This document shows, piece by piece, positions 1-46,258 of a DNA stretch of 46,258 nucleotides; within the stretch, counting starts at the first letter, position 1, and every line of letters begins with the position of its first letter. Below the pieces are notes generated by a model. The model was not told where the DNA came from. It made no database searches and worked only from the letters and a program-made list of their open reading frames with translations. The stretch is from a bacterium (lineage in GTDB: Bacteria; SZUA-79; Acidulodesulfobacterales; Acidulodesulfobacteraceae), in contig JAJYPL010000007.1 in NCBI GenBank assembly GCA_021795355.1, positions 1 through 46,258 on the forward strand, written 5' to 3'. The translations under genes were made by a program, and so were the position numbers.

Positions 1-6
1 GAAGTG

Positions 7-42
7 TTTAAACAGTATATAAAAATGTTAAAACAATGTCAA
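7..42 (-). promoter_or_regulatory. Strong sigma70-type promoter firing out of the window's left edge
   Basis: On the minus strand a consensus -35 TTGACA (37-42) is separated by exactly 17 bases from TATACT (14-19), predicting a start near base 7. It lies just beyond the tyrS stop codon and points to lower coordinates, so it should drive a gene or stable RNA outside this window. It is the closest match to consensus noticed here. Confidence 0.6.
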
Positions 43-50
43 GCGTTTTT

Positions 51-1382
51 TTAATCTTTTTTTAATTTTATTTTAAATATTTTTTTCTTTCCGGATTTTA
101 TAATAAATTCTTTAATGTTTTCAGCTATTTGGAAAAAGTCCTGTCCTACTTTAGACTCGATATTTTTTTCGTTTAAGGTATCGAAATATATCTTGACCGC
201 ACCCTGCTTAATAAGCCTTTTTGCTTCGCTTTTGCTGGATGCGGCGTCGATTTTTACAAGAAAATCTACTATTATTTCGGATGAAACCGACGCTGCCTTA
301 ATATTTTTATCTTCGTTTTGCTTTGTTTCCCCTTTTAAAAAATTAGCGTATTCTTCATATTCAAGTTCAATAACGGTAACGTCTTCCGGATTTACCTTCT
401 TTTGAAACTTATCTTCAAAGTATTTTAGCGCTTTATCCGATTCGGTTTTATCGTAATATCTTTCTACTATTTCAGCCGCCAGTCTTTTTTTTGCGACTAT
501 AGGATTTAAACCGCCTTTTAATTCGGCTATTAAATTTTTTAATTCGTTATTCGATATAAAACTCAGGAGCTCGTAGTATTTTATCATCATTTCGTCGGAG
601 ATAGACATAATCTTGCCGAACATCTCATTAGGTTCGTCGGAGACGCCTATATGGTTTCCGAGAGATTTGCTCATTTTGTTTTTGCCGTCCAGGCCTTCAA
701 GAAGCGGCATAGTCATTATGACCTGAGAAGCCAGACCAAAACTTTTCATCAATTCGCGTCCGACTATAAGATTGAATTTCTGATCGTTGCCGCCTATTTC
801 AACGTCGGCTTCAAGAAACAATGAATCAAAACCCTGAAGAAGCGGATAGATAAATTCGTGCATTGCAATAGGCCTGTTATCCTGGAATCTTTTTTCGAAA
901 TCGTCCTTTTCGAGCATTCTTCTGACCGTATAATTAGATGAAATTTTAATAAATTCGTCAAGCTTTAAGTTTGACAGCCACCAGCTGTTAAAAAGGATTT
1001 TAGTTTTTTCGGGTTTTAAAATTTTAAAAGCCTGCGCTTTATAATCTTTAGAGTTTTTCAATACGTCTTCTCTTGAAAGCGGTTTTCTCGTCTCCGACTT
1101 CCCTGTAGGATCGCCTATCATTGCCGTAAAATCGCCTATTATGAAATATACTATATGGCCTAATTCCTGAAAAGTCCGCAGTTTGTTTAACAAAACCGTA
1201 TGTCCGAGATGTATGTCCGGCGAAGTAGGGTCGAAACCGGCTTTTATTTTCAGAGGTATATTATTAGATAGAGAATATAAAAGTTTTTCGTAAAGCTCTT
1301 CTTCCTTTATAAGCTCAATGCTTCCTCTTTTAATAGAGTCTATCTGTCTGCGGATTTCGATTTCTATCTCTTTTTTTGACAT
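51..1382 (-). CDS. tyrS: Tyrosyl-tRNA synthetase (TyrZ-like subgroup)
   Basis: Charges tRNA-Tyr with tyrosine in the cytoplasm. The class I signatures are visible: HLGH within [13 protein letters not shown] near residue 55 and KMSKS in [11 protein letters not shown] near residue 240. A KMSKS rather than a KFGKT form points to the TyrZ-like subgroup. The C-terminal region ([16 protein letters not shown]) is an S4-type RNA-binding domain. At about 443 residues it is full length. The in-frame TTG at 1385 is immediately followed by ATG at 1382, which I take as the start. It lies 31 bases after ymdB and is probably the last gene of the rny-ymdB-tyrS series, before an outward promoter. Confidence 0.95.
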
Positions 1383-1413
1383 CAATATAAAAACCTTATT
1401 TATTATATTAACA

Positions 1414-2214
1414 TTACAAATTTATGCGAATCTTTTCAATATTCTTGCTTAATTTTGTTTTTTTGTCAATAGTTACGGCGATTGCATTTAAAACTATATC
1501 GTTTTCTTCGGGTTCGAATTTTTCGGGAATTCCCGTTAGATAACGTCTGATTGCTATGTCTTTATTTGTTCCAAGAACCGAATATTTTGAACCTACCATC
1601 CCTGCATCTGTAATATAAGCGGTACCCTTAGGCAGAATAATATCGTCGTTAGTCTGTACGTGCGTATGTGTGCCCAGAAAAGCGGAAACTTCTCCGTCTA
1701 AATACAGTGCAAGCGCTTCTTTTTCGGAAGTAGCTTCCGCGTGAAAATCTATAATAACCGCATCGGATTTATCGCGAACTTCTTTTATTATATCTTTAGC
1801 GACGGTAAACGGAGAATCGGAAAGGGCTTTCATAAAAACCCTTCCTTCTAAATTTATAACGGCTATTTTTCTATTAAATTTTGAATCGAATATTCCGTAA
1901 CCTTTTCCTGGAGATAAAGGCGGATAATTTGCAGGGCGCAAAAGCCTGAATTGATTATTTATATAAGGAATAATTGATTTTTGATCCCATATATGATTTC
2001 CGGTCGTTATAACGTCTACGCCGAGATTAAATATGAAATCGGCAACGGCGGGAGCGATACCCATTCCGTGAGCGGCATTCTCTCCGTTTGCAATAATGAA
2101 TTCAGGCTTATATTCAGCGATTAACGAACCTATAAGCGATTTTACTGCCGACCGTCCAGGTTTTCCAATAATATCCCCTATAAAAAGAATATTAATTTCG
2201 TCGTTATTTAGCAA
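1414..2214 (-). CDS. ymdB: YmdB-family metallophosphoesterase
   Basis: Calcineurin-like phosphoesterase of the YmdB/TIGR00282 family, a di-metal enzyme that hydrolyses 2',3'-cyclic nucleotides in characterised members. The metal-ligand motifs are visible in order: [10 protein letters not shown] at the N-terminus, [26 protein letters not shown] and [10 protein letters not shown]. Length (266 aa) matches the family. The start is TTG: no ATG precedes the conserved FIGDIIG segment, and a GAGG-type Shine-Dalgarno lies about 11 bases upstream inside the end of rny. It overlaps rny by 11 bases, implying translational coupling. The rny-ymdB pairing is conserved in many bacteria, and in Bacillus both affect mRNA turnover and development. 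Confidence 0.9.
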
Positions 2215-3766
2215 ATTCCGTAGCCCTCGTCTCCCTGATGACCGTTACCTTAATCTGCCCCGGATACTGCATGGTATTTTCAATTTTTTTCGCTATATCT
2301 TTAGACAATACGACCGAATCCTCGTCGGAAATTTTTTGGCTCTGAACTATAGCTCTGATTTCCCTTCCCGCCTGTATTACGTAACTTTTTGCAACGCCGC
2401 TGAAAGAATTTGCTATAGATTCAAGATCCTCAAGTCGCTTTACGTATGTCTCGAACATTTCTTTCCTTGCGCCTGGTCTTGCGGCACTAAGAGCGTCGGC
2501 CGCAGAAACTAAAACTGCAAGCACACTGTTCGGCTCTTCGTCGAAATGATGAGCGGCAATAGCATGAACCACTTTAGGCGATTCGCCGAATTTTTTTGCA
2601 AGATCGGCGCCTATTATAGCATGCGAACCTTCTACTTCATGGTCGACAGCCTTGCCTATGTCATGCAAAAGTCCTGCTCTCTTAGCCTGTTTAACGTTGA
2701 TATTTAATTCGGAAGCCATTATTCCGCAAAGAAATGCAACTTCAATAGAATGATTATATACGTTTTGCGAATAACTCGTCCTGTATTTTAATCTGCCCAA
2801 GAGTTTAAGGAGTTCCGGATGCACACCGTGAATTCCGACATCGAACGTTGCCTGTTCCCCTGCTTCTTTCATAGTCTGATTAAGTTCTTCTTCTACTTTT
2901 ACAACTATTTCCTCTATTCTTGCAGGATGAATTCTGCCGTCGGCAATCAATCTTTCCAAAGAAAGCTTGGCGATTTCCCTCTTAATTGGATTAAAAGAAG
3001 ATAGAATAACCGCTTCAGGCGTTTCGTCTATTATTAAATCGACTCCGGTAGCGGCTTCGAGAGCACGGATATTTCTGCCCTCCCTGCCTATAATTCTGCC
3101 TTTCATTTCATCGCTTGGAAGCTGAACGGAAGATATAGATTTTTCTGCAACGTAATCTCCTGCATAACGCTGTATAGCCGTAGCTATAATTTCTTTAGCC
3201 TTTTTATCCGCAATCTCTCTTGTTTCGTCCTCTATTCTCTTAATCGCTTTGGCGGATTCGTGCTTAGCTTCTTCAGTTATGGAACTTATAAGAATATTTT
3301 TTGCTTCGGTAGACGTCATACCGGATATTTTTTCTAATTCGGCAATTTTTTCTTTTATTTTGTCTTCTATCAATTTCTCTTTTTCGGAAACTGCTTTTTC
3401 GGATTGCGCAAGAATCTTTTCTCTTCTCATAAAATCGCTTTCTTTTTTCTCTATCAAAGATATTCTTTTTTCAAGATTGTCTTCTTTGATAGACAGTCTT
3501 TTATCGAGCTGATTTAATTCCTGCTTTTGAACCCTTATTTCTTCGTCGGCAATTTCCTTTAGCCTTATAGATTCGGATTTAGCGGCTAAAAAGGCTTCCT
3601 TCTTAATTTCTTCGGCTTTTTTTTCTGCATCTCTGATAATATTAGCGGCTTTATAAGAAGAACTGCTTAACGAACCTTTATCTGCAAAATATTTAACTAA
3701 AAAACCGACAACAAAAAATATTGCGGCAGTAATAATTATTAAAATCGGTAAAATATACCCAGTCAT
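2204..3766 (-). CDS. rny: Ribonuclease Y
   Basis: Membrane-anchored endoribonuclease that starts mRNA decay. Domain order is the family's: an N-terminal transmembrane helix (about residues 3-25), a long charged coiled coil (about 30-205), a KH RNA-binding domain ([20 protein letters not shown], around 225) and an HD phosphohydrolase domain with [17 protein letters not shown] near 370. 520 aa is full length. A good Shine-Dalgarno (AGGAG) precedes the ATG. It is followed directly by ymdB with overlapping ends. RNase Y rather than RNase E as the likely main decay nuclease is common in Firmicutes and in several deltaproteobacterial-grade phyla. Confidence 0.96.
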
Positions 3767-3791
3767 TTGTTTTCTCCTTATTTACTGCAAA

Positions 3792-4367
3792 TCATAGTGC
3801 TCGATCAACTTTAAATATTCCATTTTCCGTAATTATAAAATTCATTTTTACGTCTTCAGGCTCGGACTCCAATGCATCGTTTTTAATAAACTGAAAATCG
3901 TAACAAACGCCGATAAAATAAGAATCGGCAGCTTTTTTTAAAGACCTGTCGTAACAACCCTTGCCGTAACCCACCCTGTTTCCGTATATATCAAAAGCAA
4001 GTCCCGGCACAAAAAAAGCGTCTATATCTTTTTCGTCTATTCCATCGCCGTTTTTAGGGCTTAAAATGCCTAAAGAATCTCTTTTAATGGAGTCCATGCT
4101 TTCAAATTTATAAAAACCCATACGCCCGTCGTTTTCGCATACCGGCATAAATATCTGCATATCGCCGCTTTTATTTACGTCTATAAGGTACTCCATCCTG
4201 ACCTCATTTTTTATACTCATATATATCGCAATTTTTTTAAATAAATTTAATACTATATAATCGTAAGCAATTTTGGAAATATTTAAGCTTGCCGCATTAA
4301 TGAACGGTTCCGTTAATTTGATTCTATTATTTTTCATTAATTCTCTTACATCTTTTTTATTTATCAT
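3792..4367 (-). CDS. 5-formyltetrahydrofolate cyclo-ligase
   Basis: Converts 5-formyl-THF to 5,10-methenyl-THF using ATP, rescuing folate from a storage or inhibitory form. The family hallmark GYGKGCYDR, the ATP-binding loop, is present near residue 135, preceded by the conserved VPGLAFD segment. 191 aa is normal. It is immediately downstream of the 6S RNA gene, as ygfA/fau is in Escherichia coli, where the two are co-transcribed. It reads into rny 25 bases further on. Confidence 0.93.
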   Translation of the reverse strand: MINKKDVRELMKNNRIKLTEPFINAASLNISKIAYDYIVLNLFKKIAIYMSIKNEVRMEYLIDVNKSGDMQIFMPVCENDGRMGFYKFESMDSIKRDSLGILSPKNGDGIDEKDIDAFFVPGLAFDIYGNRVGYGKGCYDRSLKKAADSYFIGVCYDFQFIKNDALESEPEDVKMNFIITENGIFKVDRAL

Positions 4368-4412
4368 TTTAAAAGGTGTGCAAAATAGCGGAAGAAATAA
4401 AGAGAGAAAGGA

Positions 4413-4598
4413 TAACCCCGCATGTACCGAAGAGATTTTTAAAATTGGACCTATAAAAAAATAGGTGGTAATCGTTTACCTGCTGAAAAAAGGAATCTTT
4501 GTTTCCAAAGTTCCTTACCGTAACAGACAGTGACAATCCCTTTCTATCCAACTGTTGGGTCAATTTTAACAACCAGCATCAAATACCGCAGGGTTTAT
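4413..4598 (-). ncRNA. ssrS: 6S RNA
   Basis: Regulatory RNA that binds sigma70 RNA polymerase. No covariance search was possible; the call rests on position (between zapA and the cyclo-ligase, as in E. coli) and fold. A 9-bp closing stem pairs AACCCTGCG (about 4588-4596) with the segment at about 4415-4424. An inner stem pairs 4558-4567 with 4441-4451 (one bulge). A small hairpin ACCTAT/ATAGGT at 4449-4466 resembles the 3'-strand hairpin of the 6S bubble. An apical hairpin (4490-4516) has 6-bp and 5-bp helices flanking one bulged base. Length is about 186 nt, typical of 6S. No clear terminator separates it from the cyclo-ligase gene. Confidence 0.82.
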
Positions 4599-4627
4599 AA
4601 AAAATTAAAACTGCTAAATACTAACTA

Positions 4628-4903
4628 TTAAGACTTGGATATATATTTATATATATTATTTACTTTTTCCAAAACCCTTCTGCTCTCGTTATTAGTCTCC
4701 ATTTTATCGGACATAAAATCATCCGCAATATTAAGCGCGGTTAAAACGGCTATGTTAAAAGAATCTACAGATCTGGTTTTTTTAACCACCTCATCCGCTT
4801 TTGCGTTGACATACTCCGCTAATGATTCCAAATACTTTCTGTCTTTATCGCTGTTTAAAATAAATTTACGATTTAAAATTTTTAATTCTATAAGTTCGCT
4901 CAT
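4628..4903 (-). CDS. zapA: Cell division protein ZapA
   Basis: Small cytoplasmic protein that bundles FtsZ protofilaments at the Z-ring. 91 aa. The N-terminal beta segment IELKILNRKFILNS and the following helix LESLAEYVNAKADEV fit the ZapA fold, and NIAVLTALNIADDFM is the family's conserved helix. Its start overlaps the stop of the upstream coiled-coil gene by four bases (ATGA). It lies just upstream of the 6S RNA, the classic zapA-ssrS-ygfA order. Confidence 0.88.
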   Translation of the reverse strand: MSELIELKILNRKFILNSDKDRKYLESLAEYVNAKADEVVKKTRSVDSFNIAVLTALNIADDFMSDKMETNNESRRVLEKVNNIYKYISKS

Positions 4904-5154
4904 AGCTGTATAGAATCTAAATTATTTAATATTTCGTCTATTTTTTTTACTACAAAATCATTATCTGTTTCATAAGTGGAAATTTTATCTTTTAACTCTT
5001 TAATTTCATCATCTTTTATTTTAACCTCCGCTAAAAGTTTATCTCGTTCCGTTTTAATTTTTTCAAACGATTCCTTAATTAAAATAACCTTTTCTTCTAT
5101 TATACTTAAATTATTAATATCCATTTTTTGATTTCCCGAAAATAATTCATTCAT
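4900..5154 (-). CDS. Short coiled-coil protein, probable ZapB-like division factor
   Basis: 84-residue acidic protein, almost entirely predicted coiled coil (residues about 15-80, heptad-like Glu/Lys/Ile/Leu pattern). No enzyme motif. Position directly before zapA with a 4-base overlap is that of the ZapB-like proteins upstream of zapA in many proteobacteria. Sequence identity in such coiled coils is weak, so the assignment rests on context and architecture. It appears to be the first gene of the zapA/6S/cyclo-ligase unit. Confidence 0.6.
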   Translation of the reverse strand: MNELFSGNQKMDINNLSIIEEKVILIKESFEKIKTERDKLLAEVKIKDDEIKELKDKISTYETDNDFVVKKIDEILNNLDSIQL

Positions 5155-5182
5155 AAGTTTAATTGCTTAATATATTAATTAA

Positions 5183-5211
5183 ATTATACTAAATTATGCC
5201 GAAGTATATAA
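5183..5211 (-). promoter_or_regulatory. Probable promoter for the zapB-like/zapA unit
   Basis: Minus-strand TATAAT at 5183-5188, with a weak -35 (TTATAT) 17 bases upstream at 5206-5211 inside the 3' end of the glutamate synthase GXGXG gene. It would start transcription near 5176, giving a leader of about 20 bases. Confidence 0.35.
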
Positions 5212-5937
5212 ATGAGCGTAAGGTCTTGCGCTTGAAGGCACAATTTTATAAAAGGGTTTTTTATATATCTCTTCAATGGATATATTAAAACTGTTTGCAA
5301 AGTCGGTTAAATATTCTTTCAAGAAATCTGCATCTTTATCGTCTATTTCATAAAGCTCGGCTTCATTGGAAAACTTTGAAAAATCTATTTTTTTTCTTAT
5401 AAATATAGTGCCTCCGTGCATACCGGAAGCAAAATAATCTATATCTAATTCATCGGAATCATCGTCTTCCAGCCCCAGTAGCACTATTACGCCGCCCGCC
5501 ATATATTCGGCAAAAAAACTTCCTACTTTTCCTCCTATAATAATAACCGGCAGCTGTTCGTTATAACCTTTCATATGGATCCCGACCCTGTAGCCGGCAT
5601 TGCCTCTAATAAAGATTCTGCCCCCTCTCATACCGTAGCCTACCACGTCTCCGGCGTCTCCGTTTATTATGATTTTACCGGCATTCATAGTATTGCCTAC
5701 ATTATCCTGCGCGTTATTATTTACCGTTAAAGTAGGACCGTCCATAAAGGCTCCTAAATCGTTTCCCGGCGTTCCGTTTATGTTAATAACGACATCGTCG
5801 CCTTTTATACCGTCGCCAATATAATACTGACCGTTAACGTTTTCTATAAAAAATTTTTTTACCCCGTTTGCTATGCCTTCTCTTATGAGCCTGTTAAGCT
5901 CTTTATAGTGCATTCCGGCTGCATCAATCGTCATCAT
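5194..5937 (-). CDS. Glutamate synthase, GXGXG (alpha-subunit C-terminal) domain protein
   Basis: Separate polypeptide for the right-handed beta-helix domain that ends the large subunit of conventional glutamate synthase. Repeated Gly-rich turns are visible: GDAGDVVGYGMRGG, RGNAGYRVGIHMKG, GGKVGSFFAEYMAGG. 247 aa. It is the last gene of a cluster with the FMN/ferredoxin synthase domain and the glutaminase domain, so three proteins rebuild one enzyme, the arrangement known from methanogens and other archaea. The domain is structural: it holds the ammonia-channel and synthase domains together. The start is the first of two adjacent ATG codons (5937 or 5934). Confidence 0.9.
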   Translation of the reverse strand: MMTIDAAGMHYKELNRLIREGIANGVKKFFIENVNGQYYIGDGIKGDDVVININGTPGNDLGAFMDGPTLTVNNNAQDNVGNTMNAGKIIINGDAGDVVGYGMRGGRIFIRGNAGYRVGIHMKGYNEQLPVIIIGGKVGSFFAEYMAGGVIVLLGLEDDDSDELDIDYFASGMHGGTIFIRKKIDFSKFSNEAELYEIDDKDADFLKEYLTDFANSFNISIEEIYKKPFYKIVPSSARPYAHLYTSA

Positions 5938-5992
5938 ATATGTTTTTTTATTGCTCCTTTTAATATATTATAATAATATTATATTTTAATTT

Positions 5993-7513
5993 TTACAAGC
6001 CGGCATGCTTAATTCCCAACGCTTTTAGTTCGGCGTCGGTTAATTCTATGCCCCTTAATCTTTCTCTTGAACCCCTCAAACTTTCAATCGAATTAACTCC
6101 CATTGCCCCCAATACTTCTTGTATCTCGTGGCTCCATGCCGAAATAAGATTATATAATCTTTCTCCGTAAACTTCCGGATCCAGCCTGCGCACAAGTTCC
6201 GGCCTTTGAGTAGTGATACCCCAGCTGCAGTTTCCGGTGTTGCATTTGCCGCAAACGTGGCAGCCCATAACTATTAATGCCGCCGTTCCGATAGCAACGG
6301 CGTCCGCGCCGAGAGCTATAGCTTTTACGGCGTCCGCGCTGGATCTTATGCTTCCTGCGGCTATTATAGATGCTTCGTTTCTTATGCCTTCTTCCCTTAA
6401 TCTTTCGTCAACCTGCGCAAGAGCAAGTTCAATGGGTATTCCTACATGATCCCTGATAACGGTCGGAGCGGCACCGGTGCCGCCGGAATATCCGTCGATA
6501 TAAACTATATCCGCGCCGGCTCTTACTATGCCGCTTACTATTGCGGCTATATTATGAACCGCGGCTACTTTAACGGATACCGGTTTTTCGTATTCGGTCG
6601 CTTCTTTAATTGCATATATAAGCTGTCTTAAATCTTCAATCGAATAAATATCGTGATGAGGCGCCGGAGAAATAGCGTCCGTTCCGACGGGAATCATTCT
6701 TGTCCTGGAAATATCTATTCCTATTTTTTCTCCGGGAAGATGTCCGCCTATACCCGGCTTTGCACCCTGTCCAATCTTAATTTCTACTGCCACGCCGCTG
6801 TTTAAATAATCCCTGTGAACGCCGAATCGTCCGGATGCAACCTGAACTATAATATTTTTACCGAAAGGCACTAAATCGTCATGCAGTCCGCCTTCGCCGG
6901 TATTCATAACTATTCCTAGCGCCCTCGCCGCTAAAGCCATAGCCTTTTGGGCATTAAGAGAGATAGAGCCGTACGACATAGCGCCGAAAACAAAAGGAGT
7001 CTGGAGTTCTATCTGGGGCGGCATTTTTGTTTTTAAGACAGGCTCGCCTTTTTCGTCGAAATCCAGGTCTAATTTTGAGGGTTTCTTGCCGAGATACGTC
7101 CTTAACTCCATAGGTTCTCTTAAAGGATCTATAGAAGGGTTAGTAACCTGACAGGCGTCTAAAAGTATATGGTCAAAATATTTTTTATATTTAAACGTAG
7201 TGCCCATGCCGGAAATAACTATACCGCCGGTTTCCGACTGTCTCCAGATATTTTTTACGAGCGGTTCCTGCCAGTTCGCATTTTCTCTGATAACGGTAGG
7301 ATTTTTAATTATAGAAATAGCTCCTTCGGGGCAGTAAGTGTAACACCTGCCGCATGCTGCGCATTTAGAATGGTCAGCAAGAATCTTGTCTCCGCCGAAA
7401 CTGTAAGTTCCCCATCCGCAATTTTGGATACATCTTTTGCATCTTACGCATTTATTATGATCTATGACCGCTAAATATTCCGATTGAATATTGGAAAAAG
7501 AAGATTTTGTCAT
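5993..7513 (-). CDS. gltB: Archaeal-type glutamate synthase, ferredoxin/FMN synthase subunit
   Basis: Makes glutamate from 2-oxoglutarate and ammonia delivered by the glutaminase subunit. Two [4Fe-4S] ferredoxin motifs start the protein (CVRCKRCIQNC about residue 22, CAACGRCYTYCP about residue 52). The FMN-binding TIM barrel follows, with GGTGAAP and the 3Fe-4S cysteines of CHVCGKCNTGNC near residue 420. 506 aa matches the archaeal single-domain GltB form. The start overlaps the stop of the glutaminase gene by four bases (ATGA). No NAD(P)H-binding beta subunit is visible nearby, so electrons probably come from ferredoxin or from the adjacent Fe-S protein. Confidence 0.93.
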   Translation of the reverse strand: MTKSSFSNIQSEYLAVIDHNKCVRCKRCIQNCGWGTYSFGGDKILADHSKCAACGRCYTYCPEGAISIIKNPTVIRENANWQEPLVKNIWRQSETGGIVISGMGTTFKYKKYFDHILLDACQVTNPSIDPLREPMELRTYLGKKPSKLDLDFDEKGEPVLKTKMPPQIELQTPFVFGAMSYGSISLNAQKAMALAARALGIVMNTGEGGLHDDLVPFGKNIIVQVASGRFGVHRDYLNSGVAVEIKIGQGAKPGIGGHLPGEKIGIDISRTRMIPVGTDAISPAPHHDIYSIEDLRQLIYAIKEATEYEKPVSVKVAAVHNIAAIVSGIVRAGADIVYIDGYSGGTGAAPTVIRDHVGIPIELALAQVDERLREEGIRNEASIIAAGSIRSSADAVKAIALGADAVAIGTAALIVMGCHVCGKCNTGNCSWGITTQRPELVRRLDPEVYGERLYNLISAWSHEIQEVLGAMGVNSIESLRGSRERLRGIELTDAELKALGIKHAGL

Positions 7514-8652
7514 AAACTAAGCAGTCCTCCTTTCAAAGACGTCTTTTCTTTTATATCGTCAAACTCTACCATAACAGGCTCTCCGGCTTTCGGAGACCAT
7601 ATCATGTCGGGAGACTGGCAAACTGCACGAATAGCGGCTTCTTCTGAAGCTACATATGTAAAATCGCCGTTAGAAGCTGCAACAAGCGGCCTGAGTTTTA
7701 TTCTGTCGTTCATAGCCACCATACCGCCGGAATATCCAAAAACTATAGCAAAAGGTCCGTTTAAAAGCGCGCTTCCGTAAACCTGCCTTAATGCCGTAAA
7801 TAACTTTTTTTTGTCGTTTTCCATTTTATCAATTTTCTGATAAAACGGAGAAGCGAGTACCGTTAAAGCCAAACGTATGGGAATTTTATGTTTTCTTATT
7901 AAAAGATCTAAAATGTAAGTTATAACTTCCGTATCCGTTCTTAATGCCAGATTGTATTTATACATCTCTAAATATCTTTTATTGATTCCGTAAGAAGATA
8001 TTTCCCCGTTATGCACTATAGACCAGTCCAAAAGCGTAAAAGGATGCGCGCCGCCCCACCAGCCGGGGGTATTTGTAGGAAATCTGTTATGCGCCGCCCA
8101 CATATAACCTTCTATTTCTTCGAGCCTGTAAAAATCTGCTACGTCTTCGGGATAACCTACGCCTTTAAATGCTCCCATATTTTTTCCGCTTGAAAACACA
8201 TAAGCGCCGTCGTAATTTTGATTAATGAGCATAACGCTGTTTACCACAAAATCATCGTCTTCCAACTCGTGAAACAACTTATCCTGCCTGTCGGATTTAG
8301 GTTTTATAAAATAACGGTGAAGATATGGATGGTCGTAAATTTTAGAGGTCTTAAAAGTAGGAATAGACTCCTCTTTTTCTACTATGAAATTATTTCTTAG
8401 ATATTCTTCGACGTCGGTCTTAGCGGAAAGATTATCGTACATTATATGGAAAGCGTAAAGATCGGCATAATCAGGATAATTGCCGTAAACGGCAAAACCG
8501 CCTCCTAAACCGTTTCCTCTGTCATGTTCCACCGAAATAGCTTTTTTAATGTCGCTTCCGTTAGTTTTAACCTTTTTGGCATTTATGATACCGCATAGGC
8601 CGCAACCCGATATATCTCTTTCCGTATTAAATTTATTTTTTATTTTTAACAC
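7510..8652 (-). CDS. Glutamate synthase, class II glutamine amidotransferase subunit
   Basis: N-terminal-nucleophile glutaminase that releases ammonia from glutamine for the synthase subunit. Conserved elements include the nucleophile region CGIIN (Cys20), RFPTNT, the HNGEISSYG segment and RTDTEVITYIL. 380 aa. The start is GTG, with AGAGG seven bases upstream; no better start exists. About 19 residues therefore precede Cys20, and removing them by autoprocessing would expose the catalytic cysteine. A second cysteine at 17 makes the exact cleavage site uncertain. First of the three glutamate synthase genes, 84 bases downstream of an HdrBC-like gene. Confidence 0.9.
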   Translation of the reverse strand: MLKIKNKFNTERDISGCGLCGIINAKKVKTNGSDIKKAISVEHDRGNGLGGGFAVYGNYPDYADLYAFHIMYDNLSAKTDVEEYLRNNFIVEKEESIPTFKTSKIYDHPYLHRYFIKPKSDRQDKLFHELEDDDFVVNSVMLINQNYDGAYVFSSGKNMGAFKGVGYPEDVADFYRLEEIEGYMWAAHNRFPTNTPGWWGGAHPFTLLDWSIVHNGEISSYGINKRYLEMYKYNLALRTDTEVITYILDLLIRKHKIPIRLALTVLASPFYQKIDKMENDKKKLFTALRQVYGSALLNGPFAIVFGYSGGMVAMNDRIKLRPLVAASNGDFTYVASEEAAIRAVCQSPDMIWSPKAGEPVMVEFDDIKEKTSLKGGLLSL

Positions 8653-8736
8653 TTTAGTACCTCTGCTTTTTGTAAATTTATTTATAAAGTATACTTAAAT
8701 TCAATATAACATATATACGCTTTTTTAACAATAAAT

Positions 8737-10062
8737 CTATAAAATATTTTCGTCTAATATTCTTTTAAATTCATTATCTAAAATCTTTTTGGCAGGAGGA
8801 AGCCCCAGCTTTTTCCGCATTCCTTCCTGCGGATCGCCGAGCCTTAAAGTTTTAAAGAAAAGCTCTCCCGCTTTTTTAACTTTCTGAGGGCCGACGTCGT
8901 TTTTTAGCGCAAGATTTTTTAAAGTCGTAAGAACTTTCTCCCAACTATAATTTTGAGGGCATAATTCGACGCATGTATGACATTCGAGACATTCCCATAC
9001 TATTTTTGAAGACATAGCTCTTTCGATATCGTTTTCTAAAATCATTTTTATTACTAAAGGCGGATTATAAGATTCAAAAGAAAGGCTCATCGGGCAATCG
9101 TTTTTACATGCGCCGCAGTTGCAGCATCTGACTAAAGAATCCTTATCGAAAATAGTGGTATAATCGGTTACGGTCTTTATCTTTGTAAATTTTTCAAGAA
9201 ATTTTCCGGCTTTTATTTTATGCTGAGAAATCAGTTCTTCCGCTTCTTCTATGCCGAAAGCTAAGCACATAAGCTCCTCTAAAGTTATAACCGGGATCTG
9301 GCGCTTTACGCCTTCTTTCAAAAGCATATACTGGTTCGTGTCGAACTGCGTAAAACACGACGGGCAAACGGTAGTGATTATATCCGCTCCGCTTTCATTA
9401 ACGGAATCAAGTTTTATTCTTGCCATAACGAGAGATTTATCGTGTTCGTCCACTCTGTCTAAAGCCTGTCCGCAGCACATCATTTTATTTTTATACTGAA
9501 CTACGTTAGCTCCGAGAGCTTTTAAAATATTATCGTATTTGCGGGGTTCAAAAGGAGAATCGAAATTTATGGAATGCGACGGTCTTACTAAATGGCATCC
9601 GTAGTGTATTGCGATATTTAAACCTTTTAAGGGATACTTAACGTTTGCCCTTATTTTTTCCAGCCCCACTTCGTCGTGAAGATGTTCGATAAAATGGTAA
9701 ACGGACGCCTCGGCGGAAAAATTAAGGTCTATTTTTTCAAGAGTTTCATTAATTTTTTTCTGATACGGAAGATCGGATGCAACTTTATTCCTAATCTGCT
9801 TAAGATTGGAATAACACCCTGTACATACGGAAATTATGTCTGCATTCTGTTTCTCCGCAAGCGCTATATTTCGAATGCCTGTTAAATCAAAAAGACTTTC
9901 GTCTATATTTTTAATTAAAGATTTTTCCGGACAGCACGTAAAAGAATCGATATCTTTATGCTTTATATTCAGCTTGTCCAAGACTAATCTCGTAGCTTTT
10001 TCCATAAACGGGAATTTTGCCTGTATAGTGCATCCCCAAAAAAAAGTATATTCTCTATTCAT
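8737..10062 (-). CDS. HdrB-HdrC fusion: CCG-domain heterodisulfide-reductase-like Fe-S protein
   Basis: Residues 1-280 are HdrB-like with two complete CCG cysteine motifs: C11, C43-C44, C80/C83, and C156, C196-C197, C233/C236. These spacings fit CX31-39CCX35CXXC, which in HdrB binds a noncubane [4Fe-4S] cluster. Residues 305-375 are HdrC-like with two classic [4Fe-4S] motifs (C313-C316-C319-C323-P and C358-C361-C364-C368-P). In HdrD-type fusions the ferredoxin part comes first; here it comes last. No HdrA is nearby. It stands at the head of the glutamate synthase cluster, on the same strand, so a role in delivering electrons to that enzyme is possible but inferred. It could instead be a thiol/disulfide redox enzyme. 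Confidence 0.82.
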   Translation of the reverse strand: MNREYTFFWGCTIQAKFPFMEKATRLVLDKLNIKHKDIDSFTCCPEKSLIKNIDESLFDLTGIRNIALAEKQNADIISVCTGCYSNLKQIRNKVASDLPYQKKINETLEKIDLNFSAEASVYHFIEHLHDEVGLEKIRANVKYPLKGLNIAIHYGCHLVRPSHSINFDSPFEPRKYDNILKALGANVVQYKNKMMCCGQALDRVDEHDKSLVMARIKLDSVNESGADIITTVCPSCFTQFDTNQYMLLKEGVKRQIPVITLEELMCLAFGIEEAEELISQHKIKAGKFLEKFTKIKTVTDYTTIFDKDSLVRCCNCGACKNDCPMSLSFESYNPPLVIKMILENDIERAMSSKIVWECLECHTCVELCPQNYSWEKVLTTLKNLALKNDVGPQKVKKAGELFFKTLRLGDPQEGMRKKLGLPPAKKILDNEFKRILDENIL

Positions 10063-10229
10063 ATTTATATTTTATTGTTATATAATTAATATAATATTGC
10101 TATTTATGCATATTCGATTTAAGTTATTAAAAAAATAAACCGAGCATAAAATATGCATTATAAACAGTATAAAATATATTAAAAAAAAATTCAATTTTAA
10201 AATTATTTTTTTAAAAATTTTAAAAAACT

Positions 10230-11153
10230 ATGGACATTTTTAATCAAGTCCAGCTGTTTGGAACGGCATCGGATCCGTCGTCGGACGTAAATTACGAAAA
10301 ATCTTTTGCTTCAGCAAATATGCCTATTGCTATAAAAGGGGTTAAAGACGAAATAATTTACATGAACGAGCAGGCTAAAGTTCTTTCTAATTATTCCGGA
10401 GGTTCGATATTCATTTCTTATGACGAAAAATTGCCGGACGATATAATAAGAATAAATGAATTAACCGGTTTAAACATCAATAAAAAAGTTGACTTGAAAA
10501 CGCCTTCGGGCAAAATCGACCAAAAATTTTTCCGTATAGACGGTATAACGCTTTTAAATAAATTCGGACTATTCTCTGGAACTTTGTTTATATTTAACGA
10601 GTTCACGGCATCGGTAAAATACCTTTTGAATTCAATAGCAAAACAGGGTATCAATAATTGCGTTTTTGACGAAATTACCGGTTTAATGCTAAAAAATCAA
10701 TTTAAAGAATTTTTTTCAAGAGAGACCGAAAGGGCGGAAAGATACCGCATTCCTTTGTCGGTAACGGTATTTTATTTTGAAAATTTAGTATTTTTCGGAC
10801 AATCTTTCGGAAACGAAAAACTTAACCAAGTATTAAAATATATAGGTCTTTATTTTAAGCAGAAATTGAGAAAAACAGACATAATTTTTAGAATAGATTT
10901 TAATGATTTTATAGGAATTCTGCCTCATACTAATTATGAAAACGCCGATAAAAAATTTAAAAAAATTAAAGAGGAATTTAATCTGCTTTTAAAATTTCCT
11001 GAAAACGTAAAACCTAAATTTATATACGGTATTTCCGAATTGAATTTAAAAAAACATTATAAGAATTACGAATTGATTCTTGAAGAGGCAAAATTAGATA
11101 TGGCGCAGAGAAACAATTTATCCGTTAAGCAGGATGCCGGATACACTTTTTAA
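10230..11153 (+). CDS. PAS-like/degenerate GGDEF domain protein
   Basis: 307 aa. Residues about 25-130 look PAS-like (MPIAIKGVKDEIIYMNEQAKVLS). Residues about 145-300 are a GGDEF fold beginning at the typical FDEITGLMLKNQFKEF. The catalytic loop reads FRIDFNDFIGILP, so the GG(D/E)EF residues are replaced by DFNDF. Diguanylate cyclase activity is therefore unlikely; it may bind nucleotides or proteins instead. No EAL, HD-GYP or receiver domain is present. Its 3' end overlaps the end of convergent pgsA by 36 bases. No convincing promoter or Shine-Dalgarno could be seen in the very AT-rich 167-base gap shared with the divergent HdrBC gene. Confidence 0.75.
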   Translation: MDIFNQVQLFGTASDPSSDVNYEKSFASANMPIAIKGVKDEIIYMNEQAKVLSNYSGGSIFISYDEKLPDDIIRINELTGLNINKKVDLKTPSGKIDQKFFRIDGITLLNKFGLFSGTLFIFNEFTASVKYLLNSIAKQGINNCVFDEITGLMLKNQFKEFFSRETERAERYRIPLSVTVFYFENLVFFGQSFGNEKLNQVLKYIGLYFKQKLRKTDIIFRIDFNDFIGILPHTNYENADKKFKKIKEEFNLLLKFPENVKPKFIYGISELNLKKHYKNYELILEEAKLDMAQRNNLSVKQDAGYTF

Positions 11154-11678
11154 ATATTTATAAGAAGAAATTAAAGAAAACAGTATGCTGATAAAAATAA
11201 GGATTAATCCTATATCTCCAAAATTTAAATAAAAATGCTTGTAATATATTAGAAGACAAAGTATTCCAAACATTTGAAATGCGGTTTTCCATTTTCCTTC
11301 CCTGCCGGCCGGTATCACAACCCCTTTTTCGCTTGCTATAGCCCTTAATCCGGTAACGAATATTTCTCTGAAAATTATTACCGCCACAACCCAAGCCGGA
11401 ATTCTTTGCAGAGGTATAAGCATAATCAATATAGTAACGACGAGCAGTTTATCGGCTATCGGATCTAAAAAAATCCCCAAATTAGTTACAATATTATTCT
11501 TCCTTGCAATGTAACCGTCGATAAAATCCGTTGCAATAGCAACGACAAAAAAAGCCGCAGCAGCTATTCCGTAAATTTCCTTATTAAAAAAAAGGAGAAA
11601 AAATATTATGGGTATAATTAATATTCTTGAGAGGGTGAGTATATTTGGAATATTATATATCTGCTTATTAGATTTCAT
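11118..11678 (-). CDS. pgsA: CDP-diacylglycerol-glycerol-3-phosphate 3-phosphatidyltransferase
   Basis: Integral membrane enzyme of phosphatidylglycerol synthesis. It carries the complete CDP-alcohol phosphotransferase motif: DFIDGYIARK followed by G and the two aspartates of FLDPIADK. N-terminal NIPNILTLSRI is typical of PgsA. 186 aa with four to five predicted membrane helices. A lytic transglycosylase gene lies 24 bases upstream on the same strand. The tail overlaps the convergent GGDEF-like gene by 36 bases, so readthrough antisense to both is possible. Confidence 0.93.
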   Translation of the reverse strand: MKSNKQIYNIPNILTLSRILIIPIIFFLLFFNKEIYGIAAAAFFVVAIATDFIDGYIARKNNIVTNLGIFLDPIADKLLVVTILIMLIPLQRIPAWVVAVIIFREIFVTGLRAIASEKGVVIPAGREGKWKTAFQMFGILCLLIYYKHFYLNFGDIGLILIFISILFSLISSYKYLKSVSGILLNG

Positions 11679-11702
11679 TTTTTTTATTTTTACTATTAAC
11701 GT

Positions 11703-12302
11703 TTATCGCCCGTCGTAATAATTTAATACCTCTTTTACATAATTTTGGGTTTCGCCGTAGGGAGGTATCCCCCCGTATTTATTTACGGCTCTGCTTCCCG
11801 CATTATAAGCTGCGAGAGCCAGCTGCAAATTTCCGTTATATTTTATTATCAGGCTTTTTAAATATTCAGTGCCGCCGTAAATATTTTGAGACGGATTAAA
11901 CGGATCCGACACATTCAGCATTTTTTGCGTTTGAGGCATAAGCTGCATTAGTCCTTCCGCTCCCTTATCGGAAACGGCGCTGCTGTCATATCCCGATTCT
12001 ACTTTTATAACCGCCTCGATAAGTTTTGGACTAACATTGTATTTTCTTGAAGCTTTTAAAATAATTTGCTTATATAAATTACTGCCGTAGCCGTTAAATT
12101 TAGCGTTATTGTAATTCTTAGTCCGCATATAAAGACTGTACCCGTTAGAAACCGGAACATTGGAAAAAGATACCGTCCCGTTTTTACCCACGCGCATATA
12201 TATATCGGCGGCGGCATTTCGCGTACACATTCCTGCCGCAAACGATACGAAAGAAAATGCAGCGAAAAAAAATAAACAATTAAAATAATAATGATTTCTC
12301 AT
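11703..12302 (-). CDS. Secreted lytic transglycosylase (SLT domain)
   Basis: 199 aa with an N-terminal signal sequence (hydrophobic residues about 4-24, no lipobox). A short segment MRVGKNGTVSFSNVP resembles a DUF4124-type domain. The catalytic SLT domain (about 85-195) has VIKVESGYDSSAVSDKGAEG with the catalytic Glu in ESGYD, then GLMQLMPQT and LALAAYNAG. It cleaves peptidoglycan in the periplasm, forming 1,6-anhydromuramyl ends. It sits between cbiC (9 bases upstream) and pgsA, so co-transcription is likely. Confidence 0.9.
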   Translation of the reverse strand: MRNHYYFNCLFFFAAFSFVSFAAGMCTRNAAADIYMRVGKNGTVSFSNVPVSNGYSLYMRTKNYNNAKFNGYGSNLYKQIILKASRKYNVSPKLIEAVIKVESGYDSSAVSDKGAEGLMQLMPQTQKMLNVSDPFNPSQNIYGGTEYLKSLIIKYNGNLQLALAAYNAGSRAVNKYGGIPPYGETQNYVKEVLNYYDGR

Positions 12303-12311
12303 AAAAATTCT

Positions 12312-12980
12312 TCATTTACTCTCTGATAATAAAGCATTCATGGCGGCGGCGGCAGGAGAACTTCCGCCAAGATTTCCGAAATTTCCTATAGAATTAAACA
12401 TATCGTTTTTATATAATAAAGTTTTAGATTCCGAAGCTCCTACAAACCCGACGGGCATGCCTATAATCAAAGAAGGGAAATAGTTTGAAGTTTCTCTTAA
12501 TCCTCTGCAATATTCGATAACGGCGAGCAATGCGGTAGGCGCATTGCCTATAACTATAATATCCGGTAAAATTTCGCCGATTGCATGCTTTATTGCAACT
12601 GCCGATTTTGTCTGTCCGGCAGGTTCCGGCAGGCTTTCATGATTTACAAAACAATTAACGTCGAGAACCGCTTTTTTGTTTACGTTTTTGCTTATTCCGG
12701 CTTTCGTCATTTCGGAATCGCAAACTATCTTTAACGGTTCATTTTTGACAATTTTATCTTTGATAAGTTCTATAGTTTTTTCAGCCGGTTTATTTTTAAA
12801 AAACACCGAGTCGGCATAACTTACGTCGCTCGTCGCATGTATAACTCTTTTTACTATCCGCCGCTCTAAACATGAATATTTACTATGAAAATCAATATTG
12901 TCTTCAAGCAAAGATTCTACGATCTTAATGCTCTTTTCGTAAATATTTTCTCCGGCGTTGATAACGGCGCTTTGATTCAT
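12312..12980 (-). CDS. cbiC: Precorrin-8X methylmutase
   Basis: Moves a methyl group on the corrin ring to give cobyrinic (hydrogenobyrinic) acid in cobalamin synthesis. The catalytic histidine lies in RRIVKRVIHATSD near residue 48. NCFVNH, AIGEILPDIIVIGNAPTAL and MPVGFVGASESK are family motifs. 222 aa is full length. It is the only corrin-ring gene in the window, so the rest of the pathway must be elsewhere. Context links it loosely to cobalamin-dependent MetH and the RACo-like protein. No cobalamin riboswitch is visible upstream. Confidence 0.92.
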   Translation of the reverse strand: MNQSAVINAGENIYEKSIKIVESLLEDNIDFHSKYSCLERRIVKRVIHATSDVSYADSVFFKNKPAEKTIELIKDKIVKNEPLKIVCDSEMTKAGISKNVNKKAVLDVNCFVNHESLPEPAGQTKSAVAIKHAIGEILPDIIVIGNAPTALLAVIEYCRGLRETSNYFPSLIIGMPVGFVGASESKTLLYKNDMFNSIGNFGNLGGSSPAAAAMNALLSESK

Positions 12981-13012
12981 ATTTTATTTTCTTAAAATGA
13001 TATAATATAATT

Positions 13013-13048
13013 ATAAAATTAATAATAGAAGATTATTATTAATTTTAT
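13013..13048. repeat. Perfect 15-bp inverted repeat between cbiC and rlmN
   Basis: ATAAAATTAATAATA (13013-13027) and its exact complement (13034-13048) flank a six-base spacer in the divergent cbiC/rlmN intergenic region. It is pure A/T apart from the spacer. It could be a regulator site or a cruciform-prone element; no adjacent T-run suggests a terminator. Confidence 0.6.
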
Positions 13049-13102
13049 ATTATTACTTAAAATTTATCATATTTTGTCTATAAAGACAAGCAGTAAAACA
13101 AA

Positions 13103-14149
13103 ATGAAAAATATACTGAATTTATCCAAAAAAGAATTAGAAGAATACTGTACGGCAAACGGATTCAAAAAATACGGCGCAGAACAGATTATGAGATGGAT
13201 TTATCAAAGCAGAATTTTTGATTTTTCCGTAATGTCCGATATTTCTAAGGATTTAAGGAGAAAGCTCGATGAAGATTTTTACGTTAAACTTCCCGAGATA
13301 ATAGACGTTAAATATGAAAAAGACGGGGACGGATATTCTAAAAAATATCTGATAAAATTTGAAAACGAGGATATCGCGGAATCCGTATCTATAGCGCATA
13401 AAAACAGGAAAACTTTATGCGTTTCGTCCCAGGTAGGATGCAGGATGGGATGTGTTTACTGCGAAACCGCCGGAATGGGTTTTTCAAGAAATCTGACGTC
13501 CGGCGAAATAATTTCGCAATTATTGACCGTTGAAAACGATAATAGCGATAAAATTACGAATATGGTCTTCATGGGCATGGGCGAACCTTTAGATAATATA
13601 GCAGAAGTCGAAAAAGCTTTAGAGATATTGTCAAACGACAAGTTTATCGGAATAGCTCAAAGAAAAATAACCGTTTCTACTTGCGGCTTGATTAATGTTC
13701 TGGAAAATTTTGATATAAACGCATATAAATATAAGCTTGCGATATCGCTTAATGCCGCAGATAGCGAAACCAGAAGTTTTTTAATGCCGGTAAATAAAAA
13801 ATTCCCTTTAGAAAAAATAGCGGATCTGGTAAATTTAAAAAAACCTTCGCTTCATAATAAAATAACCTTGGAATACGTGCTTATAAAAGACTTAAACGAC
13901 CGAATAGATGACGCAAAAAGGATGATAAAACTGTTTTCTCCTTCAAAAGTAAAGATAAATTTAATTCCTTTAAATAAAGACGAAAATTCGGTTTATCTAA
14001 AAAATTTTGAAAGACCGGACGATTTTACTATTGATAAATTTAAAACAAAATTAGCCAATGCAGGTTTTACCGTAACGGTAAGATTTTCCAAGGGCGGTTC
14101 TATTAACGGAGGATGCGGACAGTTAAAGGCGCAAATGTTGAAATATTAA
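13103..14149 (+). CDS. rlmN: 23S rRNA/tRNA (adenine-C2)-methyltransferase RlmN
   Basis: Radical SAM enzyme that methylates C2 of A2503 in 23S rRNA and A37 in some tRNAs. The cluster motif is CRMGCVYC near residue 113; the methyl-carrying cysteine pair includes the C-terminal Cys in NGGCGQL. MGMGEPLDN is the SAM-binding GEP-type motif. 348 aa. It is a lone plus-strand gene whose last 27 bases overlap the end of the convergent RACo-like gene. No Shine-Dalgarno is seen before the ATG; a TATAAA at 13079-13084 suggests a short leader of about 12 bases. Confidence 0.95.
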   Translation: MKNILNLSKKELEEYCTANGFKKYGAEQIMRWIYQSRIFDFSVMSDISKDLRRKLDEDFYVKLPEIIDVKYEKDGDGYSKKYLIKFENEDIAESVSIAHKNRKTLCVSSQVGCRMGCVYCETAGMGFSRNLTSGEIISQLLTVENDNSDKITNMVFMGMGEPLDNIAEVEKALEILSNDKFIGIAQRKITVSTCGLINVLENFDINAYKYKLAISLNAADSETRSFLMPVNKKFPLEKIADLVNLKKPSLHNKITLEYVLIKDLNDRIDDAKRMIKLFSPSKVKINLIPLNKDENSVYLKNFERPDDFTIDKFKTKLANAGFTVTVRFSKGGSINGGCGQLKAQMLKY

Positions 14150-15391
14150 ATTCTTAATAAAATGTTTTTGAAAAATGCCGCTTCCGGAAAGAGGAAAATT
14201 CTTGGATTTTTTTATTATATTTTCTATGCCTGTTTCTCTTTCTAACCGGTCGGAAAGAATATATTTCAAACATCCGTCCAATACCGAAGATTCAACCGCC
14301 TTAATCTTTTTCCCTTTAAAAGGAAAGATATCTACTAAATCAATTATATCCGTTTTTATATGGCTGCCGAAAGTTCCGGAAATAAATACGTCGAAATCGG
14401 TATAGTTAGAAATTTTAAATTTTTCCAATAATATTTCCGAAGCGGATTTCACCGCAGACTTTGCAAACTGAAACTGCCTTAAATCCTCCTGAAAAAATTT
14501 TACGGCGTTTTTTCCGTCAAAATAAACGACGATTTCATTTTCGCCGTTTTCTTCATTCTTCCTGACTACCGTAAAGTTCTCGGAATCTATATCTTCGGGC
14601 GGCAGTATTCTTCCGTTTTCGTCTATTATGCCTTCTTTTAATAATTCATATACGAGGCTCATTATGCCGCTGCCGCATATACCGGAAGGGTGAGAACCCG
14701 ATACGGTATTAATTTTAAAAATTCCGTTTTCAAGATTAACGTCGGAAATTGCTCCGGCAGAAGAAGCAGTCGTTCCAAATTTTATATTTCCGCCTTCAAA
14801 TGCCGGACCTGCCGGCGCAGAAGTAGTATAGATTTTATCTTTGCATCCTAAAGCTATTTCTACGTTAGTGCCAAAATCAGCTATAAAAGCAGGTTTCGTT
14901 CTGTTTATCATATCCAGATAATAGATGGAAGAGACGGTATCGCCTCCTACGAATCCGTCTAATACCGGAAAGATGAACATTTTTTTATTTTTTATGTTTA
15001 AGCCTGAAATATAATCGGTATTTTCCGGAAAAAAAATTTCCGAAGACGGTTTATAAGGAGGTTTTGATAAAGAAATTAAAGGATAGCCGCAAAACGCCAT
15101 TTCCATAACGGTGTTTCCGGCAATCACAATTTCTTTTATATCTTCGTATCCGAAACCTAATTCGGATTTAAAAGAATCTATCAAACTATTTATAGTCTCA
15201 ACGGCTTTTTCTTGAAGTTTGCCTGCGGAGTTTTTATCCAATCCGTTCTGTATCCTTTTTACCGAATCTAATCCGAATTCGTAATACTGCAGATTGGTTG
15301 TGCTCTTATAAGGATAAACTTTTTTTGTTCCGTCCGCCAAAACAGCGGCGACGGTCGTCGTACCTAAATCAATACCTAAGGAATATTGCAT
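14123..15391 (-). CDS. RACo-like ASKHA ATPase (DUF4445 family) lacking the ferredoxin domain
   Basis: 422 aa with the actin-like ATPase signatures of RACo/RamA-type corrinoid reductive activators: GIDLGTTTVAAVLADG at the N-terminus, VIAGNTVMEMAFCG, FPVLDGFVGGD, ADFGTNVEIALG, TSAPAGPAFEGG and SGICGSGIMSLVYELL. Characterised RACo proteins carry an N-terminal [2Fe-2S] domain; here the protein begins at the ATPase core, so an electron donor would have to be a separate protein. It overlaps selD by 16 bases and is surely co-translated with it. The likely client is a corrinoid protein, and MetH about 10 kb away is a candidate; this is inference. Confidence 0.78.
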   Translation of the reverse strand: MQYSLGIDLGTTTVAAVLADGTKKVYPYKSTTNLQYYEFGLDSVKRIQNGLDKNSAGKLQEKAVETINSLIDSFKSELGFGYEDIKEIVIAGNTVMEMAFCGYPLISLSKPPYKPSSEIFFPENTDYISGLNIKNKKMFIFPVLDGFVGGDTVSSIYYLDMINRTKPAFIADFGTNVEIALGCKDKIYTTSAPAGPAFEGGNIKFGTTASSAGAISDVNLENGIFKINTVSGSHPSGICGSGIMSLVYELLKEGIIDENGRILPPEDIDSENFTVVRKNEENGENEIVVYFDGKNAVKFFQEDLRQFQFAKSAVKSASEILLEKFKISNYTDFDVFISGTFGSHIKTDIIDLVDIFPFKGKKIKAVESSVLDGCLKYILSDRLERETGIENIIKKSKNFPLSGSGIFQKHFIKNLIFQHLRL

Positions 15392-16443
15392 ATAATGTTT
15401 ATATAAATCCCGTTACGAACGCCTTTTTCTAAGACTCTGCCTATTTTATAAAGGGGTTCGCCTTTTTTTGCGAAAGAGTCCTCTAACACGGCGGATTTAT
15501 CTATGGGAACGGATAGAATCAGCCCGCCCGACGTTTCTGCGCCGAATGCCGTCCATAATAAATTTTCGTCGACTTCTTTTTTAACGGAAGTATAGGACGC
15601 GAAATACTTCCTGTTGCGTTTCGTGCCTGCGGGATTAATCCCTCTTTTAATTAATTCCAATACTCCATTTATAACCGGAAGCGACTGCAGATATATTTCG
15701 CAGGATACATCGCTCGCAATCATCATTTCGCTCAAATGGCCTACAAGTCCGAATCCGGTCACGTCCGTCGCCGCATTTACAATGCCGGTCGAAACTGCAA
15801 TTTCGGAAGCATATTTATTCAGCTTAGACATTGACTTAGACGCTTCGACTAAGGTTTCTTCCGGCAAAAAATCGGTGCATATTGCGCTGACGGCAAATCC
15901 GGTGCCGAGGCTTTTAGTAAGATATAAAATATCTCCCGGTTTAACGCCTTGATTGGAATAGATATTATCTATTCCGCATATTCCGGTCACGCTTAACCCG
16001 TATTTTATTTCTTTGTCGTCTATGGAATGACCGCCCAAAAGAGCAACGCCGGCTTCCTTTATTTTGTCCAATCCTCCGCTCAGTATAAGGTTAAAAACCT
16101 CCTTATCGACGTCGTTTATGGGGAAACATGCGATATTTAACGCCGTTATAGGTTTGCCGCCCATTGCGTAAACGTCCGAAAGAGCGTTGGCTGCGGCAAT
16201 TTGACCGAAAGTATAAGGGTCGTCAACTACCGGAGTAAAAAAATCCACCGTTTGTATAAGACATTTATCGCCGCTTATCTTATACACGCCGGCATCGTCT
16301 TTATACCCGAAACCCACCAAAACGTTGTCGTTCTCCGGAACAGATAATTTTTCTAATATTTTAGAAAGGTCCTCCGGACCTATCTTACACCCTCAGCCGT
16401 GAGCGCTTGTCATACTGGTAAGTTTATATTTCTTTGAAGTCAT
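15376..16443 (-). CDS. selD: Selenide, water dikinase (selenophosphate synthetase), selenocysteine-containing
   Basis: Makes selenophosphate from selenide and ATP, the selenium donor for selenocysteine. The continuous frame starts only at 16320, but the conserved N-terminus lies upstream in the same frame across one TGA at 16393-16395. Reading from ATG 16443 gives LTSMTSAHG-U-GCKIGPEDL. Sec17 falls exactly where E. coli SelD has catalytic Cys17, and Lys20 is conserved. Total 355 residues, full length. A SECIS-like hairpin follows the TGA. DVTGFGLVGH, LLGGHSI and FGAETSGGLIL are family motifs. It overlaps the RACo-like gene; selA is about 4.4 kb away. Confidence 0.92.
16367..16395 (-). promoter_or_regulatory. 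Bacterial SECIS element in selD
   Basis: The UGA (16393-16395) is followed after 11 bases by a perfect 6-bp stem, AGGTCC/GGACCT, closing a GGA loop (16367-16381). The loop guanines lie about 18 bases after the UGA, within the usual 16-37 base range for bacterial SECIS hairpins recognised by SelB. Confidence 0.75.
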
Positions 16444-16500
16444 AAAGATTCAATTTTATTAATGGGGCACAAATGGTCCAAATGCCGATAGAAACATTTA

Positions 16501-16651
16501 GGAAAAGGTGTCAGATTAATTTTCCGCATATCGTATTTTGTGACTGGGACAGAATTGAATTCTGTCCCAGTATTTAATAATGTTAATTGACTTTCCGTAT
16601 GAGGAAAATAAAATCTGACGCCTTTTCCCCAGAATTGAATTCCGGCACAGT
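16501..16651. mobile_element. MITE-like inverted-repeat element with a nested palindrome
   Basis: Ends are inverted copies: AAAAGGTGTCAGATTAATTT at 16503-16522 and its imperfect complement at about 16602-16627. Between them sits the palindrome at 16543-16571, and a decayed palindrome copy follows at about 16630-16651. It has no coding capacity and fills the gap between mlaD and selD. A second copy of the ends is at 44955-45045. This suggests a non-autonomous element mobilised in trans. Confidence 0.6.
16543..16571. repeat. Palindromic repeat, core ACAGAATTGAATTCTGT, arms ACTGGG/CCCAGT
   Basis: Perfect 14-bp inverted repeat around a single central G. It shares an invariant 17-base core with copies at 22260-22285, 42681-42709 and 45844-45868, while its arms are different in each copy but always self-complementary. 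Confidence 0.85.
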
Positions 16652-16656
16652 ATTAA

Positions 16657-18234
16657 TTAAGGCATTTTGCCGCCTACTATGAGATACTTAAGGTCTTTAT
16701 CGGTAAATTTAACTCCGCCTCCAAGATAAATAGACCTTTGGGAATTATCGGTTATATTATCGTATCCGGCATCTAAAAAAATATGTCTGTAAAAAGTATA
16801 TGCCAAGCCGGCGTTAATATCTTCGCTTACGCCGTTATTGTCCGAATTAAACCCGAATGCCCTTGCATAAATTTTTAAATTTTTACCGGTATCCGGCACG
16901 TAATAATTTACGCCGACGGCTCCGGTAGAATAAAGCAATCCTGCAAGAAGCGTAAAGTTATAAAAATTTTTGGCGATTAACGCATTAAACTTTATGCTGT
17001 TGGAATAGCTGTACTGAGTAGTATTCGTAGTAACGCTCGAAGGATAAAACTGACCCGACGGAGGATTATTTGTAGTGTAAGTCGTAGTCTGCGTTTCCCC
17101 GTAAGTATTTCCGTAACCCATAGGAACCGAAGCGACGCCGAGTTCATAATAATGTCCGGGGGACGGCTCAAGTTTAACGTTTACTTGCGATACCGAACCT
17201 TCGCTTCTTGCAAGATACTGGGAGCTCATATTGACTTTTACTCTGAATCTGCTGTACCCGCCTACGATATTATTAATACCTTTTAGCGAACCGTTTAAAT
17301 TATCGTAAACTGAATTTCTGTTGACCAATTTACCTATAGTTCCCTGTCCGTTGTTTATTTTAGAAGAAATTCCATAAAGTTCGTTAAGCGTAAGTTTTAA
17401 TTTTTTTGTATCTGCATTTATATTTTTAAGACTTCCGTTAATATTTCTTCTATTCTTAGCGACGATATAGTTTAAATTTTTAGAAAGACCCTTTATGTTA
17501 TGGGTTATAGACGGAAGTTCTTTTCTTAAATTATAAGATATGGCATTAAAGTTATGAATGGTTCTTGTAATAGCGGCATCGTTTTGAACGGTTAATCCGT
17601 TAATATGCCTGGAAATTGCTGCAAAATTGGACAGAATAACGTCAACGTTTCTCTGGTTTACATATACAAGCCTGTTTAAATTTTCCGAAAGCGTAGCGAT
17701 ATTGTGTAAAATCGCTTTAATATTCTTTTCGCCGGTCTTAGTCCCTATAGAGTTTTTTAGAGATTTTGAAACTTTCTCAAGATCGCCTGCCGTTTTTGAA
17801 AACTTAGTTATCAAGCCGGACATGCTTTGGGGCGACATCTCGCTTCTTATAACCTCTTTATCCAAAACTTTTTCAGACTGCTCCGGCTGTTCTCCCGCCG
17901 CAGGAGAAATTGCAATATAAGATTCGCCGAGGAGACTCAATGACCTTATAGACGCAATATATTGAGGATAAACTTTATATTTTGAGTTAATAGCCATATA
18001 AACTCTTGCTAATCCTTTTTCTAAACTTATTTTTTCTACCGAGCCTATTTTTATGCCGGCCATAGTAACCGAGGTTCCTGCGCCTATACCGCTTGCGGAT
18101 TTGAAATAAGCAGAAATTACGTACGTAGGCTGCTTAAAAATATGTATCTTGCCTACTTTGAAGGAAAAATATGCAAGTATCGCAAGCACTATTACTACAA
18201 AAATACCTACTTTTGTTTCTTTATTGATATTCAT
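16657..18234 (-). CDS. mlaD: MlaD/MCE-domain lipid transport protein with a C-terminal beta-rich domain
   Basis: 525 aa. An uncleaved membrane anchor (about residues 9-28) precedes one MCE domain (about 38-120: SASGIGAGTSVTMAGIKIGS). A long helical region follows (about 130-330), rich in repeats such as NIATLSENLNRL and NFAAISRHINGL. Residues about 335-525 alternate short amphipathic beta-strands and Ser/Thr/Asn-rich turns, ending YLIVGGKMP, like a small outer-membrane barrel. E. coli MlaD is only 183 aa. The architecture suggests a periplasm-spanning bridge from the inner-membrane transporter to the outer membrane. It follows mlaF by 27 bases. Confidence 0.85.
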   Translation of the reverse strand: MNINKETKVGIFVVIVLAILAYFSFKVGKIHIFKQPTYVISAYFKSASGIGAGTSVTMAGIKIGSVEKISLEKGLARVYMAINSKYKVYPQYIASIRSLSLLGESYIAISPAAGEQPEQSEKVLDKEVIRSEMSPQSMSGLITKFSKTAGDLEKVSKSLKNSIGTKTGEKNIKAILHNIATLSENLNRLVYVNQRNVDVILSNFAAISRHINGLTVQNDAAITRTIHNFNAISYNLRKELPSITHNIKGLSKNLNYIVAKNRRNINGSLKNINADTKKLKLTLNELYGISSKINNGQGTIGKLVNRNSVYDNLNGSLKGINNIVGGYSRFRVKVNMSSQYLARSEGSVSQVNVKLEPSPGHYYELGVASVPMGYGNTYGETQTTTYTTNNPPSGQFYPSSVTTNTTQYSYSNSIKFNALIAKNFYNFTLLAGLLYSTGAVGVNYYVPDTGKNLKIYARAFGFNSDNNGVSEDINAGLAYTFYRHIFLDAGYDNITDNSQRSIYLGGGVKFTDKDLKYLIVGGKMP

Positions 18235-18261
18235 AAGCCGAAAAATTAAAAATATATAAAA

Positions 18262-19005
18262 TTAAATAGAAATAGGTCCTTCCATGCTTCCGGATACAAA
18301 TTGTTTTACTATCGGATTAACGGAATTTTTGAAAGCTTCCGCCTGTCCGTATTCAATTATTTTACCATCATAAAGCATTGCTATTATATCCCCCGTCTTA
18401 TAAGCGCCGGCTATATCGTGGCTTATAATTATTCCGGTAAAATTGAATTTATCGTGCATAGATATAATTAGGTTATTGATAACGTCCGACATAATAGGGT
18501 CTAATCCCGTGGTGGGTTCGTCAAAAAGCATTATCTCCGGATTAAGTATCAGCGCCCTCGCTACCCCTACTCTTTTTCTCATACCGCCCGATATTTCGGA
18601 AGGCATTTTCTTGTCATGGCCTTCCAAACCGACGTCTTCTAATACGGAAAATACTTTTTCCTTAATTTCATTTTCCGAAATTTTCAGATGCCGCCTCAAA
18701 GGAAATGCAACATTTTCAAAAACATTTAAGGAATCCAGCAATGCGCCGTCCTGAAAAACCATTCCGAATTTTTTTCTTACTTCGTTAAGTTCTTTCTTTT
18801 TTAAAAGATTAATATCTAAGCCGTTTATTAAAACTCTGCCGGAATCGGGCTGCATAAGCCCTATTATATGCTTAAGCATAACGCTTTTTCCGCCGCCGCT
18901 CCTGCCTATTACTACCGTTATTTTTTTATCCTCGAATTTTATATTTAAATCGTCTAAAACTTTTATTCCGTTAAAAGATTTCGACAATTTGTCTAAAATA
19001 ATCAT
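18262..19005 (-). CDS. mlaF: Mla-type ABC transporter ATPase
   Basis: Cytoplasmic ATPase of the MCE phospholipid transporter. Walker A GRSGGGKS, the signature region [14 protein letters not shown] and Walker [12 protein letters not shown] are all intact. 247 aa. It lies between mlaE and mlaD on the same strand. The 162 bases separating it from mlaE hold a hairpin and a small tandem repeat, so it may have its own expression level. Confidence 0.93.
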
Positions 19006-19062
19006 AAAAAATAAATTATAAATACCTTGCGCAATGCAAACTGTTAAAGTCCAAAAAATAAA

Positions 19063-19098
19063 GTTATATCTATAGTTATATCTATAGTTATATCTATA
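19063..19098. repeat. Tandem repeat, GTTATATCTATA x 3
   Basis: Three perfect 12-base units in the mlaE-mlaF spacer. Such a repeat can change copy number by slippage and so alter spacing of signals upstream of mlaF. Confidence 0.85.
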
Positions 19099-19122
19099 TT
19101 TGAATATTTATAATTATATACC

Positions 19123-19152
19123 CCTATGTAAAATTAATCAATTTCACATAGG
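19123..19152 (-). terminator. Hairpin after mlaE, weak terminator or processing/stability element
   Basis: 13-bp stem with one A-C mismatch (CCTATGTAAAATT, complement at 19140-19152) and a four-base loop, 15 bases after the mlaE stop. There is no T-run after it on the minus strand, so full termination is doubtful. Confidence 0.4.
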
Positions 19153-19167
19153 TTGACGATTTAAAAA

Positions 19168-19956
19168 TTAAAACAAAATCGACGTTAAAATATAATCGGC
19201 AAATAAAATATAAACGGAACTTAACACTACCGCCTGAGTAGTAAATTTTCCTACACCTTTAGCGCCTCCGGAAGTCTGAAAACCTTTATAGGTACTTATA
19301 ATCGATAATATAGCGCCGAAAAATACCGCTTTTAACAAGCCGTTATAAATATCGCTCAGCTTGACGTACTGATATATTTTTTCTATATAAGTTACATGAT
19401 TTAATCCTAAAAAATAAACATAAACAATATATCCGCCTATAATTCCTATTAAAGAACATAATACCGCCATTACGGGAAGCATTAACATTGCGGCAAGAAC
19501 ACGAGGAACGGAAAGGAAATAATAAGGATCCACCGCCATAACCTCTAAAGCGTCTATCTGCTCAGTTACCTTCATAGTTCCTATTTCGGAAGCCATAGAA
19601 GAACCGCATCTTGCGGTAATCATAAGAGCAGTTAGAACCGGCCCCAGTTCCCTCAGCATAGACAGGGCTACGGTAGGGCCTATCATATACGTAACGCCTA
19701 CTATTTTAGCTGCGTAATAGGATTGCAAAGACAAAACCATGCCTGTAAAAAGACCCGTTAATCCTACGACGTAGAATGAATCCACGCCGATAAATATCAT
19801 CTGGTCTATAAGATTTTCTAAGTTAACGAAATATGCGGCTATGGAAAGTATCAGATCCCCCATATAAATAACTATAGAGCCGAGTTCGTTAACGGTGTAT
19901 ATAACGAAATTGCCTATTTTTTCAAACGGGCTCAGCAGTTTAATTGCTATATTCAT
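19168..19956 (-). CDS. mlaE: Mla-type ABC transporter permease
   Basis: Inner-membrane permease of the MCE phospholipid transporter, 262 aa with about five to six membrane helices. Family segments are visible: FTGMVLSLQSYYAAKIVG, the coupling-helix region RELGPVLTALMITARCGSSM and EIGTMKVTEQIDALEVMAVDP. First of mlaE-mlaF-mlaD. The HNH gene lies 45 bases upstream on the same strand. Confidence 0.94.
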   Translation of the reverse strand: MNIAIKLLSPFEKIGNFVIYTVNELGSIVIYMGDLILSIAAYFVNLENLIDQMIFIGVDSFYVVGLTGLFTGMVLSLQSYYAAKIVGVTYMIGPTVALSMLRELGPVLTALMITARCGSSMASEIGTMKVTEQIDALEVMAVDPYYFLSVPRVLAAMLMLPVMAVLCSLIGIIGGYIVYVYFLGLNHVTYIEKIYQYVKLSDIYNGLLKAVFFGAILSIISTYKGFQTSGGAKGVGKFTTQAVVLSSVYILFADYILTSILF

Positions 19957-20001
19957 AATTTGAGGAAAAAGCTTTCTTTTATTTTAAATATTTTGAAAAC
20001 T

Positions 20002-20601
20002 CTAAGACTCTTCCAATTCGACGTGCCAGTATGCATTGTCGACAATATTTAGAAACGGCATCCATTCCTTATACATAATATTTGTAAGGGAAATATGATA
20101 GTACGGTGACCATTCCGGTTTCCTCGGTTTCTTGATAAGTTTCATACCGGCTTGTTCCGGCGTTCTTCCGCCTTTAATTCTATTGCAGTTTATACAGCTG
20201 CATACGACGTTTTCCCAAGACGAAACGCCCCCTGACATCCTGGGTACGACGTGATCCAAATTTAGTTCATTCTTTTTAAATTCTTTGCCGCAATATTGGC
20301 ATCTGTTATTATCTCTTAAAAAAATGTTGGCTCTTGAAAATTTTATGTACCTTTTAGGAAGTTTATCGTAATTAACCAATATTATAACCCTTGGAATCCT
20401 AATGGCCCTCCCTATCAGTCCGATGGAACCGCTTTTCTCGCTTACCGCAAGGTCCTGCCAAGAATCGAAACTGAACGTTCTGTAATTTTCGTCCACCGCC
20501 TTAGCGATATCTTGATAAAGAAGTATCAGCGCTCTTTTTAGAGACGTAACGTGAACCGGTAAAAAAGACTTATTTAAAACTAAAACGCTTGAAGACAACA
20601 T
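20002..20601 (-). CDS. HNH endonuclease-domain protein
   Basis: 199 aa. The C-terminal half is an HNH/zinc module: CQYCGKEF, LNLDHVVPRMSGG, and CSCINCNRIKGGRTPEQAGM. The N-terminus (MLSSSVLVLNKSFLPVHV) matches a widespread chromosomal HNH family of unknown housekeeping role. The frame is open to a TTG at 20613, but ATG at 20601 gives the family-like N-terminus and is preferred; neither has a clear Shine-Dalgarno. No methyltransferase or phage gene is nearby, so a restriction role is unlikely. Confidence 0.8.
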   Translation of the reverse strand: MLSSSVLVLNKSFLPVHVTSLKRALILLYQDIAKAVDENYRTFSFDSWQDLAVSEKSGSIGLIGRAIRIPRVIILVNYDKLPKRYIKFSRANIFLRDNNRCQYCGKEFKKNELNLDHVVPRMSGGVSSWENVVCSCINCNRIKGGRTPEQAGMKLIKKPRKPEWSPYYHISLTNIMYKEWMPFLNIVDNAYWHVELEES

Positions 20602-20808
20602 AAAAATATCCAAATTTAAAGGTTAGAATTTATTCTTCCTTTGTCAGGCTTATGACGACGCACTGCTGAATTAAAATTGCATCTCCATAACATAATATGT
20701 AATATTTTTACTTTAAAAATCTTATAAAAATATAATTTTATTATTTTTATAATTTTAGTTATATATTATACCAATAAAACAAAATAAAAACCACTCAGTA
20801 AACGCAAA

Positions 20809-22248
20809 TCAGACAGAGGTTAAGGCGGCGAGTATATCGTTGAAATCGCCGGGGAAAACGGTCCGCATATCGAGCCTGTATTCGCCGTTTTTTATTTTTC
20901 CTATGACGGGGGTTTTGGCTTTTCTAAATATTTCGGCTATGCCGGATGCGCCGATTTTTTTATGGATTATGGATAGCGAGTATGTTTTAAGTTCGTAATC
21001 CGGAAGGGCTCCTCCGCCTACAAGGCTGAAATCCTCGGCTATTTTAAATTCAAACAGGGATTTGTCTATATTTTCGGATCTTTTAATTAAGTTTAAAAGT
21101 TTTGCAGCCTTTCGTTTTATTTCCGATTCGGATTGGGCGATAAGAGAAAGCGTAGGAATATTTTTAACCGCCCTGTCCGTATCTAAATATTCGAAAAGAA
21201 TAGCTTCAAGTCCGGCAAGGGTCATCTTGTCTATTCTAAAAGCCCTGTTTAACGGATTAGCCGCTATTCTGTCAATGTATTCGGCTTTTCCGGCTATTAT
21301 TCCGGCCTGAGGTCCGCCGAGGAGTTTGTCGCCGCTGAAGGTAACGATATCGACACCGTTCTCTAAGACCTCTTGGGCGGTAGGCTCATACGGAAGTCCG
21401 AATTTTCTTATATCGACGAAACTTCCGGAGCCGAGATCCTCCATTACGGGAATGCCGTGCTTTTTGGCCATGGATGCGATATCTTTTCCCGAAGGGCTTG
21501 CAGTAAAGCCTACTATCCTGAAATTGCTTTGATGTACTTTTAACAATAAAGCCGTATTTTCGTTTATGGCAGATTCATAATCGCTCAGTTTAGTTTTGTT
21601 GGTAGCCCCGACCTCTATCAAAACCGCTCCGGAAGCCGACATAATGTCCGGTATCCTGAACGAGCCGCCTATCTCTACCAGTTCGCCCCTTGAAACTACT
21701 ACCTCTTTTTTTACTCCGGAACAAAACGTAGAAAGCGACATAAATACCGCCGCCGCATTATTGTTTACTACTATGGCTTTTTCGCATTTTAAAATTTTTT
21801 TAAGAAGGTATTCTATGTGCGAATACCTTTTTCCCCTTTTCCCCTCCGAAAGATTAAACTCCAAATTAGAATACGAAGAGGATATTTTTGAAATATTGTC
21901 TAAAGCGCTTTTCGGTAAAATAGAACGCCCTAAATTTGTGTGAATAACGACTCCCGTTCCGTTAACGACTCTCTTTAAGCTGAAAGAAAAATCGTTTAAA
22001 TCGTTATGAAGTTTTTTTATAAAAAATTCTGCGTCAAGTTTATATCGGTTTTCCGAAATACTCTGCTCAAATCCGTTTTGCATCGACTCGATAATTTTTT
22101 TCTTTTCGGATTCTATTAAATTTTCTATTTTATCTTTTATAAATTCATGCGGGAAAGACTTATATATCTGAGAGTCCTTAATTCTTTCCAATACAGACTG
22201 AACGCTTGGAAACCGTCTTAATATTTCGTTTTTATTTTTATTTTCCAT
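20809..22248 (-). CDS. selA: L-seryl-tRNA(Sec) selenium transferase
   Basis: PLP enzyme that converts Ser-tRNA(Sec) to Sec-tRNA(Sec) with selenophosphate. VVIHTNLGRS, the Gly-rich GSFRIPDIM segment and the PLP-lysine region FSGDKLLGGPQAGII near residue 310 are family hallmarks. 479 aa is full length. With SelD it shows that selenocysteine is used; selB and tRNA(Sec) are not in the window. It follows recO by 48 bases with a palindrome of the ACAGAATT family between them. About 207 bases downstream are AT-rich and hold nothing recognised except the presumed HNH promoter area. Confidence 0.95.
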   Translation of the reverse strand: MENKNKNEILRRFPSVQSVLERIKDSQIYKSFPHEFIKDKIENLIESEKKKIIESMQNGFEQSISENRYKLDAEFFIKKLHNDLNDFSFSLKRVVNGTGVVIHTNLGRSILPKSALDNISKISSSYSNLEFNLSEGKRGKRYSHIEYLLKKILKCEKAIVVNNNAAAVFMSLSTFCSGVKKEVVVSRGELVEIGGSFRIPDIMSASGAVLIEVGATNKTKLSDYESAINENTALLLKVHQSNFRIVGFTASPSGKDIASMAKKHGIPVMEDLGSGSFVDIRKFGLPYEPTAQEVLENGVDIVTFSGDKLLGGPQAGIIAGKAEYIDRIAANPLNRAFRIDKMTLAGLEAILFEYLDTDRAVKNIPTLSLIAQSESEIKRKAAKLLNLIKRSENIDKSLFEFKIAEDFSLVGGGALPDYELKTYSLSIIHKKIGASGIAEIFRKAKTPVIGKIKNGEYRLDMRTVFPGDFNDILAALTSV

Positions 22249-22259
22249 ATTTTTAAATA

Positions 22260-22285
22260 CGGTGCAGAATTCAATTCTGTCACCG
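22260..22285. repeat. Palindromic repeat (ACAGAATT family), arms CGGTG/CACCG
   Basis: The core is in reverse orientation (CAGAATTCAATTCTGT), with one base missing on the left arm. It lies 11 bases after the recO stop and before selA. Confidence 0.75.
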
Positions 22286-22296
22286 TCATAAATTAA

Positions 22297-23094
22297 TTAA
22301 ATAGTTTCAAAAGATTTAAGTCTTTTTCCGGTATGAAACGTCAAAAAATCCCGTAAAAACATGGAGCAATCCATAAGTATATCTTCTTTGACGTTAAGTT
22401 TATTTATTATAGAAATATCAGATTCTATCATTAAATTCGATAGATTTATAAAATTAACCGGCATTTTTTTAATTTCTAAATATTTAAAGCCGTTGCTTTT
22501 ATCGTTAGCGCACGAACTGCATATAACGCCTCCTTTTTTAAGGCTGAATCCAAATTCGTTATACGCATTGTTTTTGCCGCAGATTATACAGTCGGTGAAA
22601 TTAGGATAAATTCCGGTAAATTTAAGAAGATTGGCAATAAAAAAAATTTCATATTTAAGAAGCATAGGGTTTAAAGGCGTTTGCCTACTATCCTGAGAAT
22701 TTAAAGTTTCTAATTTATTAAGTCCGGTATAAATATTTTTTATAAGATTAAATATACTTTTGTTTACGTCTCTTTCCTGGCATAAAACTCTTGAAATCTC
22801 GATAAGTTTAGTTAAAAAAAGATATACGTCTATATTTTTTCTGAGATTTTTATAATCCTCTACAAGATCTACTTCATATAATATATCCAGCGTCATGCCC
22901 GGTTTTTCATAAAATTTGATATTAGTAAGCATAGCCGGTTCTAATTTTCCCAGGAACCTTTTTTTGCTTTTCCTTGCGTTATTCGCAAAACAAGTAATTT
23001 TCCCGTAATCCTCCGTTATATAGCTTAAAAGCAAATCAGCTTCATTCATTTTTTTTGCGTATATAACAAATCCTTTCGTGGAATGAAGTTTCAT
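22297..23094 (-). CDS. recO: DNA repair protein RecO
   Basis: Loads RecA at gaps with RecF/RecR. The N-terminal OB fold begins TKGFVIYAKKMNEADLLLSYIT. The zinc-binding region has CIICGKN and, after about 16 residues, CSSC. 265 aa. It lies between a small DMT-family gene (45 bases upstream) and selA on the minus strand. Confidence 0.88.
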   Translation of the reverse strand: MKLHSTKGFVIYAKKMNEADLLLSYITEDYGKITCFANNARKSKKRFLGKLEPAMLTNIKFYEKPGMTLDILYEVDLVEDYKNLRKNIDVYLFLTKLIEISRVLCQERDVNKSIFNLIKNIYTGLNKLETLNSQDSRQTPLNPMLLKYEIFFIANLLKFTGIYPNFTDCIICGKNNAYNEFGFSLKKGGVICSSCANDKSNGFKYLEIKKMPVNFINLSNLMIESDISIINKLNVKEDILMDCSMFLRDFLTFHTGKRLKSFETI

Positions 23095-23138
23095 ATATTT
23101 TATTACTCCCGATACTTAATACTTTAAACTTAAAAAAA

Positions 23139-23507
23139 TCATTTGCCCGAATTAAATATAATAAATATACCGGCTATGATGATAAAAACGCCTATCCATC
23201 TCTTAAGGCTCACTTTTTCTTTTAAAAATATTTTGGACAGAAGGACGACGAGAACGTAACCCCCCGACAACATTGGATATGCTATAGAAAGAGGCAGGGA
23301 AGACAATGCCAGCAGGTAAAACATAGTCGCAAAAAAAAGCATAATAAGAGCAAAAAAAATATAGCCGTTAAAAAAAACGAGAATAGATTTTATGCCTATT
23401 TTTAGATGCTCTTTTTTTATTTTTCCGGAACCTATTTTTTGAAAAATCTGTCCTATAGAGGTAAAAACCAGCGCAAAACCTATAAAAATGTAAGACGTTA
23501 ATATCAT
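23139..23507 (-). CDS. Small four-helix DMT/SMR-type membrane transporter
   Basis: 122 aa with four strongly hydrophobic helices (about 3-24, 40-65, 68-92, 98-119), the size of SMR or EamA half-length proteins. SLPLSIAYPMLSGGYVLVVLL and KEKVSLKRWIGVFIIIAGIF match the DMT/SMR C-terminal half. A lipid-carrier flippase (ArnE/ArnF-like) or a cation/drug exporter are both possible. Its neighbours are MurT and RecO, so a cell-envelope role is possible but not shown. Confidence 0.72.
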   Translation of the reverse strand: MILTSYIFIGFALVFTSIGQIFQKIGSGKIKKEHLKIGIKSILVFFNGYIFFALIMLFFATMFYLLALSSLPLSIAYPMLSGGYVLVVLLSKIFLKEKVSLKRWIGVFIIIAGIFIIFNSGK

Positions 23508-23557
23508 GGTTTAATTGTTTTAAAATATTGTTAAAATTTTTATAAATACTGTTTATT

Positions 23558-25039
23558 TTATTTTATACCGTTTATATATTTTTTCAACCTTAATAGTTCG
23601 GTATAAGTAGGCAGTATATATATTTTTTTTTCGTTCAAATCAGCCGCCTTTGCTTTATCCATGGTAATCCCTACCGCTTTTTTTAAATTATATTCGACGG
23701 TTATTTTTTTAGGATTCATGCCGGCCGTTTTTAGTCTTAACGCCATATCGTAAGGCCTTAAACCCGAAATAACGACGTTTTCTATATAATCCTTATATTT
23801 TTCAAAATCTACGTCCCATATCCATGAAACGTCCCTTCCGTCGGCTGCCCCGTCGGAAAAAGCGAACAAAATATTAACTTTAGAACCGCTTTCCGTCAAT
23901 TTCTTAAGAACGCCGGCAAATCCTGCGGGGTTTTTAACTAAGTCTATATTTATTTCAAAATCCCCTACCTTTTTTTTATACGACCTGCCGAATTTAGTTT
24001 TAAAATTTTCGAATAAAGTTTTTATTGCATCGCCGCCGATATCTATATGCTTTAAAACCGTATAAGCCGCAAGATAATTTGCCGCATTATAATCTCCGGT
24101 TAACGCAGGTTTAAAAGAAAAAAAACACGGTTTTTCTTTTTTAAATTCTAAGGTTATAGTGCCGAAAATATTTTGCGTTGCTTTTATATCAGGTTCATGA
24201 CCCGTGAAACCGCATTTTTCGCATTTAAAATTATATAAAAACCGGTTTACCGCACGGTCTTTTGAAGAAAACATTATATTTTTACAGTTAGGGCATGTTA
24301 CGGCATCGGACAATTCCATTCCGATAGAATTAATATCGTTTGAATAATTTGAATTAATAAAAAATGATTCGTCGAAACCGAAATATTTTTTATCGGCGTT
24401 TATTTCATATCCCAAAAAAGCCGCTAACGGCTCAAACGAAGGCAGAACCAATGAAATTCTTCCAGAGTTATTATTTTTAAACTCTTCCGATATTTTTTTA
24501 ACGGCTTTTTTTATTTCAAATACCGTAGAGTTTACTTCTCCGTATCTGTCTAACTGATCCCTGTAAAAGTTGGTAGCCGTTATTATTTTAGGATTTAAAA
24601 TCGAACATACTGCCGGAAAAACTTTTTCGTCGCATTCCATGACTACAATGTCTGCGCTAAATTTAAAATCAAGCATTGCAATGCCTTTAATGCCTGTACC
24701 CGACGATTTCGATAACCTATAAGAACCGATAATGGCCCCCAAAATTCCGTTCGTCATATTAGCGCCGTTAGAATTAAAACATACTTTTTTCCCGGAAAGT
24801 TTAATAGTTTCGGCAATAATGTTGGAAGTAGTCGTTTTTCCGTTTGTGCCTGTTACGAGTATAACGGGAATGCCGAGAGAAGTTATATGTTTTGCAAAAT
24901 TTTCTAAAACGTTTTTATCTATTTTGCGTAAAATATGAGCCGGAAGGACATCGCCTTCCCTTCTTAATATTTTATTTAAGATGAATTTTAAAAAAATATA
25001 TAAAAAAATTTCCGCTTTTTGTTTTTTATTAAGAAGCAT
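23558..25039 (-). CDS. murT: MurT: lipid II isoglutaminyl synthase, Mur-ligase subunit
   Basis: 493 aa Mur-ligase homologue. The ATP site is VTGTNGKTTTSN near residue 63; TATNFYRDQLDRYGE is the central-domain motif. A four-cysteine zinc ribbon (CPNCKN and CEKCGFTG, about 30 residues apart) is inserted near residues 248-280, a feature of MurT and not of MurC-F. The C-terminal LVKNPAGF and DGRDVSWIWDVDFE are MurT-specific. With GatD it amidates the D-Glu of lipid II. The gatD gene is about 4.3 kb away (29369-30136), not adjacent. Best known from Gram-positives, so its presence here is notable. Confidence 0.92.
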   Translation of the reverse strand: MLLNKKQKAEIFLYIFLKFILNKILRREGDVLPAHILRKIDKNVLENFAKHITSLGIPVILVTGTNGKTTTSNIIAETIKLSGKKVCFNSNGANMTNGILGAIIGSYRLSKSSGTGIKGIAMLDFKFSADIVVMECDEKVFPAVCSILNPKIITATNFYRDQLDRYGEVNSTVFEIKKAVKKISEEFKNNNSGRISLVLPSFEPLAAFLGYEINADKKYFGFDESFFINSNYSNDINSIGMELSDAVTCPNCKNIMFSSKDRAVNRFLYNFKCEKCGFTGHEPDIKATQNIFGTITLEFKKEKPCFFSFKPALTGDYNAANYLAAYTVLKHIDIGGDAIKTLFENFKTKFGRSYKKKVGDFEINIDLVKNPAGFAGVLKKLTESGSKVNILFAFSDGAADGRDVSWIWDVDFEKYKDYIENVVISGLRPYDMALRLKTAGMNPKKITVEYNLKKAVGITMDKAKAADLNEKKIYILPTYTELLRLKKYINGIK

Positions 25040-25237
25040 AATAAAATTAATTAGTTAATTTATTTTACTTTAAATATCAAAGGCTTAATATTGATTAAAA
25101 ATTAATCACTTTGATTAACTGCTTAATTTTTCTAAAATCTTTTTTCAAATTATAAGGCTTTCACAAAAGAAATTCACAGGCTTTGTAAAATTGTAACAAA
25201 AGTGTAATAAAATCATGACGTTATATTAAAATTAACT

Positions 25238-27685
25238 TCATAATTTTGCAACAAAGCGCTTAATCTTTTCTACCGCTTCCATGGCATTCTTCGCATAGAT
25301 ATCGGCATTAATAGATTTAGCATAATCTTCGGTTACTACGGCTCCGCCGACCATAGAAAAAACCTTTAAACCATGTTTCTTTAATTCTTTTATAACATGC
25401 TCCATCTCCGTTACGGTAGTAGTCATTAAAGCGGAAAGTCCTACAAAATCGACTTTATTCTTAACGGCTTCTTCAACTATTGTTTCGGTTTTTACGTTTC
25501 TTCCCAAATCTATAACCTCGTAGCCGTTATTCTCGAGAAGCATCGTTACTATATTTTTTCCTATATCGTGCACGTCGCCTTCTACCGTAGCCATCAATAT
25601 TTTCGGTCCCGAAGAAATTTCCGAATTTTTCGGCATTTCCCGTTTAATACGGTTAAACGCCGTTTTCATGGCATCGGCGCTTTCCATTACCTGCGGAAGA
25701 AAGTAGATATTTTTTTCAAACAGCCTGCCGACTTCTTCAAGCGCCGAAATTAAATATTTATTGCCTATATCTAAAGGCGATTCTCCGTCAGACAATAATT
25801 TTTCGACGTATTGCGTTATATGCTCTTTTTCTCCTCGTATTACCGCTTCGCGTAAAAGTTCTCCTTCGGTTTTATTCGTTTCGATCCCCGATTCTTTTTC
25901 GGCAGTTTTATTCGAGGAATAGTTTTTCGCGGAGTCGGAAAATCTGTTAATATAGTTTTTAAATAAATAATCTTTGCCGAGAAGCGCATTCATGGCATAA
26001 AAATTAGCCGTTAAATACTCGTCCTCCGGATTTATTATAGCGGCGCTTAAACCCTCTTTCAGGCATAAAGAAAGAAACGAAGAGTTTATATAAGATCTTT
26101 TGGGAAGACCGAAAGAAACGTTGCTGACACCTAAAACTGTCGGAAGATTAAGGCTGTTTTTATTTTTAGACAGAGCCTCTATCGTTACCAAAGACTTTTC
26201 CTGCCCTGCGCTTATAGGCAGGGTCAAAAAATCTACGATGATATCGTAAGGTTTTATGCCGTAATCTACAAGCCTCTCATACACTCCGTAAGCTATATCT
26301 ATTCTTTTTTCCGCAGTTTCAGGAATGCCTTCGTCGTTTAAAGCTAAAATTAAAACTCCGGCGCCGTATTTTTTTATTAACGGCATAATTTTAGACAGTT
26401 TCTTTTCCTCTCCGCTTATAGAATTAACAAGAGGCTTTCCGGGATATAACATAAGAGCTTCCTCTAAAACATCGGGATCAGAAGAATCGATGGATACCGG
26501 AACATGCGATACTCCGCTCACGGCGATGATGCCGTTTTTCATCGATACCGTTTCGTCGGTTCCGGGAACGCCTACGTTTAAATCGAGGACGGCGGCTCCG
26601 GCTTCAACCTGTTTAACGGCCGTTTTTCTTATATAATTAGTTTTTCCGTTTTTAAGCTCTTCTATAAAGTCTTTTTTGCCGGTGGGATTTATTCTTTCGC
26701 CTATAATAACCGGAGGATGTTTATAGCCGACAGGGACGAATTCCGTTCTTGACGTTATTAATAATCCCTCCTCTCTTTTTATGCCTTTTGCGGGTAACCC
26801 GGCGCCGTTAACCATGTCAATTTCTTTTCTTAGAGATTTTATGAAATTTTCGTTGCTCCCGCAGCAGGCCGAAATAACCCTGACTCCTATAAGAGCAAGT
26901 TCCGAAACTAAAGAAGTAAAATCTTCCGGCTTCCCGGGAAAAATAGTAATACCGTCTTTTAATTTCGGAATTCCCGCATTAGGTTTAGAAATTAGCGGCA
27001 CGTCCGTAACCGAAGCCATTTTTTTTAAAATCTCGTAAATTCCGGACGGTCCAACCGAGCAGTTAGCTCCTATAACGTCCGCTCCAAGACTGTCGGCAGT
27101 TATAGCAAAAACCTCAGGAGTAGTTCCCAGTATCGTCCTGTATGTACCGTCGAAAGTCATCATCGCTATAACCGGTTTATCGGACAATTCTTTAACGGCT
27201 ATAATTGCGCTTCTTATCTCCTGCAGATCTATCATAGTTTCAAGCTGAAAAATATCGGCTCCTGCATCCAAGCCGGCTTTTACCTGCTCCTTATAAATCC
27301 CGATGCTTTCTCTAAAAGTAGTTTCCCCGACCGGATAAATAAATTTTCCCGTAGGGCCTAAAGACATAGCCGTCAGCGCACCGTCGCCCGCAATCCGCTT
27401 AACCGCTTTAACGGCATTAAAATTTACCTCGTAAATTTTATCCGACAAACCGTATTCGGCCAACTTAGGCCTGTTTGCGCCGAAAGTGTTCGCCACTATT
27501 ATTTCGCTGCCCGCATTGTAATAACTTTTATGAACTTCCTCTATATATTTAATTTTTTCGGTAATATTAAAACTTTCCGGAAGCAATCCTTTGGGCAGAA
27601 GATTTTTAAGCTGAAGTACCGTCCCCATCGCTCCGTCCGAAAGTATCAGCCTTTTTTTTAATTCCTCCCTGAAATTTTTTATCAT
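25238..27685 (-). CDS. metH: Cobalamin-dependent methionine synthase, short form without reactivation domain
   Basis: 815 aa. The homocysteine-binding domain (about 1-290) has zinc cysteines in GANCSVGP and ISACCGSN. The pterin-binding domain (about 325-590) includes PVIIGERINPTGK. The cap and B12-binding domains (about 610-815) contain the cobalt-ligand motif DVHDIGKN. It ends right after the B12 fold, so the AdoMet-binding reactivation domain of E. coli MetH (1227 aa) is absent; reactivation must come from another protein. No SAM or cobalamin riboswitch is visible in the 81 bases upstream. A good AGGAG ribosome site precedes the ATG. Confidence 0.94.
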   Translation of the reverse strand: MIKNFREELKKRLILSDGAMGTVLQLKNLLPKGLLPESFNITEKIKYIEEVHKSYYNAGSEIIVANTFGANRPKLAEYGLSDKIYEVNFNAVKAVKRIAGDGALTAMSLGPTGKFIYPVGETTFRESIGIYKEQVKAGLDAGADIFQLETMIDLQEIRSAIIAVKELSDKPVIAMMTFDGTYRTILGTTPEVFAITADSLGADVIGANCSVGPSGIYEILKKMASVTDVPLISKPNAGIPKLKDGITIFPGKPEDFTSLVSELALIGVRVISACCGSNENFIKSLRKEIDMVNGAGLPAKGIKREEGLLITSRTEFVPVGYKHPPVIIGERINPTGKKDFIEELKNGKTNYIRKTAVKQVEAGAAVLDLNVGVPGTDETVSMKNGIIAVSGVSHVPVSIDSSDPDVLEEALMLYPGKPLVNSISGEEKKLSKIMPLIKKYGAGVLILALNDEGIPETAEKRIDIAYGVYERLVDYGIKPYDIIVDFLTLPISAGQEKSLVTIEALSKNKNSLNLPTVLGVSNVSFGLPKRSYINSSFLSLCLKEGLSAAIINPEDEYLTANFYAMNALLGKDYLFKNYINRFSDSAKNYSSNKTAEKESGIETNKTEGELLREAVIRGEKEHITQYVEKLLSDGESPLDIGNKYLISALEEVGRLFEKNIYFLPQVMESADAMKTAFNRIKREMPKNSEISSGPKILMATVEGDVHDIGKNIVTMLLENNGYEVIDLGRNVKTETIVEEAVKNKVDFVGLSALMTTTVTEMEHVIKELKKHGLKVFSMVGGAVVTEDYAKSINADIYAKNAMEAVEKIKRFVAKL

Positions 27686-27766
27686 ATAATGTATACTCCT
27701 GTTTTATGCATATAATTGACTATATATAGTATTTTATAGTATTTATAAAAAGAAAAAATGCTTCTA

Positions 27767-28645
27767 TTATGAAAAATTAACGACATAAACGTTATCAATA
27801 GGTCTGCCGAGAAATTTACCTCCAAGTTCCTTAAATCTTTCGGAATCGTCGCTGACAAAAAAGATTTCGTTTCCGTATTTCGTTCCCGATTTAAGCATTC
27901 CAAATTCTTCCAAATAATTTTTAACCGACCTCGCCGTTTCGACTCCTGAATCTATAATTTCGGTACTATTTCCTATTTCTTTTTCTATAAAATCCTTAAG
28001 AATAGGATAATGGGTACAGCCCAGAACAAGGCATGCAGGTTTTTCCTTTATTACGGAAGCTAAATAATATTTTATTACATTTTTAGTTATTTCTTCGTTT
28101 AAAAAATCTTCTTCGACTAACGGTACGAAAAGAGGACAGGATTTTTCTATAATTTCTAAATTTTCGTTAAAATCTATATTTGAAATATTAACTGCTTCGG
28201 CCTTTTTAGCGCCGCATAATAATCCGGCTTTTTCTTTTATAGTTTTAGAATATGCCCCGCTTTTGACGGTTGCGGAAGTACCTATTACGGCTATAATTTT
28301 CCGTCCGGAAATATTCAGGGATAACTCGACCGCTTTTTGCGCGCCCGGTTCTATAACTCCGAATACCGGAACAGGCGATATTTTGCGCAAATAATCGAGC
28401 GCCAAACTTGAGGAAGTATTGCAGGCGACTATAGCTATCTTTATGCCTTTATCGGTTAAAAATCCTAATATCTCGGACGAATATTTTATTATGGTTTCTT
28501 TAGATTTGTTCCCGTAAGGAACTCTGGCGGTATCTCCGAAATAAATTAAGTCTTCGAAAGGCAAAATCTTTCTTATTTCTTTAAAAACCGTAAGTCCGCC
28601 AAGACCGGAATCGAATATTCCTATAGGGGAATTATTAAATTTCAT
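27767..28645 (-). CDS. murI: Glutamate racemase
   Basis: Makes D-glutamate for peptidoglycan. Two catalytic cysteines lie in VACNTSSS near residue 73 and GCTHYPIL near residue 206; the N-terminal IGIFDSGLGGLTV is diagnostic. 292 aa. The product D-Glu is the residue that MurT/GatD later amidates, and both genes lie within a few kilobases. It is divergent from queF. Confidence 0.95.
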   Translation of the reverse strand: MKFNNSPIGIFDSGLGGLTVFKEIRKILPFEDLIYFGDTARVPYGNKSKETIIKYSSEILGFLTDKGIKIAIVACNTSSSLALDYLRKISPVPVFGVIEPGAQKAVELSLNISGRKIIAVIGTSATVKSGAYSKTIKEKAGLLCGAKKAEAVNISNIDFNENLEIIEKSCPLFVPLVEEDFLNEEITKNVIKYYLASVIKEKPACLVLGCTHYPILKDFIEKEIGNSTEIIDSGVETARSVKNYLEEFGMLKSGTKYGNEIFFVSDDSERFKELGGKFLGRPIDNVYVVNFS

Positions 28646-28657
28646 TATTAAATTTCA

Positions 28658-28686
28658 TTTATGATTTATAATAATTATGCTATAAT
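28658..28686 (+). promoter_or_regulatory. Extended -10 promoter for queF
   Basis: TGCTATAAT ends at 28686 (TATAAT at 28681-28686), with TTTATG 17 bases upstream (28658-28663). The predicted start near 28693 leaves a leader of about 60 bases. The leader is A-rich without an evident riboswitch hairpin. Confidence 0.5.
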
Positions 28687-28753
28687 TTATAAAAACTATA
28701 CAAATACAGTAAATATTATAAAATAAAAATCAAAAAATAAAAATCAAAAACTA

Positions 28754-29167
28754 ATGGAAGATAAATATTTAAATAAAAGATTCGATATTTTAGACGAAAA
28801 AAACATAGATGTAGAAATATTAGAAACATTAGATTTTCGGTATAAAGGAAGCGGAACGGCCGTAACTATATCTACGAAGGAATTTACGTCCGTCTGTCCA
28901 TGGACGGGACTTCCCGATACGGCTGAAATTTTTATAACATATATACCGACGAAAAAATTAGTCGAAATGAAATCGCTGAAATATTACCTGCTTTCTTTCA
29001 GAAATGTAGGAATACTGCAGGAACACGCCGTAAACAGAATTATTAACGATTTGACCGGCCTGCTGAAACCTGAATTTATGGAAGTTACCGCAAAATTCGA
29101 ATCCAGAGGCGGATTGGACACCTTAGTTAAAGTGAAATATGAAAAACGGAAACCGAAAAATAAATAA
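28754..29167 (+). CDS. queF: NADPH-dependent 7-cyano-7-deazaguanine reductase (QueF)
   Basis: Reduces preQ0 to preQ1 in queuosine synthesis. The catalytic cysteine is in TSVCPWTGLPDTA; the NADPH-binding QueF motif is VEMKSLKYYLLSFRN, followed by the substrate-binding Glu/His region ILQEHAVNRI. 137 aa matches the short unimodular class. It is a single plus-strand gene between murI and gatD, with no other queuosine genes in the window. Confidence 0.95.
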   Translation: MEDKYLNKRFDILDEKNIDVEILETLDFRYKGSGTAVTISTKEFTSVCPWTGLPDTAEIFITYIPTKKLVEMKSLKYYLLSFRNVGILQEHAVNRIINDLTGLLKPEFMEVTAKFESRGGLDTLVKVKYEKRKPKNK

Positions 29168-29170
29168 ACA

Positions 29171-29280
29171 AGAGATTGCTTCCATCTTTGATTGCATAAC
29201 ATAACAAAACATAACATAAAAGCCGTTGGCTTTTATACGTTGGCTTTTATAAACGCAGTCAAAGATATGCTCGCAATGAC
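29171..29280. repeat. Decayed REP-like inverted repeat after queF
   Basis: ATCTTTGATTGC (29184-29195) pairs with GCAGTCAAAGAT (29255-29266); outer parts GATTGCTTC and CTCGCAATGAC resemble the REP elements at 30205 and 45696. Inside is a short direct repeat, TTGGCTTTTATA. Confidence 0.5.
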
Positions 29281-29368
29281 CGGTAATTAACTAACAATGT
29301 AAAATAAATAAAAATGTTAAAAGATAAAATTATGAAGTTACAAAATAAATTCTAAAAATTATAAAAAT

Positions 29369-30136
29369 TTATAATACCCCTTTTAAATCCCTGACGTCTT
29401 TTCTTGCATTTAATTCAAAATTATCGTCTATTTCTCCGGCTTTTACGCCACTTATTTCCATCGCTTCCGGTAAATTAACGCCGTATTTATTTTGCAAGGC
29501 TAAACCGATAAGATAATCGCAAAAAACAAAATTTTTAGGCAGAAAACTGCCGTGCATATATGTTCCGAAAAAATTGCCGGTTCTCGCGCCCTCGGTTTTG
29601 TCTTTGCCGTTGTTGCCGTATCCCTTTAATACGGTTCCTATGCAATTTTGACTGCCGTCTAAATATGTCCTGCCCCCGTGATTTTCAAAACCTATTAAAA
29701 CCGTACCGCCCGATTTAACGGCTATGTTTCCGGTCAGCCTCGGCGTTCCGTATTCGGTATAGCCCTTAAATACCGATATGCCTTTCATTATCTTACCGTC
29801 CGCAGACTTGTAATAGTCGCACAAAAGCTGATAACCGCCGCATATAGCAAGCATAATTTTATTTTTATTCAAAGATTCTATTAAAATATTTTTTTTGTCG
29901 GAAAAAAAATCCTCATAAATTAGAGCCTGCTCGGCATCCTGTCCTCCGCCCATAAAAAATATATCCGCCGATTCGCATTCTTTTTCATAGTTTTTGCCTA
30001 CGGTAACGTTTATTATTTTAATTTCTATGCCGTAAACGGAACATCTGTATTTAAAATAAATAATGTTTCCCCTGTCTCCGTATATATTCATAATTTCCGG
30101 ATAAAGATCTACGGCTGTTAATTCAAATTTTTTCAT
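29369..30136 (-). CDS. gatD: GatD: lipid II isoglutaminyl synthase, glutamine amidotransferase subunit
   Basis: Class I (CobB/CobQ-like) amidotransferase, 255 aa, that supplies ammonia to MurT. The nucleophile Cys is in LAICGGYQLL near residue 97; the catalytic His is in GTYMHGSFLPKN. GGGQDAEQ and FENHGGRTYL are GatD-type motifs. MurT and gatD are normally adjacent; here metH, murI and queF lie between them, although both are on the minus strand. Related CobQ-type enzymes are longer and have an N-terminal ATPase domain, which is absent here. Confidence 0.9.
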   Translation of the reverse strand: MKKFELTAVDLYPEIMNIYGDRGNIIYFKYRCSVYGIEIKIINVTVGKNYEKECESADIFFMGGGQDAEQALIYEDFFSDKKNILIESLNKNKIMLAICGGYQLLCDYYKSADGKIMKGISVFKGYTEYGTPRLTGNIAVKSGGTVLIGFENHGGRTYLDGSQNCIGTVLKGYGNNGKDKTEGARTGNFFGTYMHGSFLPKNFVFCDYLIGLALQNKYGVNLPEAMEISGVKAGEIDDNFELNARKDVRDLKGVL

Positions 30137-30204
30137 AGTAATTTGTCCTGAATTAAATAAAGCTCAATAAATAAATCTGACACATTTAATTACACATTTA
30201 ATTC

Positions 30205-30311
30205 GTCATTGCGAGTAGCGCGAAAGCGACGAAGCAATCTCGACGACACCTTTAATTCAATATCGAGATTGGTTAGCTTCGCTGGACTTAGTCCGCTTCG
30301 CTCGCAATGAC
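30205..30311. repeat. REP-like element with perfect 11-bp ends
   Basis: GTCATTGCGAG at the left is exactly complementary to CTCGCAATGAC at the right; inner arms CGAAGCAATCTCGA and TCGAGATT..GCTTCG also pair. The same family recurs at 45696-45781. It lies in the gatD/bioF intergenic region. Short partial copies of the MITE-like ends (CTGACAC, GCACCTTT) flank it. Confidence 0.7.
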
Positions 30312-30366
30312 TGACACTTGGCACCTTTAAAATTCTTTTTCTGTCCATATTTTTATTTAAATATGC

Positions 30367-30372
30367 TATAAT
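30367..30372 (+). promoter_or_regulatory. Extended -10 element just upstream of bioF
   Basis: TGCTATAAT (TATAAT at 30367-30372) is 11 bases before the bioF ATG, so transcription would start within about five bases of the start codon. No good -35 is seen; the TG extension may compensate. Confidence 0.45.
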
Positions 30373-30383
30373 ATATTACATTT

Positions 30384-31571
30384 ATGTCTATATTATCGGA
30401 ACTAATTTCAAAAAAAATCGAAGAAAATAAAAAATCGGGGTTTTATCGAAAAATTCCCGATATAAAAATAGAAAAATTAAAAAGAGAACCATATTCCTTC
30501 GATTCCCATTATAACACCGTAACCGTCAATCTTGCAACAAACGATTATCTTGGACTCTCTTTAAACGGAAGAATAAAAACGGCGGCAAAGCAGGCAATCG
30601 ATTTATACGGAACTTCGGCAGGATCTTCTTTTTTAATATGCGGCCATTACGATATCCACTCCGAACTTGAAAAGGAATTATGCAGATTTAAGGGCGGCTA
30701 CGAAAATTGTATTTTATACCCTTCGGGATATCAAGCCAATACCGGAATTATAAGAACTATGGCAGGCATATCTCCTTTAAACACGGTTATAATTTTCGAC
30801 GAGCTTTCTCATGCTTCTATTATTGACGGAATTATAGCCTCAGGCGTTAAATTTAAGAGTTTTAAACATAACGATTTAAATTCTTTAGAGAATACGATTG
30901 TAAGATATAAAGACTATCAAATAAAACTCGTTATAACGGAAGGCGTATTTAGCATGGACGGCGATATACCCGATTTGCCCGCTATTTTAGATTTAACCGA
31001 AAAATACGGCGCATTAAGTATAACGGACGACGCCCATGCTACCGGAACAATAGGAAAAAACGGCGGAGGCAGTTCGGATTTTCATAACGCCAAACCGGAT
31101 ATAACTATAGGAACGCTCGGCAAGGCGCTTGCTTCAAACGGAGCATTCGTTCTCTCGAACGGTTCTATTATAGAATACCTCGTTAATTTCAGCAGGGCTT
31201 TTATATTTTCTACCGGTATTCCGCCTTCTTCGGCCGCATCTGCGTTATCCGCTTTAAAATTTATAAAAGAAAACAGGGAAATAGTATTAAAATTACAAAA
31301 CAACGCTAAATTTGCAAGGGAATTTTTAAAAGAATCGGGCTTAGATACTTTAAATTCCTCTACCCATATTATTCCTATATTAATCGGCGACGAAGACAAA
31401 GCCGTTTTAATAGAAAAAGAACTTTTAAAAGACGGCATATACTTAAAGGCGGTAAGATATCCCGCCGTCGCTAAAAACAAAGCAATATTGCGGCTCGGAA
31501 TCAACCTGACTATAGACGACGCTTTATTTAAAAACGTCTTGAAAGAAATAGTCCGCAAGGTTAAATCGTAA
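30384..31571 (+). CDS. bioF: 8-amino-7-oxononanoate synthase
   Basis: PLP enzyme that condenses pimeloyl-ACP (or CoA) with alanine in biotin synthesis. The alpha-oxoamine synthase motifs are clear: LATNDYLGLSLN, GTSAGSSFLICG, DDAHATGTIGKNG and the PLP-lysine region TIGTLGKALASNGAF. 395 aa. KBL (glycine C-acetyltransferase) is the close alternative; the downstream bioC gene favours BioF. There is no Shine-Dalgarno, and a -10 element lies 11 bases before the ATG, suggesting an almost leaderless transcript. It is followed by bioC after 44 bases. Confidence 0.88.
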   Translation: MSILSELISKKIEENKKSGFYRKIPDIKIEKLKREPYSFDSHYNTVTVNLATNDYLGLSLNGRIKTAAKQAIDLYGTSAGSSFLICGHYDIHSELEKELCRFKGGYENCILYPSGYQANTGIIRTMAGISPLNTVIIFDELSHASIIDGIIASGVKFKSFKHNDLNSLENTIVRYKDYQIKLVITEGVFSMDGDIPDLPAILDLTEKYGALSITDDAHATGTIGKNGGGSSDFHNAKPDITIGTLGKALASNGAFVLSNGSIIEYLVNFSRAFIFSTGIPPSSAASALSALKFIKENREIVLKLQNNAKFAREFLKESGLDTLNSSTHIIPILIGDEDKAVLIEKELLKDGIYLKAVRYPAVAKNKAILRLGINLTIDDALFKNVLKEIVRKVKS

Positions 31572-31615
31572 ATTCACAGTCGTAAATTCACTTAATAATT
31601 AATAATTTTTTAAAT

Positions 31616-32395
31616 ATGATCGACAAAAACAAAGTAAAAAAAAATTTTTCAAGCGCCGAAGAGTACGATAGTCACACTTCTTACCACAATATAACCATGG
31701 CGATGATATCTAAGTCTATCAAAGAATTTAATAAAAAGGGGAATTTCTTAAAAATTCTAGATATAGGCTGCGGAACTGCTCAAGGCTACAATGCCTTAAA
31801 AAAAAATTTAAATCAGACCGGTTTTAAATACTTTGGGCTGGATATCGCAATAGGATTATTAAATAAAGCAAAAAAAAACGGCGATGCTTTCTTAATTTGC
31901 GGAGATGCGGAATTGCTGCCGTTTAAACCCCGTAAATTCGACGTCATATTTTCAAATATAACCATACACTGGCTGAACGATATAGATATTTTTTTATTAA
32001 GATGCAAAGATTCTTTGAAAAACGACGGAATAATGATATTTGCTTTTTTAATTTCAGGAACGCTAAAAGAATTAAAAGAAAGTTTCAAGTATGACGGAAA
32101 CGGATTAAAATTTCATGAATTTCCCGAAATAGACAGTTATAAAGAAAAAATAGACGCATTCGGGTTAAAAATCGAATACTGCGATATCATAGAGTACACT
32201 GAAACCGCTGAATCTTCATTGCATTTACTAAAAAGAATAAATTTGCTCGGAGCAAAAAACACTTTCAGCAATAATAATCATAAAACCGGTTTATTAAGAA
32301 AAGGGTTAAAAAATTACGACAAAAATTACCGCAATGAAGATAATATGGTTTACTGCACTTATAAAATTGCATATTTAATTGTTTCAAAAAAATGA
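31616..32395 (+). CDS. bioC: Malonyl-ACP O-methyltransferase
   Basis: SAM-dependent methyltransferase that primes pimeloyl-ACP synthesis. KKNFSSAEEYDSHTSYHN is the BioC-type N-terminus, and ILDIGCGTAQGY is SAM motif I (near residue 45). The central region IFSNITIHWLNDIDIFL is also typical. 259 aa. The partner esterase (BioH or an analogue) is not in the window. The stop codon is the first part of a strong hairpin terminator. Confidence 0.87.
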   Translation: MIDKNKVKKNFSSAEEYDSHTSYHNITMAMISKSIKEFNKKGNFLKILDIGCGTAQGYNALKKNLNQTGFKYFGLDIAIGLLNKAKKNGDAFLICGDAELLPFKPRKFDVIFSNITIHWLNDIDIFLLRCKDSLKNDGIMIFAFLISGTLKELKESFKYDGNGLKFHEFPEIDSYKEKIDAFGLKIEYCDIIEYTETAESSLHLLKRINLLGAKNTFSNNNHKTGLLRKGLKNYDKNYRNEDNMVYCTYKIAYLIVSKK

Positions 32396-32428
32396 ACCTC
32401 CGATAATTTTATAATTATCGGAGGTTCA
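32393..32428. terminator. Bidirectional terminator between bioC and pal
   Basis: Perfect stem TGAACCTCCGATAATT with its complement. On the minus strand it is followed by a seven-T run, terminating pal; on the plus strand the T-rich AGATAAAATTTTTATTT follows for bioC. Confidence 0.88.
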
Positions 32429-32452
32429 GATAAAATTTTTATTTCTTTTTTG

Positions 32453-32998
32453 TTATCTTACGACTGCGAAATGGTCCCTTCTGTTTATTGCATAACATAC
32501 TCTTGTATGTGCTCTGCATAAAGGTTTTTCTTTGCCGTAGCTGATTGTTTTTAATCTGTCTGCCGACACTCCAAGGTCTTCAAGATAAGCTTTTGCGGCA
32601 TTAGCCCTTCTCCAGCCAAGCGCAAGGTTGTATGCTTCCGAACCTCTTCTGTCGCAGTTTCCCTGAATCTGGATAGCAACATTTGGATTATACTTAAGGT
32701 AAATAGCATCCTTTTTAAGTATCATCTTGTCGAGCGGGGTAAGGATCGACTTGTCGAAAGCAAAATGAATGTTGTTGGAATTAGCTTGAACGTTGTAATT
32801 TGCAAGCCACGGATACTTTTTCAGGTAAGAAGGCACCTGTTGTGCTTGCGGTCTAACGGCTGATATTGCCGGTTTTTTTGCTGGCGGCAATGCGCTGGAA
32901 GATGTTTTCGTTACTTTGGGCGCGCATCCGGAAAGAACCGCGGAAACGCCGAAAACTAAACCAAGAATAGAAAGACCTACCTTTGTTTTTTTGTTCAT
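32453..32998 (-). CDS. pal: Peptidoglycan-associated lipoprotein (OmpA-like)
   Basis: 181 aa. A lipoprotein signal peptide ends in the lipobox LSGC (Cys near residue 25), a Pro/Ala-rich linker follows, and an OmpA/Pal domain (about 75-181) has IHFAFDKSILTP and NCDRRGSEAYNLALGWRRA. It is tethered to the outer membrane and binds peptidoglycan. It is a lone gene here: the usual tolB/tolQRA/ybgF neighbours are not adjacent. A strong ribosome site (AGGAGAGAG) suggests high expression. Confidence 0.92.
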   Translation of the reverse strand: MNKKTKVGLSILGLVFGVSAVLSGCAPKVTKTSSSALPPAKKPAISAVRPQAQQVPSYLKKYPWLANYNVQANSNNIHFAFDKSILTPLDKMILKKDAIYLKYNPNVAIQIQGNCDRRGSEAYNLALGWRRANAAKAYLEDLGVSADRLKTISYGKEKPLCRAHTRVCYAINRRDHFAVVR

Positions 32999-33144
32999 TG
33001 TAAACTCTCTCCTTAAAAATTAAAATTTAATAAAGTTAAATTACTTGAAAACATTTTATAATTAAATTTGCATAATATATATATACCATTATTTAAAAAA
33101 AAATCAATAGTTTTTTATAAACTTTTTTTATCCTTCTTTATTAA

Positions 33145-33173
33145 TTGAATTTTTTTTGAATTTTTGATATAAA
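33145..33173 (+). promoter_or_regulatory. Promoter of the dnaJ-like gene (leaderless)
   Basis: TTGAAT (33145-33150), 17-base spacer, TATAAA (33168-33173). A start seven bases beyond the -10 falls on 33180, the A of the start codon, so a leaderless mRNA is predicted. Confidence 0.55.
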
Positions 33174-33179
33174 TAATGT

Positions 33180-34088
33180 ATGGAATATAAAGACTACTAT
33201 AAAATTTTAGGTGTAGATAAAACCGCTACAGGCGAAGAAATTAAAAAATCTTACAGAAAATTGGCAAGAAAATATCATCCCGACGTTAATCCAAACGATA
33301 AAACCGCCGAATCGAAATTTAAAGAAGTCCAGGAAGCTTACGATATTTTAAAAGACGAAAAAAAACGAAAAGAATACGACGAGCTCGGAACTAATTATTT
33401 TAATTATAAAAACGCCGGAGCAGGCGCAGGCGCTTCAAACGGACAATATTATTACGATTATTCCGGAGGCGGCAATTCCGGTTTCGGTTATAATTACGGC
33501 AACGCGGGAGGAGGAAATTTTAACTTCGAAGATATATTCTCCGACCTTTTTAACAGGTCAGGCAAAAAGCACGGTCCTGTAAAAGGCGGCGATTTAAATG
33601 CCTCGCTTGAAATTTCGGTTCCGGAAAGCGTAAAAGGCGCGGAAAGAATAATAAATTTAAACGGCGAGAAAATAAAAATAAAGATACCGGCGGGAATTGC
33701 CGACGGCGGAAAAATCAAACTTTCAGGAAAAGGCTCGCCCGGTTTAAGCGGCGCGCCGAACGGCGATTTATACATTACTATCTCCGTTTTAAACGATAAT
33801 GTTTTTGAAAGAAAAGACAACGATATCTATGTTAATAAAAAAATAAAACTGACTGAAGCCGTGCTTGGGGCAAAAGTCGAAGTATCCTCTATCGACGGCA
33901 AATTTATGCTTACTATACCGGCGGGAACCCAAAACGGCACGAAATTCCGCATTCCAAAAAAGGGAGCAAAAGATATCTCAGGAAAAAAAATAGGCGATTT
34001 GATAGTTACGGTTACGGTCGATATACCTTCGGGAATATCGGAAAAAATTAAAAAAACGTTTATGGAACTTTCAAAAGAAGGCATATAA
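33180..34088 (+). CDS. cbpA: DnaJ-family co-chaperone without zinc finger (CbpA type)
   Basis: Hsp40 that stimulates DnaK. The J domain (1-70) has YHPDVNPND with the HPD triad; a Gly/Phe-rich linker (about 75-120: [17 protein letters not shown]) follows; two C-terminal beta domains complete the 302 aa. The four CXXCXGXG zinc motifs of full DnaJ are absent, so this is the CbpA class. The downstream small gene is CbpM-like, as in E. coli. The promoter lies so close that the start codon itself is likely the first transcribed base; no Shine-Dalgarno is present. Confidence 0.9.
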
Positions 34089-34115
34089 ATATATAAAATA
34101 AATAGGGAATCCACA

Positions 34116-34475
34116 ATGGATTGTTTTATTAATCTGTCGGAATTTTGCGGAAATATAAATTTAAGCGGCGAGTCCGCAATGTTTTTTATCGACGAAGGAA
34201 TAATCTGCGTAGAAAAGAGAGAAAACGAATTTTATATAGACAAAAAAGCGGCGGACGACTTAATATTTATATCGGAAATGAAAAACGAACTTGGAATTAA
34301 CGATGAAGGCATCTCGGTTATACTTAATTTAAGAGAAAAAATTATCGATTACCAAAAGATGCTCTCAGCCGTTTTTGATGCCGTCAAGACTTCCAAAAGC
34401 ATAGACGAACTTATTTTTTTATTAGAAAGAAGCGAATCTTTCAAGAATATACTAACAAATTTAAAAGAATTATAA
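34116..34475 (+). CDS. CbpM/HspR-like MerR-fold chaperone modulator
   Basis: 119 aa with an N-terminal MerR-like helix-turn-helix (about 8-75; ELGINDEGISVILNLREKI is the family hallmark) and a C-terminal helical tail. It follows the CbpA-type gene by 27 bases, as CbpM follows CbpA; CbpM inhibits its J domain. HspR repressors have the same fold and often sit in dnaJ operons, so a DNA-binding role is an alternative. bioB starts 17 bases downstream. Confidence 0.75.
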   Translation: MDCFINLSEFCGNINLSGESAMFFIDEGIICVEKRENEFYIDKKAADDLIFISEMKNELGINDEGISVILNLREKIIDYQKMLSAVFDAVKTSKSIDELIFLLERSESFKNILTNLKEL

Positions 34476-34492
34476 CGAGGAAAAAACAACCT

Positions 34493-35497
34493 ATGAGTAT
34501 AGCGTTAAAAATTAAAGAACTTATAAATGAAAACATTGAAATTCCGGACGATATTCTCCTGTCTGTTTTTGAACTGTCGGGCGCAAATCTTATGCAGATT
34601 TTTTCTTTGGCTCTTGAATTAAAAGAAAAATATACCGGAAAAAAAATAAATTTTTGTTCTATTGTCAGCGCAAAAACAGGCATCTGCTCTGAAGACTGCT
34701 CATTTTGCGGCCAGTCGGCATTAGCCGGAAAAAAAGAAAAGAAAATAAAAGTAAATCCGTTAATGTCCGTTTCGGAAATAGTAGAGTCGGCTAAAGCCGC
34801 TAAAAACAACGGCGCAAATGAATTTTCCATAGTCACGAGCGGAACCAGAATATCAGACAAAAGCGAATTAAAAACTATAGCGGATGCCGTAAAAGCGATA
34901 AAAAACGAAATAGGGATAACGCCCTGCGCTTCTTTAGGGCTTATGGAATATGAGGATTTACTTTTTCTAAAAGAATGCGGACTTGAAATCTTTCATCATA
35001 ATATAGAAACCAACAGCGATTTTTTTAAAAACATATGTTCGACCCATTCTTTCGAAGACAACATAAAAACGGTTAAGTCTGCAAGAAAAGCCGGATTGAA
35101 AGTTTGTTCGGGGGTCATAATAGGAATGGGCGAATCCCGTTTGGACAGGGTAAAAATGGCTAAAGAGATAAAAGAACTTGAAGTCGATAATATACCGATA
35201 AACTTTTTAAACCCTATAAAAGGAACTCCGCTTGAAAATATCGAACCCCTTACTCCTATGGAATGCCTTAAAACAATAGCAATGTTCAGAATAGTCAACC
35301 CGGAAAAGAACATACTGGCGCAGGGCGGCCGCGAGTATAACATGCGCCAGCTTCAACCGCTCGCCCTTATGTCGGGAGCAAACGGGCTCCTTTTAGGAAA
35401 CTATCTGCTGACTTCAGGGAGAAACCCTGAATTGGATTTAGAATTAATTAACGATCTCGGATTTGAAGCAAACAATCTTATTAACGTTCCCGCATAA
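34493..35497 (+). CDS. bioB: Biotin synthase
   Basis: Radical SAM enzyme that inserts sulfur into dethiobiotin. The cluster motif CSEDCSFC is near residue 63; EFSIVTSGTR, ETNSDFF and IPINFLNPIKGTP are family motifs, and the second-cluster arginine region is present. 334 aa. It is separated from bioF/bioC by pal and the chaperone pair and may be co-transcribed with the latter. A GAGG site lies upstream. Confidence 0.94.
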   Translation: MSIALKIKELINENIEIPDDILLSVFELSGANLMQIFSLALELKEKYTGKKINFCSIVSAKTGICSEDCSFCGQSALAGKKEKKIKVNPLMSVSEIVESAKAAKNNGANEFSIVTSGTRISDKSELKTIADAVKAIKNEIGITPCASLGLMEYEDLLFLKECGLEIFHHNIETNSDFFKNICSTHSFEDNIKTVKSARKAGLKVCSGVIIGMGESRLDRVKMAKEIKELEVDNIPINFLNPIKGTPLENIEPLTPMECLKTIAMFRIVNPEKNILAQGGREYNMRQLQPLALMSGANGLLLGNYLLTSGRNPELDLELINDLGFEANNLINVPA

Positions 35498-35506
35498 CTT
35501 ATCTAC

Positions 35507-35980
35507 ATGCCAAACGTCAAAAATAAAAAAGCGCTCGGCATAGATTACGGCTTAAAAAGAATCGGATTATCCTTAAGCGACGACACGCAAACAATTGCTT
35601 TTCCTTTAAAATATATATTAAACGATTCGTTAAAAAAAACTATTTCCGAGTTAAAAACTGTAATCGAAGAAGAAAATGTAGGACTTTTAGTTATAGGAAT
35701 GCCTATAGGCCTTAAGGGAAAAAAAACCGAAATATCGACGGAAATAGAAAAATTTATCGAAATTTTAAAAGAAAGCTTAAAAGAAAAAATCTACGAAGGT
35801 ATGGCAATAGCCGTTTACGATGAAAGATTTTCTTCGGCGCAGGCTCAAAGAAGCCTTATAGAACAAAATATTAAAAGAAATAAAAGGAAAGAAAAAATAG
35901 ACTCTATAGCTTCAACATTTATACTTCAGTCTTATCTGGATAAACAAAAAAATATGATTGAAAAAAAAATATCGGAATAA
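35507..35980 (+). CDS. ruvX: YqgF/RuvX-family putative pre-16S rRNA nuclease
   Basis: 157 aa RNase H-fold protein. ALGIDYGLKRIGLSLSDD at the N-terminus, VIGMPIGLKG, AVYDERFSSAQAQ and the C-terminal KIDSIASTFILQSYLD carry the conserved acidic residues. It is implicated in 16S rRNA 5'-end maturation. It starts 10 bases after bioB, and mltG follows after 53 bases; ruvX-mltG is a frequent pair. Confidence 0.92.
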   Translation: MPNVKNKKALGIDYGLKRIGLSLSDDTQTIAFPLKYILNDSLKKTISELKTVIEEENVGLLVIGMPIGLKGKKTEISTEIEKFIEILKESLKEKIYEGMAIAVYDERFSSAQAQRSLIEQNIKRNKRKEKIDSIASTFILQSYLDKQKNMIEKKISE

Positions 35981-36032
35981 ATGGTTAAAATCTTTTTATA
36001 ATTCGCGCTTTATAAATTTCACAATAAAGTAA

Positions 36033-37070
36033 ATGTGCTATTTCGACTATACGCTTTATAAGCGGGTAAAAAAAATAACTTTTATTCTAAAAATTTTAAT
36101 TCCGATAATAATTATCGGATATATTTTTTTATATGCTTTTACTCCCCAATCTTTTATAAGTTCAAAACCGAAAATAATCGTCGTTAATAAAGGAAGCTCA
36201 TTAAAAGAAATAGTATATAAACTTTATAATAAAAAAGTAATAAATAATCCCTATCTATTCTATTTTATAGGATTTATAAGCGGTTATTCAAGATATATAC
36301 AAGAAGGCACCTATTATATATCGATAAATGAATCGCCTGCGGAAATATATCATGAGTTTGTAAACGGCAGAGTAGCAACGTCCAAGGTTTCAATCGCTCC
36401 GGGATTAAATATATTTGAAATAGCCGAAATTTTATCTAAAAATCATATAACAAACAAAAAACTTTTCTTAAAAAAATGCTACGACAAAAAATTTCTTTTG
36501 AGTATTAAGGTAGATGCGCCAAGCGCGGAAGGCTTTTTGTATCCCGACACTTATATATTTAAAATAAATTCAAATCCTGAAGATATAATTAAAGATATGG
36601 TAAATAATTTTTATTCAAAAACTAAAAAAATTAAACCGGATTACAAAGAGTTAATTATAGCTTCCCTTATAATAAAAGAAGCCGACGAAAAACTTAAAAA
36701 CTCGGTAAGTTTTATATCTTCCGTCATACATAACAGATTAAAAATCAATATGCCTTTAGATATCGATTCGACATCCATTTACGCTATGAACGTTATAATG
36801 TATAAAAATTACTTAAGGAACGGAAATGCATATAAAGTTATTCTGCATATGAAACCTCAATATCTTAAAATGAAATCGCCTTACAATACTTATCTAAACT
36901 ACGGACTTCCGCCTACTCCTATAGCAGATCCCGATCTGGAATCTATCGAATCCGCAATGCATCCCGCTAAAACCAAGTATTTGTATTATATATCTACTAA
37001 AATGGGCAAAACAGTATTCTCCGATAATCTTTCGGGGCAAATAAAACATATTGACAAATATCTTAAATAA
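36033..37070 (+). CDS. mltG: Endolytic transglycosylase MltG
   Basis: 345 aa inner-membrane protein. A single transmembrane helix (about 15-36) is followed by a LysM-like subdomain (about 50-110) and the YceG domain. The catalytic Glu is in IASLIIKEADEKL near residue 216, and SSVIHNRLKINMPLDIDSTS is family-specific. It cuts nascent peptidoglycan glycan strands, acting as a terminator of their synthesis. No Shine-Dalgarno is seen. Confidence 0.92.
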   Translation: MCYFDYTLYKRVKKITFILKILIPIIIIGYIFLYAFTPQSFISSKPKIIVVNKGSSLKEIVYKLYNKKVINNPYLFYFIGFISGYSRYIQEGTYYISINESPAEIYHEFVNGRVATSKVSIAPGLNIFEIAEILSKNHITNKKLFLKKCYDKKFLLSIKVDAPSAEGFLYPDTYIFKINSNPEDIIKDMVNNFYSKTKKIKPDYKELIIASLIIKEADEKLKNSVSFISSVIHNRLKINMPLDIDSTSIYAMNVIMYKNYLRNGNAYKVILHMKPQYLKMKSPYNTYLNYGLPPTPIADPDLESIESAMHPAKTKYLYYISTKMGKTVFSDNLSGQIKHIDKYLK

Positions 37071-37197
37071 TAATTTAATATAACTAATTATATAATTTAT
37101 CAAACTATACCGCAAAAACATTATTTTTTTAAAATAATCCAACTAATTATGCTAAAATATAAATTATAATATTAATTTTAAGAATGGAGGACTATTA

Positions 37198-37947
37198 ATG
37201 CTTTTAAAAAGTAAAAAAATTAAGATTTTTGCTTTGATCTTAGCTCTTCTTATTCCTGCGCTTGCTTTTTCGGGTTGCGCCACCACCGCCGGAAACTCGA
37301 CTAGCGCCAGCGGATTATCTTCAGGCAATGTTGCGTTAAGCACTAAAATGAGTTCCAGCATATTTCTACAGCCTGTGTCTCCCCAGGATAAAATAGTTTA
37401 CGTAAGCACTAGAAATACTTCTACCGCTACCGGACTCAATTTTAAAAATCAATTGATTTCGGAATTAATAAGCGAAGGCTACAGGGTAACGAATAATCCG
37501 CAGGAAGCAAATTTTATGGTAATGTCTAACGTGCTGTATATCGGAAAAGAAACTTCGAATTATACGCTTGCCGGAGCTTTAGCCGGAGGTTTTGGCGGAG
37601 CCTTAATCGGTTCAAGATATAATTCAGGAACTTCTACGGTAGCCAGCGGCGCTCTTGGCGCATTAGCCGGCGGCATACTTGGCTCTTTGCTTGCGAGCAC
37701 TAAATACATGATGGTAGTCGATATTCAGTTAGAGGAAAGGCAAGTCGGCACGTACACCACCAGTTCCACGAATGCAAGCCAGGGCATAGCAAGCAACGTA
37801 ACTACGTATAATGCCGGAGTTAAAAACTGGGCTATTTACAGAGACAGAATAATATCTCAGGCTTCTGCTATGAATTTAAACTTTGCTTCCGCCGAGCCCT
37901 TATTGAAACAACAAATGGCTCATTCTATAGCAAACTTACTGCCGTGA
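37198..37947 (+). CDS. TraT-family outer-membrane lipoprotein
   Basis: 249 aa with a lipoprotein signal (lipobox FSGC, Cys near residue 23). The body matches TraT: an N-terminal alpha/beta region ending EANFMVMSNVLYIGKE, two Gly/Ala-rich hydrophobic hairpins (LAGALAGGFGGALIGS and ALGALAGGILGSLLAS), VVDIQLEERQVG, and PLLKQQMAHSIANLLP at the end. F-plasmid TraT blocks mating-pair formation and gives serum resistance. No transfer genes are present, so this is a chromosomal member of unknown role. A strong GGAGG ribosome site and a TGCTAAAAT extended -10 (about 37149) suggest high expression. Confidence 0.87.
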   Translation: MLLKSKKIKIFALILALLIPALAFSGCATTAGNSTSASGLSSGNVALSTKMSSSIFLQPVSPQDKIVYVSTRNTSTATGLNFKNQLISELISEGYRVTNNPQEANFMVMSNVLYIGKETSNYTLAGALAGGFGGALIGSRYNSGTSTVASGALGALAGGILGSLLASTKYMMVVDIQLEERQVGTYTTSSTNASQGIASNVTTYNAGVKNWAIYRDRIISQASAMNLNFASAEPLLKQQMAHSIANLLP

Positions 37948-37963
37948 AAATTTGATTATATTA

Positions 37964-38009
37964 AATAAAGAGCCGATAAATATAAATTTATATTTATCGG
38001 CTCTTTATT
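37964..38009. terminator. Bidirectional terminator between the TraT-like gene and the modC-type gene
   Basis: Perfect long stem: AATAAAGAGCCGATAAATAT and its complement, with T-rich sequence on both sides. It ends two convergent genes. Confidence 0.9.
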
Positions 38010-38029
38010 ATTTTATTAAGTTATTTTTT

Positions 38030-39208
38030 TTATTGCAATTTTCCGTTTACATGCTGCTTCTTCTTTATTATATGTATTGCGGATTTCTTAAGGGAAATCG
38101 ACACCGTCTTACCTGCCGATAATTTCATTATTTCATAAGCATGAAACGGCATTAAAACCTTAAATTGTATATTGCCTAATTGATTTTCGGACGTACTTAT
38201 CAATATTTCCATCATACGCGAAGTAAAAACCGCGGACGTTATTTTCCCTTTGAAATGATTTTCTTTTACGGCATTTGAAGGCATTCTGTCTTCCCTTAAA
38301 ATAATTATATCTTCGGGTCTTATGACAAAATATACATCCTCATTTTCTTCAAATTCCGGTTGATAATAGCATTCAATATACCAATCGTTATCGGAACCGT
38401 TATTTTTAAAATAAATCGTAATTTTATTATTTTTTTTATCTACTGACATTATTTTACCTTCAAATATGTTATCGGTTCCCATAAGGCAGGCGGTATCCCA
38501 AGAAGACGGCTTTTTAATAATATCTTCAGGATTTCCAAACTCCTGGATGTATCCTTTATTTAAAATAAACATAGTATCTGAAAGGTTCATTATGTCTTCA
38601 ATGTCGTGGGTAACCAGAAGTATAGTTATTTTAAGTTCCTTTTGTATTTTTTTAATTAAACTCCTTACTTTTGTCTTTGAAATAATGTCTAAATTAGAAA
38701 ACGGTTCATCCATAAGTATGATATCAGGGTTAGTTACGATTGCGCGCGCCAAACTTATTCTTTGCGACTGCCCCATGCTTATTTCGTTCGGAAATCTATT
38801 TTCTAAACCCGATATTCCCAAAATATCCATAATATTCAGAACTATATCTTTAACGGATTTTTTGTTTTGTTTATGCAAAGATAGTTTTGCTTTATTTTTA
38901 TTTAATTTCAAACCAAAAGCGATATTCTCCATGATATTCATATTTGGGAATAAAAGCGGTTCATCCATCACGAGAGAAATAGACCTCTCATACGGCTCCA
39001 TTTTACCGATATTTTTTCCGTTTAAAAAAACGTCTCCGGAATCCTGTTTTAACAAGCCGCAAATTATAGATAAAACGGTACTTTTGCCCTCGCCGGAATA
39101 GCCGAATATCGAAGATATTTCGCCTTTTTTAATAGAAAACGAAACGTCTTTTAGTATTTTTTTATTTTTAAAGGATTTATTGATATTTTTTACTTCTAAA
39201 AAGTCCAT
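38030..39208 (-). CDS. Molybdate/tungstate-type ABC transporter ATPase
   Basis: 392 aa. The ATPase domain (1-235) has Walker A GYSGEGKST, signature SMGQSQRISLARA and Walker B LMDEPFSNLD. The C-terminal part (about 240-385) is a TOBE-like regulatory domain (EDVYFVIRPEDIIIL, AGKTVSISLKKSAIHII) that senses oxyanion in ModC/WtpC/CysA-type ATPases. It lies 15 bases after the permease gene. Substrate could be molybdate, tungstate or, less likely, sulfate/thiosulfate. Confidence 0.87.
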   Translation of the reverse strand: MDFLEVKNINKSFKNKKILKDVSFSIKKGEISSIFGYSGEGKSTVLSIICGLLKQDSGDVFLNGKNIGKMEPYERSISLVMDEPLLFPNMNIMENIAFGLKLNKNKAKLSLHKQNKKSVKDIVLNIMDILGISGLENRFPNEISMGQSQRISLARAIVTNPDIILMDEPFSNLDIISKTKVRSLIKKIQKELKITILLVTHDIEDIMNLSDTMFILNKGYIQEFGNPEDIIKKPSSWDTACLMGTDNIFEGKIMSVDKKNNKITIYFKNNGSDNDWYIECYYQPEFEENEDVYFVIRPEDIIILREDRMPSNAVKENHFKGKITSAVFTSRMMEILISTSENQLGNIQFKVLMPFHAYEIMKLSAGKTVSISLKKSAIHIIKKKQHVNGKLQ

Positions 39209-39223
39209 TTTATTTAAATTATA

Positions 39224-40045
39224 TTATTTAGTAAGTTTTGCTCTATAATAAAAAAATTTAAAAACTCCAAGCGACATAAAAGAAATTATCATTAATAAAG
39301 CGGAAATAGCTATTGCCGCAGGATAATTTCCATAGCTAGTTTTAACAAAAACTTCTATAGGGGCGGTTTCCGTAAGGTTAGGTATAACGCCGGATACCAT
39401 CTGCGTGGCGGCATATTCACCTATAGACCTTGACCAGCTCATAGCTATGCCCGCTAGTAAACCGTTAAAAGAAAGAGGGAGTATTATTTTATATAATATC
39501 TCAAAAGACGAAGCGCCTAAGGTTTTGCTTAAATTAATCATTTTTCTGTTTATAGAATCGAACGATTCTTTTAAAATATTTACGAAAAAAGGAAATGAAA
39601 TTATTAACTGCACAAGAACTATTCCCTGAGGAGTAAAAACAAACTTTATACCGTGGGATATAAAAAATTTGCCTATTGGATTTAACGGCCCCATTGTAAT
39701 TAATACGGCAAAACCTATCACTAATGGCGACATAGTAAGAGGAAGAGTGCTTATTAAATCTAATAAAAAAGAAAATTTATTTTTTTTAAAAGATAATATA
39801 TAGCTTAAAGGTATGCCTATTATCAGATTTATCAAGACAACTAACGACGATAATTTGAAACTTAAAAAAATTGAGTTCCAGAGATGAATGTTAGATAATT
39901 CCGATATAAAAATTTTTAACGAAGTTTGAAAAAATATGCCGGATAGAATTAAGGCTAAACTTATAAAAAAAACAAAACTTATAAAAAAAACTATAATATC
40001 GAATATTTTATTGTTTCTAATGAATAATTTTTTAAAAATTTGCAT
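39224..40045 (-). CDS. Molybdate/tungstate-type ABC transporter permease
   Basis: 273 aa with about six membrane helices. The inner-membrane component signature is seen in SKTLGASSFEILYKIILP and the following SWSRSIGEYAA, typical of ModB/WtpB/CysT permeases. It lies between the ATPase and the binding-protein genes. A terminator hairpin upstream separates it from the binding protein. Confidence 0.87.
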   Translation of the reverse strand: MQIFKKLFIRNNKIFDIIVFFISFVFFISLALILSGIFFQTSLKIFISELSNIHLWNSIFLSFKLSSLVVLINLIIGIPLSYILSFKKNKFSFLLDLISTLPLTMSPLVIGFAVLITMGPLNPIGKFFISHGIKFVFTPQGIVLVQLIISFPFFVNILKESFDSINRKMINLSKTLGASSFEILYKIILPLSFNGLLAGIAMSWSRSIGEYAATQMVSGVIPNLTETAPIEVFVKTSYGNYPAAIAISALLMIISFMSLGVFKFFYYRAKLTK

Positions 40046-40090
40046 AGGGCAAAATTCATATAACGTTGAATTAATTAAAGCTATAAAAAA

Positions 40091-40128
40091 AATAACTATC
40101 GCATATATGATACTCTGCGATAGTTATT
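40091..40128 (-). terminator. Intrinsic terminator between the modA- and modB-type genes
   Basis: On the minus strand AATAACTATCGCA and its complement form a 13-bp stem with a 12-base loop, followed directly by eight T residues. It lies 55 bases after the binding-protein stop and upstream of the permease, so it should lower expression of the permease and ATPase. Confidence 0.85.
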
Positions 40129-40182
40129 AATTATATAACACAGTCTGTCAAATATCTATTATTTTTTAATTATGATTTTCCA

Positions 40183-41016
40183 TTATTTTGCTGGAGTGAA
40201 ACCCCAATATTTGAGTATTTTTCTTCCTCTGCTTGAAAATAAAAGTTTTTCAAAATCTTTATCTAAAGCCTTATGCTTCGACTGATTAAGTATAGAGACC
40301 GTAAATTTTGCATGTGTATTATATTTAGCCGGAATTTTTATTATATTAATTTTAGCTCCGGCTTTTTGAAGTTCCAAAAGTTGAGAGGTATATAATATTC
40401 CCAAATCGGTATTTCCGGATTCTAAAATAGGCATTACAAGCGCGGCATCCAACAGATGATCGGCATGAGACGTAATTATTTTAAATGCTCCCGGGTATTT
40501 TTTATTTATCCTTCTAAACATTGCCCATGTATAGTCGCCCGCGGGATCGCTGTGAGGGCTTGAGGTCGTTAAAGACACGTTTTTATCCATTAATTTTTTT
40601 ATCAGGTTTTTTTCGGTTACATGCCCAGGATTATTTATTGGAGTTGCGGCGGCAAGATAATCGTAAGCAAATATTTTATACGAATTTAAAAAACCTTTTT
40701 TTTCAAGCCGTCTTTGAAATTTTCCGTTAGCCGATAAAAACATATCGGCAGGCGCACCTTCTTCTATATCTCCCTTCAAAACTCCTGCGCCTAAAAAATC
40801 GTAATATATATGTACGCCTGGATGTTCTTTTTTAAAAATTTTGCCTATTTCGGTTATCGGCTTAGGAAGCGCGTCCGCCGCAAGAATTCTTAATGTTGCA
40901 GCATCAGCTTTCTTAAATGCAAAATTAAATGAAATAAATGAAATCAGCATAAACAAAAATAAAAATGCCGATAATTTTTCAAAAATTGTTACAAAGGCTT
41001 TCTTTTCTTTTTTCAT
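40183..41016 (-). CDS. modA: Molybdate/tungstate-binding periplasmic protein (ModA/WtpA type)
   Basis: 277 aa with a signal peptide (hydrophobic residues about 15-38, cleavage near KADAA). The mature part begins LRILAADALPKPITEIGK, then GAPADMFLSAN and SDPAGDYTWAMFRR, the ModA signatures around the oxyanion site. It delivers molybdate or tungstate to the permease. A very strong ribosome site (GAGAGGGGG) precedes the ATG. The 279 bases upstream are AT-rich; I see no Moco riboswitch and no ModE palindrome that I would trust. Confidence 0.88.
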   Translation of the reverse strand: MKKEKKAFVTIFEKLSAFLFLFMLISFISFNFAFKKADAATLRILAADALPKPITEIGKIFKKEHPGVHIYYDFLGAGVLKGDIEEGAPADMFLSANGKFQRRLEKKGFLNSYKIFAYDYLAAATPINNPGHVTEKNLIKKLMDKNVSLTTSSPHSDPAGDYTWAMFRRINKKYPGAFKIITSHADHLLDAALVMPILESGNTDLGILYTSQLLELQKAGAKINIIKIPAKYNTHAKFTVSILNQSKHKALDKDFEKLLFSSRGRKILKYWGFTPAK

Positions 41017-41295
41017 TTTTACCCCCTCTCTTTTAAATTAATATCATGTGTAGTTTGCGAAAATCTTCCTATTTTTGATACATAATTATAAAAATATTTA
41101 TTTAAATTATATTGATATAATGCTAAATAAAAAAAATTGTAAATTTTTTATTAAACCTGCGGAAGATATTTTTATGATTAAAAAATGTAAAAATATGTGA
41201 AAAAAAATTGTTAGGTCTATTATGATATAACGAAAAATAAAAGTCAAGTAAAAATTAAGAAATAGGCGATTGACCAGAAAAGGGCTTGCTTAAAA

Positions 41296-42666
41296 TTAAT
41301 CCGACGCATTTTTAGCGGCAGATAGGACTTTTGTTTTCAATCTTCCGTCGCTTAAAAGCAGTATTAAATTTTCGTTTTCTTTAACTTGAGATACCGAAGA
41401 AACCACAGTATTTTGCTCGCTAAATGTTATAGAATATCCCCTTTTTAAAACTTTATAAGGACTTAATGAATTTAAGGCTTTTTTCTCGGTATTTATTCTA
41501 TTCCTATAGTTTAAAATTCTTGAGAGAGCGGATTTTTCAAGCTTTTCCGATAATCCGTTTATATAAAGCCTTCGTTCTTTAAGAATATTTAACGGATTCT
41601 TAAGAAAAAGCCTTTTTCTTAAGTGCGAAATATTAATATTTAATAAATTAATTTTCCCGTCAATTAATTCATGCATATTTTCCACAAGGTCATTAATACG
41701 TATTTTTTTGTTTTCGATTAATCTTTTTGGAGATACTTTTTCGATATTTTGAATTAAACGCGAAAGAGAGTTTTTTTTGTTTGAGATTGCTTTAACGGCT
41801 GCGGATTTCAAACGGACGGTTAGAGATTTTAACTGCCTTATAAGTTCGGATTTTACGGGAACCGCCATCTCCGCGGCATTCGACGGGGTAGAAGCACGCC
41901 TGTCTGCAACAAAGTCAGCTATAGTAAAATCGGTTTCGTGCCCTACGGCGCTGATAATCGGAATTTTAGAGTTATAAATAGCTCTTGCGGTAATTTCTTC
42001 GTTAAATGCCCACAAGTCTTCTATGCTGCCTCCGCCTCTTCCGACAATTATTACGTCTATTTTTCTTTCACTATTACTGTATTTATTTAATAATTCGATA
42101 GCACCGGCTATTTCTGCGGCGGCGTTTAATCCCTGCACTGAGGCGTTTGCAAAAATTATTGAAACGTTTTCAAATCTCGACGTAATAATTTTTACCATGT
42201 CATGAAGCACTGCGCCGTTCCTTGAAGTAACTATACCTATTCTTTCCGGTAAAAACGGTATCGTCCTTTTTCTTGATTCGTCAAAAAGTCCTTCTTTTTT
42301 TAATTTTTCTTTTAAACGCTCGAACATTACGTAAAGTTCGCCGTAACCGAAAGGTTCTATTTCCGAAACTATAAAACTGTATTCTCCTCTTGGCTCGTAA
42401 AGGTTTAACCTGCCGTAAACAGTAACGGACATACCTTCTTTTAATTCGCATCTTATTTTGCGGAGATCGCTTTTAAATATTATGCATTTTAATTTGGCAA
42501 ACTCGTCTTTTATATCAAAATAATAGCCGGATGAATAATTAGTTTTTAAACCCGAAATCTCGCCTTTAATCCTTATGTTATAAAAATTATCTTCAAGCGT
42601 AACCTTTATTAGTTTCGTAAGCTCGGAAACCGTAAAAACCAACTGCTCTCTTTGAATGTCTTCCAT
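41296..42666 (-). CDS. xseA: Exodeoxyribonuclease VII large subunit
   Basis: 456 aa. The N-terminal OB fold (about 1-105) has KLIKVTLEDNFYNIRIKGEI; the catalytic domain contains IGIVTSRNGAVLHDMV, VDVIIVGRGGGSIEDLWAFN and AVGHETDFTIADFVADRR; a long coiled-coil region leads to the C-terminal GYSI motif. It degrades single-stranded DNA with the small subunit XseB, not in the window. The upstream gap holds a palindromic repeat. Confidence 0.95.
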   Translation of the reverse strand: MEDIQREQLVFTVSELTKLIKVTLEDNFYNIRIKGEISGLKTNYSSGYYFDIKDEFAKLKCIIFKSDLRKIRCELKEGMSVTVYGRLNLYEPRGEYSFIVSEIEPFGYGELYVMFERLKEKLKKEGLFDESRKRTIPFLPERIGIVTSRNGAVLHDMVKIITSRFENVSIIFANASVQGLNAAAEIAGAIELLNKYSNSERKIDVIIVGRGGGSIEDLWAFNEEITARAIYNSKIPIISAVGHETDFTIADFVADRRASTPSNAAEMAVPVKSELIRQLKSLTVRLKSAAVKAISNKKNSLSRLIQNIEKVSPKRLIENKKIRINDLVENMHELIDGKINLLNINISHLRKRLFLKNPLNILKERRLYINGLSEKLEKSALSRILNYRNRINTEKKALNSLSPYKVLKRGYSITFSEQNTVVSSVSQVKENENLILLLSDGRLKTKVLSAAKNASD

Positions 42667-42680
42667 AATTTCAATTTGTA

Positions 42681-42709
42681 ACGCTAACAGAATTGAATTC
42701 TGTTAGCGT
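42681..42709. repeat. Palindromic repeat (ACAGAATT family), arms ACGCTA/TAGCGT
   Basis: Perfect palindrome with a central G. The 17-base core is identical to that at 16543 but the arms differ in sequence and remain complementary. It lies 26 bases after the efflux-pump stop and 15 bases before xseA. Confidence 0.85.
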
Positions 42710-42735
42710 ATTTATTTTAGATGATTAATTTAATT

Positions 42736-44283
42736 TTACTTATTATTATACCTTTTATTTTTAATAAAAAAAGCGACTAATGCTCCGCCGAGAGTTATAT
42801 ATCCTAATATTGCGAATGAATCTCCGTAAGAAGCTACGGAAGCCAGCATCTGGATAATTTCGTCAAAAAATCCGTGCGCAGGGCTGGGGTAAATAGTGCC
42901 TGACCTAAAATAACCGGAAGCTTTTGAAGCTAAATCTCCGTTGATAAAATGCATTACGTTGTTATAGGCATTTGAATTGTATTTTATATCTCTTGCATAC
43001 TGATTTAAATGATAGGTCTGCCTGACGACCAGTTCATTGCCTATATATGCAATTCCGAAAGATGCCCCGACCTGGAGGGAGACGGGTATTAATCCCGATG
43101 CTTCAGGTATAAGCTCCGTTTTTACCGAATTTAAAGCGGCGCTCATTACAGGAGCGTTCAAAAGTCCGATGCCGACGCCTCTTATGAGCTGATTTACGAT
43201 TATGTCGTAAACGCTTGTATTTAACGAAAGGTTGTCGAACAAAAACATGGAATAAGCGACTATTAATAATCCTACGAATAACGGATATCTCGGCCCTATC
43301 CTGTCGGATATTTTTCCCGAAAAAGGAGATACTAAGGCTACGGCAATCGCCGTCGGAGCCATAAGAATACCTGCACGCATAGCATTATAGTTCATAACGT
43401 TTTCTATAAAAAGCGGCAAAAGAAACATCGCTCCGAAAATTCCTACCGCTCTGACCATATTGACTATAAATGCAATAACGAAATTATAATTTTTAAAAAT
43501 ATCCAAATTAAGAAGAGGGGTTTCGACGAATAGTTCTGTTACTACAAAAAACACGCACGAAAAACCGCTTATTACTTCCGACTGAATTATTACAGGTGCG
43601 TGCCATCCGAGCGTCTGCCCTTCGTTAAGTGCGTATAATAAGGAAGCCATAGATAAAGACATAAATAAAAAACCGAGAAAATCAAATTTTTTAATATATT
43701 TTTTTAACGGTATATCGTGAGTAAGAATGGTTATTGCGCCCAAAACCGAAATAATTCCTATAGGCACGTTAACGTAAAATATCCATCTCCAATCAACGTA
43801 ATCGACGAGATATCCTCCCAAAGCAGGACCGACCGCGGGAGCCAGCATTGCTCCGATAGACCATATTCCCATAGCTTCGCCTCTTTCGTCGGGAGGAAAA
43901 ACTTCCGCAAGCAGCGTTAATCCGGTCGGCGTTAGTCCTGCACCGCCTATAGCCTGGATTACCCTAAAAATAACGAGATAGCTAAAAGAAGGCGACAAGC
44001 CGCATAACGCAGAGCCTATTACAAAAACTATTATAGATATAATAAACGGATATTTTATGCCCCACTTTCTTCTTACATACGCCATTGGAAGAATTACTAT
44101 CGAATAGGCTATCGTATAAGCTATCATGACCCATTCGGCATCGGTAACGTTTATGCCGAAATGCGACATCATTTTTGGAATTCCGACCGTTACGATATTG
44201 ACGTCGAGTATAGCCATAAATGAAGATACTACGACAAGGGTAAGAACTATCCATTTATAACTTTTGTGGGATTTTTCTACCAT
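42736..44283 (-). CDS. DHA2-family (EmrB/QacA-like) multidrug efflux protein, 14 helices
   Basis: 515 aa with about 14 predicted membrane helices. MAILDVNIVTVGIPKM in helix 1, GWRWIFYVNVPIG-like WRWIFYVNVPIGI and GPALGGYLVDYVDWRW (motif C region) mark DHA2 drug:H+ antiporters. EmrB partners EmrA and a TolC channel, but no HlyD-family gene is adjacent, so it may work alone in the inner membrane. It lies 12 bases after a TetR gene that probably represses it. Confidence 0.9.
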   Translation of the reverse strand: MVEKSHKSYKWIVLTLVVVSSFMAILDVNIVTVGIPKMMSHFGINVTDAEWVMIAYTIAYSIVILPMAYVRRKWGIKYPFIISIIVFVIGSALCGLSPSFSYLVIFRVIQAIGGAGLTPTGLTLLAEVFPPDERGEAMGIWSIGAMLAPAVGPALGGYLVDYVDWRWIFYVNVPIGIISVLGAITILTHDIPLKKYIKKFDFLGFLFMSLSMASLLYALNEGQTLGWHAPVIIQSEVISGFSCVFFVVTELFVETPLLNLDIFKNYNFVIAFIVNMVRAVGIFGAMFLLPLFIENVMNYNAMRAGILMAPTAIAVALVSPFSGKISDRIGPRYPLFVGLLIVAYSMFLFDNLSLNTSVYDIIVNQLIRGVGIGLLNAPVMSAALNSVKTELIPEASGLIPVSLQVGASFGIAYIGNELVVRQTYHLNQYARDIKYNSNAYNNVMHFINGDLASKASGYFRSGTIYPSPAHGFFDEIIQMLASVASYGDSFAILGYITLGGALVAFFIKNKRYNNK

Positions 44284-44295
44284 AATAATTGCAAA

Positions 44296-44901
44296 TTATT
44301 TTACGGAAATACCGCGCATAAATAAATTCAATATTTCTTCGGTATCTTTTTCTATCATTTCGGAAGTTAAATCAAACATGCCGTTAAGAAAATTATATAT
44401 AGCTCCGGTTTTTATCAAAGATACGAGCATATAAGCGGACTTGGAATAATTCAGGTCTTTTCTGAATTCTCCGGACTCAATGCCGGATTTAATAATACCG
44501 GCGATATAGTCGGTATATCTTTTTCGTCTTAAATTATAAGATTCCTTTGATTTTTTTTTCAAAAACACTACATTTACTTCATCCAAAAAAATCGTTTTAA
44601 AAAAATACCTGTTTTCGTAAATATGCCTTATATTCTCGTTAATTAAAGATTTCAACTTATTAAATGCGCCGCTTTCATTGCCGACCCTTATTTTTATTCT
44701 TTCAAACATTTTTTCGAATCCCGAAGACAAAACTTTTTCCAGAAGGTCGTCTTTGTCTTTAAAATAAAGATAAACCGTCCCTTTAGCGATACCCGCTTTT
44801 TGGGCTACTTTGTCCATAGTCAATGCAGAAAAACCTATTTCTTCGATAAGTTTTCTCGACGACGATAAAATCAATTCGTATTTATCCTGAATTTCAGTCA
44901 T
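44296..44901 (-). CDS. TetR/AcrR-family repressor
   Basis: 201 aa. The N-terminal helix-turn-helix (about 8-55) reads GFSALTMDKVAQKAGIAKG then TVYLYFKDKDDLLEKVL, a textbook TetR domain; the C-terminal ligand-binding domain is divergent. It is co-directional with and 12 bases upstream of the efflux pump. Its promoter holds a 16-base palindrome likely to be its own operator, so the pair is probably autoregulated and induced by a pump substrate. There is no Shine-Dalgarno; the mRNA is predicted to begin about two bases before the ATG. Confidence 0.92.
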   Translation of the reverse strand: MTEIQDKYELILSSSRKLIEEIGFSALTMDKVAQKAGIAKGTVYLYFKDKDDLLEKVLSSGFEKMFERIKIRVGNESGAFNKLKSLINENIRHIYENRYFFKTIFLDEVNVVFLKKKSKESYNLRRKRYTDYIAGIIKSGIESGEFRKDLNYSKSAYMLVSLIKTGAIYNFLNGMFDLTSEMIEKDTEEILNLFMRGISVK

Positions 44902-44909
44902 ATATATCT

Positions 44910-44938
44910 ATTATAATGACTTAATAGTCATAATTCAA
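44910..44938 (-). promoter_or_regulatory. Promoter with operator palindrome for the tetR-efflux operon
   Basis: Minus strand TTGAAT (44933-44938), 17-base spacer, TATAAT (44910-44915). The spacer is filled by the palindrome ATGACTATTAAGTCAT (44916-44931), a good candidate TetR operator. The predicted start near 44903 lies next to the ATG at 44901. Confidence 0.68.
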
Positions 44939-44954
44939 TAAAAAAATATATCCA

Positions 44955-45045
44955 TAGAAAAAGGTGTCAGATTAATTTTCCGATAACAAAATTTATGTTT
45001 ATCGACCATACATATGCGGAAAATAAAATCTGACACCTTTTTCTA
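44955..45045. mobile_element. MITE-like inverted-repeat element, second copy
   Basis: 91 bases with terminal inverted repeats starting TAGAAAAAGGTGTCAGATT and ending in its complement, about 28 bases each, no coding capacity. The ends match those at 16503 and 16627; a short remnant (AAATCCGACGCCTTTTCC) is at about 45666-45683. Confidence 0.65.
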
Positions 45046-45079
45046 TTCCCCGCTTCACTGTCAAAGTCATAAATTGATA

Positions 45080-45640
45080 TTAATTCTGGCAAAACTGCAT
45101 TAAAGGCTGTTTTATTTTTTTAATCAAAAAAGAAAATGCCAACAAAGCCATTATACCATAAATAAAAGAAAAAACTAAATGCACAACACCGTTATTTTCT
45201 GCTTTTAATCCGAAAATTAATAAATTTGCAAATATAATAAGGGGAAAAGACCACATTAAAATCCAGCCTTCAAAAAAATGAAAACAGTGGGCTTCTTTTC
45301 CGTAAAGCCCGGAAAGTCCCGCAAGCACAAGCCCTGCCGATATAACTAATATCTCCGGATTTTTAACGAAAATATATATAATTCCGGTTATAATACCCAA
45401 AATTACGCAGGACAGTATAAATATTTTTATTTCTTTTTTCCATACTAAAAGAAATAATGAAGATATTAAAGAACCGGCGTAAAACATAAAAAAAGCGATA
45501 TAAAAAAATATAATGCCGCTTGAAACGTTATTAAGAAAAATGTAAGAAAAAACGAATAATGCCGTGCCGAGAAACCCTATAACGTAACCAGACCTGTATA
45601 TTACGTCGTATAATTTTGGATAATAAACTTCAGTTTCCAT
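45080..45640 (-). CDS. Six-helix integral membrane protein, possibly DUF2301 family
   Basis: 186 aa with about six hydrophobic helices and little else. GLVLAGLSGLYGKEAHCFHFFEGW, spread over two helices and the loop between them, is the most distinctive stretch: His and Cys residues in it could bind metal or heme, but this is speculation. The family guess is from memory of DUF2301 and not certain. No functional neighbours: it stands between repeats upstream and downstream. Confidence 0.6.
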   Translation of the reverse strand: METEVYYPKLYDVIYRSGYVIGFLGTALFVFSYIFLNNVSSGIIFFYIAFFMFYAGSLISSLFLLVWKKEIKIFILSCVILGIITGIIYIFVKNPEILVISAGLVLAGLSGLYGKEAHCFHFFEGWILMWSFPLIIFANLLIFGLKAENNGVVHLVFSFIYGIMALLAFSFLIKKIKQPLMQFCQN

Positions 45641-45695
45641 TTATTTGTATATATACCTCGTAAAATAAATCCGACGCCTTTTCCGATAGCAAGAT

Positions 45696-45781
45696 GTCAT
45701 TGCGAGGAGCGAAAGCGACGAAGCAATCTCGCACGTTCGATGTTTAATGGCCGTGGATTGCTTCGCTTCGCTCGCAATAAC
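45696..45781. repeat. REP-like element (second clear copy)
   Basis: GTCATTGCGAG at the left and CTCGCAATAAC at the right pair with one mismatch; GCGACGAAGCAATC and GATTGCTTCGCTTCG form the inner arms. Same family as 30205-30311. Confidence 0.7.
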
Positions 45782-45843
45782 TGATTAGAAAATAAATAAT
45801 ACACCTTTAATATATTAGACACCTATTTTATACATTTTGTTAC

Positions 45844-45868
45844 GAGGACAGAATTGAATTCTGTCCTC
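45844..45868. repeat. Palindromic repeat (ACAGAATT family), arms GAGG/CCTC
   Basis: Perfect palindrome with the invariant 17-base core. It lies six bases after the stop codon of the M16 peptidase gene. Confidence 0.85.
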
Positions 45869-45874
45869 TTCCGT

Positions 45875-46258
45875 TTATTTGATTTTACCGAGAACCGAGA
45901 TATTTCTGCCGGCTTTGTTTAAAAATAAGCGGTCGGCTGCCCTTTTTACGGCATGTCTGTCGACTTTTTCTATGTCTTTAAGAACTTGCGTTTTCGGTAT
46001 ATATTTACCCTCATAAATCTCATTAATTGCATTGCGGTTCATTATTTGGCTTGTGGACTCCATTCCTAAAAGGAAACCGTCGTATATATGTTTTTTTGCG
46101 TTAGATATTTCGTCATCGCTTATATTTCCGGAAACTATTTCGTCTATAATTTCAAATATTAATTTTTTGGATAACGCAAATTTTTTCGGAGAAACGCCTG
46201 CATAAATATAAAAAAATCCGTCGAATTTATGAAAAACGGAATTAGAATAGATAGAATA
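45875..46258 (-). CDS. M16-family zinc peptidase, C-terminal part (runs off the window)
   Basis: The frame is open to the window edge, so 127 C-terminal residues are visible: SVFHKFDGFFYIYAGVSP, EIVSGNISDDEISNAKKH and GMESTSQIMNRNAINEIYEG are typical of the C-terminal M16 domain. The HXXEH zinc motif would lie upstream, outside the window, so activity cannot be judged. An internal ATG at 46063 is not the start. Confidence 0.8.
   Translation of the reverse strand, partial: YSIYSNSVFHKFDGFFYIYAGVSPKKFALSKKLIFEIIDEIVSGNISDDEISNAKKHIYDGFLLGMESTSQIMNRNAINEIYEGKYIPKTQVLKDIEKVDRHAVKRAADRLFLNKAGRNISVLGKIK

Follow-up and report, generated by a model that had tools for sequence, protein, structure and literature searches.

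The selD locus on the minus strand

The DNA analysed here, called the window below, is a stretch of 46,258 nucleotides covering positions 1 to 46,258 of contig JAJYPL010000007.1 (GenBank assembly GCA_021795355.1) from a bacterium of the family Acidulodesulfobacteraceae. On its minus strand lies selD, the gene for selenide water dikinase, at 15376..16443, with an ATG start at 16443..16441 and a TAG stop. The frame from 16443 down to 15376 is open once an in-frame TGA at 16393..16395 is taken as selenocysteine (Sec), giving 355 codons and a product of 355 residues including one Sec, with the N-terminus MTSKKYKLTSMTSAHG-U17-G-C-K20-IGPEDL... In a profile search where the Sec was entered as Cys, the product reached 370 bits against TIGR00476 (cut-off 125), and its best PDB matches are both selenide water dikinases, namely 2yye (E-value 1.5e-67) and 3u0o (1e-66), the latter of which we take to be the SelD of E. 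coli. The match with 3u0o spans residues 4-339 of the 356 in the query, and in the phmmer alignment U17 falls on residue 17, a Cys, while K20 falls on Lys20; thus the catalytic Cys or Sec and the Lys in the N-terminal loop that characterize SelD are both found, as U17 and K20 at the places of Cys17 and Lys20, and the UGA occupies the catalytic Cys/Sec position. Immediately downstream, at 16367..16381, the same strand carries a hairpin of the bacterial SECIS type, AGGTCC-GGA-GGACCT, with a stem of 6 bp and a GGA loop.

With the UGA read as a stop, the open reading frame listing gives selD as 15376..16320, starting at a TTG (Leu42, 16318..16320) which we regard as a false start, and hence 41 residues are missing together with the active site. 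An earlier note on this DNA had claimed that the conserved N-terminus extends upstream through one TGA and that Sec17-Gly-Cys-Lys20 is equivalent to Cys17 and Lys20 of the E. coli enzyme, and both claims agree with the frame and the alignment described above. The note was also right that a truncated gene model would lose 41 residues and the active site, but it took the start of that model for an ATG where the actual codon is the TTG at 16320; and the UGA and the hairpin it pointed out are real, but lie on the minus strand, which it had omitted to say.

As for the neighbourhood, the last 16 nt of selD are shared with a minus-strand gene at 14123-15391, which resembles the C-terminal part of AcsV, a protein of corrinoid activation (NF040756, where its 193.9 bits fall well short of the cut-off of 800), and a homologue of this gene is present within the fetched flanks of selD at all 30 loci of the family, full-length or nearly so in 22 and partial at the locus edge in the other 8. 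Besides, a near-perfect palindrome of 21 bases with the core CAGAATTSAATTCTG is found at 16547-16567, upstream of selD, at 45846-45866, and in a weaker form at 22262-22282, just upstream of selA, all of these places being intergenic. Searched over both strands, it gives 5 matches where 0 are expected, and of 101 loci 8 contain its core, some of these covering overlapping places and one (L097) having it twice. Its appearance is that of an interspersed repeat.

Conservation of the UGA and of the hairpin

In order to follow the UGA across species, SelD was searched as protein in 61 genomes, among which the own genome and 29 relatives, one genome per species, make up the family set. The own genome and all 29 relatives have a SelD with a TGA inside the matched stretch, at protein identities of 68-95%, and in all 30 the codon sits between His-Gly and Gly-Cys-Lys, with neither TGC nor TGT at this place in any of them. 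Further stops read over in the family matches, a TAA in four genomes (G008, G009, G011 and G013) and a second TGA in G017, are real stops. Beyond the family, 18 loci were fetched for 19 strong SelD matches; the site is UGA in 13 of them and TGC in one, and in four it was not located by the motifs. The hairpins of these more distant genes differ in length and spacing, and the stem at L093 is just 4 bp long.

The hairpin of selD itself begins close to the UGA: 11 nt separate the codon from the stem, which starts at the 12th nucleotide after the UGA, and the loop starts at the 18th, with 17 nt separating it from the UGA. The perfect 6-bp hairpin with a GGA loop was therefore described exactly in the earlier note, whose distance of 18 bases applies to the loop and not to the stem. 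According to an excerpt of PMC13188914, the bSECIS model for bacteria has a loop of 3-9 nt with a G in its first two places, a stem of 4-16 bp, 16-37 nt between UGA and loop, and an energy of at most -7.5 kcal/mol. Our element, with GGA, 6 bp and 17 nt, keeps to the rules on loop, stem and spacing, its loop starting with GG; it differs from the typical picture in a spacing near the short end and in an energy that comes down to -7.5 kcal/mol only when the flanks are included. More specifically, the energy is -12.1 kcal/mol for the 51-nt stretch with flanks and -7.4 kcal/mol for the bare hairpin, to be read with the reservation that the excerpt leaves unspecified which stretch the limit is meant for. 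Across the family the bare hairpin has -7.4 kcal/mol in 29 of 30 genomes and -4.8 kcal/mol at L039, both above the limit, while the 51 nt after the UGA pass it in 29 of the 30, the last one reaching -7.2 kcal/mol. A scan of the window with Rfam at gathering thresholds gave nothing.

Taken alone, the hairpin is weak evidence and unremarkable by chance. A G-loop hairpin just as good occurs at 254 codon positions out of 5,678 in 13 genes of the window, and an equally good one arises in 347 of 20,000 synonymous recodings of the selD stretch; the fold of this stretch has a z-score of -2.2, with 4 of 200 shuffles folding equally well. What excludes chance is that the UGA and the silent sites are conserved, not the hairpin by itself. 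The 6-bp stem forms in all 30 family genomes, being identical in 26, with a G-U pair at the foot of the stem in three and an internal G-U in one, and the minimum-energy fold contains the hairpin in every one of them. In the four hairpin codons, GGT-CCG-GAG-GAC, the silent mean pairwise difference over the 30 genomes is 0.017, compared with 0.488 over 160 degenerate codons whose amino acid never changes; they rank lowest among 70 runs of four codons, and none of 200,000 draws matched for amino acids was equally low. The sole silent change in these codons, GAC to GAT at L039, replaces a G-C pair by G-U, by which the stem is kept but becomes weaker.

Such a gene is by no means the first of its kind. 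As reported in the portions of PMC4561486 at hand, Sec is encoded by 19% of the SelD genes that a prokaryotic reference set yielded, its position never varying, and Sec-type SelD genes contain bacterial SECIS elements; a section of PMC1794560 likewise lists SelD as a selenoprotein in many bacteria, so that Sec-containing SelD is long established (PMC4561486, PMC1794560, PMC13188914, each as far as excerpted). With the known Sec-containing SelD/SPS2 our gene shares the family, the Sec position, the Lys three residues further on and a SECIS-type hairpin directly after the UGA, and nothing essential differs, its own marks being a minimal 6-bp stem, a GGA loop and a UGA in each of the 30 family genomes. 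The Cys-type SelD of 3u0o, in contrast, has Cys17 in place of Sec17 and needs no UGA decoding. Since SelD as a selenoprotein is already known, the selD described here is another case, and the knowledge of SelD as such is unchanged.

The Sec machinery and other readings of the UGA

The own genome is a draft of 1.31 Mb in 54 contigs, rated 66% complete. It has a tRNA-Sec scoring 68.4 bits against a cut-off of 47, which ARAGORN also calls as tRNA-SeC with the anticodon TCA, and in the window itself lies selA, for L-seryl-tRNA(Sec) selenium transferase, at 20809..22248 on the minus strand (TIGR00474, 571.5 bits, cut-off 267.9). No match to selB over the cut-off was seen in this assembly at its 66% completeness, yet 27 of the 29 family relatives have a selB match above it, the exceptions being G011 and G024; for two of the 27 (G021 and G023) it was counted from two pieces of one frame together, and G010 and G012 each have a pair of distinct selB matches above the cut-off, which may reflect either duplication or a mixed assembly. 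The simplest reading would be that the third of the genome absent from the assembly holds the selB of this species. As to tRNA-Sec, with 57 candidates scored per genome, it is over the cut-off in 24 of the 29 relatives and not over it in G002, G007, G014, G015 and G024, among which G014 is rated 100% complete. The Rfam cut-off is not fully specific, as some distant genomes without selB over the cut-off (for example G043 and G047) reach 47-53 bits; the family matches stand at 64-73 bits. Hence the search for selB and tRNA(Sec) that the earlier note had called for gave the tRNA in the own genome and selB in most relatives, but not selB in the own genome as far as it is assembled.

Considering all this, we hold it very probable, at about 0.96, that selD encodes a selenoprotein whose Sec is read from the in-frame UGA. 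The claim of the earlier note that SelD is itself a selenoprotein, its Sec17 being served by a SECIS element of the bacterial type, is thus upheld by the family profile, the alignment with a solved structure, the UGA in 30 of 30 genomes, a silent constraint that peaks in the hairpin, and the tRNA-Sec and selA found in the own genome. It has nevertheless to be weighed against other explanations of the same UGA. That a Cys codon was misread in sequencing or has recently mutated to a stop, which would leave selD of the Cys type or broken, might be suspected since TGA is one base from TGC and TGT and the assembly is a draft in many contigs; but this is already refuted by the conservation, as the same TGA recurs in all the family genomes, one per species, and the selD reading frame beyond the UGA is intact in all 30, and we leave it a negligible chance. 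Scarcely any credit can be given either to a start at the downstream TTG, by which a short and possibly non-catalytic SelD would be made while the UGA closes a leader peptide. It is exactly the frame that the listing of open reading frames gives, but upstream of the UGA there is conservation at the protein level: in codons 2-16 the silent mean pairwise difference is 0.47 (degenerate codons, 30 family genomes), while the amino acid is invariant at 10 of the 15, and from codons which vary silently as their amino acids stay it follows that the stretch before the UGA is translated as protein. Moreover its residues align one by one with the active-site segment of a solved SelD, and the TTG falls within conserved SelD sequence, where the next Met is residue 53 of the short form.

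A further alternative is a decoding of the UGA without Sec, through an altered genetic code or through leaky decoding as another amino acid. That selB was not found in the two thirds of the genome at hand would suit this explanation, and UGA read-through of SPS1 without Sec has been described in Hymenoptera, as an excerpt of PMC4561486 has it. Against it stand the tRNA-Sec and selA of the own genome, the selB carried by 27 of 29 relatives, the conserved hairpin, whose loop, stem and spacing match the bacterial SECIS model, and the stops of the 42 main open reading frames in the window (31 TAA, 8 TGA and 3 TAG), by which TGA is a normal stop here; we therefore judge non-Sec decoding to be very improbable. 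Under the preferred reading, that of a Sec codon, SelB with Sec-tRNA(Sec) would act on the hairpin just past the UGA of codon 17 and put in selenocysteine, so that translation would not be ended there. The product would be a selenide water dikinase with Sec in its N-terminal loop (HG-U-GCK), where 3u0o has Cys17. Beyond the frame, the alignment, the conserved UGA and hairpin and the genes for tRNA-Sec and SelA, all of them observed, we infer a selB gene in this species, binding of SelB to the selD hairpin, insertion of Sec in living cells and an active enzyme. As SelD would make the selenophosphate for SelA, its own synthesis would depend on its own product.

Other selenoproteins and the meaning for the family

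We also looked for other selenoproteins and users of selenophosphate; the family searches with stops read through reveal only a TGA within the matched domain. In two relatives of the same genus, G001 (L078, G001:C43) and G013 (L077, G013:C50), a gene with a molybdopterin domain, FdhA-like, has an in-frame TGA and a SECIS-like hairpin, with a stem of 8 bp and a GTT loop 19 nt downstream of the TGA. These two are the only ones with a TGA in the PF00384 matches of the own genome and 18 family genomes, the matched stretches of the four own-genome matches having none; among 11 other genomes of the same search a TGA is present in G039. Over the 30 family genomes no TGA appears in CCG (PF02754) among the matches listed, nor in FlpD (PF02662) or AhpC-TSA (PF00578), and the HesB-type domain PF01521 has no match in any of the 30. 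This last domain, of HesB/IscA-type Fe-S assembly, is found in 9 of 14 control genomes. A read-through scan of TGA codons in the window gave 15 candidates, of which only selD was accepted and the rest were rejected by eye. Three more candidates come from two own-genome stretches with genes that are presumably HdrA/HdrB/HdrC-like, named by eye, and none of them was convincing by eye.

As for other uses of selenophosphate, SelU (TIGR03167) was found in none of the 19 family genomes searched, and YqeB (TIGR03309, cut-off 220) passes the cut-off in none of 30, although 11 of these give short matches scoring 18-20 bits. It might be imagined that in much of the family SelD is the main or only selenoprotein, selenophosphate having no other known use, and that the Sec machinery chiefly serves itself in a closed loop after the loss of others such as the FdhA-like enzyme. 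We hold this for rather unlikely, because our search covered a handful of the about 90 families and subfamilies of selenoproteins (a figure from an excerpt of PMC5029168), and it is not claimed that SelD is alone. Related situations have been discussed: a passage of PMC1794560 mentions several species whose single selenoprotein is SelD, all of them with YbbB/SelU, unlike the 19 genomes searched for it here, and one in PMC13188914 suggests that SelD may sustain the Sec trait where FdhA is rare.

To sum up, the gene model of selD is corrected, in which the UGA taken as a stop would trim 41 residues including the active site of SelD, and Sec decoding is probably spread across a family that is represented here solely by draft genomes. 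If no other selenoprotein or user of selenophosphate should indeed exist in this lineage, it would offer a natural experiment on the reasons for keeping the Sec machinery.
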